A stretch of DNA of 60,790 nt from positions 1 through 60,790 of the forward strand of contig DASYUT010000133.1 of NCBI GenBank assembly GCA_036000965.1, in the 5' to 3' direction. This DNA comes from Actinomycetes bacterium (GTDB lineage Bacteria; Actinomycetota; CALGFH01). Under the pieces are notes generated by a model that was given only the letters and a program-made list of their open reading frames with translations, was not told where the DNA came from and ran no database searches. Of this stretch, positions 1-60,790 are shown piece by piece (the stretch's first letter is position 1; every line of letters begins with the position of its first letter). Both the position numbers and the translations under genes were made by a program.

Positions 1-165
1 GTGGTCTGGACCGATGAGGTCGCCTTTGAACCGCGCGCCCAGCTGATCGGCGATGCGCAGCCGCATCTCCTGATCGATGGCAGGAGGTGCCACAGACGTT
101 GTGCCAGAGGATGAATTGGCGCCGCCCGTGACGACGGCGACGCGCCCGTCGTGCCGCCCGCTCAC
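1..165 (-). CDS. Partial CDS, N-terminus only (SDR-like start, possibly flavin oxidoreductase)
   Basis: This is the first 55 codons of a gene running off the left edge. It starts with GTG overlapping the stop of the SnoaL-like gene (GTGA, 162-165), so it is the last visible gene of the same operon. The first 16 residues read like the nucleotide-binding start of a short-chain dehydrogenase (VAVVTGGA). After a Ser/Thr-rich stretch the sequence becomes LGARFKGDLIGPDH, which resembles the N-terminus of FAD-linked (BBE-type) oxidases more than an SDR. Whether this is a fusion, a decayed SDR joined to another gene, or a chance resemblance cannot be decided from the fragment. Confidence 0.55.
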   Translation of the reverse strand, partial: MSGRHDGRVAVVTGGANSSSGTTSVAPPAIDQEMRLRIADQLGARFKGDLIGPDH

Positions 166-572
166 GCGGTCACCGTCTTGGGCCGCTCAGCCGCCTGCTC
201 GGCGCCGATCTGCTCGAAAAGCGGGGCCAGGTCGATGTGGACACGCAGGGAGGTGACCTTGCCGTCGGCGTTCCGGTCGAGGATGGAGACGCAGGGCACG
301 GCGACCGCCGCGCCGCCCTTGGTCGTGTAGTGGGTGACGACCTCGACGACCCCCGTGTCGCCGTCGTTGACGAACCAGAGGTTGCGCCGCTCGTGGCGCA
401 GACCGCCGATCATCGACCAGAAGCCGCCGATCGTCGCGCCGATCGCCTCCTTGCCGACGGCCGGCGGGTTGTTGCCGAACACGACGACCGCATCGTCGCT
501 GTGCCGCTCGACGTACGCCTCCAGGCGCATGGCGTCGACGTCGGCGTAGTAGTCGTCGATCCAGGTGGACAT
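162..572 (-). CDS. SnoaL-like / NTF2-fold protein
   Basis: The protein has 136 residues and the length and pattern of the SnoaL/NTF2 superfamily: an N-terminal helix (MSTWIDDYYADVDAMRLEAYVERHSDDAVVVFG, given here only as a region, residues 1-33) followed by a strongly twisted sheet. Such proteins act as small cyclases, isomerases, dehydratases or ligand-binding proteins, and the substrate cannot be told from sequence. The start at 572 is chosen because GAGGAGG lies just upstream; longer in-frame readings have no such site. It lies in the aromatic-catabolism operon. A perfect 31-nt tandem duplication separates it from the preceding gene. Confidence 0.75.
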   Translation of the reverse strand: MSTWIDDYYADVDAMRLEAYVERHSDDAVVVFGNNPPAVGKEAIGATIGGFWSMIGGLRHERRNLWFVNDGDTGVVEVVTHYTTKGGAAVAVPCVSILDRNADGKVTSLRVHIDLAPLFEQIGAEQAAERPKTVTA

Positions 573-583
573 GCTTCCTCCTC

Positions 584-645
584 TGATGGTCTCGATGTGG
601 GACGGGGGGACGAGTGATGGTCTCGATGTGGGACGGGGGGACGAG
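584..645. repeat. 31-nt tandem duplication
   Basis: Two perfect head-to-tail copies (584-614 and 615-645), each beginning TGATGGTCTCGATGTGGG. They fill about half of the spacer between the DUF1857 gene and the SnoaL-like gene and touch the latter's ribosome binding site. Confidence 0.95.
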
Positions 646-698
646 GGGCGGTGGTACAGGGTCGTGACGGGCATGCGGCTGAGCGGCAGGGCGGGCGG

Positions 699-1160
699 TC
701 AGGCAGCCTCGCCGCGGGCGATGCGGCGCATCGCGTCGAGCGTGGCGGCGACGGCCTTGAGGTAGTCCGCCGTCATCCCCTCGGCGTACTCGCGCTCAGC
801 CTGCGAGCCGCCCTGGACGCCGGCGACGACGAGGGCGAAGCTGAAGCGCAGCCGCAGGTCGTCGTCCGGGCCCTCGATCTCGTTGGCGATCGTGCCGAGC
901 ACGGGTCCCGAGATGCGGGTGAAGACGACGCGGTGCGGCTCCTCGAGGGTGATGCGCTCTCGGAACTGCTGTCCGCGGAACTCGATGTCGCGGTCGAAGC
1001 TCGCGGGTCCGTGCCGCTCCACGATGTCGCACCGCGTCATGGCGGGGACGAAGGGCAAGGCGTTGTCGGCCTTGAGCACGAGGCCGTTCCACACGGCCGC
1101 GCGGTCCAGGTGCGGCTGGCCGTCTTCGTTGACGGGCAGAGCGTAACTGACGAAGATCAT
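699..1160 (-). CDS. DUF1857 / AtaL-like SRPBCC-fold protein
   Basis: The protein has 153 residues and no signal peptide. It matches the DUF1857 (AtaL-like, START/SRPBCC fold) pattern: it begins with a strand and the FVSYALPVN segment, has a central V-ERH-FDRDIEFRGQ region and a long C-terminal helix (residues about 118-148). The fold binds hydrophobic ligands and is often found beside polyketide or aromatic-metabolism enzymes; no catalytic residues are known. Its ATG overlaps the stop of the FAA-hydrolase gene (ATGA, 1157-1160), indicating translational coupling. Confidence 0.7.
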   Translation of the reverse strand: MIFVSYALPVNEDGQPHLDRAAVWNGLVLKADNALPFVPAMTRCDIVERHGPASFDRDIEFRGQQFRERITLEEPHRVVFTRISGPVLGTIANEIEGPDDDLRLRFSFALVVAGVQGGSQAEREYAEGMTADYLKAVAATLDAMRRIARGEAA

Positions 1161-2104
1161 GGCTCCTCCAGGCGCGAGCGGGGCGGGTTCCGCGGGCGGT
1201 GCGCGTGCACCGGCGAGTCAGCGGCGACGATGCGGTTGACGAGGACGCCGAGGTGCTCGATCTCCGTACGGACCACGTCGCCGGGCCGCAGGGACACGCC
1301 TCGGCCGGCGCCCACCCCGGCCGGCGTCCCGGTCGAGATGACGTCACCCGGCTCCAAGGTCACGGCCTGGCTCGCCGCGGCGACGAGCGTGGGGATGTCG
1401 CAGATCATGTCCGCCGTGCTCCCGTCCTGCTGGAGCTCGTCGTTGACCCACAGGCGAATTCGTAGATGTTGCGGGTCCGGGACGAGCCAGGCCGGGGTCA
1501 GGCCGGGGCCGAGCGGCAGCGAGCCGTCGCGGGCCTTCGAGGCGAACCAGTCGTAGCGGAAGGCGGGTGCGGGCACGCTCGCCCGACGGTGGTACCCGCG
1601 CGCCGTGATGTCGTTCGCTACGCAGTACCCCGCGACGTGCGCGAGGGCCTTCTCACGCGGGATCTCCCGGCCGCCGACGCCGATGACGACGGCGAGCTCG
1701 GCCTCCCAGTCCAGCCGCGCCGCCTCCGGGCCGTCGACGGGAACGTCGTCGAACGGACCGACGACGGTCGTCGTCGGCGGCTTGAGGAAGAAGAACGGCG
1801 TCCAGTCCGCCGGCGGCGGCTCGGTGCCCATCTCCGCGATGTGCCGCCGGTAGTTGACGCCGGCGCAGATCACCTTGCGTGGGTAGCGCAGCGGCGCGAG
1901 CAGCCGGACGCCGACGAGCGGGGCTGCGGCCTCGACGTCCATCGCGCGGAGGGCCTCGGCGGCCGCGGGCCAGCCGTCGACGAGCTCGGTGAGGCTCGCC
2001 CACCCCTTGAGCGCGGGCACCTCCCGCAGGCTCCCGTCGCCCACCCGGGCGGCGACGAACGGCTCGTCATCGGCGACGACGGTGACGAGGGACCAGATGG
2101 TCAC
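1157..2104 (-). CDS. Fumarylacetoacetate hydrolase family protein
   Basis: The protein has 315 residues. It carries the FAH-family C-terminal fold: a CAGVNYRRH segment near residue 80, the metal-binding acidic pair in DWEAELAVVIG, a KARDGSLPLGP segment and the closing GDVISTGTPAGVG. Relatives hydrolyse or decarboxylate acylpyruvates and hydroxymuconate-type ring-fission products using Mg2+ or Mn2+. Beside an extradiol dioxygenase under apparently shared control, a role on a meta-cleavage product is likely (inference). The GTG start at 2104 overlaps the previous stop (GTGA), so the longer upstream reading is not needed. Confidence 0.85.
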   Translation of the reverse strand: MTIWSLVTVVADDEPFVAARVGDGSLREVPALKGWASLTELVDGWPAAAEALRAMDVEAAAPLVGVRLLAPLRYPRKVICAGVNYRRHIAEMGTEPPPADWTPFFFLKPPTTTVVGPFDDVPVDGPEAARLDWEAELAVVIGVGGREIPREKALAHVAGYCVANDITARGYHRRASVPAPAFRYDWFASKARDGSLPLGPGLTPAWLVPDPQHLRIRLWVNDELQQDGSTADMICDIPTLVAAASQAVTLEPGDVISTGTPAGVGAGRGVSLRPGDVVRTEIEHLGVLVNRIVAADSPVHAHRPRNPPRSRLEEP

Positions 2105-2997
2105 GAGGCGCTCCCGGGCTCGGCGGACGCCGGGCTCTGGCCGGACAGGACATCGTGAACGGCGGCGATGTCGAGGGCTCCCCACCCGTCGGCGAGCGCT
2201 TGGTCATACAGCTGCTTGGCGACGGCGAAGAGGGGCAGCACGGTCCCGATCGCCTCGGCCTGGTCCTCGATCTGCTCGAGGATGTGGTGGAGCGTCGCGA
2301 TGGGCCCGGGCGCGGGCGTCCAGCGTCGCTCTTGGACGAGAGGGCCGCGACGCTGCCAGATCGCCGACGAGGCGATCGAGTCGTCGAGGGTGCGCTGGAC
2401 CAGCTCGAGGTCCAGGCCGCTGCGGCGGGCCAGCAGCATCGCCTCCGCGGTCGCGACGGTGTGCACCGCGACAAGGAGGTTGGCGACGTACTTCAGGCGC
2501 GCCGCGGTGCCGAAGGCGCCCGTGTAGACCCACGGCCCGGAGATCGCGTCGAGCACCTCGCGGACGGCGTCCACGCTCGCCTCCTCCCCCGAGACAAACG
2601 TCGTCGCCGCTCGGGGCCGGACCATGGCCGGCGTGCCGCTGATCGGGCAGTCGAGGAGGTCGCCGCCGGACGTCCGGACGCGGTCGCGCAGCGCCGCCTT
2701 CTCCGCGACGTCGAGCGTGCTCATCTCCACGTGGACCGTGCCCGGGCGCAGCTTCGTCATGGTGCCGTGCGGGCCGAGGAGGACCTCCCGCAGCGCCGCG
2801 ACGTCCGGCAGGATCGACAGCAGGACGTCGCTCGCGGACGCCACCTCGGCCGGTGACTGCGCACCGGTGCCGCCGAGGGCGGCGAGCTCGCCGGTGCCCG
2901 AGCGCCGGTAGCCCACCACGGCGAAGCCACGGTCCATGAGGTTCTGGGCGATGGGCAGGCCCATCTTCCCGAGCCCGATGACCCCGACGGTCGTCAT
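2101..2997 (-). CDS. NAD(P)-dependent 3-hydroxyisobutyrate dehydrogenase-like oxidoreductase
   Basis: The protein has 298 residues, the usual length of the beta-hydroxyacid dehydrogenase family. The N-terminal Rossmann motif is VGVIGLGKMGLPIAQNL (residues 4-20), a substrate segment reads DCPISGTPAM, and the expected catalytic Lys lies in RLKYVANLL. The start at 2997 has GGAGGGAGGCGG upstream. The substrate is unknown; family members oxidise 3-hydroxy acids or reduce semialdehydes. It is the second gene of the operon and overlaps the FAA-hydrolase gene by four bases. Confidence 0.85.
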   Translation of the reverse strand: MTTVGVIGLGKMGLPIAQNLMDRGFAVVGYRRSGTGELAALGGTGAQSPAEVASASDVLLSILPDVAALREVLLGPHGTMTKLRPGTVHVEMSTLDVAEKAALRDRVRTSGGDLLDCPISGTPAMVRPRAATTFVSGEEASVDAVREVLDAISGPWVYTGAFGTAARLKYVANLLVAVHTVATAEAMLLARRSGLDLELVQRTLDDSIASSAIWQRRGPLVQERRWTPAPGPIATLHHILEQIEDQAEAIGTVLPLFAVAKQLYDQALADGWGALDIAAVHDVLSGQSPASAEPGSAS

Positions 2998-3028
2998 CGT
3001 CCGCCTCCCTCCGGCCGGCCCGCGGCCA

Positions 3029-3394
3029 TCAGCTGATCCGGTAGGTCGTCGTGCCGAAGGAGACCCGCACGGTGAGAGCGCCCTCCATGACGCGCCACCC
3101 AAGGACGTCGAAGGTGCGTAGCCCCTTGGCGACGAACGGGTCCTGGGCCGCGAGCGCGGCGGCCTCCTGCTCCGTGGACGTCCTGAGCACCGTGAGGCCC
3201 GCGCCCGGCGTGACGCCCGGCCCCGAGGTCAGAGGGCCGGAGGCGACGACGTGCCCGGCAGCCTCCAGCCCGAGCATCCATTCCAGGTGGGCATCGAGGG
3301 CGGCCTCGACGTCCGCCGCCGTGACCCCTTCGCGGGGGCTCCACCGGACGACCCAGAGCTGCGCGCCGAGCATCGCCGAGCGTTCGACAGGCAT
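3029..3394 (-). CDS. YciI-like (YCII-related) protein
   Basis: The protein has 121 residues and the ferredoxin-like YCII pattern: WVVRW near the start, HLEWMLGLEAAGHVVASGPL in the middle, and AAQDPFVAKGLRTFDVLGWRV at the end, the conserved DPF segment of the family. YciI proteins include chloromuconolactone-dehalogenase-like enzymes and many of unknown activity. The start at 3394 is preceded by GAGGAGG. It is the first gene of the minus-strand operon and lies 25 bases downstream of the palindrome at 3420-3435. Confidence 0.8.
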   Translation of the reverse strand: MPVERSAMLGAQLWVVRWSPREGVTAADVEAALDAHLEWMLGLEAAGHVVASGPLTSGPGVTPGAGLTVLRTSTEQEAAALAAQDPFVAKGLRTFDVLGWRVMEGALTVRVSFGTTTYRIS

Positions 3395-3419
3395 CGGGCA
3401 CCTCCTCGTGACCTTGGCC

Positions 3420-3435
3420 AAACTGTATGCAGTTT
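3420..3435. promoter_or_regulatory. Palindromic operator AAACTG-N4-CAGTTT
   Basis: Perfect 6-bp arms around TATG, just upstream of the YciI gene. The same core (AAACTG-N-CAGTTT) recurs at 5376-5395 in front of the dioxygenase gene. The obvious candidate ligand is the adjacent GntR regulator. Confidence 0.7.
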
Positions 3436-3467
3436 TGCCTCACAGCGTCAAGACTCCGGCCAAGATG

Positions 3468-3494
3468 TGTATGCAGTTGAGGTCCATGCATACA
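3468..3494. promoter_or_regulatory. Inverted repeat TGTATGCA-N11-TGCATACA before the GntR gene
   Basis: Perfect 8-bp arms at 3468-3475 and 3487-3494, ending 8 bases before the GntR start codon. The half-site TGTATGCA also occurs inside the 3420-3435 operator, so autoregulation by the same protein is likely (inference). Confidence 0.6.
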
Positions 3495-3502
3495 ATGCGC
3501 AT

Positions 3503-4279
3503 ATGGCACCTTCGGCAGCCCGCATCCCCGGGATCGAGCGCGTGGACCTCCCCGAGGTCCGGCAGGCCATCCCCCGCCTGCACACGTACCTGCGCGAGTG
3601 CATCCTCGACGGTCGCATCCCGCCGGGCACGAAGCTGTCGCAGGTGGCGCTCGCCGAGCAGCTCGGCGTAAGCCGGACGCCGCTGCGCGAGGTGCTGCGG
3701 ATGCTCCAGGAGGAGGGCTACGTCGAGTTCGAGCCGAACCAGCGGATGCGCGTGGCCGACCTTGACCCGGTCGAGCTCGACGCCGACTACGCGTGCCGCA
3801 TCCTGCTCGAGACGCTCGCGCTGTCGATGACCCTGGAGTCCATCGGCTCACGTCAGCGCCGGGAGGCGGGCCGGCTGCTCACCGCGATGCGCCGGGCCGC
3901 GCGGACCGGGGACCTTCCCGGGTGGTTCGAGGCGCACCACGCCTATCACCGGGTGATGACGGCCGGGGCGGGCGAGCCGCTCCTGCGCACGCTGCAGTCG
4001 CTCGAGGACCGCAGCGTGCGCTACATCCGGATCTACCAGCAGTCCGAGCCGGCCGACTGGCAGACCGCGGGTGACGCCGAGCACGCGGCCATCCTGGACG
4101 CCCTCGCGGCCGGAGACGACCGCGCGGCCCTCTCCGGGCTCGCCCACCACCTCGCCCGCACAGCGCTGCGGGTGCTCTCGGACTGCGCGCCGGACTACAC
4201 GCCGCGGGCCGTCCCGCAGGCCGTCGCCCTCGCCGAGGGCGCCGACCCTGCCGCGCTGCGCACGGCGTCCGCGGGCTAG
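3503..4279 (+). CDS. GntR-family transcriptional regulator (FCD type)
   Basis: The protein has 258 residues: an N-terminal winged HTH (residues about 25-85, with LAEQLGVSRTPLREVLRMLQEEGYV) and a C-terminal all-helical FCD domain with conserved His residues (EAHHAYHRVM; the closing HHLARTALR) that bind metal or carboxylate ligands. FCD regulators usually repress catabolic operons and respond to a pathway acid. It is divergent from the YciI-led operon. The ATG at 3503 is chosen because it directly follows the operator and fits the normal HTH N-terminus; it lacks a strong SD. Its TAG stop is formed by the end of the 38-bp repeat. Confidence 0.9.
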   Translation: MAPSAARIPGIERVDLPEVRQAIPRLHTYLRECILDGRIPPGTKLSQVALAEQLGVSRTPLREVLRMLQEEGYVEFEPNQRMRVADLDPVELDADYACRILLETLALSMTLESIGSRQRREAGRLLTAMRRAARTGDLPGWFEAHHAYHRVMTAGAGEPLLRTLQSLEDRSVRYIRIYQQSEPADWQTAGDAEHAAILDALAAGDDRAALSGLAHHLARTALRVLSDCAPDYTPRAVPQAVALAEGADPAALRTASAG

Positions 4280-4313
4280 TGCCGTCCCAATTTAGGTCTG
4301 CCCGGTCGACGCC
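4276..4313 (+). repeat. 38-bp CTAG repeat, copy 1 (left arm)
   Basis: Starts CTAGTGCCGTCCC and contains GGTCTGCCCGGTCGACGCC. It provides the TAG stop of the GntR gene and is the inverted partner of the copy at 4358-4395; together they form a 120-bp element between two convergent genes. Confidence 0.8.
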
Positions 4314-4357
4314 TCGCGGGATCCATGCATGGCTGCAGGTCGAGTGCGTGCCAGCCC

Positions 4358-4395
4358 GGCGCCAACCGGGCAAACCTTGTCGGGGTCGGCACTAG
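4358..4395 (-). repeat. 38-bp CTAG repeat, copy 2 (right arm)
   Basis: Read on the minus strand it begins CTAGTGCCGACCCC and contains GGTTTGCCCGGTTGGCGCC. It provides the TAG stop of the dioxygenase gene. With the left arm it could fold as a long imperfect hairpin and act as a bidirectional terminator, or be a small MITE-like element with terminal inverted repeats. Confidence 0.8.
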
Positions 4396-5354
4396 ACGGA
4401 GAGCGCCGCCGGGAGCGTCGCGGGCACCCGCGCCGGATCCCCGGACGGCGCCCCAGGTGCAGCGCCGTCTGGCACGTCGTCGCGCGCCTGCGGCTGCGTC
4501 GTCGGTCGCGAAGTCGGCCCGAGCCACATGTCGATCGACCCTGGCTCGGCGGGGTCGAAGGTCCGTGGCCGCCACGCCGCGTCGTCCTCGATCCGGCGCA
4601 CCCCGAAGGAGTACTCATAGGTGAAGCTCTCGGGACCGCGGAAGTAGACGAAAACGGCTGTCGACTGCGGGTGCCGGCCCGGCCCCATCTCGATCTCGAC
4701 GCCGTGGTCGACGAGGAAGTGCCAGTTCCGGAAGATGTCGTCGATCGAGGCGACCTGGAAGTTCATGTGGCACAGCCCCGGCCCGTCGCCCTTGAAGACG
4801 GCGAGCTTGTGGTGCACGGGGTCGATCCGCATGAGGCATGCGGCATCGCCGATCCAGTCGGACACCTTCGCGTTGAAGGTGCCGGACCAGAACCGGTAGG
4901 CCTCGTGGACGTCCGGCGCGTCGAGGCACAGGTGACCGAACTCCGTGATCCCCGACGCACGCCCGAAGGCGACCGGCCGGGCGAGGCACTCCTGCTGCGT
5001 CACGAGCTCGAGCCGGTTGCCGAAGGGGTCGTCGAACGCGATGCCGGAGCGGACCCGGCGCGACCGCGCGGCCGCGGCGTCGAGACGCTGGACAGCGAAG
5101 CCACGACGTTCGAGCTCGCGCTCCGCGCCCGCCAGGGCGCCGTCGTCAGCAACGGTGAAGCCGGACGCGATGACACCGGACTGACCCGCGACAAAAGCGA
5201 GGCAATGGTGGCGCGCGTCGGCCCGAAGGTGCGCAACCCCTTGCTCATCCGAGGCCACCAGCTCAAGCCCCACGATGTCGGTCGCGAAGCGAACGGCGGC
5301 CGGCAGATCCGTGACGCCGGAACGCACGTATGCGATGTCCTCGAGCTCGATCAC
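4392..5354 (-). CDS. Type I extradiol (VOC-family) ring-cleavage dioxygenase
   Basis: The protein has 320 residues and two tandem VOC modules, as in catechol 2,3-dioxygenase/BphC enzymes. The iron-binding 2-His-1-Glu triad is intact in the C-terminal module: His141 (FGHLCL), His196 (CHMNF) and Glu247 (YEYSFG). Such enzymes use Fe(II) and O2 to open a catechol-type ring beside the hydroxyls. The GTG start at 5354 has GGGAGGGAGG upstream. Residues after about 275 are a Pro/Ala-rich tail outside the family fold. With the FAA hydrolase and dehydrogenase it suggests a meta-cleavage pathway; the substrate is not identifiable. Confidence 0.88.
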   Translation of the reverse strand: MIELEDIAYVRSGVTDLPAAVRFATDIVGLELVASDEQGVAHLRADARHHCLAFVAGQSGVIASGFTVADDGALAGAERELERRGFAVQRLDAAAARSRRVRSGIAFDDPFGNRLELVTQQECLARPVAFGRASGITEFGHLCLDAPDVHEAYRFWSGTFNAKVSDWIGDAACLMRIDPVHHKLAVFKGDGPGLCHMNFQVASIDDIFRNWHFLVDHGVEIEMGPGRHPQSTAVFVYFRGPESFTYEYSFGVRRIEDDAAWRPRTFDPAEPGSIDMWLGPTSRPTTQPQARDDVPDGAAPGAPSGDPARVPATLPAALSV

Positions 5355-5650
5355 CTCAGCCTCCCTCCCGCCGGCAGAAACTGTACACAGTTTCTAGGGT
5401 CGGGACAAGGATTCCAGTGGCCGTTCAGTCCGCCGGTCGAGGCCTCGACCCTCGAGCACGACCCCTTCGTCGTACCTGCGTCGTACCTGAGGAGGGGCGA
5501 TGACCGTACGCGACACGGCGCGGGGGGCCGTCGATCACCTCGTTGACGAGTACGGTGGCGCTACGACGAGTCCAGCGAGGAGGACTGAACAAACAGCGAG
5601 GAGGCACCTAGTCTCACTCGACATTCGCCGCCGCGGAGGAGGTTTCGGAG
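5355..5650. other. Intergenic region between dioxygenase and peroxiredoxin
   Basis: Holds the operator at 5376-5395. A start codon at 5500 with a good GAGGAGGGG site opens a frame that runs into the peroxiredoxin gene out of phase; I recognise nothing in it. Confidence 0.5.
5376..5395. promoter_or_regulatory. Palindromic operator upstream of the dioxygenase
   Basis: AGAAACTGTACACAGTTTCT has perfect 9-bp arms around AC and lies 22 bases upstream of the GTG start. It shares the AAACTG/CAGTTT core with the operator at 3420-3435, which puts the dioxygenase under the same probable GntR control as the YciI-led operon. Confidence 0.75.
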
Positions 5651-6154
5651 ATGACCAGCACGAGTGTCGGCCACCGTGCAACGCCACTGCCGCCCGGGAC
5701 CAAGGCACCCGACTTCGAACTTCCGTCCACGCCAGACAATACGATGTCACTCGCCGAGTTCCGGGGTCAGCCCGTGATCCTTGCCTTCTACCCGGCGGAC
5801 TGGAGCCCGGTCTGCTCCGATCAGATGGCGCTGTACCAGGAGGTGCTTCCCGAGTTCCAGAAGTTCAACGCAGCGCTGTTGGGCATCTCGGTGGACGGGG
5901 TCTGGAGCCATCTGGCCTTCGCGAAGGACCGCAACCTGCACTTCCCGCTGCTGGCCGACTTCGAGCCCAAGGGTGAGGTGGCTCGGGCGTATCAGGTCTA
6001 CCGAGCCGAGGAAGGCACCAGCGAGCGGGCCCTGTACGTGATCGATGCCGACGGCACCGTGCGGTGGAGCTACGTCTCGCCGGTGAGCGTGAACCCCGGC
6101 GCGGACGGGATCCTTCGCGCCCTTGAGAACCTGGGGGAGGAGGGCGCCTCATGA
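5651..6154 (+). CDS. 1-Cys peroxiredoxin (AhpC/TSA family)
   Basis: The protein has 167 residues and a thioredoxin fold with the peroxiredoxin active site FYPADWSPVCSDQ; Cys55 is the peroxidatic cysteine. No other cysteine is present, so the enzyme is 1-Cys and needs an external thiol. The usual active-site Thr is replaced by Ser. Such enzymes reduce peroxides in the cytoplasm. GGAGGAGG lies upstream. Its stop overlaps the start of the DsbA-like gene (ATGA, 6151-6154), so the thioredoxin-fold partner is co-translated and may be its reductant (inference). Confidence 0.9.
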   Translation: MTSTSVGHRATPLPPGTKAPDFELPSTPDNTMSLAEFRGQPVILAFYPADWSPVCSDQMALYQEVLPEFQKFNAALLGISVDGVWSHLAFAKDRNLHFPLLADFEPKGEVARAYQVYRAEEGTSERALYVIDADGTVRWSYVSPVSVNPGADGILRALENLGEEGAS

Positions 6155-6714
6155 GCGCAACCGAGTGGGAGGCCGTCCTTACCATGCCGGTCTCCGAAGA
6201 CCGGGACCACATCCAGGGGCCGGCGGACGCGGCGGTGACGCTGGTCCAGTACGGCGACTACGAGTGTCCATACTGCGGCGCCGCGTATCCCATCATCAAG
6301 GAGGTGCAGGCCCGGATGGGTGAGAGGCTCCGGTTCGTCTTCCGCAACTTCCCGATCACGACCTCGCACCCCCACGCCGAACAGGCCGCGGAGGCCGCCG
6401 AGGCTGCGGCCACCCAGGGCAGGTTCTGGCAGATGCACGACCTTCTGTACGAGAACCAGCGGCGCCTGCGCGACCGGGACCTCCGCGCTTACGCCGAGAA
6501 GCTCGGGCTCGACGTCGAGCTGTTCGGCGAAGAGCTGGCCGGGCACGTCCACGCCGAGCGGGTCCGTGAGGACTTCATGAGCGGCGTGCGGAGCGGCGTG
6601 AACGGCACGCCGACCTTCTACATCAACGGTGCGAGGCACGACGGCTCCTACGAGATCGAGACCCTGCTCACCGCCCTGGAGCGAGCCGCGGCCTCGGAAC
6701 GAGGGACGGGATGA
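6151..6714 (+). CDS. DsbA/FrnE-like thiol oxidoreductase
   Basis: The protein has 187 residues and belongs to the thioredoxin_4/DsbA family: active site CPYC at residues 39-42, an inserted helical domain (about 75-140), and the cis-Pro loop GTPTFYING near 155. There is no signal peptide, so it is probably cytoplasmic; related proteins are annotated as DsbA-family or disulphide isomerase-like. It is coupled to the peroxiredoxin by a 4-base overlap. A cupredoxin gene follows 119 bases downstream. Confidence 0.88.
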   Translation: MSATEWEAVLTMPVSEDRDHIQGPADAAVTLVQYGDYECPYCGAAYPIIKEVQARMGERLRFVFRNFPITTSHPHAEQAAEAAEAAATQGRFWQMHDLLYENQRRLRDRDLRAYAEKLGLDVELFGEELAGHVHAERVREDFMSGVRSGVNGTPTFYINGARHDGSYEIETLLTALERAAASERGTG

Positions 6715-6833
6715 AGGATTGCCGCTCGACAGCCTTGCCGTTGTGGAGTCGGGGTGGGCCTGGGAACCAGGACCCGCGGCGCAGTCGCACAGGAGTACCC
6801 GAGTTGAGGTCGCATCCCGGGAGGTTCGCGTTC

Positions 6834-7259
6834 ATGCGCCGCACCCTTGTCGCGCTCATCCTGCTCGCAGCGGCAGGGGTGCTCGCCGCCGGTTGCGGCG
6901 GCAACAAGTCAGGCTCCGGGGGGTATGGCGGCGGCTCCCCGGCGACCACCGCCGCCCCGTCGGCCACCGGTTCCGGCGGCGGTCCGACCACCAGCGGTGC
7001 TGGCACCCCTGCGAGTGGGACCGCGGTGGCCATCGACAACTTTGCGTTCTCGCCGGCGACCCTGAAGGCCAAGGTGGGCCAGAAGGTTACCTGGACCAAC
7101 CAGCAGGGCGTCGCGCACACCGTGACCGCCGACGGCGGCGCGTTCGACCATCCCATGCCGTCGGGGGCGACGTTCTCGTTCACCTTCACCAAGGCGGGCA
7201 CCTTCGCCTACCACTGCACGATCCACCCGTCGATGCATGGGACGATCGTGGTGTCGTAG
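6834..7259 (+). CDS. Lipoprotein cupredoxin (plastocyanin-like type 1 copper protein)
   Basis: The protein has 141 residues: a signal peptide ending in VLAAGC, where Cys21 is the likely lipidation site, a Gly/Ser/Thr-rich linker (22-62), then a plastocyanin-type domain. All four copper ligands are visible: His95, Cys128, His131 and Met134 (AYHCTIHPSMHG). It should be a membrane-anchored extracellular electron carrier. The start at 6834 has GGGAGG upstream. An in-frame ATG at 6711 overlapping the DsbA-like stop would add 41 residues ahead of the signal peptide and is less likely. Confidence 0.88.
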   Translation: MRRTLVALILLAAAGVLAAGCGGNKSGSGGYGGGSPATTAAPSATGSGGGPTTSGAGTPASGTAVAIDNFAFSPATLKAKVGQKVTWTNQQGVAHTVTADGGAFDHPMPSGATFSFTFTKAGTFAYHCTIHPSMHGTIVVS

Positions 7260-7392
7260 CGACCTCTCTTGATCCTTTGATCCTCGCACGAGAGGGCGAG
7301 CACGTCGTTGCGTCTGGTCGGCGGGTGGCATATTGATGCCCGCCCTCACGGAGGGTCAGAACGACAAGGCCAGCTCGTCGAACGCGACTTTC

Positions 7393-7821
7393 TCACATCT
7401 CGGGTATGAACCCCAGCTGCAGCATCAGGCCGGCGACATCCGGGTGCGAGCTGAACTGCACGACCTTCCCGTCGATGACGCGCGCGAAATAGGCACCCCT
7501 GCCGACGACATTCCTGCCGGTCGGCGGGATCTCCCTGCCGGCCATCAGCATTGGGCCGGAGTTGGTGCCGGTGAACTCCACCTCGGCGGCGGCCGCGTCC
7601 TCGCTGACGACCCGGTTCGCCTGCCTGACGCGCATGTCCGGGAATGCCGTGAACCAGGCCTGCATGTACTGGCGGGCCTGGTCCTTGGTCCGCATCGGCT
7701 CCGGCAGCGTGAGATCCGTCCAGACGAAGTCGTCGGCGAACAGGGCAATGAACGCGTCCACGTCGTGGCCGTCCCAGGCGGCCATTCCCTGGTCATCGAG
7801 CTGCTCGATTTCTCTTGACAA
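7393..7821 (-). CDS. SnoaL-like polyketide cyclase-family protein
   Basis: The protein has 142 residues with the SnoaL/NTF2 fold: an initial helix, HDVDAFIALFADDFVWTD, a helix containing QYMQAWFTAFPDMRV, and a sheet ending GKVVQFSSHPDVAGLMLQLG. The ester-cyclase type often binds small aromatic ligands; no substrate can be inferred. I chose the TTG start at 7821 because AGGAGAGGAG precedes it and the family N-terminus begins there; the frame continues upstream without a supported start. It converges with the cupredoxin gene. Confidence 0.75.
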   Translation of the reverse strand: MSREIEQLDDQGMAAWDGHDVDAFIALFADDFVWTDLTLPEPMRTKDQARQYMQAWFTAFPDMRVRQANRVVSEDAAAAEVEFTGTNSGPMLMAGREIPPTGRNVVGRGAYFARVIDGKVVQFSSHPDVAGLMLQLGFIPEM

Positions 7822-8202
7822 CGTAGCTCTCCTCTCCTGGGGTCGAGCCGGTAACCTACGCTGCTTTTTGGGTGTGTCAAGACCGCGTATCCGCAGGGGT
7901 GGCCAGAATCCGCACAACCGGAATTACAAAGCCCGGCGAGGGCTACCGAATCACCAGGCTGGACGCAGCTGGACGCAAGGCCCGCAGCGCCCGAAACAGC
8001 GAGAGGCCCGCCTTCGCCGTGGACGCTCCGCTGTCCGTAAGGGACGTACTCGCGTGTCCGTAAGGGACGTACTCGCGATCGATCGAGAAGGAGGAGACCG
8101 ACCGGGCTGGGCCGGGCGGTGACCGGTCGCGCCGGAGCGGTTCCGCCGGAGCGGTTCCACAAGCCGCTCGGGGAATGGCTTGCGAAGGCGTAAGCTCCCG
8201 CC
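7822..8202. other. Non-coding region with two tandem duplications
   Basis: About 380 bases without a convincing gene. It contains two copies of GTCCGTAAGGGACGTACTCG (8033-8054 and 8056-8077, period 23) and two of GCCGGAGCGGTTCC (8131-8144 and 8145-8158). It serves as leader for the NuoF-like gene. Confidence 0.7.
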
Positions 8203-9528
8203 GTGCCCCTCCTCGACCTGGTCCCACGATCCTTCGGCGAATACGAGGCCGCCGGAGGTGGACGCGGGCTCCAGAGCGCCCTCGCCGCATGGCCCCAGGC
8301 GGTGATCGGGGAGGTGGCACGAAGCGGGCTCCGCGGCCGGGGAGGTGCAGGATTCCCGACCGGTGAGAAGTGGCGGGCGGTCCGGGCGGTCGGCGCCGGC
8401 CCCCGGTTCGCGGTCTGCAACGCCGCCGAAGGCGAACCCGCCACCTTCAAGGACCGGCTGCTGCTTCGGACGAACCCCTATCAGGTCCTGGAGGGCCTGG
8501 CCATCGCCGCCTACGCGGTCGGAGCCGAGCGCGCCTACGTCGGCCTGAAGGAGGCGTTCACCCCGGAGATCGAGGCCCTGCGCCGGGCGCTTGAGGAGAT
8601 GCGGGAAGCGGACGCGCTCGGAGGCATCCCGGTGGAGATCGCCCTGGGCCCGGACCTGTACCTGTTCGGAGAGGAAACCGGACTGGAGGAGGTGATCGAG
8701 GGGCGCCTGCCGCTGCCGCGGGTGGCTCGCCCGTTCGTCCAGGGGCTGTTCGCCAGGCCTCCGGAGGACAACCCCACGCTCGTCAACAACCTCGAGACCC
8801 TGGCCAACGTGCCCCACATCCTGGCCGACGGGCCCGACTGGCTCCGGGCCAACGGAACCGAACGCGCTCCCGGCACGATGGTCTTCACCGTCTGCGGGGA
8901 TGTGCGGCGGGAGGGGTTGTTCGAGCTTCCACTCGGCTCGCCGCTGCGGTACCTGGTGGAGGAGCTGGCCGGCGGCCCGCCAGAGGGCCGGACGGTGAAG
9001 GCGATCTTCCCCGGCGCCTCCAACACGGTCATCGGTCCAGCCCAGCTCGACACGCCGCTGGACTTCGACTCGATGCGTCAGGTGGGGTCGGGCCTCGGGG
9101 CGGCCGGGTTCGCCGTGTTCGACGACTCGGCCTGCATGGTGCAGGCGGCCTACCGGTACTCGCGGTTCCTGTTCGTGGAGTCATGCGGTCAGTGCCCGGC
9201 GTGCAAGTTCGGGACCGGCGAGGTCACCCAGGCACTGGGTGCGATCGAGGCGGGCGGCGGATCCGACCGGGACCTCGAGCTCATCCTGGTGCGGGCAAGG
9301 GGCTCCACCGGCGGACAGAAGTGCGCCCTGCCAACCGGGGAGAGCCTGCTCATGCAGAGCCTGGTCCAGGTGTTCGGCGAGGAGTTCGGCAGGCACATCG
9401 GGACGTCGTGTCCGCTGCCCCGCGAGCTCCCCTTCCACAAGATCGTCGACTGGGATGCGACGGCAGGACGGTTCGCCTACGACCTGGCGTACGCAAAGAA
9501 GCAACCCGACTGGACCTACGCTTCCTGA
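8203..9528 (+). CDS. NuoF-like NADH dehydrogenase subunit (stand-alone)
   Basis: The protein has 441 residues and the complete 51-kDa subunit layout: FMN-binding GRGGAGFPTGEKW (45-57), NADH-site NAAEGEPATFKDR, GEETGLEEVIEGR, an SLBB region, and a C-terminal 4Fe-4S site with Cys328, Cys331, Cys334 (SCGQCPAC) and Cys374. It should transfer electrons from NAD(P)H through FMN to an iron-sulphur cluster. No NuoE, NuoG or hydrogenase/formate dehydrogenase subunit is nearby, so its partner is unknown. The start is GTG with a weak SD. It is followed by a 38-bp CTAG repeat. Confidence 0.88.
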   Translation: MPLLDLVPRSFGEYEAAGGGRGLQSALAAWPQAVIGEVARSGLRGRGGAGFPTGEKWRAVRAVGAGPRFAVCNAAEGEPATFKDRLLLRTNPYQVLEGLAIAAYAVGAERAYVGLKEAFTPEIEALRRALEEMREADALGGIPVEIALGPDLYLFGEETGLEEVIEGRLPLPRVARPFVQGLFARPPEDNPTLVNNLETLANVPHILADGPDWLRANGTERAPGTMVFTVCGDVRREGLFELPLGSPLRYLVEELAGGPPEGRTVKAIFPGASNTVIGPAQLDTPLDFDSMRQVGSGLGAAGFAVFDDSACMVQAAYRYSRFLFVESCGQCPACKFGTGEVTQALGAIEAGGGSDRDLELILVRARGSTGGQKCALPTGESLLMQSLVQVFGEEFGRHIGTSCPLPRELPFHKIVDWDATAGRFAYDLAYAKKQPDWTYAS

Positions 9529-9576
9529 CCGGCTGTTCCCCAACGGCGGGTCGCGGTAGCGACGTCGATGCTCACG

Positions 9577-9614
9577 ACCGGGCACCGGGCAGACCTCGCC
9601 GGGGTCGCCACTAG
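9577..9614 (-). repeat. 38-bp CTAG repeat, copy 3
   Basis: On the minus strand it begins CTAGTGGCGACCCC and contains GAGGTCTGCCCGGT; only the last seven bases differ from the consensus. It lies 49 bases after the NuoF-like stop and does not form a stop codon for either neighbour. Confidence 0.75.
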
Positions 9615-9692
9615 GAGATCTTCTGACAGGCGTGCTGTCAGATCGGCGCCTCGATGCGTCCCGGCGCGCTCGTCGACGCCAGGGCGACGGCA

Positions 9693-9764
9693 GGTGCGGC
9701 AGGCCCGCTCACGTTCCGGCTTCGGACGGCGGGTGCGGCAGGCTCTCTCACGTTCCGGCTTCGG
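9693..9764. repeat. 39-nt tandem repeat across a gene end
   Basis: Two units of about 33 conserved bases (9693-9725 and 9732-9764), each GGTGCGGCAGGC then CTCACGTTCCGGCTTCGG. The stop codon of the downstream minus-strand gene (9748-9750) lies inside the second unit, so part of the C-terminus is repeat-derived. Confidence 0.9.
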
Positions 9765-10140
9765 GGAGCAGTTGCACCCAGGCTTCCCGAGCCTCCTTGT
9801 CGGCGAGAGCCTCGGTCGCGTTGCCGCTCGGGAGGCCGGTGAAGACGATGATCTTTCGGTCGCCGTCGATGTCGACGCGAACAGCCGTGCCCGCCAGCGC
9901 CTTGATCCCGAACGGCGGTGGTGGGTCACCGAGATAGCGCACCTTCTCGAGCGGGACCTCCCAGACATCGCGATCGCCGTTCTCGACGAAGACGACGAAG
10001 AGCCCGTCGTCAGTTCGAACCAGGGCGAGGACTCCCTCGACGTTGAGGAGGCGCAACCCCCACAAGGTGCTGTTTCGGTCCGTGACGATCTGGACCCTGT
10101 CGACACGGATCGCCACCGCTTCGCGGGTGTCATCGGCCAT
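9748..10140 (-). CDS. Hypothetical protein, 130 residues
   Basis: I do not recognise a family. The protein is soluble and mostly beta: repeated short strands (VDRVQIVTD, LWGLRLLNV, GLFVVFVENGDRDVWEV), then GTAVRVDIDGDRKIIVFTGL and a C-terminal helix. The start at 10140 is favoured because GAGGGG lies 8 bases upstream; GTG (10149) and ATG (10146) triplets are too close to that site. Codon use matches the neighbours. The tandem repeat at 9693-9764 reaches into its last codons. Confidence 0.6.
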   Translation of the reverse strand: MADDTREAVAIRVDRVQIVTDRNSTLWGLRLLNVEGVLALVRTDDGLFVVFVENGDRDVWEVPLEKVRYLGDPPPPFGIKALAGTAVRVDIDGDRKIIVFTGLPSGNATEALADKEAREAWVQLLPEAGT

Positions 10141-10186
10141 CGTCATCACCCCTCGTAACTGAGAGGCGGTTCAGAGTCCTCTGATA

Positions 10187-10233
10187 CATGGGTGCCGATG
10201 CTCAGCGGAGCATGGGTGCCGATGCTCAGCGGA
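10187..10233. repeat. 24-nt tandem repeat across a gene end
   Basis: Two copies (10187-10209 and 10211-10233) beginning CATGGGTGCCGATGCTCAGC. The second copy contains the stop codon (10226-10228) of the membrane-protein gene. Confidence 0.9.
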
Positions 10234-10675
10234 TGCCGCGGCGGCGCAGGATCTCCTCGATCTCGGCGAACTCGTCGTCGTCGCCCTTGCCGGCCCGCCG
10301 CGACGGCGCCGGCGGCTTGGGCTTGGGCGCGGCCGGGTCGATCGCGGGCCGGGACGGCGCCTGGGCCGGTGCGCGGCGCCGCAGCAGCCCGGAGACGGCG
10401 AAGCAGGCAGCGGCGAGCCCGGTGACGGCGAGCCCGGCCCACACCGCCGGCGAGAAGGCGAACCCTGCCACCCAGCGGGTGCCTGCCGTCCCCACCTCCC
10501 ACAGCAGCGTGACCACGCCGGTCAGGTAGGCGGCCAGGGGCAGCAGCGACCAAGCGGCACCACGCAGCCCCGCGGCGGCGCCCCGGCGGCGCCAGGCGAG
10601 CCAGCTCCCGGCCAGGCCGAGCAGGGTGAGCCCGGCACACAGGGGAAGCCACGCAACCGAGTCCAACCCTGCCAT
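10226..10675 (-). CDS. Small membrane protein with conserved acidic C-terminus
   Basis: The protein has 149 residues and three or four predicted membrane helices (residues about 5-22, 35-60, 68-90), then a Pro/Lys-rich cytoplasmic tail ending DDDEFAEIEEILRRRGIR, a tail type seen in actinobacterial membrane proteins of unknown role. The start at 10675 has GGAGG nine bases upstream; a second ATG three codons earlier is too close to it. No function is assigned. Confidence 0.6.
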   Translation of the reverse strand: MAGLDSVAWLPLCAGLTLLGLAGSWLAWRRRGAAAGLRGAAWSLLPLAAYLTGVVTLLWEVGTAGTRWVAGFAFSPAVWAGLAVTGLAAACFAVSGLLRRRAPAQAPSRPAIDPAAPKPKPPAPSRRAGKGDDDEFAEIEEILRRRGIR

Positions 10676-10982
10676 GTCCCGCATCCTCCATCCGCGATCG
10701 CCCGTGGAGCCACGGTCGAGCACCCACGGCGAGCGGGTTCCCGCTCCCTGACGCCACAGGGGTGCACGACCGCGGTGCCGGTACTCGACCGGGGCTGCAA
10801 CCATCGTGGCACGAGAAGGGCACTTCCGGGTCCCATCCGGTAGCTCCGGCCGAACCGCAGCGACCGGGCGGCGGCGGCGAGCAGTCGCGGGTCCAGGCAG
10901 GGCACCAGAAGTCGTGCCCGTAACCTCTCCGTTGCGAGCGTCGCGGGACGATGTCTTGGCCTGGAGCTTCGCCGGGCGGGCG
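10676..10982. other. Non-coding spacer
   Basis: About 300 bases between two minus-strand genes. I see no gene, repeat or hairpin of note. Confidence 0.5.
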
Positions 10983-11735
10983 CTACGGGCCGGTCAGGCA
11001 GCGGTCGAGCCAGCGGTGGAGGGGGGCGATCTGGCGCCAGTCCTCGACCAGGCGGTCGAGCACCTCGGTGGTGACGAGCCAGGGGCCGCGCTGGTGGTGG
11101 CGGCCGAGGACCAGCGACCGGGCCCGCAGCAGGTCGGCGCGGGGGTGGTCGGCCGGGTAGGGCTTGGGCACCCGCTGCAGGGGATCGAGCCCGACCTCCA
11201 GGCCGTGGCCGGCCGCCTCGGCGAGCAGGGCGGCCAGGGCCGGCCCCTCGGCGCCGGAGGCGACGGCAGCCCGGACCCGCTCGAGCCGCGGCCGGGCCGG
11301 CCGGTACAGGCCGCCGCCGACATACAGCCCAGAGGGGGCGAAGCTCACGTAGTAGCCGGTGTCGGCATCGGCGCCGCCGGCTGGGCGGTGCCGGACGTAC
11401 CCGGCCATGTTGGTCTTGTACGGGGTCTTGTCCTTGCTGAAGCGCAGGTCGCGGTGGATTCGGAACACCTTCGGCGGCCCGACCCCGATCCCGGCCGCCT
11501 CCATCCTCGCGCTGGCGCTAGCCAGCAACGCCTCGAACGGAGCCTGCAGCCGGTCCCGGAAGAGCTGCTTGTTGGGCTCGAAGAATTCCTTGGTGTTGTG
11601 TTCCTCCAGATCCTCGAGGAACGCCAGCCCTTCGTCAGGGATCCCGGCGAACACCTCGCCGCCCGGCCCCCCGCTGTCCGTGCGTGCTGCCTTCATGACC
11701 CCGGATCCTACCGCCCGGAAGGGCAGCAGGCTCAT
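10983..11735 (-). CDS. DUF2461 domain-containing protein
   Basis: The protein has 250 residues with clear DUF2461 (TIGR02453) signatures: FLEDLEEHNTKEFFEPNK, FRIHRDLRFSKDKTPYKTN, and YYVSFAPSGLYVGGGLYRP. The family is widespread and uncharacterised. Start choice is uncertain: ATG at 11735, or ATG at 11696 (13 residues shorter), neither with a strong SD. The neighbouring AbiE-type toxin gene ends 15 bases upstream, so the two may share a transcript. Confidence 0.85.
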   Translation of the reverse strand: MSLLPFRAVGSGVMKAARTDSGGPGGEVFAGIPDEGLAFLEDLEEHNTKEFFEPNKQLFRDRLQAPFEALLASASARMEAAGIGVGPPKVFRIHRDLRFSKDKTPYKTNMAGYVRHRPAGGADADTGYYVSFAPSGLYVGGGLYRPARPRLERVRAAVASGAEGPALAALLAEAAGHGLEVGLDPLQRVPKPYPADHPRADLLRARSLVLGRHHQRGPWLVTTEVLDRLVEDWRQIAPLHRWLDRCLTGP

Positions 11736-11749
11736 TCGTCGAGCCCGCC

Positions 11750-12412
11750 TCAGCGTTCGCGGGACAGGTTTGCGTTGATCTCGGGGAGTCGGGTGGCCCA
11801 GTAGCGGGCAATCGCCGCCTTCGGCATCGGGATGGCTGGATCCTCCTCGACGTCATCGAGGTACCCGAGCGCCCGTACCAGCGACTCGACGAACTGCTCC
11901 TCGCCCTGGGGTCTGTACTTGCGGAGCGCCAGCGCGATCCCCTCCTCGACCGGCCGGCGGGCGTCCCGCTCGATCACCAGGACATCGAAGTAGTCGCGCA
12001 GTTCCCCGCGCTCGCGGACGACCTTGAGCTTCATCGCGAGGAGATCGCCGATGCCCGCGACGCGTAGGCCCTCGACCTGGGTGGTCGGCTCGATCATGGC
12101 GAGCGATGACGCTTCGAGGATCTGCAGCTTCGTTGCGCCGAGGTAGCCGTTCAGGGTTTGGCGACCGGGAACGGGCTCGAACGTGGTGACGTGCAGCCCG
12201 CCTCGGCGGTCCAGTTCTTTGCGTAGATGCTCGAGGTCGATGGGCGCCTCCAGGAACAGGTCGAGGTCGCGGCTCACGCGGTGGTGCAGGTGGACCGCGA
12301 TCGCCGTGCCACCGCCGAGGTAGGCCTCGGCGGGGACGGCCTCCCTGACGGCCTGCCAAGCGAGGCCGGTGTCTGGGGGCAGAACGGCAGCGAGCCAACC
12401 AGGAAGGGTCAT
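11750..12412 (-). CDS. Nucleotidyltransferase, AbiEii-type toxin
   Basis: The protein has 220 residues and the minimal nucleotidyltransferase motif of AbiEii/AbiGii toxins: YLGGGTAIAVHLHHRVSRDLDLF (residues 31-53, region only), with Asp49 and Asp51 as likely metal ligands, then a middle KLKVVRERGELRDYFDVLVI segment. Such toxins transfer nucleotides, in some cases to tRNA, and arrest growth or give phage resistance. Its ATG overlaps the antitoxin stop (ATGA, 12409-12412), the normal order for a type IV AbiE pair. Confidence 0.82.
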   Translation of the reverse strand: MTLPGWLAAVLPPDTGLAWQAVREAVPAEAYLGGGTAIAVHLHHRVSRDLDLFLEAPIDLEHLRKELDRRGGLHVTTFEPVPGRQTLNGYLGATKLQILEASSLAMIEPTTQVEGLRVAGIGDLLAMKLKVVRERGELRDYFDVLVIERDARRPVEEGIALALRKYRPQGEEQFVESLVRALGYLDDVEEDPAIPMPKAAIARYWATRLPEINANLSRER

Positions 12413-13119
12413 CGCGCCGCGGCCAGCAGTTGCCCCAGCCTGGCACGCCGGGGATCCAGGCCGCGGGACCGCGAGGCCCGTTCGATCGCGTCGCGGGGGA
12501 GGGTCTGGCTCATCCACGCTGTCGCCTCGGGATCGTCGGCCCGCAGGATCCGGCCCGCGATCAGCACGGCATCGCGTTCGACGTCGAGCCGGGCCAGGTC
12601 CTCGTTCCAGAACACGTGCGCCAGCCGGGCCGGCACGCGGCGCGGGAGGGGGTCGGTGCGTGGGCGCTGGGGCAGCACCGCGGTCGAGACGGTGGCCGCA
12701 ACCGCCAGCCACTCCGGAGACTGCCATCGGACCATCCACACCGGCACGTCACGGACCCGCCCTTCGACGACCCGTACCAGCCGCCGTTCCACGTAGCCGG
12801 CGGCTGCGAGGCGCTCGAGCGCCCGGCCGGCGGCCGTGGGGCTCAAGCCCGTGGCCCTGGCCAGGGCCCGAGCGGATCGCAGGCCGAAGGGGCGGCGCCC
12901 GAGCGCCGCCAACGCGAGCGTGTCCTCGCGGCGCAGCCCCTGGATCCGCGGCACCACCCCCCACCGGTGCCGCAGCCGCTCTACGGCGTCGGCGTCGAAG
13001 AGGGCGCGGTTGCCTCGCCTGGCAACGGGCACGAGCCCGTGCCGGGCCGCCCGCAGCACGCGCGGCACCGACGTGCCCAGCAGCCGAGCCACCTCACCTG
13101 AGGTCCTCAATCTGTCCAC
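12409..13119 (-). CDS. Winged-helix antitoxin-like regulator of the AbiE-type pair
   Basis: The protein has 236 residues. Residues 4-50 look like a MerR/excisionase-type DNA-binding helix pair (TSGEVARLLGTSVPRVLRAARHG), followed by a second winged helix (ALARATGLSPTAAGRALERLAAAGYVERR, residues about 85-115) and an uncharacterised C-terminal half. Antitoxins of type IV systems bind DNA and neutralise a nucleotidyltransferase. I chose GTG at 13119: it begins the MerR-like unit, and TATCAT lies 6 bases upstream, which would fit a leaderless transcript. Upstream in-frame codons look non-coding. Confidence 0.7.
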   Translation of the reverse strand: MDRLRTSGEVARLLGTSVPRVLRAARHGLVPVARRGNRALFDADAVERLRHRWGVVPRIQGLRREDTLALAALGRRPFGLRSARALARATGLSPTAAGRALERLAAAGYVERRLVRVVEGRVRDVPVWMVRWQSPEWLAVAATVSTAVLPQRPRTDPLPRRVPARLAHVFWNEDLARLDVERDAVLIAGRILRADDPEATAWMSQTLPRDAIERASRSRGLDPRRARLGQLLAAAR

Positions 13120-13361
13120 ATCGTTATGATAGCTGAGAGCTGCATCGCAGGTGGCTCTTGCTACCCGGCGTCGAGGCTTGGAGGCCGAGGACTGCAAGAC
13201 AGCCTCCGAACCGACCGAGGGGGTTGCGAGCTCCCCGGCACCGGCCGGGGCTGCGAACCAGCCGTAAGTCGTTGCCTGTGCGGCGGCCTGACGGTCACCT
13301 CCGGGGCGAACGATCCGTTCGATTTCCAACGACCCTGGTGACGGATTGTCGCCCACTCCGT
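13120..13361. other. Divergent promoter region, antitoxin / Lrp
   Basis: About 240 bases between divergent genes. A TATCAT hexamer (13125-13130, minus strand) is a candidate -10 for the antitoxin. GGTCACC (about 13290) and GGTGACG (13337-13343) form a loose inverted repeat. No gene is seen. Confidence 0.4.
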
Positions 13362-13859
13362 ATGATCTTCGACGTTCAGGCAGGAGTCGGACGGAGGGCG
13401 GCCATCGATCCCGTCGACCTGGAGATCGTGCGGGCGCTGCAGCGCGACGGACGCCTGAGCCAGGAGCAGCTCGCCCAGCGGGTGGGGCTGTCCAGGCCGG
13501 CCGTGCACCAGCGGGTGAAGCGGCTCGAGGCGGCCGGGGTCATCCGCGGCTACCAGGCGCTGGTCGACTGGCGGGCGCTCGGCAAGCCGATGACCTCGTT
13601 CATCTGGGTCCGCACGGCAGGGCCCGACTGCGTGGACACCGGCGCTGCCATCCTGCGCACCGGGAACGATCGGGCGGTGGTCGAGGAGTGCCACCGCGTC
13701 ACCGGCGAATGGTGCATGTTGCTGAAGGTCCGGGTCGCAGACCCGCTCGCCTTGCAGGACCTGCTCGACCGCGTCCGCGGCCTGCCCAACGTCCAGGCGA
13801 CCATGACCACGCTCGCGCTCTCGTCGCTGAGCGAGCCCGAGAGAGAGGACCCAGGATGA
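13362..13859 (+). CDS. Lrp/AsnC-family transcriptional regulator
   Basis: The protein has 165 residues: an N-terminal HTH beginning IDPVDLEIVRALQRDGRLS, with LAQRVGLSRPAVHQRVKRLEAAGVI as recognition region, and a C-terminal ferredoxin-like RAM domain (CMLLKVRVADPLALQDLLDRV). Such proteins form multimers and usually sense amino acids. The ATG at 13362 adds 14 residues before the normal AsnC N-terminus and has no SD. It is translationally coupled (ATGA, 13856-13859) to a DinB-fold gene, its likely target partner. Confidence 0.88.
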   Translation: MIFDVQAGVGRRAAIDPVDLEIVRALQRDGRLSQEQLAQRVGLSRPAVHQRVKRLEAAGVIRGYQALVDWRALGKPMTSFIWVRTAGPDCVDTGAAILRTGNDRAVVEECHRVTGEWCMLLKVRVADPLALQDLLDRVRGLPNVQATMTTLALSSLSEPEREDPG

Positions 13860-14389
13860 CCGAGGCCATCGAGATCCCCAGCGCAACCGAGGACCCCAAG
13901 GCGTACGTGGATGCGCTGCTGGCCACGCTCGGCGACCGCGACCCGCTCGACGTGCTCGCAGCCGCGCCGGCCGTGGTCGCCCGGACCGTGGCCGGCCTCC
14001 GCGCCGAGCAGTGGACCAGGCCGCTTGGGCCCGGCGAGTGGTCGGCCGAGCAGGTGCTCGGCCACCTGTTCGACGTGGACCTGGTCTACGGGTTCCGCTG
14101 GCGGCTGACGCTGACCGAGGACCGGCCGAGCTACCCCGGCTACGACGAGAAGCGGTTCGCCGGGCTCCCGAAGCCTCGCGCGGACGAGCTGCTGGCCACC
14201 TGGGAGCGGCTCCGCGCGGCCAACCTCGCCCTGCTCGCCGGAGTGCCGCGATCGGCCTGGGAGCGCCTCGGGGTGCACGGCGAGCAGGGCGAGGAGCGCT
14301 TCGACCTGACCGTGGCCAAGGTGGCCGGGCACGACCTCGCCCACCTCAACCAGCTCCAGCGCACGGTCGAGTCGGCCCGCTCGGCCTGA
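13856..14389 (+). CDS. DinB-family (DUF664-like) protein
   Basis: The protein has 177 residues and forms a four-helix-bundle DinB fold. The metal-binding histidines are visible: His70 (VLGHLFDVD) and the pair near the end (GHDLAHLNQLQ). DinB-fold proteins include mycothiol- or bacillithiol-dependent transferases and isomerases; no substrate is indicated. It overlaps the Lrp gene by four bases. Two hairpins follow its stop. Confidence 0.8.
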   Translation: MTEAIEIPSATEDPKAYVDALLATLGDRDPLDVLAAAPAVVARTVAGLRAEQWTRPLGPGEWSAEQVLGHLFDVDLVYGFRWRLTLTEDRPSYPGYDEKRFAGLPKPRADELLATWERLRAANLALLAGVPRSAWERLGVHGEQGEERFDLTVAKVAGHDLAHLNQLQRTVESARSA

Positions 14390-14400
14390 GCCGGGCCTGC

Positions 14401-14448
14401 GGGCTGGGATCAGCCCTCCCCAGGCCTGGGGGCTGGGGTCAAGCCCCC
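14401..14448. terminator. Two adjacent hairpins between convergent genes
   Basis: GGGCTG-GGAT-CAGCCC (14401-14416) and GGGGGCT-N7-AGCCCCC (14428-14448) lie between the DinB and LLM genes, which end toward each other. There is no T-run, so action as a bidirectional terminator is an inference. Confidence 0.5.
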
Positions 14449-14478
14449 GCCCCGCGCACAACGGCCTGCTCGAAGCCG

Positions 14479-15429
14479 TCATCTGCCCGTAGCCGGTTGC
14501 GGCAGCCCAGGAACCACCTCAGTGGCGATCAGACCCAGATGCTCCAGATCGTCCAGGTCGAGGACCTGCAGGTAGACGCGGCTGGCGCCGGCGCCGGCGA
14601 ATGCCCGCACCCTGGCCACGACCTCGTCCGGGGTGCCGGCGACCGCGTTCTCGCGCAGCTCGCGCGGGTCACGGCCGATGGCGGCGGCTCGCCGGGCGAC
14701 TTCTGCCTCGGTCGCGCCGCAGCAGACCGTCTGCGCCACGGAGAACACCATGCCGGCCGGGTCGCGGCCCTGGGCCTCGCAGGCCGCGCGGACGCGCCCG
14801 AACTGCTTCGCGGTGGCCTCGACCGAGGCGAACGGGAGGTTGAACTCGTCGGCGAACCGGGCGGCCAGCCGGGGCGTGCGGGTGGGGCCTCCCCCACCGA
14901 CGATCACCGGTGGGCGGGGCCGCTGCACCGGCTTGGGCAGGGCCGGGCTGTCGGCCAGGGTCCAGTGCCGGCCAGAGTAGGAGAACCGCTCGCCCTCGGG
15001 CGTGGTCCACAGCCCGGTGATGATCTCGAGCTGCTCGGTCAGGCGGTCGAAGCGCTCGCCGAGGGGCGGGAACGGTATCCCGTAGGCGCTGTGCTCCTGC
15101 TCGAACCAACCGGCACCGATGCCGAGCTCGACCCGGCCGCCGCTCATGGCGTCGACCTGGGCCACGGCAATGGCCAGCGGCCCTGGCAGCCGGAAGGTGG
15201 CCGACGTGACGAGCGTGCCGAGCCGGATCCGGCTCGTCTCTCGGGCGAGCGCGCCGAGCGTGACCCAGGAGTCGGTCGGCCCGGGCCGCCCGTCGCCGTC
15301 GCCGATGTGCAGGAAGTGGTCGGAGCGGAAGAACGCGTCGAAGCCGTTGGCCTCGGTCGCGCGGGCGACCGCGAGGAGCTGGTCGTAGGACGTGCCCTGC
15401 TGGGGCTCGGTGAAGATGCGGACCTGCAT
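14479..15429 (-). CDS. LLM-class flavin-dependent oxidoreductase (F420-type)
   Basis: The protein has 316 residues and a luciferase-like TIM barrel: DQLLAVARATEANGFDAFFRSDHFL near the start, IRLGTLVTS, and VELGIGAGWFEQEHSAYGIPFPP, typical of F420-dependent LLM oxidoreductases in actinobacteria. Cofactor (F420 or FMN) and substrate are not certain. The start at 15429 has GAGGAGA upstream; longer readings extend into a low-complexity stretch. Confidence 0.88.
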   Translation of the reverse strand: MQVRIFTEPQQGTSYDQLLAVARATEANGFDAFFRSDHFLHIGDGDGRPGPTDSWVTLGALARETSRIRLGTLVTSATFRLPGPLAIAVAQVDAMSGGRVELGIGAGWFEQEHSAYGIPFPPLGERFDRLTEQLEIITGLWTTPEGERFSYSGRHWTLADSPALPKPVQRPRPPVIVGGGGPTRTPRLAARFADEFNLPFASVEATAKQFGRVRAACEAQGRDPAGMVFSVAQTVCCGATEAEVARRAAAIGRDPRELRENAVAGTPDEVVARVRAFAGAGASRVYLQVLDLDDLEHLGLIATEVVPGLPQPATGR

Positions 15430-15882
15430 GGGCAAGGTCTCCTCGGGTCGGGAGGGCTCCGGCTCGGCGCCGCCGGCCGGCAGCGGCGGCTCGATGCTAC
15501 CGTCGCCGGTGGCGTCAGCGGCCCGCAGCCGCAGCGCAGAACCTACGAGACCGGTCACGCACGGCCCACGGCTGCACGGCTGCTGCGTTCCCTGCCCGTC
15601 CGAGGGTGCCCGGTTGGCCGCACTGGCAGCTCATCGGCAATTTGCCCGATCGATGGGGCGTTGCTAGCCTGACCAGGACCCGTAGCGCCCTTGGGTGCCC
15701 CCACACCCGATCCCACCCCCCAGGAAGGGCCGGTCCCAAATGCGAGGTCGTCTGTTCGCTCGCGCGCTCGTGCGCTGCCCGCTCACCGCGGGCGGCGGTC
15801 GCGTCGTGACGTGCGTGCCGTCCTGGCCGAGCCACCAGCCACCGCCGGCCTCCCGGCCGTTCGTCCCCGAAGGAGCGATGCG
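15430..15882. other. Intergenic region with a possible structured RNA
   Basis: About 450 bases between divergent genes. Apart from the RNA candidate at 15541-15640 I see no gene. The stretch 15700-15880 is the leader of the downstream membrane-protein gene. Confidence 0.4.
15541..15640 (-). ncRNA. ffs: Candidate small SRP RNA
   Basis: On the minus strand the segment reads GTGCGGCCAACCGGGCAC, then GGGCAGGGAACGCAGCAGCC (15578-15597), then GTGC and GGCCGTGCG. CGGCC pairs with GGCCG and GCAC with GTGC, giving a long hairpin whose tip has a GGAA-like loop next to AGCAG, as in domain IV of bacterial SRP RNA. The apical helix is shorter than the usual CAGG-N2-3-GGAA-N2-3-AGCAG, so the call is tentative. 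An RNA covariance search (RF00169) would settle it. Confidence 0.4.
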
Positions 15883-16395
15883 ATGAGCATGCAGAGCTGG
15901 CGCGAGCCACCTGACCAGTGGGAGCCGCAGGGGTGGGAGCCCCAGACGCGGGAGCCCCAGACGCGGGAGCCCCAGGAGCCGTCCTGGGAGGCCGACCCCT
16001 GGGAGGCCGACCGGTACGGCGAGCCTGGCGCCGACGGGGTGGAGGAGGCCGCCTACCTCGACGACGGAGAGGCACCGGCCGAGCCGAACGGCGGTGTCGT
16101 CGCCGCCATCGTCGCCGCCGGCCTCGCCTGCGCGATCTTCGGGTCCCTGGTCGTGGCCACGGCGGCGAGCCCGGCGATCGCCAAGCTGATGACCTTCTAC
16201 TGGCCGGCCGGACCGCTGACCGGCAAGTCGACCGTGACCATCGTGGCATACCTGGTCATCTGGCCCAACCTGCACTACCGGCTGCGCGACCGGCACCTCG
16301 ACCTCTACAAGGCGTTCCTCTTCACGCTGTTCCTGGTCGGCCTCGGGCTGGTCGGCACCTTCCCGCCCTTCTACCAGATGTTCCAGCCGCGGTAG
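15883..16395 (+). CDS. Membrane protein with repeat-rich acidic N-terminus
   Basis: The protein has 170 residues. Residues 1-70 are acidic and Trp/Glu/Pro-rich, including a 5-residue repeat (EPQTR) encoded by a 15-nt tandem repeat at about 15930-15975. Residues 70-170 hold three hydrophobic segments (about 68-90, 103-122, 140-160). The AGGAG at 15871-15875 supports the ATG at 15883. No family is recognised. It converges with the NDH-2 gene. Confidence 0.65.
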   Translation: MSMQSWREPPDQWEPQGWEPQTREPQTREPQEPSWEADPWEADRYGEPGADGVEEAAYLDDGEAPAEPNGGVVAAIVAAGLACAIFGSLVVATAASPAIAKLMTFYWPAGPLTGKSTVTIVAYLVIWPNLHYRLRDRHLDLYKAFLFTLFLVGLGLVGTFPPFYQMFQPR

Positions 16396-16452
16396 CCACC
16401 CGGCCGGGCCTCGGGGTCGGGGCGATGGAGCGGCAGCGCGGCGAGGCCGGGG

Positions 16453-18585
16453 TCAGGCCACCCGGTTCGGGCTGGCGCTCCGGGACCGGGAGGTCTGGGG
16501 CACCGGGTCGTTCATGGTCAGCGCGATGTCGCGCGGGAAGAACAGCTCCACGATCCAGTCGAGCAGCACGCGCAGCCGCTTCTCGGGACCGGGGAGCTTG
16601 CTGAGGTAGATGCCGCGCCACATGAGCCAGGCCAGCAGCCCGGAGAACCGCCGGCCGCGGATGTCGGCCGCTGCCTTGCCGTGTCCCAGCGTGACCAGGA
16701 ACCCGACCGTCCTGAAGGCGAATGGTCGCGGCCGCCGGCCCTCCAGCGACCTCACGATGCTCTTGGCCGCCGCCTTGCCCTGGCGGAGCGCGTGCTGGGC
16801 CGTTGGTGGGCAGGGCTTGCCGTGGTTGCCGCGGTCGGGGACGTGCGCGCAGTCCCCGACCGCCCAGACGTTGGTGGTGCCGAGCACCTGCAGGGTGCTG
16901 TCCACCAGCACCGCTCCAGCCAGGCTGCGCTCGAAGGGGAGCTGGGCGAGCAGCGGCGCCGGCCGGTTGCCGGCAGCCCAGACCAGGGTGCGTGTCGGGA
17001 GGTGGCTGCCGTCGCTGAGGCCGACCGCCTCGGCGCTGGCGCTCGTGACCCGCGTGTCGAGCAGGAAGTGCACGCCGCGCCCCTGGAGCTTGCGCTGGGC
17101 GTACTCGCCGAGCTCGCGACCGGTCTCGGGGAGGATGCGGTCGCGGCCGTGCACCAGCACGAAGCGCGGGTCGGCGGCGGTGACCCGCGGGAAGTAGCGC
17201 CGCACGCCGTGGACCAGGTCGCACAGGCCGGCCATCATCTCGACCCCGGCGAACCCTCCCCCGGCGACCACGAAGGTGAGCTGGCGCCTGCGCTCCCGCG
17301 GGTCGGTCTCGACGTCGGCCTGCTCGAGCCGGGCGATCACGTGGTTGCGCAGCCGGTTGGCGTCCCCGATCGTCTTGAGGGGCAGGGAGTTGGCCTCAAC
17401 GCCGGGCAGGTTCAGGTAGTTGGGCACGGCGCCGAGGGCGACGACCAGGTGGTCGTAGGGCAGCGCCTCGGCCGCCTGGGAGCCGCTCGCGCGCAGGCTC
17501 AGCACCTGCCGCTGGGTGTCCACGCTCTCGACTTGGGCAAGCCGGAACCGGGTCCTCGGGCAGGCCGCCCGCACCGGGACGCTGATGTGGCTGGGCTCGA
17601 GCGAGCTTGAGGCGACCTCGGCCAGCATCGGGGTGAACAGCAGAGCGTTGCTCTGGCTGACCATGGACACCTCCATGCTCGGGAGACGCGGGAGGAGCCG
17701 CTCGAGCTGGCGCGCCGTCCCCACCCCGCCGAAGCCTCCGCCGAGGATGACGACCCGGACCGGCGTCACCGGCGGGCGGCGGTCGTCCCCGGACCCGGCG
17801 CCTGCCCCGCCGGCAAGGTGCCTGGCCGCTGCCTCGTGGAAGAGCAGCCCGGCCGTCGAGCTGAGCAGCAGGGCGCCGAGGAGGCTGGGGAGCCGCTCCC
17901 CCACGCCAGCTCCGGACCAGGCCACCTGCCCGGTCGTCAGCAACGGCCAGGAGGTGAGCGGCACCGTCACCCACCAGGCCAGGCCCAGGAGCAGGCCGCC
18001 GGTGAGCGCGCGGGCGTGGCTGCGGGGACGGTGGCGGAACACGACCGCCCTGACCCGGATGCGCCCGGAGGCCCCCACTCCGCGCCGGCCTTGCGCCCGT
18101 CCCGAGCCGGGCGAGCTCGCCCCGGCTCCCAGCCGCGCCGCCGGCGCGGCATGCCGCCCGCGGCGGCCGGGCCCGGGTGCCGCCCCGCGACCGAGGCGCC
18201 CCGGGACCGGCTCGGGCGCCGGCCGGCGCGGGACCGGCTCGGGCGCCAGCCGGCGGCCGACGAACGCCACCAGCAGGAAGCCGAACCCGGTGACGACCAA
18301 GCCGGCCAGGAGGGCGGCCCGCGACCGCACGCTGGTCAGGGGGAGGTTCCCGCTGTCGGCGCCGGTGGCCAGGTAGGTGGGGGCGGTGGGTGCGGCGGCG
18401 GCGTTCTGCCGCGGCGGCGGAGCGGGGCTGGCCTGCGGGACCGGAGCCGGCTGCGCGGCGGCGCTGCCCCCACCGGTCGCGTTCCCGATGTACGCGCCAC
18501 CGTCGTAGCCGGGCGGGACGAGGGCGGCGGCGAGGATAGCGGCGGAGGCCACCACGAGCGTCGCCAGGAGGAGCTTCCTCGCCAC
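16453..18585 (-). CDS. Type II NADH dehydrogenase-like protein with exported-protein-like N-terminal extension
   Basis: The protein has 710 residues against about 400-450 for ordinary NDH-2. The catalytic part starts near residue 274: FAD motif VVILGGGFGG, NADH motif FVVAGGGFAGVE (about 437-448), FAD-closing NVWAVGDCAHV (about 572), and a C-terminal membrane-associating region (LAWLMWRGIYLSKLPGPEKRLRVLLDWI). The N-terminal 110 residues resemble a small secreted wall protein: signal-like helix, Ala/Pro-rich linker, LPLTS at 81-85, hydrophobic segment, Arg pair. An Arg/Pro/Gly-rich stretch and two more membrane helices (about 200-255) follow. The start is GTG. It lies downstream of the ECF sigma gene. 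Confidence 0.85.
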   Translation of the reverse strand: MARKLLLATLVVASAAILAAALVPPGYDGGAYIGNATGGGSAAAQPAPVPQASPAPPPRQNAAAAPTAPTYLATGADSGNLPLTSVRSRAALLAGLVVTGFGFLLVAFVGRRLAPEPVPRRPAPEPVPGRLGRGAAPGPGRRGRHAAPAARLGAGASSPGSGRAQGRRGVGASGRIRVRAVVFRHRPRSHARALTGGLLLGLAWWVTVPLTSWPLLTTGQVAWSGAGVGERLPSLLGALLLSSTAGLLFHEAAARHLAGGAGAGSGDDRRPPVTPVRVVILGGGFGGVGTARQLERLLPRLPSMEVSMVSQSNALLFTPMLAEVASSSLEPSHISVPVRAACPRTRFRLAQVESVDTQRQVLSLRASGSQAAEALPYDHLVVALGAVPNYLNLPGVEANSLPLKTIGDANRLRNHVIARLEQADVETDPRERRRQLTFVVAGGGFAGVEMMAGLCDLVHGVRRYFPRVTAADPRFVLVHGRDRILPETGRELGEYAQRKLQGRGVHFLLDTRVTSASAEAVGLSDGSHLPTRTLVWAAGNRPAPLLAQLPFERSLAGAVLVDSTLQVLGTTNVWAVGDCAHVPDRGNHGKPCPPTAQHALRQGKAAAKSIVRSLEGRRPRPFAFRTVGFLVTLGHGKAAADIRGRRFSGLLAWLMWRGIYLSKLPGPEKRLRVLLDWIVELFFPRDIALTMNDPVPQTSRSRSASPNRVA

Positions 18586-18651
18586 CTCAGAGCCCTTTCG
18601 AACGCGCGCGGGGGCCTCCGGGACGACCTGCCGCTCTTGCCGGATGCGGGC

Positions 18652-19212
18652 TCACGACGCCTTCGCCCGCTCGGCCGCGTCCACCGCCTCCGCCTGCAGC
18701 ACGAGGAGTTGGCGGAGACGCCCGCGGGCACGGTGCAGGCGGGAGAGGACGGTCCCCCTGGGCGTGCCCATGACCTCGCCGGCCTCCGCGCACGACAGAC
18801 CGTGGATCTCGACCAGGGTCACCGCGTCCCTGAACGGGTCTGGGAGCTGGGCGAGCGCCCGGTGCAGGGCCTCGCGGTCGAGCAGGCGCAGGACCTGCTC
18901 CTCGGGCCCAGGCGTGTCGCTGACCAGGTCGGCGACCAGGTCCGTCTCGTTGTCGACCTGGTCGGCCCTTGGCATGCGCAGGCGGCGGCGGTAGTCGTTG
19001 CAGGAGACGTTGTAGGCGATGCGGAGCAGCCAGGCACGGCAGTTGGTGCCGGGCTCGAAGGAGTCGAAGGACCGGAACGCCCGCAGGAAGGTCTCCTGGG
19101 CGACGTCCTGGGCCTCGGTGGGGTCGCTGGTCAGCCGATAGGCGTAGTCGTAGACGACACCCAGGAAGGGCAGGGCCGTCGCCTCGAACCGCTTGCGTGT
19201 GAGCTCGTTCAT
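18652..19212 (-). CDS. ECF-type RNA polymerase sigma factor
   Basis: The protein has 186 residues with region 2 (AYRLTSDPTEAQDVAQETFLRAFRSFDSF and the NCRAWLLRIAYN segment) and region 4 (ALAQLPDPFRDAVTLVEIHGLSCAEAGEVMGTPRGTVLSRLHRARGRLR), given as regions only. The pattern is close to the SigR/SigE type. No cysteine-rich zinc anti-sigma factor is adjacent. The gene lies between a membrane-protein gene (67-base spacer) and the NDH-2 gene (66-base spacer) on the same strand, so the three probably form an operon and the sigma factor may control it. Confidence 0.9.
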   Translation of the reverse strand: MNELTRKRFEATALPFLGVVYDYAYRLTSDPTEAQDVAQETFLRAFRSFDSFEPGTNCRAWLLRIAYNVSCNDYRRRLRMPRADQVDNETDLVADLVSDTPGPEEQVLRLLDREALHRALAQLPDPFRDAVTLVEIHGLSCAEAGEVMGTPRGTVLSRLHRARGRLRQLLVLQAEAVDAAERAKAS

Positions 19213-19279
19213 CGCGTCATACCTCCACCACCGACCGCCTGCGCGTGTCCGCCGTTCCGGGGATCGCCGTGCCTTGCGC

Positions 19280-20743
19280 TCATGGCTGCCAGGGCCTGTG
19301 CATGAAGTCGTTCGGGGCGACGACGTTGATGATGGCGCCGAGCATCGAGCCGAGCAGCGCCGCCGCGAACGCGATGATGAACAGGTTGGTGAGCATCTTG
19401 CGCAGGCGAAGGTCGTTCAGCAGGAGACGGTGGTAGCGCAGCACCACGAAGGCGACGGCGGTGGCCAGGAAGGGGGTGATCCAGCCCGAGTTCACCTTCC
19501 ACTCCATGGCGAAGGTGTCCCAGAAGGCCAGCTCCTTGTGGGCCAGGAGGAACTGCTGCGGGTAGGCGTTGAGGTTGAGGGACCCCGGCCGTGGCTTGGC
19601 CCGGTAGCCGGCGTAGCCGAGCCAGGTCCCGACCAGCACCGTGATCCAGGCGACCACGGCCATGACCGCCACGCTCCACTTGCGGACGAGCTCCTTCGGC
19701 CGGGACTCCTTGGTCATGACCAGCGTGGTGAGGCCGCCGCCGAAGGCGTGGACGATGATGATCCCGCAGGTGCTGTGGGTCATGAAGAAGAGCTGCCTGG
19801 TGGTCAGGCCGTGGCCGGTCAGCGCGGCCATGACCGCGACGAGCGTGGCGGCGCCGATGCCGGCGGCCAGGGTCAGCGTCACGCCGTTGACGAGCGAGGT
19901 CCCGCGCCGGCTGGCGGCCCGGCTCGACTCGAGCCGGCGCAGGCGGCGCACGGGCAGCGAGCGCGGGTCGACAGCGGGCTCCTCGGGCTCCTGCTCGAAG
20001 AAGTCCGTCTCGTCGGCGTCGTAGCCGGCATCGCCGCTGCTGCCGTCGTCGTCGTCGTCGTACTGGTAGGCGTACCCGTCCTGGTACACGCCGTCGTCGT
20101 AGCGGGGCTCGAGGACGGTGCCGCCGGACCGGTCTTGACCCAGGTAGGCGAGGTCGACGTCGTCGCGGTCGTCGTAGAAGGGGCCGGTCGAGTCGGGGTC
20201 GGCGTAGGCCGGGTCGGCGCTCGGCGGGGTCCTGTACAGCGACCGGAGGTAGGCGAGGTCGGTGTCGCCCTGGTTCGCAGGGTACGGCTCGCCGTGCTCG
20301 ACCCCACCGTACCCGGGCAGGGCGGGGTCGGTGCCAGGCTCGTCGTAGGGGTGCACCGGCTGGGCGTGGAGCGCGCGGGCATAGGCCGAGTCGGTGAGGT
20401 TGGGGTCGGTGACGTCCGGATCGACGTAGGCGGCGCCCTGGTAGAGCGCCTGCGCGTAGGCCGGGTCGGCATAGGGGTCGGCGTAGCCGAGGCCGGTCCC
20501 GGGACCGGCGTGGACCTGGTCGCCGTAGAGGGCTCGGGCATAGGCCGAGTCGTCACCGGCGTCGTCGAAGGCCGCCGGGTCCGCATGCCACTGGCCGTTC
20601 GGGTTCGCCTTCATCTGGCTCACTCGGTTGCTCACCCTTTCCCGATCGTTGCTTCGGGCCGGCTGGCTGGGCCAGGCAGGCCGGTCGCGGGACAGCGGCT
20701 GCCAAGCGCCTGGCTGGTTGTGGTGTGGTCGAGCGCGCGTCAT
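19280..20743 (-). CDS. Membrane protein with long acidic Ala/Tyr/Asp repeat region
   Basis: The protein has 487 residues. Residues 50-240 are degenerate acidic repeats around DSAYARALY and AYADPxxxxAY, cytoplasmic by charge. The C-terminal 200 residues have five or six membrane helices with several His residues in or near them (FFMTHSTCGIIIVHAF; LLAHKELAFWDTFAMEW; LRYHRLLLND), which could bind haem, but no known haem motif is clear. The start at 20743 has AGAGG upstream; an ATG at 20614 is an alternative. It is the first gene of the sigma/NDH-2 operon. I do not recognise the family. Confidence 0.7.
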   Translation of the reverse strand: MTRARPHHNQPGAWQPLSRDRPAWPSQPARSNDRERVSNRVSQMKANPNGQWHADPAAFDDAGDDSAYARALYGDQVHAGPGTGLGYADPYADPAYAQALYQGAAYVDPDVTDPNLTDSAYARALHAQPVHPYDEPGTDPALPGYGGVEHGEPYPANQGDTDLAYLRSLYRTPPSADPAYADPDSTGPFYDDRDDVDLAYLGQDRSGGTVLEPRYDDGVYQDGYAYQYDDDDDGSSGDAGYDADETDFFEQEPEEPAVDPRSLPVRRLRRLESSRAASRRGTSLVNGVTLTLAAGIGAATLVAVMAALTGHGLTTRQLFFMTHSTCGIIIVHAFGGGLTTLVMTKESRPKELVRKWSVAVMAVVAWITVLVGTWLGYAGYRAKPRPGSLNLNAYPQQFLLAHKELAFWDTFAMEWKVNSGWITPFLATAVAFVVLRYHRLLLNDLRLRKMLTNLFIIAFAAALLGSMLGAIINVVAPNDFMHRPWQP

Positions 20744-21056
20744 GGGGACCTCTGTCGAGGCAAGGAGGAAGCAGCCGCGGTCGCGCCAATGTCCGGCCTT
20801 CGCCGATGGGCGACGGCGCACACGTGGGGGCGTGGCGCCGTCGTGGACCGTGCCGATGCACCGGACCGGTCCGGCATCGAAGCTACCGTGAACCTGCTGA
20901 GGTGCGTATTACGGTTGGGGGACAACAGTGGCGGTGCCTGACGCGGTCAGGTCCTGCCGGGCTGGATGGCGCAGTGGGGGCTGGCCGTCCGATTGGAGCT
21001 TTGGGGTTGCTCGGGCGAAACCGTACGGCACGGGCACATCGCAGTCAAATCGAACG

Positions 21057-21085
21057 TTGACCGTCACCATTCCGTGACGTTTTGT
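21057..21085 (+). promoter_or_regulatory. Possible promoter with embedded operator
   Basis: TTGACC (21057-21062) is followed after 17 bases by a weak TTTTGT, and the spacer holds the perfect inverted repeat CGTCAC-CATTCC-GTGACG (21062-21079). It faces the methyltransferase remnant. Confidence 0.35.
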
Positions 21086-21250
21086 GCAAATGCGAGCTGC
21101 CGCGGCACCGGCACCGACTGGACCTGCCGACCAGCAGGCTGGTCAGCGAGCAGGTCGTGGTTGGGCGGCCGGTCCGCCGCGTGCCGCTCTACGTCCGGCT
21201 GTTCAGCTTCACCGAGCTGCGCGACCGGCTTGCCGCTGCGGGTTCACGCC
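21082..21250 (+). pseudogene. Decayed SAM-dependent methyltransferase fragment
   Basis: One frame gives LDLPTSRLVSEQVVVGRPV and then YVRLFSFTELRDRLAAAG, matching the C-terminal strand-helix of class I methyltransferases (RLFSxxELxxLLxxAGF). Nothing resembling the SAM-binding half is present upstream and the following frame is low-complexity, so this is a remnant. Confidence 0.45.
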
Positions 21251-21528
21251 TGCTGACGGCTGCGGCGAGGGCGGCGAGCCGCTCTCGCCGTCCAGCCGCC
21301 GGATGCCGGTGGTCGCCACTGCTGACCGCCGTGCGGGGCGGGCGGCGCAGCCGGGCGGCGGGCGCGATGGACGGCCAGGAACTTGAGGCCCCGGTCTTGT
21401 CGGTCGTGATGGCGGGGGGGATGTCACACCCCCGGCGTAGTGTTGCGTAAGGACAGGACTCATCACCCTCGCTCCGCACAAGCTCGTGATGAGCCACTGA
21501 TATTCTACTGATTCGTTACCATCAAAGA

Positions 21529-21557
21529 TAGTTCAGCAGTGACGTTACTGGTATAAT
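21529..21557 (+). promoter_or_regulatory. Promoter of the small-protein operon
   Basis: A consensus TATAAT (21552-21557) preceded by TGG (extended -10), with TAGTTC at 21529-21534 as a weak -35 at 17-base spacing. The transcript would begin near 21564. Confidence 0.6.
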
Positions 21558-21594
21558 GAGATCGATGGTGACAGGCACAGGAAGGGAGGGCGGC

Positions 21595-21738
21595 ATGAAC
21601 GCCCTGTTCCAAGAACTCATGGTCTACGAGCACATCGCCGACCTGCAGGCAGAGGCAGCGGAGTCGCGGCTGGCCTCAACTGGCCGCCGCCGCAGGATTG
21701 CCAGGCGGGCGCTGCGCAAGAGGGAGGCCCACCGATGA
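21595..21738 (+). CDS. Small helical protein, 47 residues
   Basis: The start at 21595 has GGGAGGG upstream and lies about 30 bases after the predicted transcription start. The protein is a single amphipathic helix (MNALFQELMVYEHIADLQAEA) followed by a very basic tail (TGRRRRIARRALRKREAHR), which suggests nucleic-acid or membrane contact. Similar short proteins occur in actinobacteria but I know of no assigned function. Its stop overlaps the start of the next small gene (ATGA, 21735-21738). Confidence 0.7.
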   Translation: MNALFQELMVYEHIADLQAEAAESRLASTGRRRRIARRALRKREAHR

Positions 21739-21905
21739 CTACGATCCAGAGAGACCCCGACGGCCCCGGCGAGCCCATGACCACTCCCAGGAACCCCCCG
21801 CAGGCGACGGTGTGGGCGTGGCTCGGCGACTGGGCCGCCACCGTGCGGCTCGGCCCCGTGCTCGGGCAGCGGGCGGTCAGCCGCCACACCGGCGCCCGCT
21901 GCTGA
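21735..21905 (+). CDS. Small protein, 56 residues
   Basis: It begins in a 4-base overlap with the preceding small gene and ends 4 bases before a strong terminator, so it is clearly the end of a two-gene transcript. The first 25 residues are Pro-rich and polar; the rest is VWAWLGDWAATVRLGPVLGQ and a short basic end with a terminal Cys, which could be an amphipathic Trp-rich helix. An ATG at codon 15 is another possible start. No family is recognised. Confidence 0.6.
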   Translation: MTTIQRDPDGPGEPMTTPRNPPQATVWAWLGDWAATVRLGPVLGQRAVSRHTGARC

Positions 21906-21909
21906 CAAC

Positions 21910-21950
21910 AACCGGAAGCGCCCGGCCTCCCACCCCGGGCGCTTCCGGTT
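21910..21950 (+). terminator. Strong intrinsic terminator
   Basis: Perfect 16-bp stem AACCGGAAGCGCCCGG / CCGGGCGCTTCCGGTT with a 9-base loop, followed by the pyrimidine run CTTCTTCTCCTT. It closes the small-protein operon. Confidence 0.88.
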
Positions 21951-22097
21951 CTTCTTCTCCTTCCGGTTTTCTTCTCCAGAGACCTGGTCCCTCACGGGCG
22001 CGGTCCTCACGCGCCCAGTTCTCGCGGGCGCGGTCCTTACAGGGGCGCGGCTCTGAGGGATCAAGCATCCGGGGATCCGAGGGGTGGGAACCGCCTC

Positions 22098-23309
22098 TCA
22101 CCACCCGCGGGGTGCACCCGCCTCCCCCCGCAGGGGGCACGGCTGGCCGGTCAGGCGGTCCTGGGGGACCGGGGCTTCACGGTCCCGCGCCCAGCGCCGC
22201 GCGTCGTAGGCGCGGAAGACCGGCAGCGCCACGGCCACGACGCCAACCCCGAGCACGCTGAGCAGGCCGCCCGACACCACCGAGACGCGGACGCTGAACA
22301 GCGAGGCGACCGCGCCGGCCTCCACGTTGCCGAGCAGTGGCCCGGTCGAGTAGCTGAGCAGCTCGATGCCTGCCAGCCGGCCGCGCAGGTGGTCGGGGAT
22401 GGTCTGGTTCCAGATGGTCGAGCGGAAGATGCCGCTCACCATGTCGGCCGCGCCGGCCAGGGCGAGCAGGCCGAGGGCGAGCCAGAGCGGCCCGGCGAAG
22501 CCGAAGCCGGCGATGGCGGCGCCCCAGACCGCGGCCGCGATCAGGATGGCCCGCCCGTGCCGGTGCACGTGCCCGGTCCAGCCGCTGGTCGCGTTGGCCA
22601 GGAAGGAGCCGACGGAGGGGGCGGCGTAGAGCAGCCCGAGCGCGCCAGGCCCGCCGTAGCGGGCCGCGATGGCCGGGAACAGCGCGGTCGGCATGCCGAA
22701 CAGCATGGCGACGATGTCCACGATGTAGGTGCCGAGCAGTTCCTGGCGGCTGCGGGCGTAGCGCAGGCCCTCGAGCACGCCGCGCAGGCTCGGGCGCTCG
22801 GCGCCGGCCGGGGGCGGCAGCGCCCGCATGAGGCTGAGCGCGACCAGCGACACCATGAAGCTGACCACGTCAACGCCGTAGGTGGCGGCCAGGCCGAACT
22901 GGGCGATCAGCAGGCCGCCGAGGGCGGGGCCGCCCACCAGGGAGGACCGGGTGAGCTGGAAGACCTGGTAGGGGATGGCGACGTAGGTGATCATGCTGCC
23001 CGCGAAGGAGACCGCCTGGCCGGCGAACAGCAGCCGCAAGTCCCGGTGCCGCCGGAGCGGTCCGAAGTCCACCGTGGCCATCCGCAGCCAGCCACGCCAG
23101 CGCCACTGGCGTCCAGCGTCAGCTTTCCCGGTCGAGGGCCCGGCCATCGCCACCGGGTCAGCACTCCCGGTCGAGGGCCCGGCCATCGCCACCGGGTCAG
23201 GGCCGACCCGGCTCGGCGGCCGGACCGCCTCGGGCTCGACGCCGGGCAGTCCGGGGCTGTCCGGGTCCGCCGCCGGCCCCTCGGCCGCGGGCGATGCGTC
23301 GTCGTCCAC
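22098..23309 (-). CDS. MFS transporter (EntS-like) with apparent internal deletion
   Basis: The protein has 403 residues including a 76-residue polar N-terminus with a duplicated 13-residue unit (DPVAMAGPSTG..). The MFS body begins at FGPLRRHRDLRLLFAGQAVSFAGSMITYVAIPYQVFQLT. It then passes directly from RSSLV to GGPALGGLLIAQFGLAATYGVD (near residue 125, about 22935). In EntS-like exporters these segments are separated by roughly 100 residues carrying several membrane helices and the GG-ADR-RR loop. The rest, to YDARRWARD, is normal. Transport activity is doubtful. The start is uncertain: GTG 23309 or ATG 23081. Confidence 0.75.
   Translation of the reverse strand: MDDDASPAAEGPAADPDSPGLPGVEPEAVRPPSRVGPDPVAMAGPSTGSADPVAMAGPSTGKADAGRQWRWRGWLRMATVDFGPLRRHRDLRLLFAGQAVSFAGSMITYVAIPYQVFQLTRSSLVGGPALGGLLIAQFGLAATYGVDVVSFMVSLVALSLMRALPPPAGAERPSLRGVLEGLRYARSRQELLGTYIVDIVAMLFGMPTALFPAIAARYGGPGALGLLYAAPSVGSFLANATSGWTGHVHRHGRAILIAAAVWGAAIAGFGFAGPLWLALGLLALAGAADMVSGIFRSTIWNQTIPDHLRGRLAGIELLSYSTGPLLGNVEAGAVASLFSVRVSVVSGGLLSVLGVGVVAVALPVFRAYDARRWARDREAPVPQDRLTGQPCPLRGEAGAPRGW
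23127..23200. repeat. 39-nt in-frame tandem duplication
   Basis: Two near-perfect copies starting CCCGGTCGAGGGCCCGGCC at 23127 and 23166. The period is 13 codons and the repeat encodes the duplicated segment in the N-terminus of the MFS protein. Confidence 0.9.
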
Positions 23310-23604
23310 GGCGGCATGGTGGCAGCCGGCGTCCGCGAGCGTCCACCCGACTTCGCCGCGCCGCCCTTGACGGGCGGTTTGACACCCGGCGGCGGTCTTG
23401 GCAACCTACGTCGCGCCGCTCGTCCCCCCGAAGTCCCAGAGCGGCACGAGCTGAACACCCAAACCGTACCGGTCCCGCCCGCGATCGCTGTGGCGCTGGC
23501 TCTCCTGGGCGGGACCCCGACATCCCGCCTGGTGGCTTGTGCTCCTGGGCCGGGCGGCATCCGCGAGCACCTTTCCGGTCCCGGCAACGAGAGGTTGGGC
23601 AACG
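23310..23604. other. Divergent spacer between MFS and CAP genes
   Basis: About 295 bases. I see no additional gene and no clear promoter hexamers. Confidence 0.4.
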
Positions 23605-24864
23605 GTGCGACACGCGCGAACCACCGCCAGCGGCAGCGGCGATTCCTGGGACCTGCCGCTCGCCCAGACGCCGCCGGGCCGGGCGGTGGGTGACCACGGG
23701 CCGAGCGTCCGGACCGCGCTGCTCACCCCCGTGAGGTCCCGCGCGGTGTCGAACCGGCCCGCGTGGGTCCGCAGCAGCGCCATGACCGCGGCGATCGTCG
23801 TCCCCGTCGTCATCAGCCTGGTGCTGCTCGCCACGGCGGGCCCGGGCAGGATCTTCCCCCGTCCCACGGCCGAGTCCCGGCTGGTGGCCACGCCGGCGCG
23901 CAGCGGCGACCCGACCCGGCTGGTGACCCTCATCAACCAGGAGCGGGTGCGGCACGGCTTGGCCCCGCTGATGGTGAGCCGCCGGCTCAACGCCATGGCC
24001 GCTGCCCACTCGGCCGACATGGCCGGACAGAAGCGCCTCTGGGCCGACCCCAACCCGGGCGCGGGCATCCTGAACGACATCTCGATCTCCGAGCACGTCG
24101 ACTGCGCCGCCTCCGCCGACCAGGCGTTCGCGCGACTGATGAGCTCGCCCGAGAAGCGGGCCAAGGTGCTGCAGCCGAACCTCAACACGGTGGGCCTCGG
24201 CGCGGCCAGCGGCTCGTGCCTGTGGATCACCGCCATGTTCGCCAAGATACCGGTCAAGCAGCAGACCGGCTCGGTCAAGCGGAAGCCGATCGCCCCGACC
24301 ACCACCGTCCCGGCCGCCCGCAGCCGCTCGACCCCGACCACTCGCCCGTCGCCGCCGAGCACGGCCCCAGCGGCGACCGCGCCCATCCGATCGCCCTCCA
24401 CGGCCGACAAGATCGCCAAGGACCTGTTCGCCCGCGTCAACGCCGAGCGGGCCGCGCGCGACCTGCCCGCGCTGGCCTGGAGCACCGACCTGGCCAGGCT
24501 GGCCGCCAACTGGTCCGAGCACATGGCCAGCAGCGGCACCTTCGCCCACCGTGACCTGGGCGCGGCCAGGAGCCAGCCGGGCATCTCAAGGTTCTCCGCG
24601 CTGGGCGAGAACATCGCCTGGGTCGAGGGATACCAGAACGACGCCTTCCAGCTCCACATCGGCTGGATGAAGTCCGACGGGCACCGCCACAACATCCTCC
24701 AGCCCGGCTTCGACTCCATCGGGATCGGCGTGGTCTGCTCGGGCGGCAAGGCCTGGGCCACCCAGAACTTCGGCCGCGCGTCGTCGTCGACCCCAAGCCT
24801 GTCCTCGACCACGCCCCCACAGGACCCGATCACCGCGGTCAAGCTGGACGGGCTGGTCTGCTGA
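23605..24864 (+). CDS. Membrane-anchored protein with two CAP (SCP/PR1) domains
   Basis: The protein has 419 residues from the GTG at 23605 (GAGAGG upstream; the frame is open from 23539). One membrane helix lies near residue 60-78 (AAIVVPVVISLVLLATAG), placing the rest outside. The first CAP-like region (about 95-220) has lost most signature residues. A Thr/Ser/Pro linker follows, then a complete second CAP domain (about 270-390) with the canonical residues in TFAHRDLG, LGENIAWV and SDGHRHNIL. Bacterial CAP proteins are extracellular and mostly uncharacterised. Confidence 0.82.
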   Translation: MRHARTTASGSGDSWDLPLAQTPPGRAVGDHGPSVRTALLTPVRSRAVSNRPAWVRSSAMTAAIVVPVVISLVLLATAGPGRIFPRPTAESRLVATPARSGDPTRLVTLINQERVRHGLAPLMVSRRLNAMAAAHSADMAGQKRLWADPNPGAGILNDISISEHVDCAASADQAFARLMSSPEKRAKVLQPNLNTVGLGAASGSCLWITAMFAKIPVKQQTGSVKRKPIAPTTTVPAARSRSTPTTRPSPPSTAPAATAPIRSPSTADKIAKDLFARVNAERAARDLPALAWSTDLARLAANWSEHMASSGTFAHRDLGAARSQPGISRFSALGENIAWVEGYQNDAFQLHIGWMKSDGHRHNILQPGFDSIGIGVVCSGGKAWATQNFGRASSSTPSLSSTTPPQDPITAVKLDGLVC

Positions 24865-24993
24865 CGGCCGCAGCGCGTCACGGGACGGGTCGCGCTGTGG
24901 CCGGGGCTCGCCTGCCCATCGCCGAGCGCCGCACCTGGGGCAAGGTCATGGTCGTACCATGACCAGGCCGGCCGTTGACGCGAGGAGCACGAG

Positions 24994-25500
24994 ATGACCG
25001 CCGCAGCAACAGACCTCCCCCTGCACGCCAGCGTCCAGCCGCTGGCCGGGCTGCTCGGCACCTGGCAGGGCGAGGGCGCCGGCGAGTACCCGACGATCGA
25101 GCCGTTCCGGTACCGCGAGGAGGTCCGCTTCTGGCACATGGGCAAGCCGTTCCTGGCCTACGCCCAGCGGACCTGGGCGCTGGACGACGGCCGGCCGCTC
25201 CATGCTGAGACCGGCTACTGGCGGCTGGCAGCGGGCGGGACGGTCGAGGTCGTCCTCGCCCACCCCACCGGGATCGTCGAGGTGCTGGAAGGCCGCCTGC
25301 AGCGGCTTGCCCATGGGGCGCGGATGGAGCTGGCCAGCACCGCGACGGCCCGCACGGCCACCGCCAAGGAGGTCACCAGGCTACGCCGGGTGTTCGAGCT
25401 GCGTGAGGGCGTCCTCGCCTACACCCTGGCGATGGCCGCGGTCGGCCAGCCGCTCGTCCACCACCTGGCCGCCGAGCTCCACCGCGCCGGCCAGCCGTGA
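24994..25500 (+). CDS. Nitrobindin-like haem-binding beta-barrel protein (FABP-like, DUF1794)
   Basis: The protein has 168 residues, the family length. Signatures are GTWQGEGAGEYPTI (22-35), RYREEVRFWHMGKPFLAYAQRTW, ETGYWRL, and the C-terminal MAAVGQPLVHHLAAELHR containing the proximal haem His. Nitrobindins bind ferric haem and can isomerise peroxynitrite or bind NO. The start has GAGGAG 7 bases upstream. A long tandem repeat follows its stop. Confidence 0.9.
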   Translation: MTAAATDLPLHASVQPLAGLLGTWQGEGAGEYPTIEPFRYREEVRFWHMGKPFLAYAQRTWALDDGRPLHAETGYWRLAAGGTVEVVLAHPTGIVEVLEGRLQRLAHGARMELASTATARTATAKEVTRLRRVFELREGVLAYTLAMAAVGQPLVHHLAAELHRAGQP

Positions 25501-25527
25501 CCCTGGCCGGCCCGGCCTTCCCGACCA

Positions 25528-25720
25528 CGCGTTCTCGGCCCGGCGTTCTCGGCCGGCGTTCCCGGCCGGCACTCCCGGCCCGGCGTTCCCGGCCGGCACT
25601 CCCGGCCCGGCGTTCCCGGCCGGCACTCCCGGCCCGGCGTTCCCGGCCGGCACTCCCGGCCCGGCGTTCCCGGGCGGCTGATCCCGGGCGGCTGATCCCG
25701 GGCCGGCGCTCCCGGCCCGG
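25528..25720. repeat. 27-nt tandem array with degenerate edges
   Basis: Four exact units of 27 bases (starting 25568, 25595, 25622 and 25649; core GGCACTCCCGGCCCGGCG) flanked by degraded units and a 14-nt doublet CGGGCGGCTGATCC (25672-25699). It fills the gap between two convergent genes and ends 3 bases from the thioesterase stop codon. Confidence 0.92.
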
Positions 25721-25722
25721 CG

Positions 25723-26217
25723 CTACGGCGCGATGACCCGGCCCAGGTCGGCTGGGCGGCCCAGCCTGCCCTGGGCCGCCTCCAGCGCCTCGACAGCGGC
25801 CAGGCCCTCGGGCGGGAGCGGGCTCGACCGGCGCAGCCCGAGGTCCACGTGGAGCGCGACCTCCTCGTGGGTGGCGGCCAGCGTCCCCCGGGACATGTTC
25901 TCCATGTAGAAGAGGTAGTGCAGCTTCTTGGCGGAGTGCCCGACGAGGCGGGCGAGGATCCGGTAGGCGTCGCCCTCGGCCGTCTCGGCGTGGTAGCGGG
26001 TGTGCTCCTCGAGCACCATCAGGGTCGCGTTCGCGCGCACGTTGTAGGTGTCGGGCGCGAAGCCGAGGTGCGCGAAGAGGCCGTCGGTGGCCAGGTCGAA
26101 CGCGGCCCGGTAATGGACCACGTTCATGTGCCCGTTGTAGTCGATGGCGGCCCGGTCGACGACCCCGCGGCCGACTTCGAGCAGCCGGGGGCTGCGCCAT
26201 TCCGGCTCGTCGGCCAC
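25723..26217 (-). CDS. 4HBT-family (hotdog fold) thioesterase
   Basis: The protein has 164 residues: VDRAAIDYNGHMNVVHYRAAFD (residues 20-41, region) is the hotdog active-site helix with the catalytic Asp of 4-hydroxybenzoyl-CoA thioesterase-like enzymes, followed by a long five-strand sheet. It probably hydrolyses an acyl-CoA in the cytoplasm. The GTG start at 26217 has GGGAGG 6 bases upstream; an earlier GTG two codons up overlaps that site. It is 28 bases downstream of the dehalogenase gene, likely the same transcript. Confidence 0.82.
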   Translation of the reverse strand: MADEPEWRSPRLLEVGRGVVDRAAIDYNGHMNVVHYRAAFDLATDGLFAHLGFAPDTYNVRANATLMVLEEHTRYHAETAEGDAYRILARLVGHSAKKLHYLFYMENMSRGTLAATHEEVALHVDLGLRRSSPLPPEGLAAVEALEAAQGRLGRPADLGRVIAP

Positions 26218-26245
26218 GTCCACCCTCCCAGCTCGGACCGGCGGG

Positions 26246-26914
26246 TCAGGACCGCGCCAGCACCTGGTCGGCCACCACGTCCAGGTCGGCGCCGACGATG
26301 TCGGGCCGCTCGAACAGCGGGTCGAGCACGGCGCCGGGCCGGGCCACGAAGGCCGCGGCGCAGCCCGCGCGCAGCGCCCCGGCCACGTCCCAGGAGTGCG
26401 CGGCGACCAGGCGGACCTCGGCGAGACCGACGCCGAGCTGCTCGGCCGCCATGCGGTAGGGCTCGGGCGCCGGCTTGAGCCGGCGCACCATGTCGGCCGA
26501 GAGCACCTGCTCGAACAGGTCGACGATCCCCGCATTGCCGAGCTGCGCCTCGGCCACCCGCAGGGTCGAGTTGGTCAGGGAAGCGAGCCGCGCGCCGGCG
26601 TCCCGCAGCCGTCCCAGCGCACCCGCGACCTCCGGATGGGGCGGCAGGTGGGTCATCTGCTCGCGCACCGCGTCGCGGTCGTCGTCGGTCAGGCGCACGC
26701 CGGCCCGCTCGGCGGTCATGTCGAGCGCGGCCATGCCGATCCGGCCGAAGTCGATGTAGACGCCGGTCACCGTCGAGACCAGAGCCGACTGCAGGAGCTG
26801 GCCGAACCAGAGCCGCCGGACCTGACGGTCGCCGAAGATCCGCTCGAAGTGCGGATCCATCGCCCCGAGGTCGAGCAGCGTCTCGTTCACGTCGAACACG
26901 CACACCTCGCGCAC
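26246..26914 (-). CDS. Haloacid dehalogenase type II (HAD family)
   Basis: The protein has 222 residues. Motif I is VCVFDVNETLLD with nucleophile Asp8; SLTNSTLR is motif II, LKPAPEPY holds the conserved Lys, and AAHSWDVAGALRAG is motif III/IV, all in the L-2-haloacid dehalogenase arrangement. It may hydrolyse 2-haloacids, but many members act on other substrates. The start is GTG with GGAAGGAGG upstream. Confidence 0.85.
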   Translation of the reverse strand: MREVCVFDVNETLLDLGAMDPHFERIFGDRQVRRLWFGQLLQSALVSTVTGVYIDFGRIGMAALDMTAERAGVRLTDDDRDAVREQMTHLPPHPEVAGALGRLRDAGARLASLTNSTLRVAEAQLGNAGIVDLFEQVLSADMVRRLKPAPEPYRMAAEQLGVGLAEVRLVAAHSWDVAGALRAGCAAAFVARPGAVLDPLFERPDIVGADLDVVADQVLARS

Positions 26915-27033
26915 GCGCGCGCCTCCTTCCCGCAGAGGTCAGGTTGGCTCTCGTCCGACGAGCATTATCGACCGGAACCGGCGCGGCGGGACCAGGACGA
27001 GGAGGCGGCCGCGAGCGGAGCGGCCGGGCTCGG

Positions 27034-27168
27034 GTCGTGGATGCCGGCTCGCCCGAAGACGCGCTCGCGCGGCGCCTGCTGTTTGAGAAGTACCAGCCCG
27101 GCTACGGCGGCGACCTCGCCAGCTGGCGGCAGGCCGCACTGCCCGTCGCCGTCGACCTCGACCCCGGC
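27034..27168 (+). pseudogene. C-terminal remnant of a deazaflavin-dependent nitroreductase
   Basis: The frame contains SPEDALARRLLFEKYQPGYGG followed by DLASWRQAALPVAVDLDPG, the C-terminal signature of the actinobacterial nitroreductase/quinone reductase (DDN-like) family. No N-terminal part, start signal or in-frame stop is present, so it is a truncated relic between the dehalogenase and DUF2203 genes. Confidence 0.6.
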
Positions 27169-27248
27169 TTGCGCGCTTCAGGCAGGCCGGCGGAGCGGGC
27201 TCGCCCTGACTGCTGGCGCCGGGACGGAGCGGGCGGTAGCGTTCGGCC

Positions 27249-27617
27249 ATGCGGGTATGGACCGCGGTCGAGGCCAACGCGGCGCTGCCGAGGGTGCGCG
27301 CGGTCGTGGAGCGCGTCCGCTCCCTGGCCGGGGTGGCGCGCGAGCGGGCGGGTGCCGCCGGAGAGCAGGTGCGCGGGAACGGCCACGCGCCCGCCAGCGA
27401 CGTCCGCGCCGAGTTGGGCGCGGCAATGGGCGAGCTGGCCCGCGAGGACATCGTGCTCCGCGACCTCGACAGCGGGCTGGTCGACTTCCCGGCCGTCTCT
27501 CCGAGCGGGCGCCCGTACTGGCTGTGCTGGGTGGTCGGCGAGCTAGAGGTCGCCTGGTGGCACTGGCCGGAGGACGGGTTCGCAGGCCGGCGGCCGTTGA
27601 GCGACCCTCCCGGCTGA
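27249..27617 (+). CDS. DUF2203 domain-containing protein
   Basis: The protein has 122 residues: an N-terminal helix (TAVEANAALPRVRAVVERVR), then the conserved DUF2203 segment LRDLDSGLVDFPAVSPSGR, PYWLCWVVGELEVAWWHWPEDGFAGRRPL (region). The conserved Cys, Glu, His and Trp are intact. The family is uncharacterised. There is no strong SD at the ATG. Confidence 0.82.
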   Translation: MRVWTAVEANAALPRVRAVVERVRSLAGVARERAGAAGEQVRGNGHAPASDVRAELGAAMGELAREDIVLRDLDSGLVDFPAVSPSGRPYWLCWVVGELEVAWWHWPEDGFAGRRPLSDPPG

Positions 27618-27749
27618 TCAGGGTTCGGCGCTCGAGCAAGCGAAGCGACCGGCCCCGGCCGTTCCTGTGCGCCGCCGCCCACGTGCGGTCCCCGGCGCCG
27701 ACCACTACAGTCTGCTACCCGATCGGCCACCCCAAGCGAGGACCCCGTC

Positions 27750-28220
27750 ATGGCCAAGCTCGAAGCCGGCGCCGAGGCCCCACCGTTCAGCCTGCCCGAC
27801 CAGGACGGGAACACCGTCTCCCTGGACGACTTCAAGGGCCGCAAGGTGCTGGTCTACTTCTACCCGGCCGACGACACGCCCGGGTGCACCAAGGAAGCCT
27901 GCCAGTTCAACGACAACCTGGCCGCCTTCCAGGCCGCCGGCGTGCCGGTGGTCGGCATCTCCCCCGACGACGCCCAAAGCCACCAGCGCTTCCGCAACAA
28001 GTACGGGCTGGGTTTCCCGCTGCTGACCGACGCCGACCACCAGGTCATGGGCGCCTGGGGCGCCTGGGGCGAGAAGACCCGCTACGGCCAGACCACCACC
28101 GGCGTGCTGCGCTCCACCTTCCTGGTCGACGAGCAGGGCCGCATCAAGCGGGCATGGCACAACGTCAAGGCCGACGGCCACGCCGCCAAGGTGCTCGAAG
28201 CGCTCGGGCCCAGGGTCTGA
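27750..28220 (+). CDS. bcp: Thioredoxin-dependent thiol peroxidase (Bcp/PrxQ)
   Basis: The protein has 156 residues. The active site YFYPADDTPGCTKEAC has peroxidatic Cys46 and the PrxQ-type resolving Cys51 five residues later. It reduces H2O2 and organic peroxides with thioredoxin in the cytoplasm. This is the second peroxiredoxin in the window but a different subfamily from the 1-Cys enzyme at 5651. Confidence 0.93.
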   Translation: MAKLEAGAEAPPFSLPDQDGNTVSLDDFKGRKVLVYFYPADDTPGCTKEACQFNDNLAAFQAAGVPVVGISPDDAQSHQRFRNKYGLGFPLLTDADHQVMGAWGAWGEKTRYGQTTTGVLRSTFLVDEQGRIKRAWHNVKADGHAAKVLEALGPRV

Positions 28221-28283
28221 GGGCGGCCGACCGCGCCCGGCCCATGCTTCCGCCGGGCTTGGCGCTGCTGATCGAGGTGCGCC

Positions 28284-28811
28284 ATGACTGGACGATCGGG
28301 CGCCCGCAGCACGGCGCCGCTCCCCACGTCGTCACGCTCGGCGGCGTGGGCCGCGTACGCAGCGTGCGCGTGCGCGTTGCTGTACGCCGTTCCGAGCTTC
28401 TACTGGGCTTTCGGAGGCACGGCCGGGCTCGACACCGTGGGTGGGAGGATCGAGGAGCTCGGCCGGGCCGGCGGCCCCAGGGCCATCGCGCTGGGGCTGG
28501 CCGCCGGCGTCCTCAAGGTCGCCGGGGGGCTCCTCGCCCTTGCCCTGGTCCGGCCGTGGGGCCGTGCAGTCTCCCGCCGGCTGCTGCTCACCGCCGCCTG
28601 GGCCGGCAGCGTGGTCCTGACCGTCTACGGCGGGCTCATGGTGGTTGCCGGGACGCTGGTGCTGACCGGTGTCATCGCTCCGTCCGGGCCCGTGGACCGG
28701 ACGGCCCTGCGCTGGCACGTCATGCTCTGGGACCTGTGGTTCCTGGTCTGGGGCGTCCTGCTCGGCCTTGCCGCCTGGCACTACGGCCGGGGACAGCCTA
28801 CTCGGGCCTGA
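28284..28811 (+). CDS. DUF3995-like membrane protein
   Basis: The protein has 175 residues and four membrane helices (about 20-42, 70-90, 102-128, 142-165). The first helix contains AVPSFYWAFGG followed by LDTVGG, as in DUF3995 proteins. Function unknown. It lies 63 bases after bcp on the same strand. Confidence 0.7.
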   Translation: MTGRSGARSTAPLPTSSRSAAWAAYAACACALLYAVPSFYWAFGGTAGLDTVGGRIEELGRAGGPRAIALGLAAGVLKVAGGLLALALVRPWGRAVSRRLLLTAAWAGSVVLTVYGGLMVVAGTLVLTGVIAPSGPVDRTALRWHVMLWDLWFLVWGVLLGLAAWHYGRGQPTRA

Positions 28812-28854
28812 GCCTGAGCGGTCTCCACGGATGCTCGCCGCCCTGGCTATGACC

Positions 28855-28950
28855 ATCCCCGGTCCTGCCCTGAATCTACGATCATCCCCGGTCCTGCCCT
28901 GAATCTACGATCATCCCCGGTCCTATCCTGATCTACGATCATCGTGGTCC
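28855..28950. repeat. 29-nt tandem repeat, three copies
   Basis: Units start at 28855, 28884 and 28913 with core ATCCCCGGTCCTG and CTACGATC; the third is degraded and a partial fourth follows. They occupy the gap between two membrane-protein genes. Confidence 0.9.
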
Positions 28951-29006
28951 TGCCTTGACCAGCGTCAGGAACAGCGCTCCGAAGACGGTTGCGCGAGGAG
29001 GATGGG

Positions 29007-29447
29007 ATGGCTGCCAGCGGTCCGACGGGCCGCCTGCTTGTCGGCGCGTGGACTGGGATCGCCATGCTGATGGCCGGGCAGGTCGTCGACCTGCGATGGC
29101 ATGCGGCGCACGGTCGCCGCTTCGAGCGCGCTTCTGACCAGGTCGGGGCCCACTGGCTCATCTGGCTTGGGGTGCTCGTCCTGCTGCTGGTCGCCGTGGT
29201 GGGCGCCAGGCGAGCCCAATCACGGTGGTACACGGGCTTTCGCCTGCTCCTGCTCGCGGTCGTCTGCCATGTGCTGATCGACGGCTGGCACTTCTGGGAG
29301 CACTACAACCTGCGGGACCCGGTTGTCCCCCATGTGCTCCTGGCGAGCTTGAAGGCCGTGATGCTGGCAGGCGTGATCACGGCGATACCAACCACGACGA
29401 CCAGCATCTCCATCTGGTCAGGGGACGGCAAGGGACCGCTGCATTGA
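29007..29447 (+). CDS. Small membrane protein, 146 residues
   Basis: The protein has four hydrophobic segments (about 8-25, 47-66, 77-95, 112-130) with conserved-looking His/Trp residues between them (DLRWHAAHG; LIDGWHFWEHYNLRDPVVPH). The start at 29007 has GAGGAGG upstream; an ATG six codons earlier is less well placed. I do not recognise a family. Confidence 0.6.
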   Translation: MAASGPTGRLLVGAWTGIAMLMAGQVVDLRWHAAHGRRFERASDQVGAHWLIWLGVLVLLLVAVVGARRAQSRWYTGFRLLLLAVVCHVLIDGWHFWEHYNLRDPVVPHVLLASLKAVMLAGVITAIPTTTTSISIWSGDGKGPLH

Positions 29448-29492
29448 TGCGCGACGCTCCGGCGACGCTCACATGCCTGGCCGGCCAGCTTG

Positions 29493-29550
29493 GCGTCGAC
29501 CCTGAGCGTCGACCCTGATCGACGGGACCGAGGATCGACGGGACCGAGAC
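29493..29550. repeat. Two adjacent short tandem duplications
   Basis: GCGTCGACCCTGA twice (29493-29505, 29506-29518), directly followed by TCGACGGGACCGAG twice with period 16 (29519 and 29535). They lie in the 250-base spacer before the MBL hydrolase gene. Confidence 0.85.
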
Positions 29551-29696
29551 GTCCCAGGCCTTCCATCGCGGCGTGGTCACCCTGGGCGAGCTGCGCGGCT
29601 GGACCGGGCGGCCCCGACCCGGGACACTCAAGACATAGCCGGGTGACCGGCCGGGCACACCGGCCCCGTGCCGGCGATGGCGATGAGGAGGCCGGC

Positions 29697-30554
29697 GTGC
29701 CGCACGGGTCGATCAGCGTCGGGGACGTGCAGGTGACCGCGTTGTGCGACGTGGTAGGAGACTTCCCGGCGCCCCTCGGCGAGGTCTTCCCAGGCGTCGG
29801 CCGCGCCGCCTGGGAGCCGTACCGGCACCGCTACCCGGAGACGTTCAATGGCGCCGACGCCTGGCGCCTCCACGACCACTGCTACCTGGTGCGGTCTGGT
29901 AGGGGGACGATCCTGGTGGACACCGGCGTGGGGCCGGCGTCGGCGCCGGGCGCGCAGTGGATCGGGACGCCGGGCCGGCTGCTCGACGAGCTGCGCGAGG
30001 CCGGCACCGGACCCGAGGCGGTCGACACGGTGGTCATCACCCACGTGCACCTCGACCACGTGGGCTGGAACGTCACCTGGGACGGCGACCAGCCGCGGCC
30101 GGTGTTCCCGCGTGCCCGCTACGTGGTGCAGCGGGCGGATTGGGACGTGTTCGCGGCCGGGGGCGACGACAACGACCGCGACGCGTTCGAGCACACCGTG
30201 CGGCCGCTGGAGACCCTGGGCGTGCTCGACCTCGCCGCTGGAGACCGCCCACTGACCGGGGAGCTCGAGCTGCTGCACACGCCCGGGCACACACCGGGAT
30301 CGCAGAGCGTGCTCGTCTCGTCCGGTGGGGAGCGGGCCGTCCTCTGGGGCGACGTCGCCAACCATCCCGCCCAGGTGACCGAGACGGCATGGTGCTCGCG
30401 GGCCGACATGGACCCCGGGCTGGCGGACCGGACCAGACAGGCGCTGCTCGACCGCATCGAGGCCGAGGGCATGACGGTCTCCACCGCGCACTTCCCCGAG
30501 CCGTTCGGCCACATCGTGTGGGTCGAGGGCCGGCGGTACTGGCGCGGCCTCTAG
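29697..30554 (+). CDS. MBL-fold metallo-hydrolase
   Basis: The protein has 285 residues with the metallo-beta-lactamase fold. The metal site THVHLDHVGW has His116, His118, Asp120 and His121; LLHTPGHTPGSQSV and the Asp in LWGDVANHP supply further ligands, and STAHFPEPFGHI closes the fold. It resembles the AttM/AHL-lactonase and general MBL hydrolase group; substrate unknown. The GTG start has GGAGG 6 bases upstream. Upstream in-frame codons are repeat-derived and not counted. Confidence 0.85.
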   Translation: MPHGSISVGDVQVTALCDVVGDFPAPLGEVFPGVGRAAWEPYRHRYPETFNGADAWRLHDHCYLVRSGRGTILVDTGVGPASAPGAQWIGTPGRLLDELREAGTGPEAVDTVVITHVHLDHVGWNVTWDGDQPRPVFPRARYVVQRADWDVFAAGGDDNDRDAFEHTVRPLETLGVLDLAAGDRPLTGELELLHTPGHTPGSQSVLVSSGGERAVLWGDVANHPAQVTETAWCSRADMDPGLADRTRQALLDRIEAEGMTVSTAHFPEPFGHIVWVEGRRYWRGL

Positions 30555-30670
30555 CCCAGTGCCGGGGACGTACGGCAGCTCCGCGGCGGCCCGGCCGGGG
30601 TGACCGCCGCGCTGCCCGCAGCGGAGAAGGGGCGGAGTCGTCTGGCCCGTGAGGCCGCCGGGCGGGTGGC

Positions 30671-32554
30671 TCAGCCCGGCGCCGCTCGTGCGGCTGGCGG
30701 GCGCGGGGCGTCGGCGTCGACGAGGGCGGCGGGGATGGCGACCAGGCACGCGCGGAGCTGCTCGCCGAGGCCTTTGGCCTGCGGGTCGGGCCGGGTCGAG
30801 GCCGCGACGCCCTCCCCGAGCAGGCCGGCGACCACGAAGTTGAGGGCGAGCAGGTTCGGCAGCTCGTAGCGGCGCACGTCGAGGCCGGCCGTCTCCGGCA
30901 GCAGCTCCTGGAACCGCTCCACGGTGAGGAGCCCCTCGAGCCAGGCGTACCCCTGCCGGCTGCGCGCCCAGACGCCGAGGTTGGCATTGCCACCCTTGTC
31001 GCCCGAGCGGGCCCCGACCACGGTGCCCAGCGGCAGCCCCCGGACCTGGCCGCCGGGCAGGTCGGAGGCTGGGGGGCGGGCCGGGACGAGCGGGTCCGCG
31101 AGGTCCAGCTCGGTGGCGCCCGGCGCGGGGGGTACGGGCACGGCGCTCCCGTCGGCGAGCACGACCCGGTGCGGGACCAGCTCGCTCGGGACGAGCGCGG
31201 GCCAGTACACCGCGAACGCGCTCTCCCGGCCGGGCGGCGCGGTGAGCGTGAAGCCAGGGTAGGAGGACAGGCCGAGCTCCACGCAGGCGCCAGAGAAGCG
31301 CCGGCCGACCCTGGCCGGGTCGGGGTCCACGACCGTGACGCGCAGCTCGGCCGCTGCGTCGCCGGTCGCCGGGTCGAGCGGGCCGGCCCGGAGCAGCCGG
31401 ACGTCGGTGCGGGCGAACGCGCGCCTGCCGCCGACCCGGGGCCAGAGCGCCCGCTCGACCAGCGCTGCCTTCTCCTCGGGGTCGAGGCCGGTGAGCAGGA
31501 ACCCCACGGTGTTGCGGAACCCGCCCGGGTAGTTGATGGCGACCTTGGTAGTCGGCGGCGGCGGCTCGCCCCGCACCCCGGAGACGCGCACCCGGTCGGC
31601 ACCATCCGGATCCAGCCGCACCGTGTCCAGGCGCGCGACCACGTCCGGGGACGCATACCTGGGACCGGCCACCTCGTAGAGGAGCTGCGCGGTGATGGTG
31701 CCCACGCTGACCAGCCCGCCGTGCCCGTCGTGCTTGGTGACGACCGCGCTGCCGTCGGCGGCCACCTCGGCGACCGGGAAGCCGGGGGCGAGCAGGTCGG
31801 GCACCTCCTGGAAGAAGGAGTAGTTGCCGCCGGTGGCCTGCGCGCCGCACTCGAGGACATGCCCGGCGACGAGCGCGCCGGCGAGGGCGTCCCAGGCGTC
31901 CCTGGCCCAGCCGTGGTGCCAGGCGGCCGGGCCGATGGTGAGCGCGGCGTCGGTGACCCGCGGGCAGACGACGACGTCCGCCCCCGCGTCGAGGGCCTCG
32001 ACGATGCCCCACGCGCCGAGGTAGGCGTTGGCGGTGACCGGCGGGGCCGGGATCTCGGCCAGCGGCCGGCCGGTGTCGAGGTTGGCGAGGTCGTGGCCGG
32101 CGGCCAGCAGCTCGGGGAGCTGGCCGAGCAGGTCGTCGCCCTCGACGTGGGCGACCCGGAGGTCGAGCCCGAGCCGGGCCGCCACGTTGCGGACCGCGCC
32201 GGCCAGCCCGGACGGGTTCAGGCCGCCCGCGTTGACCACGACCTTGATGCCCCGGTCGGCGACCGTGCCCGCGATCTGCTCCCACTGGGCCAGGAAGGTG
32301 GTGGCGTAGCCGGCCGAGGGGTCGGCCAGGCGCGCCTTCCAGAGGATCGCCATGGTCAACTCGGCCAGGTAGTCACCGGTGAGCACGTCGATCGGCCCGC
32401 CCTCCACCATCTCGCGGGCGGCAGACAGCCGGTCGCCGTAGAAGCCCGAACAGTTCGCGATGCGAAGAGGCCGGTGCGCCGCGGCCCCGCCGGGCGAGCG
32501 CGGCGCGGACCCGCCGGGCCCGTGCGATGCGCGACGGCCTCGGCCGGCGCTCAT
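30671..32554 (-). CDS. AtuA-family protein (acyclic terpene utilisation, DUF1446)
   Basis: The protein has 627 residues. It has the DUF1446 core: ANCSGFYGDRLSAAREMVEGG (region), LTGDYLAELTMAILWK, VVVNAGGLNP, CPRVTDAALTIGPAAWHHGW, ECGAQATGGNYSFF and TKHDGHGGLVSVGT, plus the fused C-terminal AtuA-like domain (SGDKGGNANLGVWA). AtuA is needed for citronellol/geraniol use in Pseudomonas; its reaction is not established. Its start overlaps the stop of the enoyl-CoA hydratase gene (ATGA, 32551-32554). AtuC/AtuF carboxylase genes are not visible, so the pathway here could differ. Confidence 0.85.
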   Translation of the reverse strand: MSAGRGRRASHGPGGSAPRSPGGAAAHRPLRIANCSGFYGDRLSAAREMVEGGPIDVLTGDYLAELTMAILWKARLADPSAGYATTFLAQWEQIAGTVADRGIKVVVNAGGLNPSGLAGAVRNVAARLGLDLRVAHVEGDDLLGQLPELLAAGHDLANLDTGRPLAEIPAPPVTANAYLGAWGIVEALDAGADVVVCPRVTDAALTIGPAAWHHGWARDAWDALAGALVAGHVLECGAQATGGNYSFFQEVPDLLAPGFPVAEVAADGSAVVTKHDGHGGLVSVGTITAQLLYEVAGPRYASPDVVARLDTVRLDPDGADRVRVSGVRGEPPPPTTKVAINYPGGFRNTVGFLLTGLDPEEKAALVERALWPRVGGRRAFARTDVRLLRAGPLDPATGDAAAELRVTVVDPDPARVGRRFSGACVELGLSSYPGFTLTAPPGRESAFAVYWPALVPSELVPHRVVLADGSAVPVPPAPGATELDLADPLVPARPPASDLPGGQVRGLPLGTVVGARSGDKGGNANLGVWARSRQGYAWLEGLLTVERFQELLPETAGLDVRRYELPNLLALNFVVAGLLGEGVAASTRPDPQAKGLGEQLRACLVAIPAALVDADAPRPPAARAAPG

Positions 32555-33342
32555 CGGGCTCCTCCTGGAGCCCAGCTGGGCGGGCGGCGCTCGGCAAAGG
32601 CCCGCATGCCCTCGCGGGCCTCGGCCGAAGTGAAACGGTCCCGGGACAGGGCCAGCATGCGCTCGAGGGCGGCGTCGAAGTCGAGCCCGGGCACCTCCCG
32701 GGTGACCGCCTTGGTATGCGCGAGCGCCTCCGGCCCGCCGCGGAGCAGCATGCCCGCGTAGCGGGCCACCTCGGCGTCCAGGTCGGCGTCGCCGACGGCC
32801 CGGTTGACGAGCCCGATCTCCACGGCTCGGCTGGCGTCGAAGACCTCGCCGGTGAGCAGGTACTCCACCGCCGCCCTTGGCTGCAGCCGGGGCAGGCAGA
32901 CAACCGAGATCAGGGCGGGGACCACCCCGACGCGCACCTCGGAGAAGGCGAACGTGGCGCTGGCGGCGGCCAGGGCGACGTCGCACGCGGCGACCAGCCC
33001 GATGCCGCCAGCGCGGGCGGGGCCGTTCACCCGCGCGAGGACCGGCTTGGGCGAACGCCACAGCCGGCGCAGCACGTCCGGGAGCGGGAAGCCGGCGGCC
33101 GGCGCCACCCCTCTCTCGTTCATGGTCTGCTGCTCGGCCAGGTCGGCGCCGGAGCAGAACGCCGGGCCGGCACCGGTCAGCACGATCACCCGGACCTCGG
33201 GGTCCCCGCCGGCCCGGTCGAGTGCCTCGGCGAGCTGGCCGAGCAGCACGCCGGACAGCGCGTTGCGGTTGGACGGCGAGTCCAGCGTGACGGTGGCCAC
33301 GCCCGCGCCGGCCTGGTACCGCACGAGCTCGGGGTGGGGCAT
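32551..33342 (-). CDS. Enoyl-CoA hydratase/isomerase family protein
   Basis: The protein has 263 residues in the crotonase fold: NRNALSGVLLGQLAEAL, the oxyanion-hole segment GAGPAFCSGADL, RVNGPARAGGIGLVAACDVALA, and VRVGVVPALISVVCLPRL. The second catalytic Glu position reads Pro-Ala-Leu-Ile, unlike typical hydratases, so the exact reaction is uncertain; the pattern is closer to methylglutaconyl-CoA hydratase/AtuE-like members. It is the first gene of the AtuA pair, with AGGAAG upstream of ATG. Confidence 0.85.
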   Translation of the reverse strand: MPHPELVRYQAGAGVATVTLDSPSNRNALSGVLLGQLAEALDRAGGDPEVRVIVLTGAGPAFCSGADLAEQQTMNERGVAPAAGFPLPDVLRRLWRSPKPVLARVNGPARAGGIGLVAACDVALAAASATFAFSEVRVGVVPALISVVCLPRLQPRAAVEYLLTGEVFDASRAVEIGLVNRAVGDADLDAEVARYAGMLLRGGPEALAHTKAVTREVPGLDFDAALERMLALSRDRFTSAEAREGMRAFAERRPPSWAPGGAR

Positions 33343-33436
33343 GCGGCCTTCCTCTCTCGTGGCGGACTGGTGACAGGGAAGATGGCCGACGATCGCCCCG
33401 CTGCCAAGCCCTACCCGCGGAGGACCCAGCCGGAGA

Positions 33437-35284
33437 CTACGAGAGCAGCTCGTTGAGGGTGGCGAACAGGGCGGTGAACCGCTGCACGGCCTCGGGTGGC
33501 AGTAGGGGCAGCAGGTCGGCCTGGTCGACCAGGAGGACGCGGGCGGGTCGGTAGCGGTCGAACGGGCGCCCGAGCGCGAGCTCGACCCGCCCGACCAGCC
33601 GGCCGGGGCCGGGCACGTCCTCGACCGAGAGCCGGCCCACCCCGGCCGCCGCCAGCAGGCGCAGGTAGAAGGCGTCGCCGAGCAGGTCCTCGAGGCCCGC
33701 CTCGGCGTCGCCGGTGAATTCGGTCAGCGCGACCAGCCGCTCGGGCAGCAGCATCCCCCGCTGCACGAGCGAGCGGACCCAGCGGTGCCCGGCGCCGACG
33801 TCGAGCAGCATGGCGAGGTCGAGGGGCGCGCCGAGCAGCGTCGCGAGCGCCGCGACCGCGTCCAGTCCGCCGGCCGGTACGAGCAGCCAGCGCGGGTCCA
33901 GGCCGGTCCGGCCGGTGTCGCGCAGGAACCCGCTGACCACTTCGAGGTAGAGCAGGTCGGCGGGCCCGTCCACGACCAGGGTGTGGGGACCCAGCGTGAG
34001 CGGACGCAGCAGCTCCAAGCCGACCGCGGTCCGCAGCGGCTGGACGGTCTCCGGGCTGGCGCCCTCGACGCCCTCCCCGACCTTGGTGCCCTCGCCCTCG
34101 ACGTCCTCTACGGTCCGCGTCCGGTGCAGGTGCTGGGGGTCGACCATGAACGGCGAGTGGGTGGTGTAGATCACCTGGTGGTGGCGGGCGAGCTGCTCGT
34201 GGAGGAAGCGCAGCAGGTCGGCCTGGCCCGCGGCGTGGAGCCCGAGCCCGGGCTCGTCGAGCAGGAGGATGACGTGGTCGGAGTCCCGCAGCTCCGCGAA
34301 CGCGACCAGGAACGAGAAGAACCACACGAACCCCTCGGACCGCTCGCCGAAGTTGAGGGTGACCCGGTGGCGGTCGTTGCGGATGCGCACGTCGAGGAAC
34401 GGGGGGTCCCCGCCCGCGGGCGTGCGGGGGCTGCGGAAGTCGACGTCAAGCTCGACCGCGAGCTGCCGGTTCTGGCTCCAGTAGGCGAAGACCTCGTCGC
34501 TGATCTGGTTGGCGGCCGCTTCGAGGGCGGCCCGGCGTGCCTCGTAGCGGTCCTCGGTGAACTCCTCGGCGTCCACGCCGGCCAGGCGCAGGAGGGCCAG
34601 GGCGGTCCGCTCTCCTCCGGACAGCTCGGCCTCCGGGGTGCGCTGCAGCCTGGGGATGGAGACCCGGCCGGGCATGACGCTGAAGGCGTCGAAGTAGAGG
34701 AACCGGGGCAGGCGGGCGGCGAGGAACGTGCCCAGCTCGGCGGACAGGTCGCGCCCCTTGAGCTCGTGCAGTAGCTCGGCCGCCTCGGTCGGCCGCGTCT
34801 GCTCGAGCTCGCGCTCGAGCCGCTCGACGACCGCCTCGAGGTTCGACCCTTCGGCCAGCCCGGGGTCGAAGCCGGCTTTCTCGAGAAGGATGCGAGCCTG
34901 GGCGGTCCTGTCCTGGTGCAGGATCATCCGGTGCCGGTTCGCGTAGGTGCGCTCGACCCGCAGCTCGCGGGAGGTGAGCACCCCCGGCCCGAAGCGGCTC
35001 CAGACCGCCTCGATGTCCTCGTCCTGCAGCTCGAAGGTGACCGACACCGGGACGGTGTCGCCGATGGCCTGGCGCTCGCGGCCGCGCAGGCGCCGGGGGT
35101 AGTCGCGGAGCTCGTCGAACCCTGGGGGCCGGCCCTGGGGGTTGGCCCACGCCAGGGCCTGGAGCAGGGCGGTCTTGCCGCTTTCGTTCATGCCGACGAA
35201 GCAGGTGACGTCCGGCTCGAAGCGGATCGGGCCGGAGTCCTCGATGCTCCGGAACTTCCTGACGTGCGCCGATTTGAGGATCAT
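33437..35284 (-). CDS. OLD-family ATP-dependent endonuclease-like protein
   Basis: The protein has 615 residues. The ATPase half has Walker A GMNESGKT (31-38), an LSGGE signature at 221-225, the OLD-type NFGERSEGFVWFFSFL (about 311-326), Walker B VILLLDEPGLGLH (338-350) and the TTHSPFM switch (374-380). From about 435 a TOPRIM-like region starts (LVVDGPADLLYLEVV), but the usual Glu is Asp439 and the later DxD reads LLDVGAG, so nuclease activity may be lost. It is divergent from a PD-(D/E)XK-like gene. OLD proteins act in phage defence (Gabija GajA) and DNA repair; no GajB helicase is nearby. Confidence 0.85.
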   Translation of the reverse strand: MILKSAHVRKFRSIEDSGPIRFEPDVTCFVGMNESGKTALLQALAWANPQGRPPGFDELRDYPRRLRGRERQAIGDTVPVSVTFELQDEDIEAVWSRFGPGVLTSRELRVERTYANRHRMILHQDRTAQARILLEKAGFDPGLAEGSNLEAVVERLERELEQTRPTEAAELLHELKGRDLSAELGTFLAARLPRFLYFDAFSVMPGRVSIPRLQRTPEAELSGGERTALALLRLAGVDAEEFTEDRYEARRAALEAAANQISDEVFAYWSQNRQLAVELDVDFRSPRTPAGGDPPFLDVRIRNDRHRVTLNFGERSEGFVWFFSFLVAFAELRDSDHVILLLDEPGLGLHAAGQADLLRFLHEQLARHHQVIYTTHSPFMVDPQHLHRTRTVEDVEGEGTKVGEGVEGASPETVQPLRTAVGLELLRPLTLGPHTLVVDGPADLLYLEVVSGFLRDTGRTGLDPRWLLVPAGGLDAVAALATLLGAPLDLAMLLDVGAGHRWVRSLVQRGMLLPERLVALTEFTGDAEAGLEDLLGDAFYLRLLAAAGVGRLSVEDVPGPGRLVGRVELALGRPFDRYRPARVLLVDQADLLPLLPPEAVQRFTALFATLNELLS

Positions 35285-35595
35285 GCATGTCCTTGGACGT
35301 CACGCCCAGCGCCCTGGACCCGGGGGGGTGTCGCCGATCCTATGGACGGCCCGCGTGGCGGTCAACGCGGGGGCTGAGCAATGCGGTGCTCGCCGCGCGA
35401 TCCAGCGGACCCAGCGGACGACCGCGTGGCGGTCAACGTGGGGCGGAGCAATGGCGACGCATCGCTCCGCAGAACTACAGGTGGGGCTCGGCTCTACTAC
35501 GTAGCTTTCCAGCTGCGTGCCCGCGCAATTTGACCCTCAGATCGCTTTTCGCCACGCTCCGTTGGTCATGCGACCAACGATGGAAAGGATCCGGC
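35285..35595. other. Divergent regulatory region with direct and inverted repeats
   Basis: About 310 bases. A 31-nt direct repeat with core CGCGTGGCGGTCAACG occurs at 35352 and 35423. GTTGGTC-ATGC-GACCAAC (35561-35578) is a perfect inverted repeat just ahead of the PD-(D/E)XK-like gene. No gene is seen. Confidence 0.6.
35561..35578. promoter_or_regulatory. Inverted repeat operator candidate
   Basis: Perfect 7-bp arms GTTGGTC / GACCAAC around ATGC, 17 bases before the GTG start and touching the AAAGGA ribosome binding site. It could be an operator or an RNA hairpin controlling translation. Confidence 0.5.
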
Positions 35596-36261
35596 GTGAC
35601 CCAGTCAGACGTCACCCCGTCCGCCGGCGCGCCGGAGAACTCCCGGGCCAGCCTGTCGACGGCGTCGGGCGGACGTAGCGCCCAAGCCGTCGACCTCGAG
35701 CGGCCCGCTCGCAACTTCGGTGGTGGCGGAGCCCCGGTTCAGCTGGCCGAGTTCGAAGAGCTCGACGTCCGTTCTGTCTTCCCGCGCGACGGCGACGCGT
35801 TCAGCAACTGGCTGTCCGCCAACCTGGACAAGCTGGCCAAGGAGCTCGGCATCTCCGGTCTGCGCGAGGTGGGCCGGGACATCCCGGTCGGTTCGTTCAA
35901 CGTGGACCTGCTGGCCCAGACCGACCGGGGCCGGCGCGTCGCCATCGAGAACCAGCTCGAGCCGAGCGACCACCCGCACCTCGGCCAGGTGATCACCTAC
36001 GCCGCCGGCCTCGACGTGTCGGCGGTGGTCTGGATCGTCACCCGGATCGGCGAGGAGCACCGGGCCGTCCTCGACTGGCTGAACCAGCACTCCGACGACG
36101 ACGTCCGCTTCTTCGGCGTCGAGCTGCGCGTGCTGCGGATCGGCAACTCGCAGGCGGCGGCGGCCTTCCGGGTGGAGTCGCGGCCGAACGACTGGCAGAA
36201 GGTCATCCGCCAGCGCCAGCGGGTCGGCTCCCCGATCACCGCGCGCATGCGGGAGTTCTGA
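35596..36261 (+). CDS. PD-(D/E)XK nuclease-superfamily protein (DUF4268-like)
   Basis: The protein has 221 residues. After a 45-residue low-complexity N-terminus come FSNWLSANLDKLAKELGI, the core VGSFNVDLLAQTDRGRRVAIENQLEPSDHPHLGQVITYAAGL (given as a region, about 100-141), VVWIVTRIGEEHRAVLDWLN, and RPNDWQKVIR. The Asp in VDLLA and the Glu in IENQ match the PD-(D/E)XK core, with Gln in place of the usual Lys, a common variant in this family. The family occurs alone or beside defence genes. The GTG start has AAAGGA upstream. A strong terminator follows. Confidence 0.78.
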   Translation: MTQSDVTPSAGAPENSRASLSTASGGRSAQAVDLERPARNFGGGGAPVQLAEFEELDVRSVFPRDGDAFSNWLSANLDKLAKELGISGLREVGRDIPVGSFNVDLLAQTDRGRRVAIENQLEPSDHPHLGQVITYAAGLDVSAVVWIVTRIGEEHRAVLDWLNQHSDDDVRFFGVELRVLRIGNSQAAAAFRVESRPNDWQKVIRQRQRVGSPITARMREF

Positions 36262-36273
36262 GGTCGCACAGCC

Positions 36274-36303
36274 CGGGGCCCGGACCGGCTGGTCCGGGCC
36301 CCG
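36274..36303 (+). terminator. Intrinsic-type hairpin
   Basis: Perfect 13-bp stem CGGGGCCCGGACC / GGTCCGGGCCCCG with loop GGCT, 12 bases after the stop. The following bases (ACGCTTTGGG) contain only three Ts in a row. Confidence 0.75.
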
Positions 36304-36333
36304 ACGCTTTGGGCGAGCCCGTACCATCTCCTC

Positions 36334-36372
36334 TCGAGCACCCGAGTCGAGCACCCGAGTCGAGCACCCGAG
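36334..36372. repeat. 13-nt tandem repeat, three perfect copies
   Basis: TCGAGCACCCGAG three times, ending inside the AGGAGAGAGG ribosome binding site of hisS. It lies in the 5' leader and could affect its folding. Confidence 0.95.
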
Positions 36373-36387
36373 GAGAGAGGCCTGCCA

Positions 36388-37707
36388 ATGAGCGACCAGC
36401 AGCTCGTCCGACCCGCCCCGATCAGCGGCTTCCCGGAGTGGACGCCCGAGGTCAGGCTGGTCGAGCTGCAGTGGCTCGACCGCATCCGCCAGACCTTCGA
36501 ACGCTACGGGTTCTGCTCGATCGAGACCCCGTCGGTCGAGGTGCTCGACGTGCTCCTGGCCAAGGGCGAGACCTCCCAGGAGGTCTACACGCTGCGCCGG
36601 CTCCAAGCCGACGCCGACGACGACAGCGACGCCCGGCTCGGCCTGCACTTCGACTTGACCGTGCCCTTCGCCCGCTACGTCGCCCAGCACTTCAACGACC
36701 TGGTCTTCCCGTTCAAGCGCTACCAGATCCAGCGCGTCTGGCGCGGCGAGCGCGCCCAGGAGGGCCGCTACCGCGAGTTCACCCAGTGCGACATCGACGT
36801 GATCAACATCGACCAGGTCCCGCTCCAGTTCGACGCCGAGCTCCCGCGGATCATCCACGAGGTCCTCACCGGCCTGGACCTGCCGACCTGGTCGATCAGC
36901 GTCAGCAACCGGAAGATCCTCCAGGGCTTCTACGAAGGCCTGGGAGTCGGCGACCCGCTCGGAGTCATCCGGGTCGTCGACAAGATCGACAAGATCGGCG
37001 CCGACGGCGTCGGCCGGCTGCTGGCCTCGGAGCTCGGCCTGACGCCCGAGCAGGTCACCGCGTGCCTGGACCTGGCCCAGATCCGCGGCACCGGGAGTGC
37101 CGTGGTCGACGAGGTGAGCGAGCTCGGGGTCAAGTCGGACCTGCTCGCCGAGGGCCTGAACGAGCTGGCGTTCGTCATGGACTCGCTGTCCGACCTTCCG
37201 GCCGGCAGCGTCGTGGCCGACCTGTCCATCGCCCGCGGCCTGGACTACTACACCGGCATCGTCTACGAGGGGAGGTTCGCCGACTGGCCCGGCTACGGCA
37301 GCATCTGCTCCGGCGGTCGCTACGAGAACCTCGCCGGGTCGTTCATCCGCCGCAACCTGCCCGGCGTCGGCATGTCCATCGGGCTGACCCGGATCCTCGG
37401 CAAGCTCGTCACCGAGGGGGTGCTCCAGACCGGGCCCAGCACGCCCAGCGAGGTCCTGGTGGTGATTCCGAGCGACGAGCGCCGCTCCGAGGCCGTGGCC
37501 ACCGCGGCCCAGCTGCGCAGCCGCGGGCTCAACACCGAGCTGTACCACCAGGCCGACAAGCTCTCCAGGCAGATCCGCTACGCCTCCCGCAAGCGCATCC
37601 CGTTCGTGTGGTTCCCACCCTTCGAGAACGGCAAGCCCCACGAGGTCAAGGACATGGCCACCGGCGAGCAGGTCACCGCCGACCCGGCGACCTGGCGACG
37701 CCCCTGA
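36388..37707 (+). CDS. hisS: Histidyl-tRNA synthetase
   Basis: The protein has 439 residues and is a class II synthetase: N-terminal EVRLVELQWLDRIRQTFERYGF, motif 1 near ETPSVEV, motif 2 YQIQRVWRGERAQEGRYREF, the histidine-specific signature SIARGLDYYTGIVYE (about 283-297), motif 3 GVGMSIGLTRIL, and a C-terminal anticodon-binding domain (VLVVIPSDERRSEAVATAAQLRSRG). It attaches His to tRNA-His. The start is ATG with AGGAGAGAGG upstream. It has no operon partner here; a terminator, tandem repeat and its own leader precede it. Confidence 0.95.
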   Translation: MSDQQLVRPAPISGFPEWTPEVRLVELQWLDRIRQTFERYGFCSIETPSVEVLDVLLAKGETSQEVYTLRRLQADADDDSDARLGLHFDLTVPFARYVAQHFNDLVFPFKRYQIQRVWRGERAQEGRYREFTQCDIDVINIDQVPLQFDAELPRIIHEVLTGLDLPTWSISVSNRKILQGFYEGLGVGDPLGVIRVVDKIDKIGADGVGRLLASELGLTPEQVTACLDLAQIRGTGSAVVDEVSELGVKSDLLAEGLNELAFVMDSLSDLPAGSVVADLSIARGLDYYTGIVYEGRFADWPGYGSICSGGRYENLAGSFIRRNLPGVGMSIGLTRILGKLVTEGVLQTGPSTPSEVLVVIPSDERRSEAVATAAQLRSRGLNTELYHQADKLSRQIRYASRKRIPFVWFPPFENGKPHEVKDMATGEQVTADPATWRRP

Positions 37708-37784
37708 CCGGCCAGCGCTCCTCCCGCCCCGAGGGCGGCCGTCGTCCTGGTGTCGGCCCGGCAAAGGCCTACCTGGTCGGCGCC

Positions 37785-37860
37785 GGCTCCCAGGGCGTCC
37801 AGGCTGCCGGGCTCCCCAGGGCGTCCAGGCTGCCGGGCTCCCAGGGCGTCCAGGCTGCGG
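37785..37860. repeat. 25/26-nt tandem repeat, three copies
   Basis: Units start near 37785, 37810 and 37836 with core CCAGGGCGTCCAGGCTGC. They lie between hisS and the 38-bp CTAG repeat. Confidence 0.92.
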
Positions 37861-37878
37861 CGACGTCCATTCCAGCGA

Positions 37879-37916
37879 GGCGCCGACCGGGCAGACGTTG
37901 GGAGGGAAGTCACTAG
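37879..37916 (-). repeat. 38-bp CTAG repeat, copy 4
   Basis: On the minus strand it begins CTAGTGACTTCCC and contains GTCTGCCCGGTCGGCGCC. Its TAG is the stop codon of the membrane-protein gene at 37913-38578. Confidence 0.78.
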
Positions 37917-38578
37917 CCGCTGCCGGTGTGGGCGTGAGGGGCGGCGACCGGCTTGGACTCGGGCGAGCCGCGCTGGCGCAGGAAGATCCCGAGCACGACC
38001 AGCGCCCCGACTGCCAGGAACTCGCTCTGCCAGTTCTGGAAGGACTGGAACCAGAAGTGCGAGCTGCTCACGAACCCGAGCACCCCGACCGTGGGCTGCC
38101 CGTGGGCGGTCTGCTCCGCGTTGAACTCGGCGGTGCCGCCGACCGCGTGGGCCACGAAGCAGAACAGGAAGATGCCGAACAGGGCCAAGCTGAGCGAGTT
38201 CTCGTAGAGCTTGAGGACGAGGCCGCCCCGGCGGACAGGTCCGGGCGCGTCCGGCTCGTCCTTGGCCTCCCGGGGGTCAGCCTCGAGCTGCTCGTCGCCC
38301 TCTGGCGGCTTGGACTCGGGCGACCCCTTCTGGACCAGGAACGCCGTCAGGAACACGTACGCCGCCATCTGGAGGAACTCACTCTCCCAGTTCTCGGTCG
38401 TCGCCTCGACGAAGTGCCCGCTGCCGAGGTACTGCGCGTAGCTCTGGGTCGGCTGGCGATGCTCGCGGTCCTCGGTGTTGGCGACCAGGTAGCCGGTGAT
38501 GCTCTGGGCCACCCAGAGCAGCAGGAACGTCCCGAACATGACCACCGAGAGGCTGTTGTTCCGCAGGAAACGGCGCAT
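37913..38578 (-). CDS. Membrane protein with internal duplication (DUF6766-like)
   Basis: The protein has 221 residues made of two similar halves. Each has a membrane helix after an NNSLS or ENSLS start (FLRNNSLSVVMFGTFLLLWVAQSITGY; LYENSLSLALFGIFLFCFVAHAVGG), an SGHF or SSHF-WFQSFQNW-type segment, a second helix, and a closing GSPESKP. The layout fits the DUF6766 group of four-helix proteins of unknown role. GGAGGAG precedes ATG closely. The frame extends upstream past 38578, but those codons run through tandem repeats. Confidence 0.75.
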   Translation of the reverse strand: MRRFLRNNSLSVVMFGTFLLLWVAQSITGYLVANTEDREHRQPTQSYAQYLGSGHFVEATTENWESEFLQMAAYVFLTAFLVQKGSPESKPPEGDEQLEADPREAKDEPDAPGPVRRGGLVLKLYENSLSLALFGIFLFCFVAHAVGGTAEFNAEQTAHGQPTVGVLGFVSSSHFWFQSFQNWQSEFLAVGALVVLGIFLRQRGSPESKPVAAPHAHTGSG

Positions 38579-38652
38579 GGCTCCTCCAGGGAGGCCGGCC
38601 GGTCGCCGGCTGTCGTGACCTGTAAGTTCACCCACTCCAGGCAGAGCAAACA

Positions 38653-38735
38653 CCACCGCGGCCGGGTGGGCCGCCACCGCGGCCGGGTGGGCAGCTACCG
38701 CGGCCGGGTGGGCCGCTACCGCGGCCGGCGCCTGG
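38653..38735. repeat. 21-nt tandem repeat, four copies, over a stop codon
   Basis: Units start at 38653, 38674, 38695 and 38716 with core ACCGCGGCCGGGTGGGC. The last unit contains the TAG stop (38716-38718) of the PRC-barrel gene. Confidence 0.93.
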
Positions 38736-39132
38736 CCGCCGGCCCGGCCCCGACCGCCCTGAGCGGCTCGAACGGCCTCGGAGCGGGAGGCTCGGCCTCC
38801 TCGGCGTCCTCTGCCGTGGCGCCCGAGTAGTCCAGGTCGTAGTAGGCGTAGAGCGCGGCCACCTCCTGTGGCCACAGCCGGGCGCCGGGCTCCATCCCGG
38901 GCGCGCCCGCGACGGTCGAGCGGTCCAGCGGGACCTGGACCGCTGCGCCACGCTCCTCCGCCTCCGTCACCGGGACCAGCCGCGGCCCGAAGGCAGCGGT
39001 CGCCACCAGAGCCCAGCCTGGCTGGTCGGTTTCCTCGTCGTAGTAGACCTCGACGATGGCGCCCAGCTCCGCGCCGTCGCGGTCGACCGCGGCGCGGCCC
39101 TTCCACCTGCGCACGACGTCGAACGCCGGCAT
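38716..39132 (-). CDS. PRC-barrel domain protein
   Basis: The protein has 138 residues. Residues 5-75 form a PRC-barrel-like unit (FDVVRRWKGRAAVDRDGAELGAIVEVYYDEETDQPGWALV, region; then PRLVPVTEA). The second half is acidic with DLDYSGATAEDAEEAE and an Ala/Arg-rich end that runs into the tandem repeat. PRC barrels bind RNA, protein or photosynthetic partners; the role here is unknown. ATG has AGGGGG upstream. Confidence 0.75.
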   Translation of the reverse strand: MPAFDVVRRWKGRAAVDRDGAELGAIVEVYYDEETDQPGWALVATAAFGPRLVPVTEAEERGAAVQVPLDRSTVAGAPGMEPGARLWPQEVAALYAYYDLDYSGATAEDAEEAEPPAPRPFEPLRAVGAGPAARRRPR

Positions 39133-39315
39133 GCGCCCCCCTTTCGACAGCGTGCTGGCACGCCGGTCCGGATCGCGCGCGCATGGTACCCAAGGCCCGT
39201 CGGCTGCGACACACAGCCGGGAGCACCGGCCGGGCCGGTCCACGTCAGTCCCGCTCGGGAAGTCCTCCCGGAGTGGCGGGTCCTCGCGGCTCCTCCAGCG
39301 TGTCGTCGTCGAGCG

Positions 39316-39702
39316 TCATGTCCGTACTCCTGGGAGCCCCAGGTCGCGCTCGGCTTTTGCCTGGTCCTCGATGCAGAAGCGGGTGGCGGGCATGGCCTCG
39401 AGCCGTTCCGGCGCGATCGGCCGCTGGCAGGCCTGGCAGATGCCGTAGGTTCCCGCCTCGAGGCGCTGGAACGCCTCCTCGACCTCGACCAGCTCGGCCT
39501 GGACGTGCTCGAGCAAGGACTGGTTCTTCTCGTGCTCGAAGACCTCGGTGCCGATGTCGCCCGGGTGCTGGTCGTAGGCTGACAGCTCGCCGACGGCGGC
39601 CACGTCCGACTCGGTCTCCGGGTCGGCCCGGAGGCCGTCCAGCACCCGGTTGAGGCGGCTGCGCTCCTCCTCCAGGCGGGCTCGGGCCTGCTGCTCGTCC
39701 AT
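39316..39702 (-). CDS. TraR/DksA-type zinc-finger protein with altered finger
   Basis: The protein has 128 residues: a coiled-coil N-terminal half (about 1-85) and a DksA/TraR C4 finger region. Cys89, Cys92 and Cys110 are present, but the fourth ligand position is Asp113 (FCIEDQ), so the site is C-C-C-D. Actinobacterial members are small RNA-polymerase-associated or stress proteins. ATG start at 39702 (GAGGAGACG upstream). Confidence 0.82.
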   Translation of the reverse strand: MDEQQARARLEEERSRLNRVLDGLRADPETESDVAAVGELSAYDQHPGDIGTEVFEHEKNQSLLEHVQAELVEVEEAFQRLEAGTYGICQACQRPIAPERLEAMPATRFCIEDQAKAERDLGLPGVRT

Positions 39703-39720
39703 GACGTCTCCTCGCTCGGT

Positions 39721-39795
39721 CCGGCGGTCGGTGGTCGGGCTCGGTCCGGCGGTCGGTGGTCGGGTTCGGTCCGGCGGTCGGTGGTCGGGTTCGGG
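39721..39795. repeat. 25-nt tandem repeat, three copies
   Basis: Perfect-period copies (39721, 39746, 39771) of CCGGCGGTCGGTGGTCGGG plus six bases, followed by a 7-nt GGTTCGG triplet. They lie just upstream of the TraR/DksA gene. Confidence 0.93.
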
Positions 39796-39897
39796 GTTCG
39801 GGGTTCGGTCCAGCGGTCGGGGTCGGGACGCGTCGCCGCGGCGCGGTGCGCGAGTCAGGTGGCGTACCCGGATCAGCCCGAGCTAACCCCGCCCGTG

Positions 39898-40545
39898 CTA
39901 GGAGCGGTCCAGGCCCCGCTGGATGGCGTAGCGCATCAGCTCGTAGCGCCCGGCGAGCTGCAGCTTGGTGAGGATGTTCTGGACGTGGTTCTGGACTGTC
40001 TTGGTGCTGATGAACAGCTTGTCGGCGATCTCGCGGTAGGCGTAGCCCTTGGCCACGAGCTTGAGCACCTCGGTCTCGCGCGCGGTCAGGCCGGGCTCGG
40101 TGGCGGCCGCGCTCATCCGCCGGAACTCGCCGAGGACCAGGGCGGCCAGCGAGGGCGAGAACACCGGCTCGCCCGCGCGCACCCTGGCCACCGCGTCGGC
40201 CAGCTCCGCCGAGGTGGCGCTCTTGAGCAGGTAGCCGCTGGCCCCCACCTTGACCGCCTCGAGCACGTCGGCCTCCTCGCCCGACGCCGACAGGACCAGC
40301 ACCTTCACGTGGGGCGACTCCTCGACGATGCGGCGGATCGCCTCCACCCCCCGGACCGTGGGCAGGTTCAGGTCCATGAGCACCAGCTCGGGCATTGCCT
40401 CGCTGGCGAGCTCGATCGCCTCACCACCGTCGGACGCCTCGGCCACCACAACCGCCTTGCCCGACGCCTCCAGGTCGCCGCGCACCCCGTCCCGCCAGAC
40501 CGGATGGTCGTCGACCACCATCACCCGTACGCGCTCGTCGGCCAC
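39898..40545 (-). CDS. LuxR-type response regulator (MacR-like)
   Basis: The protein has 215 residues: a receiver domain with Asp12, Asp13, phosphorylatable Asp58 (LMDLNLP) and Lys108 (LLKSATS), and a C-terminal LuxR HTH (LTARETEVLKLVAKGYAYREIADKLFISTKTVQNHVQNIL, region). It is the NarL/MacR type. The GTG start has AGAGGAG upstream. It lies 151 bases downstream of the kinase gene on the same strand; a 24-nt duplication sits between them. Confidence 0.92.
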   Translation of the reverse strand: MADERVRVMVVDDHPVWRDGVRGDLEASGKAVVVAEASDGGEAIELASEAMPELVLMDLNLPTVRGVEAIRRIVEESPHVKVLVLSASGEEADVLEAVKVGASGYLLKSATSAELADAVARVRAGEPVFSPSLAALVLGEFRRMSAAATEPGLTARETEVLKLVAKGYAYREIADKLFISTKTVQNHVQNILTKLQLAGRYELMRYAIQRGLDRS

Positions 40546-40601
40546 GCTCAACTCCTCTGGTGCCCCGCCGCCTGCACAAGTATGACGGACCGGCCCACGC
40601 T

Positions 40602-40645
40602 GCCTGAAGCGCGCGAGGCCCACCCGCCTGAAGCGCGCGAGGCCC
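40602..40645. repeat. 24-nt tandem duplication
   Basis: GCCTGAAGCGCGCGAGGCCC at 40602-40621 and 40626-40645, in the spacer between kinase and response-regulator genes. Confidence 0.9.
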
Positions 40646-40696
40646 GACGGTCAGCGGCTGCCGTCGGGGGCGGCCGCGTCTGCGACGGAACCGCGG

Positions 40697-41905
40697 CTAC
40701 CGACCATCGTCCGGGGCGATCGGGACCCGGAGCTCGACCTCGGTGCCGCCGCCAGGCCGGCTGTCGACCCGCATCGTCCCACCGAGCTGCTCGACGCGGC
40801 CTTTCATGCTCTTGAGCAGGCCGATCTTGCCCTGGGCGGCCAGGCTCGGCTCGTCGTACTCAAACCCCACCCCGTCGTCGCGCACGGCCACCACCACCGC
40901 GTCCTCGTCGGCGTCGGCGAACAGCGACACCCGGGAGGCCCGGGCGTGCTCGGCGACGTTGTCGAGCGCCTGCCGGACCGCAGCGGCCAGCTCGTCGACA
41001 TGGCGGACGGGCAGGGTGATGGGGCCGGTGGCGCTGACCGTGACCGGCACCGGCGACCCGGCCCGGGCGAGCGCCTCCAGCTCGGCGCGGAGCGACGCCG
41101 TCCCCGTCGGCCACTCCCGCGGCTCGCGTAGGACCAGGGCGCGCAGGGCCTCCTCCTGGGCGCCGGCCATCTCGGCCAGCCTGGCCACCTCGGCGGCCGG
41201 GACCGGACCCCCCGTGGCCAGCTCGCGGCCCCGCTTGTGGACCATGGCCAGCGCCTGCAGGACCGAGTCGTGGATCTGGCGGGCGAGCGACTCGCGCTCG
41301 GCCAGCCGGGCGGCCCGCTCGCGGGCCTGCATCGTCTCCTCGGCCGCCTGCTGGAGCTGCGCGGCCGAGCGGCCCAGGAGCTCGGCGACCAGCCCCACCG
41401 CCCCACCCGCGATGACGTGGTTGAGCATCCCGCTGGCCAGGTGCAGCAGCTGGGGCACTGACTCGTCGGCGACGTCGATGCCGTTGACCAGGTGGCTGCC
41501 GGCCAGCGACAGCCCGACCACCGCCCCGGCGACCAGGCCGCCCCGGAAGCCGAGCGTCGCGCCCCAGAACGCGTCCGCGGCCACCGGGTAGGCGCTGGCG
41601 AAGAACGGGTGGTCGCCGACCACCTGCCCGGCCGGGACGACCCAGCCGGAGAGCAAGGTCAGCGCCACGGCGAGGCCGAGGTCGACGGCGAGCACGGCGG
41701 GCGAGGGACGGGGCCGGACCACGGTGAGCCAGGCGGTCCAGGCCACGGTGACCACGATCGCGCCGGCCGCGACCAGCGGCCGTTCCAGCTCGCTGCCGAG
41801 CGCGACCAGCGACAGCCAGACCAGGGTCACCCAGCGGAAGGAGAGGATCGCGAACGCCAGCACCGAGCGGCCGCGCTCGGGCTCGGAGGTGGCTGCAGGC
41901 GTCAA
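40697..41905 (-). CDS. MacS-like sensor histidine kinase
   Basis: The protein has 402 residues. Residues 10-175 contain about six membrane helices with little extracellular sequence. The HisKA_3 dimerisation helix follows, with phospho-acceptor His212 (RQIHDSVLQALA), and then an HATPase domain (RQALDNVAEHARAS; VRDDGVGFEYD; GLLKSMKGRVEQLGGTM). This is the MacS arrangement. I use the TTG at 41905, which overlaps the MarR stop (TTGA, 41902-41905) with GGAGAGG upstream. Confidence 0.88.
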   Translation of the reverse strand: MTPAATSEPERGRSVLAFAILSFRWVTLVWLSLVALGSELERPLVAAGAIVVTVAWTAWLTVVRPRPSPAVLAVDLGLAVALTLLSGWVVPAGQVVGDHPFFASAYPVAADAFWGATLGFRGGLVAGAVVGLSLAGSHLVNGIDVADESVPQLLHLASGMLNHVIAGGAVGLVAELLGRSAAQLQQAAEETMQARERAARLAERESLARQIHDSVLQALAMVHKRGRELATGGPVPAAEVARLAEMAGAQEEALRALVLREPREWPTGTASLRAELEALARAGSPVPVTVSATGPITLPVRHVDELAAAVRQALDNVAEHARASRVSLFADADEDAVVVAVRDDGVGFEYDEPSLAAQGKIGLLKSMKGRVEQLGGTMRVDSRPGGGTEVELRVPIAPDDGR

Positions 41906-42390
41906 CGCCTCTCCTCGTCGCAACTGTCCAGGAGGCGACCCTGGAGCCGGGCCGCTCCGGCCACCTTGGCCAGGGCGGCGTGGAGCACCTCGGCCTCGGC
42001 GCTGTCGAGGTGCCCGGCGAAGTGCTCCTGGATGCCGCGGAGGTGGACGGGGGCCGCGCGCCGGAAGGCGGTCCTTCCCTTGGAGGTGAGCACCGCAAAG
42101 GTGCCTCGGCGGTCGGACGGGCAGCTCTCGCGGCGGACCAGGCCGCCGCGCTCCATGCGGTCGACCAGGCGGGTCAGGCCGCTCTTGGACAGCAGCACGG
42201 ACTCGGCCAGGTCCTGCATGCGCAGGCGACCGCCAGGCGCCTTGGCGAGCCGGAGCAACACCTCGTAGGAGCCCAGGGGGAGCCCGCGCTCGTCCTTGAG
42301 CTCCCGGGCGAGAAGCTCCGTGACGGCGGCGTGGGCCTCGAGCAGGCTCCGCCAGGCGGCCAGGTGCCCGTCGCCGGGACGCTTGGACAT
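41902..42390 (-). CDS. MarR-family transcriptional regulator
   Basis: The protein has 162 residues: helix 1-2 (HAAVTELLARELKDERGLPLGSYEVLLRLA), the wHTH (LRMQDLAESVLLSKSGLTRLVDRMERGGLVRRE), the wing (CPSDRRGTFAVLT), and a C-terminal dimer helix. A single Cys at the wing could be redox-active (speculative). It is the first gene of the MarR/kinase/response-regulator block and carries an operator 27 bases upstream. Confidence 0.9.
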   Translation of the reverse strand: MSKRPGDGHLAAWRSLLEAHAAVTELLARELKDERGLPLGSYEVLLRLAKAPGGRLRMQDLAESVLLSKSGLTRLVDRMERGGLVRRESCPSDRRGTFAVLTSKGRTAFRRAAPVHLRGIQEHFAGHLDSAEAEVLHAALAKVAGAARLQGRLLDSCDEERR

Positions 42391-42416
42391 GGTCCAGTAT
42401 CCCTCGACCCCATTAT

Positions 42417-42432
42417 CGTTGCAAGGGCAACT
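42417..42432. promoter_or_regulatory. MarR-type operator
   Basis: GTTGC-AAGG-GCAAC (42418-42431) is a perfect inverted repeat of the TTGC-N-GCAA kind bound by MarR proteins. It lies next to a minus-strand GATAAT (-10 like), which would suit autorepression. Confidence 0.65.
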
Positions 42433-42561
42433 ACTATCGCCAGCGTCGGTTGGCGACCTGGAGGAGCAGCAGCCGCAGCCGCGGCCTCCGGGCGGCGCTC
42501 CAGCCTGCCCGCGTCTCCCCCGATCTTCGCGACGAGGGCGGCGGTCTCCGCGCCAGTCGAG

Positions 42562-42590
42562 TTGACCAGCCCAAGCTCAGCTTGTGCAAT
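42562..42590 (+). promoter_or_regulatory. Candidate promoter for the SixA-like gene
   Basis: TTGACC (42562-42567), a 17-base spacer, and TGCAAT (42585-42590), about 35 bases before the TTG start codon. Confidence 0.4.
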
Positions 42591-42624
42591 ATGCCCGCAT
42601 CCCGACCGGTGGGAGGAGGCCGTA

Positions 42625-43104
42625 TTGATCTATCTCGTGCGCCACGCCCACGCCGGCCGCAAGGAGACCTGGGCCGCCCCTGACGCGCTCCGCCCTCTCA
42701 GCGAGCCCGGCCGCCACGAGGCCGCCGGGCTGGTGGCCACCCTCAGCGACCTGCCGGTCACCCGGATCCTGTCCAGCCCCACCACCCGCTGCCTGCAGAC
42801 CGTCGAGCCCCTGGCCAGGCAGCGGCGGCTGCCCATCGAGGTCGACGATCGGCTCGGCGTGGAGGCCGAGCCCGCCCGCGCCCTGAAGCTGATCGACGAC
42901 CGCGCCATCGCCACAGCCGTGCTGTGCAGCCATGGCGAGCTGATCGGCCGGGTCATGGAGCAGCTCGTCGCCGACGGCCTGCGCCCGGCCGCCCCGCTCC
43001 GCTGGGCCAAGGGCTCGACCTGGGTGCTCGACTGGGACGGTGACGGGGCGCTGCGGGCCAGCTACCTGCGTCCGGTCCGCCTGCGGCCAGAACCCGTGCC
43101 GTAG
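42625..43104 (+). CDS. SixA-like phosphohistidine phosphatase
   Basis: The protein has 159 residues of the histidine-phosphatase superfamily: YLVRHAHAG with catalytic His7, RILSSPTTRCLQTVEPLA, and VLCSHGELIGRVM with the second His. SixA-type enzymes remove phosphate from phosphohistidine proteins. The TTG start has GGGAGGAGG five bases upstream. Its 3' end overlaps the convergent GT2 gene by 43 bases. Confidence 0.85.
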   Translation: MIYLVRHAHAGRKETWAAPDALRPLSEPGRHEAAGLVATLSDLPVTRILSSPTTRCLQTVEPLARQRRLPIEVDDRLGVEAEPARALKLIDDRAIATAVLCSHGELIGRVMEQLVADGLRPAAPLRWAKGSTWVLDWDGDGALRASYLRPVRLRPEPVP

Positions 43105-43967
43105 GTGCCGAGCGTGCGGAGGTCGGCCTCCAGCTCGGGGGCCACCGGGCGCCGCTCGCGCAGCACCCAGGGCAGCCCCCGCACCGCGTCGAGCACGCCG
43201 GCCCGGGCCGCCGGGTCGCCGACGGCGGCGGGCAGGAGAGAGAGGGTCTGCCTGGCCACGCCGCCGAGCGGGCGCCGCAGCCAGGCCGACCAGAGCCCGT
43301 TGCGGACCTGGACCCGCCGCCGGCCGTCCGGGTCGCGGCTGGGCGAGGGGTGATGGTGGGCCATGACCTCCTCCACGTACGCGAGCCCCCAGCCCCGGGC
43401 GGCCAGGTCCATGGCGAGCAGCTCCTCCTCCCCGCCAACGCCGAACCTGGGGTGGAACCCCCGCACGGCGAGGAAGGCGCAGCGGCGCACGACCGCTCCG
43501 CAGGCGACGAACCCGAGGACGCTGGGACCGGGCAGGTCGGCGGCTGCTGGGAGCGGGCTTGCGGCCATCGCCGCGCACACCGGGTCCAGGCGCTCCCCGG
43601 GGCCGACCAGGACCCGGGCGGCGACCACCGCAAGCCTCGGGTGGCGCTCGAACAGCTCCACCGCCCGGGCCAGCGACCCGGACGCCCACCAGGAGTCGTC
43701 GTCGCTGAACGCGACATAGGGCTCGCTGACGTGCCGGGCCCCGACCGTCCGGGCAGCGGCGCCCAGGTTCCGGTCGAGCTCGACGAGGTCGACCGCCGCG
43801 TGCTGTTTGCGAACCCAGGAGACGGTCTCGTCCCCGGAGTCGTTGTCGACGACCACGACCCGGGGGCGCTCGGGCAGCCGCTGGAGGGCCGAGAGCGTGG
43901 ACAGCAGCTCCTGGACGCGGTTCCTGGTCGCCACCACGACGGCGACGTTCGGGGCGGACGGGGGCAT
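43062..43967 (-). CDS. Glycosyltransferase family 2 protein
   Basis: The protein has 301 residues and a GT-A fold: VAVVVATRNRVQELLSTLSAL, VVVVDNDSGDET (UDP-sugar site), NLGAAARTVGARH, and the DXD-like FSDDDSWWASGSL. A conserved FVACGAVVRRCAFLAVRGF and GGEEELLAMDLAARGW are the acceptor/catalytic part. It is divergent from the carbamoyltransferase-led operon and likely belongs to the same glycan pathway. Confidence 0.88.
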   Translation of the reverse strand: MPPSAPNVAVVVATRNRVQELLSTLSALQRLPERPRVVVVDNDSGDETVSWVRKQHAAVDLVELDRNLGAAARTVGARHVSEPYVAFSDDDSWWASGSLARAVELFERHPRLAVVAARVLVGPGERLDPVCAAMAASPLPAAADLPGPSVLGFVACGAVVRRCAFLAVRGFHPRFGVGGEEELLAMDLAARGWGLAYVEEVMAHHHPSPSRDPDGRRRVQVRNGLWSAWLRRPLGGVARQTLSLLPAAVGDPAARAGVLDAVRGLPWVLRERRPVAPELEADLRTLGTYGTGSGRRRTGRR

Positions 43968-44222
43968 TCAACTCCTTCCGGTCGGCAGCGGATGCCTCCC
44001 CCCGGTATCCCGACCGGACCAGCGCAAACAAATGGGACCTGAGAGACAGCTAAGAGAATCACCTTAAGGTTGTTTGCTCCCCGGCTCGCCGGTTACTCGA
44101 ACCTCCCACCGCAGAACCGCCTGAGCAAGCAGCGCGCAGGTTCGAGCAGCGGAAAGGACACCGATGGACCACGGAGCTTCGGGCTGCCCGCTCGGCCCCC
44201 CTGCCCGGCGGGAGGGCTGAGC
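43968..44222. promoter_or_regulatory. Divergent control region of the glycan cluster
   Basis: It contains the perfect palindrome ACCTTAAGGT (44061-44070) and a distant inverted repeat GCAAACAA (44024-44031) / TTGTTTGC (44070-44077) that encloses it. The region is AT-richer than its surroundings and should hold the promoters of both the GT2 gene and the operon. No other gene is seen. Confidence 0.5.
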
Positions 44223-45863
44223 GTGCGGGTGCTCGGGATCAACGCCGTCTTCCACGACCCGGCCGCCGCGCTCGTCGTCGACGGGGAGATCGTCGCCGCC
44301 GCCGAGGAGGAACGCTTCAGCCGGCGCAAGCACGGCAAGCCGCCCGTGCCGTTCGCGACCTGGGAGCTGCCGGAGCGGTCGGCAGCCTGGTGCCTGGCCG
44401 AGGCCGGCCTGGCCCCCGAGGACCTGGACGCGGTCGCCTACTCCTACGACCCGGCCCTGGCCCCGCCGGTCGGCCCGGACGTGAGCGCCGACGGCTGGGA
44501 GGGACTGCGGACCCTGTACGCCGAGCGGGCGCCGCTGTTCCTGCGGACCGCCCTTCCCGGGCTCGACCCGGCCTGCCTGCGCTACGTGCCCCATCACGTC
44601 GCCCACGCCGCCTCGGCCCACCTGGCCGCGCCCTACCGGTCGTCGAGCGTGCTGGTGCTCGACGGGCGCGGCGAGCACGCCTCGCACCTGGCCGGCAGGT
44701 CGGTCGACGGCGAGCTGGAGATCCTCGCCGCCCAGCAGCTCCCCCACTCCCTCGGGCTGCTCTACGAGGAGGTCACCGACCACCTCGGCTTCCGGCGGTC
44801 CTCCGACGAGTACAAGGTGATGGCGCTGGCCGCCTACGGCCGGCCCGCCCATCTCCGCGAGCTGCGCGAGGCGGTCCGCACCACCGGGGACGGCGGCTTC
44901 ACGGTGGCCCCGATCGAGCTGGACAGCCTGGTCAAGCGGGTCCGCGCGGGCGAGCCGCTGACGTCGGAGCACGCCGACCTGGCCGCCAGCGTCCAGCTCC
45001 GGCTCCAGGAGGTGCTGCTCGAGCTGGTCCGGTGGCTCCACGCCCGCACCGGCGACCGCGACCTCACCATGGCCGGCGGCGTGGCCCTCAACTGCGTCGC
45101 CAACTCCTACCTGGCCGAGCAGGGGCCGTTCGAGCGGATCTGGGTCCAGCCGGCCGCTGGCGACGCCGGCACCGCGCTCGGCGCCGCCCTCCACGTGGCC
45201 CGGGCCCTGGGCGACCGGGTCGGGCCCATGCGCACCGCCGCACTCGGCCGCGGCTGGACCGACGAGGAGCTCGAGGCGTGGCTGGCCACGGCCAAGGTCG
45301 CCCACGAGCGCCCCGCCGACGTGGCCGACGCCGTCGCCGAGGTGGTCGCGGCCGACGGCGTGGTCGGCTGGTTCCAGGGGCGCAGCGAGTACGGCCCGCG
45401 CGCGCTCGGGCACCGCAGCCTGCTCGCCAACGCTGGCCGGGCCGCCAACCTCGAGCGCCTCAACGAGGTGAAGGGGCGGGAGCAGTTCCGCCCGGTCGCC
45501 CCGATGGTCCTCGCCGAGCGGGCCGCCGAGGTGTTCGAGGGCCCCATGCCCAGCCCTTACATGCTGTTCACCCACCGGGTCCGGCCGGAGTGGCGCGACC
45601 GGATCCCGGCGGTCGTCCACGTCGACGGCAGCGCCCGTATCCAGACCGTCGACCGGGACGACGAGCCGCTGGTGGCTCGGATGCTCGAGGCGGTCGAGCG
45701 CCGCACCGGGGTCCCCGTGGTCGTCAACACCAGCCTGAACACCGCCGGCCGGCCGATGGTCGACGACCCCAGGGACGCGCTCGAATGCTTCGGCTCGGCA
45801 CCCGTCGACGTGCTCGCTCTCGGCCCCTTCCTGGTCCGCCGGGCGGCCCTCAGCAGCCGATGA
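44223..45863 (+). CDS. NodU/CmcH-type carbamoyltransferase
   Basis: The protein has 546 residues. The N-terminal ASKHA-fold kinase-like domain has LGINAVFHDPAAALVVDGEI, YVPHHVAHAASAH (residues about 122-134), VLDGRGE and the AGGVALNCVAN motif. The C-terminal YrdC-like Carbam_trans_C domain begins around GRSEYGPRALGHRSLLAN. The family transfers a carbamoyl group from carbamoyl phosphate through carbamoyl-AMP to a sugar hydroxyl. The GTG start has GGAGGG 6 bases upstream. It opens the glycan operon and couples to the next gene by ATGA. Confidence 0.92.
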   Translation: MRVLGINAVFHDPAAALVVDGEIVAAAEEERFSRRKHGKPPVPFATWELPERSAAWCLAEAGLAPEDLDAVAYSYDPALAPPVGPDVSADGWEGLRTLYAERAPLFLRTALPGLDPACLRYVPHHVAHAASAHLAAPYRSSSVLVLDGRGEHASHLAGRSVDGELEILAAQQLPHSLGLLYEEVTDHLGFRRSSDEYKVMALAAYGRPAHLRELREAVRTTGDGGFTVAPIELDSLVKRVRAGEPLTSEHADLAASVQLRLQEVLLELVRWLHARTGDRDLTMAGGVALNCVANSYLAEQGPFERIWVQPAAGDAGTALGAALHVARALGDRVGPMRTAALGRGWTDEELEAWLATAKVAHERPADVADAVAEVVAADGVVGWFQGRSEYGPRALGHRSLLANAGRAANLERLNEVKGREQFRPVAPMVLAERAAEVFEGPMPSPYMLFTHRVRPEWRDRIPAVVHVDGSARIQTVDRDDEPLVARMLEAVERRTGVPVVVNTSLNTAGRPMVDDPRDALECFGSAPVDVLALGPFLVRRAALSSR

Positions 45864-47671
45864 CCGAGCAGGCGTCACTCCCCGGCCCCCGGTTCGACGT
45901 GGTCGTGCCGACCGTTGGGCGGCCGTCGCTCGCCGTCCTGCTCGAGGCGCTCGCCAGCCAGGCCGAGCGCCTGCCCGGCCTGGTCGTGCTGGTCGACGAC
46001 CGGCGCGACCGGGGACGGCCGCTGCTGCCCTGTGGGCCCCCGGCCGCGCTGGCCGGGCTGGTCAGGGTCGTGCCCGGGCGGGCCCGGGGCCCGGCGGCGG
46101 CCCGCAACGCCGGCTGGCGGGCCGGGCGGCAGCCCTGGGCCGCCTTCCTCGACGACGACGTCGTGCCCGGCCCGGCCTGGGCCGCGGAGCTGCGGGCCGA
46201 TCTCGCCGGCCTGCCCCCCACGGTCGCGGGCAGCCAGGGCCGGGTCGAGGTGCCGCTGCCGCGCGGGCGGCGCCCGACCGACTGGGAGCGGAACGTCCAC
46301 GGCCTCGAGTCGGCCCGCTGGGCGACCGCCGACCTCGCCTACCGGCGGTCGGTGCTGGCCGAGGTCGGCGGCTTCGACGAGCGCTTCCCGCGCGCCTACA
46401 GGGAGGACGCCGACCTCGGCCTGCGGGTTGTCCGCGCCGGGTACCGGATCGAGCGCGGGCAGCGCACGGTCCGGCACCCGGTCCGCCCGGCCGGCCCGCT
46501 GGTCAGCGTGCGCCTGCAGGCCGGCAACGCCGACGACGCGCTCATGCGGGCGCTGCACGGGCCGGGCTGGCGCGCGGCGGCCGGGGTGCCCCGCGGCCGC
46601 CGCGGGAGGCACCTGGCCGTCACCGCTGCCGGCACCACCGCGCTGGCCGCGCTCGCGGCGGGCCGCTCCCGCCTGGCCGCGATCGGGTCGGCGTTGTGGC
46701 TGGCCGGCACGGCCGAGCTGGCCTGGGCCCGTATCGCGCCCGGGCCGCGCACCCGGGCGGAGGTGGCCAGGATGCTCGGCACCAGCGTGCTGCTGCCGGC
46801 CGCCGCGACCTGGCACTGGCTGGCCGGCCTGGCTCGCACCCGCCTCCTGGCCGGCACGACCCGGAGGCCCCGGGCCAGGCCCCCGGCGCCCGGTGTCGCA
46901 CCCCGGGCCAGGCCCCCGGCGCCCGGTGTCGCGCCCCCGGTCGACCCCCAGGCGGGCCCCCGGCGTCCGGCCCGGCCCGACCCGTGGCACCGGGACCACC
47001 CGGCCCGGCCCGGGCGGGATGCCGTGGTCCCGGCCCGGCCCGGGCCGGACGCCGGGACCACGGCCCGGGCCGAGCCGCTCCCGGAGGACCAGGCGACGCC
47101 AGCGCGGCCGGCGGCGGTGCTGCTCGACCGGGACGGCACCCTGGTCGTGGACGTGCCCTACAACGGCGACCCGGCGCGCGTCGAGGTCATGCCGAGCGCC
47201 AGGCGGGCGCTCGAGCGGCTGCGGGCGGCCGGCGTGCCGACCGCCGTGGTCTCAAACCAGAGCGGCGTGGGCCGCGGGCTCCTCACCCTCGAGCAGGTGG
47301 CCGCGGTCAACCGCCGGGTCGAGGAGCTGCTCGGGCCGCTCGGACCCTGGGTGGTCTGCCCGCACGCCCCGGGGCAGGGCTGCGGCTGCCGCAAGCCGGC
47401 CCCCGGCCTGGTCGAGCAGGCAGCAGGCCGGCTCGGGGTCGACCCCCGCGGCTGCGTCGTGATCGGCGACGTCGGCGCCGACGTGGAGGCCGCCCTGGCC
47501 GCCGGCGCCCGGGCCGTGCTCGTCCCCACCCCGGCGACCAGGCCCGAGGAGGTTGCCGCGGCCCCGGAGGTCGCCGCCGACCTGGAGGCCGCCGTCGACC
47601 TCGTCCTCGGCGCCCGTGCCGGTCGAGCCGGTGCCGCGCCAGCCCCCGGCCTGGAAGGACCCCGGACATGA
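45860..47671 (+). CDS. Fusion of GT2 glycosyltransferase and GmhB-like heptose-bisphosphate phosphatase
   Basis: The protein has 603 residues in one uninterrupted frame. Residues 10-330 are a GT-A glycosyltransferase (FDVVVPTVGRPS, VVLVDDRRD, ARGPAAARNAGWRAG, FLDDDVVPG, FPRAYREDADLGLRV). Residues 335-415 are a Pro/Arg linker with a perfect 11-residue duplication. Residues 416-580 are a HAD phosphatase: LLDRDGTLVVDVPY with Asp422 and Asp424, SNQSGVGRGLL, the zinc loop CPHAPGQGCGCRKPAPG and VIGDVGADVEAAL. The zinc loop and order match GmhB, which removes the C7 phosphate in ADP-heptose synthesis. ATGA overlaps join it to both neighbours. Confidence 0.9.
   Translation: MTEQASLPGPRFDVVVPTVGRPSLAVLLEALASQAERLPGLVVLVDDRRDRGRPLLPCGPPAALAGLVRVVPGRARGPAAARNAGWRAGRQPWAAFLDDDVVPGPAWAAELRADLAGLPPTVAGSQGRVEVPLPRGRRPTDWERNVHGLESARWATADLAYRRSVLAEVGGFDERFPRAYREDADLGLRVVRAGYRIERGQRTVRHPVRPAGPLVSVRLQAGNADDALMRALHGPGWRAAAGVPRGRRGRHLAVTAAGTTALAALAAGRSRLAAIGSALWLAGTAELAWARIAPGPRTRAEVARMLGTSVLLPAAATWHWLAGLARTRLLAGTTRRPRARPPAPGVAPRARPPAPGVAPPVDPQAGPRRPARPDPWHRDHPARPGRDAVVPARPGPDAGTTARAEPLPEDQATPARPAAVLLDRDGTLVVDVPYNGDPARVEVMPSARRALERLRAAGVPTAVVSNQSGVGRGLLTLEQVAAVNRRVEELLGPLGPWVVCPHAPGQGCGCRKPAPGLVEQAAGRLGVDPRGCVVIGDVGADVEAALAAGARAVLVPTPATRPEEVAAAPEVAADLEAAVDLVLGARAGRAGAAPAPGLEGPRT
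46871..46936. repeat. 33-nt in-frame duplication in the fusion linker
   Basis: CGGGCCAGGCCCCCGGCGCC at 46871 and again at 46904; the period is 11 codons. It encodes the duplicated RARPPAPGVAP of the GT2-GmhB linker. Confidence 0.92.
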
Positions 47672-48780
47672 CCCCGGCCGGCACCCTGCGCGGGCGGGCA
47701 GGCGGGCCGGTGGGCAACCCGGACGGGCCTCACGTGCTCGTGGCCAGACAGGACAACGCCGGCGACGTGCTGCTGGCCGGGCCCGCGGTGCGCGCGGTGG
47801 CGGCCGGAGCGGCCCGGGTCACCCTGCTCTGCGGCCCCCGGGGCCGGGCAGCGGCGGAGCTGCTGCCCGGCGTGGACGAGGTGGTGGTCGAGGCGGCCCC
47901 CTGGATCGAGGCCGAGCCTGAGCCGGTCAGCCAGGCGGCCACCGACGCGTTCGTGGCCAGGATGGCCCGGCGCGGCGTGGACCAGGCGATCGTGCTCACC
48001 TCGTTCCACCAGAGCCCGCTGCCCCTCGCCCTGCTACTGCGGCTGGCCGGGGTCAGGACCATCGCAGCGATCAGCGTCGACTACCCGGGCTCCCTGCTCG
48101 ACGTCCGCCACCGGGTCGACGAGGAGGTCCACGAGGTCGAGCGGGCCCTGTCGCTCGTGGCCACCCTCGGCTACCGGCTGCCCCAGGGCGACGGTGGCCG
48201 GCTCGCCGTGCTGCGCCCGAGGGCGGGCGAGCCGCCGCCGCTGCAGGCACCGTACGTGGTGGTCCATCCGGGTGCGTCGGTGGCCGCCCGGTCCTGGGCG
48301 CCCGGGCGCAACGCCGCGCTCGTGCGGCTGCTCGCCGACCGGGGACGCCGGGTCGTGGTCACCGGCGGGACCGGCGAGCGGGAGCTGACCGCCCTGGTCG
48401 CCGGGCCGCCCCGGCCCGAGGTGACCGACCTCGGGGGCCGCGTCGACCTGGCCGGGCTGGCCGAGGTGCTGGCCGGCGCCGACGCGGCCGTGGTGGGCAA
48501 CACCGGCCCTGCCCACCTGGCCGCCGCGGTCGGCACCCCGGTGGTGTCGCTGTTCGCCCCGACGGTGCCCGCGGCCCGCTGGCGGCCCTGGGGGGTCCCG
48601 CACGTCCTGCTCGGCCGCCAGGACGCCGCCTGTGCCGGCTCCCGGGCCCGGGTGTGCCCGGTCCCCGGCCACCCGTGCCTGAACGAGGTGGACGCCGGCG
48701 AGGTCGCGGCCGCCCTCGACCGCCTGGCGGCCAGCCCGGTCACGGCCACCGGGGTGCTCGAGGGGGTGGCCGGCCGATGA
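47668..48780 (+). CDS. Glycosyltransferase family 9 (heptosyltransferase-like)
   Basis: The protein has 370 residues and the GT-B fold of ADP-heptose:LPS heptosyltransferases: VLVARQDNAGDVLLAGPAVRAV at the start, GVDQAIVLTSFHQSPLPLALLLRLAGV, YVVVHPGASVAARSWAP, VVVTGGTGERELTALV, and VVGNTGPAHLAAAVGTPVVSLFAPT in the nucleotide-binding half. A Cys-rich end (CAGSRARVCPVPGHPCLNEV) is typical of this family. It presumably adds the heptose made by this cluster. Confidence 0.9.
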   Translation: MTPAGTLRGRAGGPVGNPDGPHVLVARQDNAGDVLLAGPAVRAVAAGAARVTLLCGPRGRAAAELLPGVDEVVVEAAPWIEAEPEPVSQAATDAFVARMARRGVDQAIVLTSFHQSPLPLALLLRLAGVRTIAAISVDYPGSLLDVRHRVDEEVHEVERALSLVATLGYRLPQGDGGRLAVLRPRAGEPPPLQAPYVVVHPGASVAARSWAPGRNAALVRLLADRGRRVVVTGGTGERELTALVAGPPRPEVTDLGGRVDLAGLAEVLAGADAAVVGNTGPAHLAAAVGTPVVSLFAPTVPAARWRPWGVPHVLLGRQDAACAGSRARVCPVPGHPCLNEVDAGEVAAALDRLAASPVTATGVLEGVAGR

Positions 48781-49877
48781 TGCGGGCGGGCGCACCCGGA
48801 GCGGGTGGGGTGCCGGAGGTGCGCCAGGCGCGGGCGGGCGCACCCGGAGCGTCGCGCAGCGAGGAGGGCGCGCCCAGCATGCGGGCGGGCGCACCCGGAG
48901 CGTCGCGCAGCGGGCAGGGCGCGCCAGCCAGGATCCTGCTGTGGCACGTACACGGCGCCTGGACCACCTCGTTCGTGCAGGGCCGGCACCAGTACCTGGT
49001 GCCGGTGCTCCCCGGCCGGGGCCCGGTCGGCCGGGGCCGGGCTCGCACGTACGCCTGGCCGGACTCAGCCGTCGAGGTCACCCCGGAGCAGTCGGCTCGC
49101 GCCGAGGTCGACGTGGTCGTGCTCCAACGCCCGGGGGAGCTGGACGGGCTCGCCGCCCACTGGCTCGGCGGCCGTCGGCCGGGTCGGGACGTGCCTGCCG
49201 TCTACCTCGAGCACAACGCTCCCCAGGGGCGGATCGGGGAGCTCCGCCACCCGGCCGCGGACCGCCCCGACCTCACCGTCGTCCACGTCACCCACTTCAA
49301 CGACCTGTTCTGGGACTGCGGCAGCACCCCGACCCGGGTGATCGAGCACGGCGTCGTCGACCCCGGCCGGCGCTACACCGGCGAGCTGGCCCGTGCCGCC
49401 GTGGTCATCAACGAGGCGGCCCGCCGGGGCCGGGTCACCGGCACCGACCTGCTGCCCCGCCTGGCCGCCGCCGTCCCTGTCGACCTGTTCGGCATCGGGG
49501 CCGAGCAGGTCGGCCCGCCGGTGCGAGCCGTCGACGACCTGCCCCAGGCCCGGCTGCACGGCGAGATGGCCAGGCGCCGCGTCTACCTGCACCCGGTCCG
49601 CTGGACCTCGCTCGGGCTGTCGCTGCTCGAGGCGATGCACCTCGGCATGCCGGTGGTCGCACTGGCCACCACCGAGGTCGTCGAGGCGGTGCCGCCCGAG
49701 GCCGGCGTGGTCTCGACCAACGTCGACGCGCTGGCCGCCGGGCTCGCCGCCTTCGCCGCCGACCCGGAGCGGGCCCGGCTGGCCGGCCAGACGGCCCGCG
49801 CCGCCGCGCTCGCCCGCTACGGCCTCGACCGGTTCCTGGCCGCGTGGGACCGGCTGCTCGAGGAGGTGCGCGGATGA
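48777..49877 (+). CDS. GT4-like glycosyltransferase with repeat-derived N-terminus
   Basis: The protein has 366 residues. Residues 1-50 are three copies of RAGAPGA-type sequence encoded by a 48-51-nt repeat and have no counterpart in glycosyltransferases. The enzyme begins at ARILLWHVHGAWTTSFVQGRH, with AVYLEHNAPQG, VVHVTHFNDLFWDCGSTPTRVIEHGVVDP, and the GT-B donor site HPVRWTSLGLSLLEAMHLGMPVVALATTE. The ATG overlaps the previous stop; it is followed directly by a second ATG. Confidence 0.82.
   Translation: MMRAGAPGAGGVPEVRQARAGAPGASRSEEGAPSMRAGAPGASRSGQGAPARILLWHVHGAWTTSFVQGRHQYLVPVLPGRGPVGRGRARTYAWPDSAVEVTPEQSARAEVDVVVLQRPGELDGLAAHWLGGRRPGRDVPAVYLEHNAPQGRIGELRHPAADRPDLTVVHVTHFNDLFWDCGSTPTRVIEHGVVDPGRRYTGELARAAVVINEAARRGRVTGTDLLPRLAAAVPVDLFGIGAEQVGPPVRAVDDLPQARLHGEMARRRVYLHPVRWTSLGLSLLEAMHLGMPVVALATTEVVEAVPPEAGVVSTNVDALAAGLAAFAADPERARLAGQTARAAALARYGLDRFLAAWDRLLEEVRG
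48783..48920. repeat. 48-51-nt in-frame repeat, three copies
   Basis: GCGGGCGGGCGCACCCGGAGC recurs near 48783, 48832 and 48883, with the latter two followed by GTCGCGCAGCG. It forms the first 50 codons of the glycosyltransferase gene. Confidence 0.88.
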
Positions 49878-51178
49878 AGGTCGCGATGGTGAGCGAGCAC
49901 GCGAGCCCGCTGGCGATGCTCGGCGGGGTCGATGCCGGGGGCCAGAACGTGCACGTCGCCGCCTTGTCGACCGCCCTGGCCAGGCGGGGCGTGGAGGTCG
50001 TGGTCCACACCAGGCGGGACGACCCGGAGCTGCCCGGGCGGGTCGCCTTCCCACCTGGCGTGACCGTCGAGCACGTCGACGCCGGCCCGGCCGGGCCCGT
50101 CGCCATGGACGGCCTGCTGCCCTACATGGACGAGTTCGCCGACCGGCTGCGCCGGTCCTGGCAGGCCGACCCGCCTGACCTGGTCCACGCCCACTTCTGG
50201 ATGTCGGGCCGGGCGTCGCTCGCGGCCGGGCACGCGCTCGGCCTGCCGGTGGTGCAGACCTTCCATGCGCTCGGCGTGGTCAAGCGCCGGCACTACGGCG
50301 CCAGGGACCCGAGCCCACGCGAGCGCATCGGCGAGGAGGCCGCGATCGTGCGGCGGGCCGACGCCATCGTGGCGACCTGCTCGGACGAGGTGTTCGAGCT
50401 GGCCAGGATGGGCGCCGACCTGCACAGGATCGCGGTGGTGCCATGCGGGGTGGACCTCGGCCTGTTCACCCCGGCCGGGCCGGCCGAGGCGCGCCCGGCG
50501 CGGCCTGTTCAGCGCCTGGTGGTGGTGAGCCGCCTGGTCGAGCGGAAGGGCATCGGCAACGCCATCACCGCCCTTGGATCCGTGCCAGGGGCCGAGCTGG
50601 TGGTCGCGGGCGGCCCGGACGCCGGGCGGCTCGGACAGGACCCGGAGGCACGCCGCCTGGCCGCCCTGGCGGCCGAGGTGGGTGTGGCCGACCGGGTCCG
50701 GTTCCGCGGCCGGGTCGGCCGCCGGGAGGTGCCGGCGCTGCTCCGCTCGGCCGACGCGGTCGTCTGCGTGCCCTGGTACGAGCCGTTCGGGATCGTGCCG
50801 CTCGAGGCGATGGCCTGCGGTGCCCCGGTGGTCGCCTCGGCCGTGGGGGGGCTGGTCGACACCGTGGTCGACGGGGTCACCGGCCTGCACGTGCCGCCGC
50901 GCCGCCCTGACGTGCTCGCCGAGGCGCTCGGCGCCCTGCTCGGCGACCCGGACCGCCGGGCCGCGCTCGGCCGGGCCGGGGCGCGCCGGGCCAGGCGCCG
51001 CTACGGCTGGGACCGGATCGCCGGCGCCACCCTCGACGTGTACGCCAGCCTGGTCCAGGGGCGAGCCGGGCGCACCCTGCCGGAGGGGTCCGGGGAACCC
51101 CGCAGGGGTGCCCCGGTCGGCTGGGAGGGGTCCGGGGAACCCCGCAGGGGTGCCGGCATGGGACGGGTGCTGCGATGA
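49874..51178 (+). CDS. Glycosyltransferase family 4 protein
   Basis: The protein has 434 residues and the classic GT4 pattern: SEHASPLAMLGGVDAGGQNVHVAALSTALARRG, PDLVHAHFWMSG, VVQTFHALGVVKRR, CGVDLGLFTP, LVVVSRLVERKGI and EPFGIVPLEAMACGAPVVAS. The GGVDAGGQNVHV start is shared with sucrose-phosphate-synthase and MshA-like enzymes. The last 30 residues contain a duplicated GSGEPRRGA encoded by a 42-nt repeat (51083 and 51125). ATGA overlaps at both ends. Confidence 0.9.
   Translation: MKVAMVSEHASPLAMLGGVDAGGQNVHVAALSTALARRGVEVVVHTRRDDPELPGRVAFPPGVTVEHVDAGPAGPVAMDGLLPYMDEFADRLRRSWQADPPDLVHAHFWMSGRASLAAGHALGLPVVQTFHALGVVKRRHYGARDPSPRERIGEEAAIVRRADAIVATCSDEVFELARMGADLHRIAVVPCGVDLGLFTPAGPAEARPARPVQRLVVVSRLVERKGIGNAITALGSVPGAELVVAGGPDAGRLGQDPEARRLAALAAEVGVADRVRFRGRVGRREVPALLRSADAVVCVPWYEPFGIVPLEAMACGAPVVASAVGGLVDTVVDGVTGLHVPPRRPDVLAEALGALLGDPDRRAALGRAGARRARRRYGWDRIAGATLDVYASLVQGRAGRTLPEGSGEPRRGAPVGWEGSGEPRRGAGMGRVLR
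51083..51154. repeat. 42-nt in-frame repeat at a gene end
   Basis: GAGGGGTCCGGGGAACCCCG (51083 and 51125), period 14 codons, within the last 30 codons of the GT4 gene. Each unit contains a GGGG..CCCC hairpin. Confidence 0.9.
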
Positions 51179-52647
51179 TCGTGGTGCTCGGCGACGCCCT
51201 GCTCGACCGCGACCTCGACGGCCGGGTCGAGCGGCTCAGCCCGGATGCGCCCGTTCCCGTGGTCGACGAGCCCGAGGAGCGCTGCCGACCGGGCGGCGCG
51301 GCACTGGCCGCGGTCCTGGCCGGCATGGGCGGCCAGGAGGTCGTCCTGCTGACCGCCCTGGCCGGGGACGAGCCGGGCCAGATGCTGGCCCGGCTGCTCG
51401 GAGGCGCCGGGGTGACCGTCGTCGACCTCGGCCTGGCCGGGTCGACCCCGGAAAAGGTCCGGGTGCGGGCCGAGGGCCGCTCGCTGCTCCGCGTCGACCG
51501 CGGCGTGCGGCCGGGCGCCGTCGGCGCCCTCACCGCCGCCGGCCGCCGCGCGCTGGCCGGCGCCCGGGCCGTGCTGGTCGCCGACTACGGCCGGGGCTTG
51601 GCCGCCGGGGCCGGCGTGCGAGCCGCGCTCGCTCGCCTGCCGTCCCGGGTGCCGGTCGTCTGGGACCCGCACCCGCAGGGTGCCGAGCCGGTCCCGGGGG
51701 CGCGCCTGGCCACCCCCAACCGGGCCGAGGCGGTCCGGTTCGCGCCGGAGGCGGCCGGCACCAACCCTGGCCTGGCCGCGGTGACGGCCCGGGCCCGCGC
51801 GCTCGCCAGACGCTGGGGTGCGGCCGGTGTGGCGGTGACCCTGGGCGCTCAGGGCGCCCTGCTGGTCGGTGGGGATGCTCCGCCGCTGGTGGTGCCGGCC
51901 CCGCCAGCGCCCGGCGGGGACCCGTGCGGTGCCGGGGACCGCTTCGCGGCCGCCGCGGCCGGCCTCCTGGCCGGTGGCGCGCTCCCGTCCGAGGCGGTCG
52001 CGGGTGCGGTGGCGGCCGCCTCGGCGTTCGTGGCCGCCGGGGGCGCCGCAGCAGTCCGGCTGCCGGGCTGGCCGGACGCCCCCGCACCAGCCGTGATCGT
52101 GGACATGGCGGCGGACGAGGAAGTGGCTACCGCGGCGGCCGGCGCGACCGGGGGCGACGCCTCCCGCCGGGACGTCGCCGTGGGCATGGCGGCGGCCAAG
52201 GAGGTGGCCGCCGCGGTGCGCGCCCGGAGCGGGACCGTGGTGGCCGCCGGCGGGTGCTTCGACCTGCTCCATGCCGGGCACGTGGCGACCCTGCGGGCCG
52301 CCCGCTCGCTCGGGAGCTGCCTGATCGTCTGCCTCAACTCCGACGGGTCGGTGCGACGGCTCAAGGGCCCCGGCCGGCCTCTGGTCCCCGAGGCGGACCG
52401 GGCCGCGGTGCTGGCCGCCCTCGGGTGCGTCGACGCTGTGGTGGTGTTCGAGGAGCGCACCCCCGAGGCGGTGCTGGACCGGCTCCGGCCGGACGTGTTC
52501 GCCAAGGGTGGCGACTACGCCCTGTCCGACCTGCCCGAGGCGGGCCTGCTCGCGTCCTGGGGCGGCCAGGCCGTGGTGCTCCCCTACCTCCCCGGGCGCT
52601 CCACCACCAACCTGATGAAGGAGGTCGTCCGCCGTGGCAACCGATGA
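51175..52647 (+). CDS. hldE: Bifunctional HldE-like heptose-7-phosphate kinase / heptose-1-phosphate nucleotidyltransferase
   Basis: The protein has 490 residues. Residues 1-305 are a PfkB kinase (VLGDALLDRDLDG, PGGAALAAVLAGMGG, GDPCGAGDRFAAAAAGLL with the catalytic Asp at about 256). Residues 350-490 are a cytidylyltransferase-fold domain: AGGCFDLLHAGHVATLRAAR (HxGH at about 365-368), LNSDGSVRRLKGPGRPL, FAKGGDYALSDLPE and RSTTNLM. Both halves match HldE. It would phosphorylate C1 of heptose-7-phosphate and add AMP after GmhB action. The donor nucleotide is not provable from sequence. Confidence 0.9.
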   Translation: MIVVLGDALLDRDLDGRVERLSPDAPVPVVDEPEERCRPGGAALAAVLAGMGGQEVVLLTALAGDEPGQMLARLLGGAGVTVVDLGLAGSTPEKVRVRAEGRSLLRVDRGVRPGAVGALTAAGRRALAGARAVLVADYGRGLAAGAGVRAALARLPSRVPVVWDPHPQGAEPVPGARLATPNRAEAVRFAPEAAGTNPGLAAVTARARALARRWGAAGVAVTLGAQGALLVGGDAPPLVVPAPPAPGGDPCGAGDRFAAAAAGLLAGGALPSEAVAGAVAAASAFVAAGGAAAVRLPGWPDAPAPAVIVDMAADEEVATAAAGATGGDASRRDVAVGMAAAKEVAAAVRARSGTVVAAGGCFDLLHAGHVATLRAARSLGSCLIVCLNSDGSVRRLKGPGRPLVPEADRAAVLAALGCVDAVVVFEERTPEAVLDRLRPDVFAKGGDYALSDLPEAGLLASWGGQAVVLPYLPGRSTTNLMKEVVRRGNR

Positions 52648-53500
52648 GATGGCAGCGCGCCGGGCCTTGCACGCTGCAGGCGAGCAGCCCTTGCACGCTG
52701 CAGGCGAGCAGCCCTTCCGCGCTGCAGGCGAGCAGCCCTTGCACGCTCCAGGCGCGGCCGGCCCGGCGAAGGATGCCTTGCGTGCTTCAGGCAGAGATGC
52801 CTTCCGTGCTTCAGGCAAGGAGGCCGGCCCGGTGGTCGTGACCGGCGGGTCGTCGGGCCTGGGCGCGGCCGTGGTGCGGGCGGTCGCCGCGGTCGGCGGC
52901 ACCCCGGTCGTGCTCGACCGGGTCCGGCCCCCCTCGGACGTGGAGCACGAGCTGGTCGACCTGGCCGACGGCAGGGCGGCCGAGGCAGCCGTGCGGGCAG
53001 TGGCCGAGCGGCACGCCGGCCTGCGCGCGGTGGTGACCGCCGCGGGCACCGACAGCTGCGGCCGGCTCGCCGACGTGCCCGCGGACGCGTGGGAGCGGGT
53101 GGTGCTGGTCAACCTGGTCGGCACGGCTGCGGTGGTGCGGGCCGCCCTGCCCTACCTGGAACGTGTGCGCGGCAGGGTGGTCACCGTCGCCTCGACCCTC
53201 GGGCTGCGCGCGGTGAGCGACGCCACCGCCTACTGTGCGAGCAAGTTCGGGGTGGTCGGGTTCACCCGTGCGCTGGCGGCCGAGACCGCCGGCCGCGTGG
53301 GGGTCACCCTGCTCGTCCCCGGCGGCATGCACACCGCGTTCTTCGACGACCGCACCGAGCAGTACAAGCCGCCGCCGGACACCAAGCTGAACCAGCCCGA
53401 GGACGTCGCCGAGGCCGTGCTGTTCGCGCTCGAGCAGCCGCCCGGCTGCGAGATCCGCGAGCTGGTCGTCGCCCCGTCCACGGAGACCTCCTGGCCATGA
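52634..53500 (+). CDS. Short-chain dehydrogenase with repeat-derived N-terminal extension
   Basis: The protein has 288 residues. The SDR core starts near residue 66: VVVTGGSSGLGAAVVRAV, VTAAGTDSCG, catalytic Ser in VVTVASTLG, and YCASKFG with Tyr and Lys. It is a classical SDR, not the extended HldD type. Residues 8-62 are encoded by two 24-nt repeats (HAAGEQPL and RASGKDAF-like units). The GTG start with GGAGG upstream overlaps hldE by 14 bases; no other good start lies nearer the core. It may oxidise or epimerise the heptose (inference). Confidence 0.82.
   Translation: MATDEMAARRALHAAGEQPLHAAGEQPFRAAGEQPLHAPGAAGPAKDALRASGRDAFRASGKEAGPVVVTGGSSGLGAAVVRAVAAVGGTPVVLDRVRPPSDVEHELVDLADGRAAEAAVRAVAERHAGLRAVVTAAGTDSCGRLADVPADAWERVVLVNLVGTAAVVRAALPYLERVRGRVVTVASTLGLRAVSDATAYCASKFGVVGFTRALAAETAGRVGVTLLVPGGMHTAFFDDRTEQYKPPPDTKLNQPEDVAEAVLFALEQPPGCEIRELVVAPSTETSWP
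52667..52815. repeat. 24-nt in-frame repeats (two families)
   Basis: TTGCACGCTGCAGGCGAGCA units at 52667, 52691, 52715 (variant) and 52739 (partial); then GATGCCTTGCGTGCTTCAGG twice (about 52772 and 52796). All within the SDR N-terminus. Confidence 0.93.
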
Positions 53501-54549
53501 CCACCCGCCAGCCGCCTGGTGGCACGCCGGTCACGGGACGGCCGCTGGTGGCCGTGCTGCGCGCGCTCGGGCTCGGCGACCTGCTGACCGGCGTGCCCGC
53601 CCTGCACGCTCTGGCCGACGCCTTCCCCCGCCACCACCGGGTGCTCGCCACCCGAGCGGCGCTGGCGCCGCTGGCCCACTGCACGGGTACGGTCGACGAG
53701 GTGGTTCCCACCGACGGGCTCGCGGGCCCGCCGCACCCACGGCTGCGCCACGCCGCGGTCGCTGTCAACCTGCACGGCGCCGGTCCGCAGAGCCACCGGC
53801 TCCTGCTCGCGGCCGAGCCCGGGGCCCTGGTCGCCTTCGCCCACCCCGCGGTCGCGGGCAGCGCCCTGGGCCCGGGCTGGCGTGCCGACGAGCACGAGGT
53901 GGCCCGCTGGTGCCGCCTGCTCGGCGAGCACGGCATCCCGGCCGATCCGGGACGCCTCGACCTGGAGCTGCCCCCCGGCCCCGCGCCGGACGGCGCCTGC
54001 GGGGCCACCCTGCTCCACCCGGGCGCCGGAAGCCCGGCCCGGCGCTGGCCGCCGGATCGCTTCGCGGCCGTGGCCGCCGCGGAGCTGGCGCGGGGACGGG
54101 GGGTGGTGGTGACCGCCGGGCCGGGCGAGGCCGCGCTCGCCCGCGGCGTGGCCCGCCGAGCCGGCCTGCCCGGCCGGGCGGTCCACTCGGTCGGGGGCGA
54201 CGTGCTCGCGCTCGGCCGCCTGGTCGCGGCCGCCGGCCGGGTCGTGTGCGGCGACACCGGCGTGGCCCACCTGGCCACCGCGCTCGGCACGCCCTCGGTG
54301 GTGCTGTGCGGGCCGGTCTCCCCCGCCCTGTGGGGGCCGCCGGCCGCCCGGCCCTGGCACCGGGCGCTCTGGGCCGGCCGCAGCGGCGACCCGCACGCCG
54401 CGCGGCCCGACCCCGGCCTGCTCGCCCTCTCGGTCGACGACGTGCTCCAGGCGCTCAGCGAGCTCTGGAGCCCCGGTCAAGTACCCACAGCGTGCGGCTC
54501 CGAGGCTCCAAGAAGGCCCAGCGTGCACGACCGCGGCGCCGATGCTTGA
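53497..54549 (+). CDS. Glycosyltransferase family 9 (second heptosyltransferase-like)
   Basis: The protein has 350 residues: LVAVLRALGLGDLLTGVPALHALADAFP at the start, AVAVNLHGAGPQSHRLLLA, TLLHPGAGSPARRWPPDRFAAVA, VVVTAGPGEAALA, and VVCGDTGVAHLATALGTPSVVLCGPVSPALWGPP. The pattern is that of heptosyltransferase II-like GT9 enzymes. It closes the operon. The last 30 residues are polar and not family-like. Confidence 0.88.
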   Translation: MTTRQPPGGTPVTGRPLVAVLRALGLGDLLTGVPALHALADAFPRHHRVLATRAALAPLAHCTGTVDEVVPTDGLAGPPHPRLRHAAVAVNLHGAGPQSHRLLLAAEPGALVAFAHPAVAGSALGPGWRADEHEVARWCRLLGEHGIPADPGRLDLELPPGPAPDGACGATLLHPGAGSPARRWPPDRFAAVAAAELARGRGVVVTAGPGEAALARGVARRAGLPGRAVHSVGGDVLALGRLVAAAGRVVCGDTGVAHLATALGTPSVVLCGPVSPALWGPPAARPWHRALWAGRSGDPHAARPDPGLLALSVDDVLQALSELWSPGQVPTACGSEAPRRPSVHDRGADA

Positions 54550-54597
54550 CCAGGGCTCCAGGGGGGACGGGGACCTCGCCCGCTTCGGGCAGGCCTG

Positions 54598-55737
54598 TCA
54601 GGCCTTGACGATGCGGTCGTAGGCCGCCTGCCACTTCTGCAGCTTCTCTCCGCTCGGGGTGATGACCGAGAGCTTCACCGAGGCGGGCGGGTAGATGGTG
54701 GGGTCCTGGAGCTGCTCCTCGGGGAGGAGCGCCTTCGCCAGCGTCACCGGGGTCCCGTAGGAGACATATCTGGAAATCCGTGCGTTCACCGTCGGTGTGA
54801 GCACGTAGTTCATGAACAGGGCGGCGTTCTTCGGGTGGGGCGCGCCCTTGGGGATGCACATCACGTCCGTCCAGCGCAACGACCCCTCCTTGGGGATCGC
54901 GTAGGCCACGTTGCGGTTGCGCTCGGCCGCCTGGAACACGTCGCCGCTCCATCCGTGCGCGATCCAGGTCTGGTTCTTGGCCAGCTCGTCGATGTAGGTG
55001 TCGCTCGAGAACTTGCTGACCCTGCCCTTGAGCGAGCGGACCAGCCTGACGACCTGGGCCAGGTCGGCGTCCGCGGTGGAGTTCGGGGCCTTGCCGAGGT
55101 AGATGAGCGCGCAGTTGATCAGCTCGCTCACCTCGCGGAGCAGCGAGACCCGCCCGGCCATCTGGGGCGCGGGGTCGAACAGCGGCTTCCACGAGTCGAT
55201 CTTCCCGCCCGGGACCTTGGCCACGTTGTAGCCGATGCCGGTCGTGCCCCACTGCCAGGGGATCGTGTACTGGTTGCCCGGGTCGTAGTCGGTGTCCACG
55301 AAGGCCCGGTCCAGGTTGCGCAGGTTGGGGATGAGCTCCCGGCGCAGCGGCTCGATGAGGCCGAGGTCACGGTAGGTGGGGATGAACCAGTGGGTCGGCA
55401 CGATGATGTCGAACTGGGTGCGCCCGGCCTTCATCTTGGCCAGCAGGTCGTCGTTGGACGAGTAGACGTCGTAGTTCACCCGGATGCCGGAGTGGGCCTG
55501 GAACGCGGGGATGCTGCGGTCGTCGATGTAGTCGCTCCAGTTGTAGATGCTCAGGAGCTGCTCGGGCACCCGGTTCTCGGCCCCGGGCGGGACCTTGCAT
55601 GCCCGCTCCGCCGTGCAGCCAGCCAGGCCGGCCGCGCCGAGCAGCGCGCCCACCCGCAGGAACGCCCGGCGGCCGATTCGTGCCCGGGGGTGCTGCACCA
55701 ACAGGTTCAGCTCGCGTCCGTCGCGGTCCCTTGCCAC
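54598..55737 (-). CDS. PotD-like polyamine-binding lipoprotein
   Basis: The protein has 379 residues. The N-terminus has RRAFLRVGALLGAAGLAGC, a twin-Arg signal with lipobox. The mature protein matches spermidine/putrescine-binding proteins: LSIYNWSDYIDDRSIPAFQ, VNYDVYSSNDDLLAKMKAG, YDIIVPTHWFI-type segment, IPWQWGTTGIGYN, and WTDVMCIPKGAPHPKNAALFMNYVL. It should deliver polyamine to an ABC importer, but no permease or ATPase gene is adjacent. GTG start with GAGGAGG upstream. Confidence 0.92.
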   Translation of the reverse strand: MARDRDGRELNLLVQHPRARIGRRAFLRVGALLGAAGLAGCTAERACKVPPGAENRVPEQLLSIYNWSDYIDDRSIPAFQAHSGIRVNYDVYSSNDDLLAKMKAGRTQFDIIVPTHWFIPTYRDLGLIEPLRRELIPNLRNLDRAFVDTDYDPGNQYTIPWQWGTTGIGYNVAKVPGGKIDSWKPLFDPAPQMAGRVSLLREVSELINCALIYLGKAPNSTADADLAQVVRLVRSLKGRVSKFSSDTYIDELAKNQTWIAHGWSGDVFQAAERNRNVAYAIPKEGSLRWTDVMCIPKGAPHPKNAALFMNYVLTPTVNARISRYVSYGTPVTLAKALLPEEQLQDPTIYPPASVKLSVITPSGEKLQKWQAAYDRIVKA

Positions 55738-55790
55738 TCCTGCCTCCTCGCTGCGCCCTGCCCCGTCGACCCCGTCGACCCCGTCGGTCG

Positions 55791-56669
55791 CTAGGACTGG
55801 CGGACGACGACCTCGTCGACCAACAGCCCCTGGCCCTGCGAGACACCCTCGACGATCACCTGGACCGCGAGGGTGCCCGGCTTGGTGACCCGGTGCGCCA
55901 CGTCCATCCGCTGCCAGCGCGGGTCCGGCACCGTCCTGGCCACGGTCTGGGACGTCTCGCTCGTGCCGTCGTGGGTGACGACAAGGCTGAGCGCCACCCG
56001 CACCCCGGGCGTGCCCGAGCGGACCCAGACCGTGGCGTCGTACACGGCACCGGCCCGAGCCTGCGGGACCACGGACGGGGCGACGATGCCCACCCGGGCG
56101 GGCCCGGCGGTGGTCGCCTGGACCAGCGCACTCGACCCGGAGGTGCGACCGCCCAGCTCGCGGGTCACGTTCGCCGGTCCGAGCCGCTGCCAGCCCGAGA
56201 GGTCCCGTTCGAAGCTCCAGTTGGCGAGCAGGTTGCCCACTGCCGTGGGGACCGGCCCCGGCGCCTCGGGCGTCGAGGTGCCGGCCACCGGGGCGGTGGC
56301 GCCCACATTGGCCTTCGGGGCGGTCGCGCCCACATTGGCCTTCGGGGCGGTCGCGCCCACATTGGCCTTCGGGGTGGTGGCGCCCACATTGGCCTTCGAG
56401 GCGGGCCGCTGGGCCGCGCTGATCATCCGGGTGAGCGGGACGCCCACCACGATCATGGCGACGACCAGTCCGAGCACGCCCATGACCGACCGCACCTCGA
56501 CCCTCGACCGGTCCGGCTTGGGCGCTGCATGCCGCCCACCGCGGTCGGGCACGACGATCTGGGCCTGGCTCCGGGACTCGGACGGCGGGGGCGGCTTCGA
56601 ACCCCAGGGAGCCGGGTGCAGGCGTTCGGAGGCCGGCTCCCGGCTGGACGGATAATCGGGATCGTCCAT
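55791..56669 (-). CDS. Membrane-anchored beta-sandwich (CBM-like) protein
   Basis: The protein has 292 residues: a 60-residue basic/Pro-rich cytoplasmic part, one membrane helix (about 62-82, VMGVLGLVVAMIVVGVPLT), then four perfect nonapeptide repeats (KANVGATAP type, about 91-126) as an extracellular stalk, and a C-terminal domain (about 145-292) with NLLANWSFERDLSGWQRLG, as in CBM4/9-like carbohydrate-binding modules. No catalytic domain is present. It may bind a wall or capsule glycan, perhaps that of the neighbouring cluster (inference). Confidence 0.72.
   Translation of the reverse strand: MDDPDYPSSREPASERLHPAPWGSKPPPPSESRSQAQIVVPDRGGRHAAPKPDRSRVEVRSVMGVLGLVVAMIVVGVPLTRMISAAQRPASKANVGATTPKANVGATAPKANVGATAPKANVGATAPVAGTSTPEAPGPVPTAVGNLLANWSFERDLSGWQRLGPANVTRELGGRTSGSSALVQATTAGPARVGIVAPSVVPQARAGAVYDATVWVRSGTPGVRVALSLVVTHDGTSETSQTVARTVPDPRWQRMDVAHRVTKPGTLAVQVIVEGVSQGQGLLVDEVVVRQS
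56299..56406. repeat. 27-nt in-frame repeat, four copies
   Basis: GCGCCCACATTGGCCTTCGG units start at 56299, 56326, 56353 and 56380 and encode the stalk repeats. Confidence 0.95.
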
Positions 56670-57078
56670 CTAGGCCACCTGGGAAGTTGGGCCGGGGAAC
56701 TCAGACACTAATCGAGCGGTCTCGGTGCCCGCAAGCAAAAGGAGACCGCTCGCTCGCCTTCGCGACACCGGGTGAAATCACACTCTATGCATGCAAAATC
56801 TGTTGAACCGTCTCGTAGGCCCGGAATTCATCGGTAGCGGTACCGAAACTACGGCGGCCGTTGCCCGCGTAGTTGGTGACGGCAAGAGACCCGTGCTGGA
56901 CCCGAAAGGGGAGGACACGTCGACGGCCTCGACGGCACCGCACCCTCTGGACCCTGCTGTCCAGCTGGTCCAGGTGGACGCGAGCTGGCATCTCCCGCTT
57001 CGGGCGGCTGGCCTCGCGCTCCGGGCGGCTGGCCTCGCGCGCTTCAGGCTGCTGGCCTCCCCGCTTCGGGCAGTGGCG
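56670..57078. other. Non-coding region ending in a tandem repeat
   Basis: About 400 bases. The part 56780-56900 is relatively AT-rich with the palindrome TGCATGCA (56788-56795). From 56997 a 21-nt repeat (GCTTCGGGCGGCTGGCCTCG at 56997 and 57018, then degraded copies) reaches the adenylate kinase stop codon. No gene recognised. Confidence 0.5.
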
Positions 57079-57681
57079 TCAGACCATCGCCATCGCGGTG
57101 CGGGGTAGGGCGTCGGCAGCGATGCCGAGGACGTCGAGGATGCGGCGGTTGACCTCGCCGACCCGTCCCTGGGCGTCGACCACCGCCAGCAGCCCGCGGT
57201 GCATGTAGTAGTCGACCAGCAGCCGGGTCTTGGTGGCGAACACCTCGAGCCGGTGGCGGATCGTCTCCTCGCCGTCGTCGGAGCGGTGCAGCTCGGCCGA
57301 GCGCCCGGCCAGGCGGCGGAACAGCTCGTCCTCGGCAACCTCGAAGTTCATCACACCGTCCAGAGGGCTGCGCAGCTCGGCCAGGCGCAGGTCGAGCGCC
57401 TCGGCCTGGGCCACTGTGCGCGGGAAGCCGTCGAGGAGGAAGCCGTGCTCGCAGTCGGGCTCGGAGAGGCGCTCCATCACCATGGCGATCACGACCTCGT
57501 CTGGTACGAGGTCGCCGCGGTCCATGTAGCACTGGGCGGTGCGGCCGAGCGCGGTGCCCTCGGCTACGCTGGCCCGGAAGATGTCGCCGGTGGCGATGTG
57601 GGGCGTGCCGCTGTGCTGGGAGAGCAGCATGGCCTGGGTGCCTTTGCCGGCTCCGGGCGGACCTAGGAGAACGATTCGCAT
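57079..57681 (-). CDS. Adenylate kinase, short-LID form
   Basis: The protein has 200 residues: P-loop GPPGAGKGTQ (7-16), HIATGDIFRASV, GFLLDGFPRTVAQAEALD, and a short LID (RLAGRSAELHRSDDGEETIRHRLEVF, region) without the zinc-binding insert. It interconverts ATP, AMP and ADP. It is not in a ribosomal protein operon here, so it may be a second copy beside the usual secY-linked one (inference). The start has GGAG 8 bases upstream. Confidence 0.9.
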   Translation of the reverse strand: MRIVLLGPPGAGKGTQAMLLSQHSGTPHIATGDIFRASVAEGTALGRTAQCYMDRGDLVPDEVVIAMVMERLSEPDCEHGFLLDGFPRTVAQAEALDLRLAELRSPLDGVMNFEVAEDELFRRLAGRSAELHRSDDGEETIRHRLEVFATKTRLLVDYYMHRGLLAVVDAQGRVGEVNRRILDVLGIAADALPRTAMAMV

Positions 57682-57821
57682 GCAACTGCTCCGTCCGGGG
57701 TCGGTGCTGGGGAGACTACCGAGGGTAGGGGGTGCTCTTGTCATCGGTCCAATAGTTCGTTTTGATTACTGAGATAGGCAAGTTCGATGGTGACGAAGGT
57801 CGCCATTCGGAAGGGTGGCGC

Positions 57822-58754
57822 ATGCTGCCGCAGATCGAGGCCTTCCTGGAAGTGGCAAGACGGCAGAACCTGAGCCGCGCAGCCGACGCCTTGTTCATCT
57901 CCCAGCCGACGGTCACCGCCCGGCTGCAGAGCCTGGAGGCCAACCTCGACGAGAAGCTGTTCGTGCGCACCCGCCGGGGGATGCGGCTTACCGAGGCAGG
58001 CGAGGCGTTCTTGCCCTACGCCGAGCGGGCGGTGCAGGCGATCGCGGACGGCCGGGAACGCCTGGACGAGCTGCGCCGCGGCTCCGCAGGCAAGCTCGTG
58101 CTCGGCGCGCCCCCCACCGTCAGCGCCTACGCGCTCCCCCTGATCCTGGTCCGCTTCACCGACGAGCACCCGAGCGTCCGCCTGGTGCTCAAGAGCGGCA
58201 CGTCCGAGGAGATCCTCGACATGGTCCTCCAGGACCAGGTGCAGGTCGGCCTCATCCGCGCCCTCGGGCATCAGGACGTCGACAGCTTCCCGGTCTACTC
58301 CGACACCCTGGTCCTGATCGCCGGGCCGTTGCACCGGCTGGCCAACGCGCGCCGGGTCCGCCTGACCGACCTGGCCGGCGAGTCGCTGATCCTGTTCGGG
58401 CGCAGCTCGAGCTACCGCGACTTCACCACCGCGATCTTCCGGCAGGCCGGCGTCCTGCCCGGTGGGGTCATGGAGCTCGACAACATCGAGGCGGCCAAGA
58501 AGATGGTCGAGCGCGGGCTCGGGATCTCCCTCGTCCCGCAGAGCGCGGTCACCGTCGAGCTGGCCGCGGGCACGCTGCGCCTGGTCGACCTGAGCGACGG
58601 CGCTCCCGCCCAGCGGGAGATCGTGGCCGTGCGCCGGCGCGACGCGGGACCGCCGTCCGGCGCCGTGGTGGCGTTCATGCGCCTGCTCGCCGAGCTGCGC
58701 CACCAGCTCGAGCAGGGCGCGGCCAGCGGCACGCCCCCCGGTCCGGGCCGCTGA
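57822..58754 (+). CDS. LysR-family transcriptional regulator
   Basis: The protein has 310 residues: HTH with MLPQIEAFLEVARRQNLSRAADALFISQPTVTARLQSLEANLDEKLFVRTRRGMRLTEAG (given as region 1-60) and a C-terminal substrate-binding domain (GKLVLGAPPTVSAYALPLILVRF, SGTSEEILDMVLQDQVQVGLI, MVERGLGISLVPQSAV). This resembles CysL/CbbR-like activators. It is divergent from the adenylate kinase gene with a 140-base AT-rich spacer (57738-57782) likely to hold its binding site. GAAGGG precedes the ATG. Confidence 0.9.
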   Translation: MLPQIEAFLEVARRQNLSRAADALFISQPTVTARLQSLEANLDEKLFVRTRRGMRLTEAGEAFLPYAERAVQAIADGRERLDELRRGSAGKLVLGAPPTVSAYALPLILVRFTDEHPSVRLVLKSGTSEEILDMVLQDQVQVGLIRALGHQDVDSFPVYSDTLVLIAGPLHRLANARRVRLTDLAGESLILFGRSSSYRDFTTAIFRQAGVLPGGVMELDNIEAAKKMVERGLGISLVPQSAVTVELAAGTLRLVDLSDGAPAQREIVAVRRRDAGPPSGAVVAFMRLLAELRHQLEQGAASGTPPGPGR

Positions 58755-58772
58755 CCAGGGACCGGACGCCGA

Positions 58773-58865
58773 CCGGGGACGGCACGCTCACCGGGACGGC
58801 ACGCTCACCGGGGAGAGGTGCCCGGCCAGGCCAGCGGCCATGCCGCCAGGCCAGCGGCCATGCCG
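58773..58865. repeat. Two tandem duplications after the LysR gene
   Basis: CCGGGGACGGCACGCTCA then CCGGGACGGCACGCTCA (58773-58807), and CCAGGCCAGCGGCCATGCCG twice (58826-58845, 58846-58865). Confidence 0.92.
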
Positions 58866-58889
58866 CCCGGCCCGCCGCGGGAGGCGGGC

Positions 58890-58927
58890 GGTAGCGCCGG
58901 CCGGGGGCGAGCCGGCTCGGCGCTACC
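58890..58927. terminator. Bidirectional hairpin between LysR and GDPD genes
   Basis: GGTAGCGCCG (58890-58899) pairs perfectly with CGGCGCTACC (58918-58927), with an inner GCCGG/CCGGC pairing. The genes converge on it. Confidence 0.65.
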
Positions 58928-58936
58928 GTACCGTCC

Positions 58937-60067
58937 CTACCTGCCGAGCACCTCCCGGCGGACGGCGACTGCGGTGTCGGTGTTGTCGGTGAACAGGCCG
59001 TCGATGCCGAGCTGGAGGAAGAGCCGCAGCTCGCCCGGGAAGTCGCCGACCGCCCCCAGGTACACCGGGCTGGCCGGGTTCCCCTGCCGGAAGTCCTCGG
59101 GCAGGAAGAAGTTCTCGCGCCGGAAGGTGAACGGATGGACGAGCAGGCCGGCCTGGTGCGCGTCGCGCACCAGCGTGGTGGGCGCCTGCAGGCGGTTGCT
59201 CGCGTCACGGGGCACGATCAGGTTCTTGCTCGGGCCAATGCCGTCGGCGTAGGTGGCGATCTCGGCCAGGCCGGCCGGGGTGGCCAGGTCGGCGTAGGTC
59301 CGAGGGTCGCCGGACACGACGAAGTCGTAGGGCTTGCCGGTCGCGTCGAGGAGCTGGATCAGCGGCAGGTCGGTGCGCTTGCGGAGCTCCTTCAGGTTGC
59401 CGACCTCGAACGACTGGATGAACACAGGCGCCCGCCGCCCGCGGTACCCCGCGTCTTGCAGGGTGGCCAGGAGCGGCTCCTCGAGCGACAGCCCGACCGA
59501 GTCGAAGTAGGTCGGGTGCTTGGTCTCCGGGTAGACGCCGACGTGCCTCCGCTTGGCCAGGGCGACGACCTCCGCGAAGGTGGGGACCTGGTAGAGGCCG
59601 TCGAACGCAGTGTTGGTGGGCCGGATGTCGGGGATGCGTTCCTTGGCGCGCAGCGTCTTCAGCTCGGCCAACGTGAAGTCCTCGGTGAACCAGCCGGTCA
59701 GGGAGGTGCCGTCGATGACCTTGGTGGCCTTCCGGCCGGCGAACTCCGCGTGGGTGGCCACGTCGGTCGTGCCCGAGATCTCGTTCTCGTGGCGGGCGAC
59801 CAGGACGTGGTCCTTGGTCGACACCAGGTCGGGCTCGATGAAGTCGGCCCCCATGTCGATGGCCAGCTCGTAGGCGGCGAGGGTGTGCTCGGGCCGGTAG
59901 CCGCTGGCGCCGCGGTGGGCGAGGACCAGCGGGAGCGCGCGCTTCTTGCCAAGCGACGCGGCCTGGTCCTTCTCCGAGGCGGCACCAGCGGCTACCGGCA
60001 CCAGCGGGAGGGCGAGCAGCACCGCGACCAACAGCCACGGCACCGGGCGGATCTTGACGGGTCTCAT
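58937..60067 (-). CDS. Secreted glycerophosphodiester phosphodiesterase
   Basis: The protein has 376 residues: a signal peptide (VKIRPVPWLLVAVLLALPLVPVAAGAA), then a GDPD TIM barrel with LVLAHRGASGYRPEHTLAAYELAIDMGADFIEPD (region), where His, Arg, Glu and Asp form the Ca2+/catalytic site, KDHVLVARHENE, and YPETKHPTYF. It resembles the larger GlpQ-type periplasmic/secreted enzymes that hydrolyse glycerophosphodiesters and wall teichoic acids. The start at 60067 has GGAGGTGG upstream. Confidence 0.92.
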   Translation of the reverse strand: MRPVKIRPVPWLLVAVLLALPLVPVAAGAASEKDQAASLGKKRALPLVLAHRGASGYRPEHTLAAYELAIDMGADFIEPDLVSTKDHVLVARHENEISGTTDVATHAEFAGRKATKVIDGTSLTGWFTEDFTLAELKTLRAKERIPDIRPTNTAFDGLYQVPTFAEVVALAKRRHVGVYPETKHPTYFDSVGLSLEEPLLATLQDAGYRGRRAPVFIQSFEVGNLKELRKRTDLPLIQLLDATGKPYDFVVSGDPRTYADLATPAGLAEIATYADGIGPSKNLIVPRDASNRLQAPTTLVRDAHQAGLLVHPFTFRRENFFLPEDFRQGNPASPVYLGAVGDFPGELRLFLQLGIDGLFTDNTDTAVAVRREVLGR

Positions 60068-60377
60068 GACAGGCCACCTCCGAGGGTCGGCGGGAGGGTC
60101 CGGCGACCCCACACCTTACGGGCGAAATGCAGCGAAGTGAAGAACGCTTCACACCTTGCCGGACCGGATGCCTCGATGCCGGACCGGATGCCTCGATCCC
60201 GGCTGCGGCCGGCGGACACCGGCCAGCAGGAGAAGGCGGGCAGCGTTCTCGGCAGTATTCCGCCTTGACACCGCCCGACCAGATGGGTGTCAGATGTCAG
60301 GTGCGGAGGCCATGTCCGGATGCCAGCCGGAGCGGCGTGGCAACCTGTGCGCTGACTCGCGCCGCGGAGGCGAGGAC
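60068..60377. other. Divergent spacer with inverted and tandem repeats
   Basis: About 310 bases. GTGAAG-AACG-CTTCAC (60137-60152) is a perfect 6-bp inverted repeat that could be an operator for the GDPD gene. GCCGGACCGGATGCCTCGAT occurs twice in tandem (60158-60197). No gene recognised. Confidence 0.5.
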
Positions 60378-60790
60378 GTGACCGAAGCTCAACCGAGAGG
60401 CGGCGGGCCGACCGTCCGTCGCATGCTGGTCGGCGCCCAGCTCCGCCGGCTCCGCACCGAGCAGGGCATCACCCGCGAGCAGGCCGGCGAGGCGATCCGC
60501 GCATCCGAATGGAAGATCCACCGGCTGGAGAACGGCCAGGTCGGCCTCAAGGACCACGATGTGGTCGACCTGCTCAAGCTCTACGGCGTGAACGACCCGG
60601 GCGAGGTCGCCACGTTCGTCGCGATGGCCCGCGAGGCCAACGAGCCTGGCTGGTGGCACCGGTACAACGATCTTCTCCCGCAGTGGTTCCGGGCCTACGT
60701 GGATCTCGAGTCGGCGGCCACGCTCATCCGGACCTATCAGGGCCAGTTCGTCCCCGGCCTGCTGCAGACCGAGGACTACATGCGCGCGGT
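60378..60790 (+). CDS. XRE-family regulator with DUF5753 (partial, runs off the right edge)
   Basis: Translation from GTG at 60378 (GGAGGCGAGG upstream) gives 137 codons without a stop. Residues 16-75 are an XRE HTH (LVGAQLRRLRTEQGITREQAGEAI, SEWKIHRLENGQVGLK). They are followed by WWHRYNDLLPQWFRAYVDLE and GQFVPGLLQTEDYMRAV, the beginning of the DUF5753 domain typical of the very numerous actinomycete regulators of this class, which are often paired with a small DUF397 gene downstream (outside this window). Confidence 0.9.
   Translation, partial: MTEAQPRGGGPTVRRMLVGAQLRRLRTEQGITREQAGEAIRASEWKIHRLENGQVGLKDHDVVDLLKLYGVNDPGEVATFVAMAREANEPGWWHRYNDLLPQWFRAYVDLESAATLIRTYQGQFVPGLLQTEDYMRA

What the first reader, a model, noticed from the sequence alone, without database searches (positions are those of the whole stretch)
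16453..18585. NADH dehydrogenase carrying a secreted-protein-like N-terminus
About 270 extra residues precede the NDH-2 core: a signal-like helix, Ala/Pro linker, an LPLTS motif followed by a hydrophobic segment and Arg pair (the outline of a sortase sorting signal), an Arg/Pro/Gly-rich linker and two further membrane helices. A dehydrogenase tethered this way, with a part facing outside, would be new to me.
Basis: partly seen in the sequence, partly recalled or inferred. Interest (0 to 1): 0.55.

Follow-up and report, generated by a model that had tools for sequence, protein, structure and literature searches.

The report
Run-on gene joined to NADH dehydrogenase
The long "secreted" start of this NADH dehydrogenase looks like a neighbouring surface-protein gene that lost its stop and now runs into an otherwise ordinary membrane-bound enzyme, which belongs to a two-gene family we found no description of.

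Summary
The ORF is real: 710 codons, no stop, minus strand 18585-16453, with the features listed. It is a composite. Codons 1-115 (signal-like helix, Ala/Pro linker, LPLTS, helix, Arg pair) and 180-710 carry strong coding signal; codons 120-174 carry none (0 of 501 real-gene windows score as low). In both sister genomes the NDH-2 at the syntenic place is a separate gene, and the secreted gene before it ends in TGA. None of 73 related loci matched residues 1-154. Best reading: a one-genome run-on of a secreted gene through spacer DNA into NDH-2 (or an assembly error of that form), not a wall-tethered dehydrogenase. The two helices before the core are half of a four-helix DUF1440-type module. 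In 21 of 21 loci with that module fused to NDH-2, a gene with exactly three more copies lies beside it. This gene pair spans several phyla, has no clear PDB fold match, and was not found in our paper searches. The window locus is a degraded member; the same genome holds an intact pair.

The parts
18593..18598 (-). AAAGGG ribosome-binding-site-like hexamer, 7 bases before the GTG start
   Evidence: sequence printed
18250..18585 (-). 'Gene A' part, residues 1-112: signal-like helix (5-23), Ala/Pro linker, LPLTS (81-85, window 18331-18345), hydrophobic helix and Arg-Arg
   Evidence: codon score of residues 1-115 is 0.69; helices; N-terminal part similar to the cupredoxin lipoproteins after the ECF sigma gene in G001/G002 (39-41%, E 2e-4 and 3e-5), C-terminal part similar to LPFTG sorting signals
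18049..18249 (-). Spacer-like stretch, residues 113-179, Arg/Pro/Gly-rich, about 88% G+C, no coding signal in any frame over residues 121-180
   Evidence: composition, chance of open frame; codon score; disordered in the model, residues 110-188 under pLDDT 50
18040..18042 (-). Candidate internal start of NDH-2 proper (GTG, residue 182), preceded by CAGGGCGGTC; a second candidate is GTG at residue 170 (window 18076-18078)
   Evidence: start codons and upstream bases listed; not shown to be used
17806..18048 (-). Second half (two helices) of a DUF1440-type four-helix membrane module, residues 180-260
   Evidence: profile of the relatives' module matches model positions 49-123 of 133, i-E-value 5e-15; hairpin 189-218/232-260 with pLDDT mostly 75-91
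16510..17760 (-). NDH-2 core, residues 276-692
   Evidence: Pfam, PDB sequence and fold matches; A1 alignment
18652..19212 (-). ECF sigma factor gene upstream; the same neighbour lies before the secreted genes in G001 (L022) and G002 (L105)
   Evidence: Pfam; relatives
15883..16395 (+). Convergent membrane protein gene downstream, also found next to the G002 locus; the three-module gene that lies between them in G002 is absent here
   Evidence: only the ORF itself matches the module profile among 554 window ORFs

Best explanation
The ORF is a run-on of two genes that are separate in the sister genomes. Gene A (residues 1 to about 115) encodes a small exported protein with a decayed sorting signal (LPLTS where other signals of this genome read LPYTG and LPLTG). 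Gene B (from about residue 170-182) encodes a type II NADH:quinone oxidoreductase anchored by the second half of a DUF1440-type four-helix module. Gene A has lost its stop, and the roughly 180-200 bases of very GC-rich spacer happen to lack a stop in that frame. The enzyme itself should work as an ordinary NDH-2: cytosolic NADH to FAD to membrane quinone, with the helical hairpin as anchor. It is probably made at least partly from an internal GTG; read-through from gene A would add a short unstructured outside segment. Shown: the open frame, the break in coding signal, separate genes in two relatives, the syntenic and tree-supported relationship, and the predicted NDH-2 fold. Inferred: stop loss in the living organism rather than in the assembly, use of an internal start, topology and activity.
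For: Codon scores 0.69 / -0.16 / 0.46 / 0.75 for residues 1-115, 120-174, 181-265 and 266-710; 0 of 501 real-gene windows as low as the middle stretch. G001 and G002: ECF sigma, cupredoxin lipoprotein, mucin-like secreted protein, CHRD protein with an LAFTG-type tail ending in TGA, then a weakly coding leader, then NDH-2 with only the two-helix half-module (in G002 the pieces lie on two contigs). The window core is sister to G001/G002 (support 88/97), and the convergent downstream gene is shared with G002. None of 73 loci matched query residues 1-154. In 396 genomes of the phylum, 7 had any match to residues 1-275 and only the window genome matched from residue 1; the lowest start among the rest was residue 112. 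AlphaFold2 leaves 20-85 and 110-188 disordered and folds hairpin plus core.
Against: There is no stop between the parts, and none close by in the other two frames either (after gene A the next stop is at about codon 205 in one frame, none up to codon 290 in the other). So as sequenced, any ribosome starting at the well-placed GTG makes the fusion. An Arg/Pro/Gly linker of biased composition could be translated and still score poorly. The leader in G001/G002 is only weakly non-coding (scores about -0.2 to 0.3). In the relatives the gene directly before NDH-2 is a CHRD protein, not an exact copy of gene A. Only three genomes of the family are held.
Confidence: 0.66

Rival explanations
1. True, functional fusion: the 710-residue protein is made and kept by selection, with an exported, possibly sortase-cut N-terminal segment, a third membrane helix and a cytosolic NDH-2.
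For: Unbroken frame with a good ribosome-binding site; gene A and NDH-2 parts both coding in the same frame; helix order and the Arg pair permit a topology with NDH-2 inside; sortases are present (3 matches over cut-off in the window genome, one class E).
Against: Linker without coding signal; seen in one genome only; separate genes in sister genomes; no folded domain outside; LPLTS not recognised by sorting-signal models.
Confidence: 0.17
2. Sequencing or assembly artefact: an error in the very GC-rich spacer removed the stop or joined distant pieces, and the organism has two normal genes.
For: The contig belongs to a draft of 358 contigs with estimated 4.19% contamination; the 204-base stretch is about 88% G+C and contains a near-repeat (LAPEPVPRR/PAPEPVPGR, from reading); relatives have separate genes.
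Against: No single-base shift gives gene A a nearby stop in another frame, so the error would have to be a substitution or a larger loss. Reads cannot be inspected here.
Confidence: 0.12
3. Gene A is already a dead remnant: only NDH-2 is translated, from GTG 170 or 182.
For: Decayed sorting signal, and no Cys lipobox or cupredoxin domain compared with the relatives' gene in that position; internal GTGs with purine-rich sequence ahead.
Against: Gene A still has strong codon bias (0.69) and a good ribosome-binding site.
Confidence: 0.05

Closest known systems
Type II NADH:quinone oxidoreductase (NDH-2), e.g. mycobacterial NDH2 (9mqy/9mqz), Caldalkalibacillus NDH-2 (4nwz), yeast Ndi1 (4g6g)
   Same: Core sequence and predicted fold: E 4e-45 to 9mqy_A by sequence; Foldseek E about 1e-35, target TM-score 0.76-0.92 for these entries.
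   Different: Two extra N-terminal helices from a DUF1440-type module, and in the ORF a further 179 residues that the known ones lack.
DUF1440 / DUF6789 membrane proteins (Pfam PF07274, PF20587)
   Same: The neighbouring three-module genes match DUF1440, some above the cut-off, and one fused module weakly.
   Different: The window's own half-module is not called by Pfam; only a profile from its relatives finds it. Four papers name DUF1440 (listing only); no link to NADH dehydrogenase shows in their titles or abstract starts.
LPXTG-type sortase substrates
   Same: Order of signal-like helix, linker, LPxTx, hydrophobic helix, Arg pair; alignment to LPFTG signals of sister genomes.
   Different: Fifth residue Ser, not at the C-terminus, and not recognised by LPXTG_anchor or Gram_pos_anchor.
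EET-dedicated NADH dehydrogenase Ndh3 of Enterococcus faecalis
   Same: A second NDH-2-type enzyme with a special role, NADH to quinone (passages of PMC9864754).
   Different: That paper's main text has no 'transmembrane'; extra helices on such enzymes are recalled, from no call. No EET genes were looked for here.

Membership tests
Type II NADH dehydrogenase (NDH-2) | Two-dinucleotide-binding flavoprotein core | tested here: met
   Pyr_redox_2 3.8e-45, 155 bits over cut-off 26.1; glycine motifs at 282 and 442 largely invariant in A1
Type II NADH dehydrogenase (NDH-2) | NDH-2 C-terminal domain | tested here: met
   NDH2_C 33.6 bits over cut-off 27.7, residues 630-686
Type II NADH dehydrogenase (NDH-2) | NDH-2 fold | tested here: met
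   The first 26 Foldseek PDB rows are all NDH-2 or NDH-2-like entries
Type II NADH dehydrogenase (NDH-2) | NADH:quinone oxidoreductase activity | not testable with these tools
   needs expression and assay
Sortase (LPXTG-type) substrate | Recognised sorting signal | tested here: not met
   No LPXTG_anchor match for residues 1-121 at E up to 10, none at this place in the genome search at E up to 1, no Gram_pos_anchor match; but LPLTS and its helix align to real LPFTG signals
Sortase (LPXTG-type) substrate | Signal at the C-terminus | tested here: not met
   LPLTS at 81-85 of 710
Sortase (LPXTG-type) substrate | A sortase in the genome | tested here: met
   3 matches over cut-off in G000; the one tested is class E
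Sortase (LPXTG-type) substrate | Cleaved N-terminal signal peptide | tested here: inconclusive
   hydrophobic helix 5-23; no signal-peptide predictor available
NDH-2 plus three-module membrane gene (described here) | Four-helix module fused before the NDH-2 core | tested here: inconclusive
   only model positions 49-123 of 133 are matched, i.e. about half a module
NDH-2 plus three-module membrane gene (described here) | Adjacent gene with three modules | tested here: not met
   no other window ORF matches the module profile at E up to 1; the intact pair is elsewhere in the genome, L021

The most novel reading that the evidence does not exclude
The locus is a degraded member of an undescribed two-subunit NADH dehydrogenase: NDH-2 carrying one four-helix module, plus a partner carrying three copies, together a four-module, roughly 16-helix membrane part. 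This would do more than anchor the enzyme, for example couple NADH oxidation to movement of an ion, quinone or other solute. In the window genome the intact pair would be at L021, and the window copy would have lost half its module and its partner and been joined to a neighbouring surface gene.
Probability: 0.3. Interest if true: 0.75.

Novelty: new variant of a known kind. Interest (0 to 1): 0.35.

Why it matters
It warns that an open frame in very GC-rich DNA can join a surface-protein gene to an enzyme and look like a new architecture. More usefully, tracing the two extra helices leads to a conserved gene pair in several phyla. NDH-2 enzymes are normally single, peripheral proteins (recalled); a dedicated multi-module membrane partner would raise a testable question of what the membrane part does.

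Tried and rejected
Frameshift: I looked for a nearby stop for gene A in the other two frames and found none, so a simple one-base indel does not explain the run-on. Hidden first helices of the module in other frames of the spacer: none seen. Promoter or terminator in the spacer: none found for 17700-18800, but the scan covers only sigma-70 and simple terminators. A sortase-cleaved polyprotein was considered and not adopted.

The first codon model (and the window part) was trained with two genes out of frame; I found this from its own control output and replaced it. Only one search is used for window codon scores. From I keep the relatives' scores, whose training frames I checked by arithmetic, and the base composition.

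The neighbour clustering found no further shared gene beside the pair; its other clusters overlap the pair in other frames or strands, or are in 2-3 loci. In one search the neighbour rule missed the three-module genes of L021 and L022, which one search lists. Two of the 22 relatives in A1 (L028, L036) were entered with starts that cut their first helices, so A1 understates their module. L023's half-module falls below the profile threshold. Fold comparison of the three-module protein: best Foldseek E 0.24; best VIA Z 6.4 over 112 residues to MmpL4, within the range the tool calls common for helical bundles. This does not show a new fold. No PDB sequence match at E up to 1.

Paper searches: (listings only), plus passages of PMC9864754. 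None of the listings described an NDH-2 with this membrane module or a secreted front; the library is open-access only.

Full report
What is there. The finding lies on the minus strand. From GTG at 18585 to the stop at 16453 there are 710 codons without a stop. AAAGGG lies seven bases ahead of the GTG. Pfam calls the two-dinucleotide-binding core at 277-603 and NDH2_C at 630-686. PDB sequences and the predicted fold agree on NDH-2.

It is not one piece. A codon model trained on seven genes of the same genome, with the query left out (2499 codons), scores residues 1-115 at 0.69, 181-265 at 0.46 and 266-710 at 0.75, but 120-174 at -0.16. Of 501 windows of 55 codons from eight genes scored leave-one-out, none is that low. 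The middle has no coding signal in the other two frames either. The 204 bases around it are about 88% G+C, where 68 codons stay open by chance with probability about 0.77. AlphaFold2 leaves residues 110-188 under pLDDT 50.

Relatives have separate genes. Two genomes of the same family are held. In G001 one contig carries ECF sigma, a cupredoxin lipoprotein, a mucin-like secreted protein, a CHRD protein ending in an LAFTG-type tail, NDH-2, and a three-module membrane gene. G002 shows the same on two contigs. The CHRD genes end in TGA, and a leader of weak coding signal follows before NDH-2. The window core is sister to G001/G002 (support 88/97), and the convergent downstream gene is shared with G002. 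Gene A resembles the start of the cupredoxin lipoproteins (39-41%) and, in its C-terminal part, LPFTG sorting signals of other proteins in the sister genomes (42-46%). Its motif reads LPLTS, where two signals found in the window genome read LPYTG and LPLTG. The LPXTG models do not accept it.

How common is the architecture. None of 73 loci found in the species-genome collection matched query residues before 155. That scan uses short peptides and may miss distant cases. In 396 genomes of the phylum, 7 matched residues 1-275 at E up to 1e-4, and only the window genome matched from residue 1 (at most six candidates were scored per genome).

Working. The enzyme part should act as an ordinary NDH-2 at the inner face of the membrane. 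The helix order and the Arg pair would put the core inside and residues 24-88 outside (inference; no topology predictor was run). A sortase cut at LPLT/S would separate the two parts. I take the secreted front as a run-on from stop loss, confidence 0.66, with a true fusion (0.17), assembly error (0.12) and a dead gene A (0.05) as rivals.

What the two extra helices are. A profile built from the fused modules of 19 relatives matches the window ORF over model positions 49-123 of 133, i-E-value 5e-15. The full module has four helices and resembles DUF1440/DUF6789. Of 57 NDH-2 loci examined, 21 have the module fused to NDH-2 by this profile, and all 21 have a gene with exactly three further copies beside it. 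Three more loci have the three-module gene: L023, whose half-module is below threshold, and L052 and L076, whose NDH-2 is cut by the contig end. The other 33 have neither. For 21 loci I measured the gap between the two genes: 15 lie between -4 and +15 bases, and the other 6 range from -139 to +119, with starts that I chose. A tree of 88 modules groups them mostly by position (5 label changes, minimum 3; 0 of 200 shuffles as low), so the four-module layout looks old. Record titles and their taxonomy place the loci in Actinomycetota, Acidobacteriota, Chloroflexota, Verrucomicrobiota, Myxococcota, Armatimonadota and Bacillota; many are MAGs. The three-module protein of L027 is predicted with pLDDT 88 and pTM 0.89 and has no clear PDB match.

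The window copy is the exception: half a module, no three-module neighbour, and a long branch in the module tree (1.55). The same genome keeps an intact pair at L021. The physical complex and any coupling are inference.

Verdict. The finding as framed is mostly an accident of an open frame. The gene pair behind its two inner helices is the part worth a specialist's time.

Noticed in passing
L021 2785-6191 (own genome, contig C358), and loci L022, L023, L027-L043, L048, L049, L052, L076: Conserved gene pair: NDH-2 with one N-terminal four-helix DUF1440-type module (half a module in L022 and L023; NDH-2 cut by the contig end in L052 and L076), next to a gene with exactly three copies of the module; 24 loci, several phyla.
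   Followed up: partly
L022 1051-3147 (G001) and L105/L023 (G002): Next to NDH-2 in the sister genomes: ECF sigma, cupredoxin lipoprotein, mucin-like secreted protein and CHRD protein with an LAFTG-type tail; the cupredoxin's best match in the window genome is only 33% identical, the CHRD protein's a weak E 4e-4 match.
   Followed up: partly
L024 4073-6847 (G027): An NDH-2 followed in the same 925-residue open frame by what look like a cyclic-nucleotide-binding-like stretch and two FHA-like stretches, next to a gene with a similar C-terminal stretch; domain names are from reading, not from a search.
   Followed up: no
window 19280-20623, minus: Membrane protein with a long Asp/Tyr/Ala/Pro-rich repetitive N-terminal part before its helices; no Pfam match of note for the longer frame 19280-20821.
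   Followed up: no
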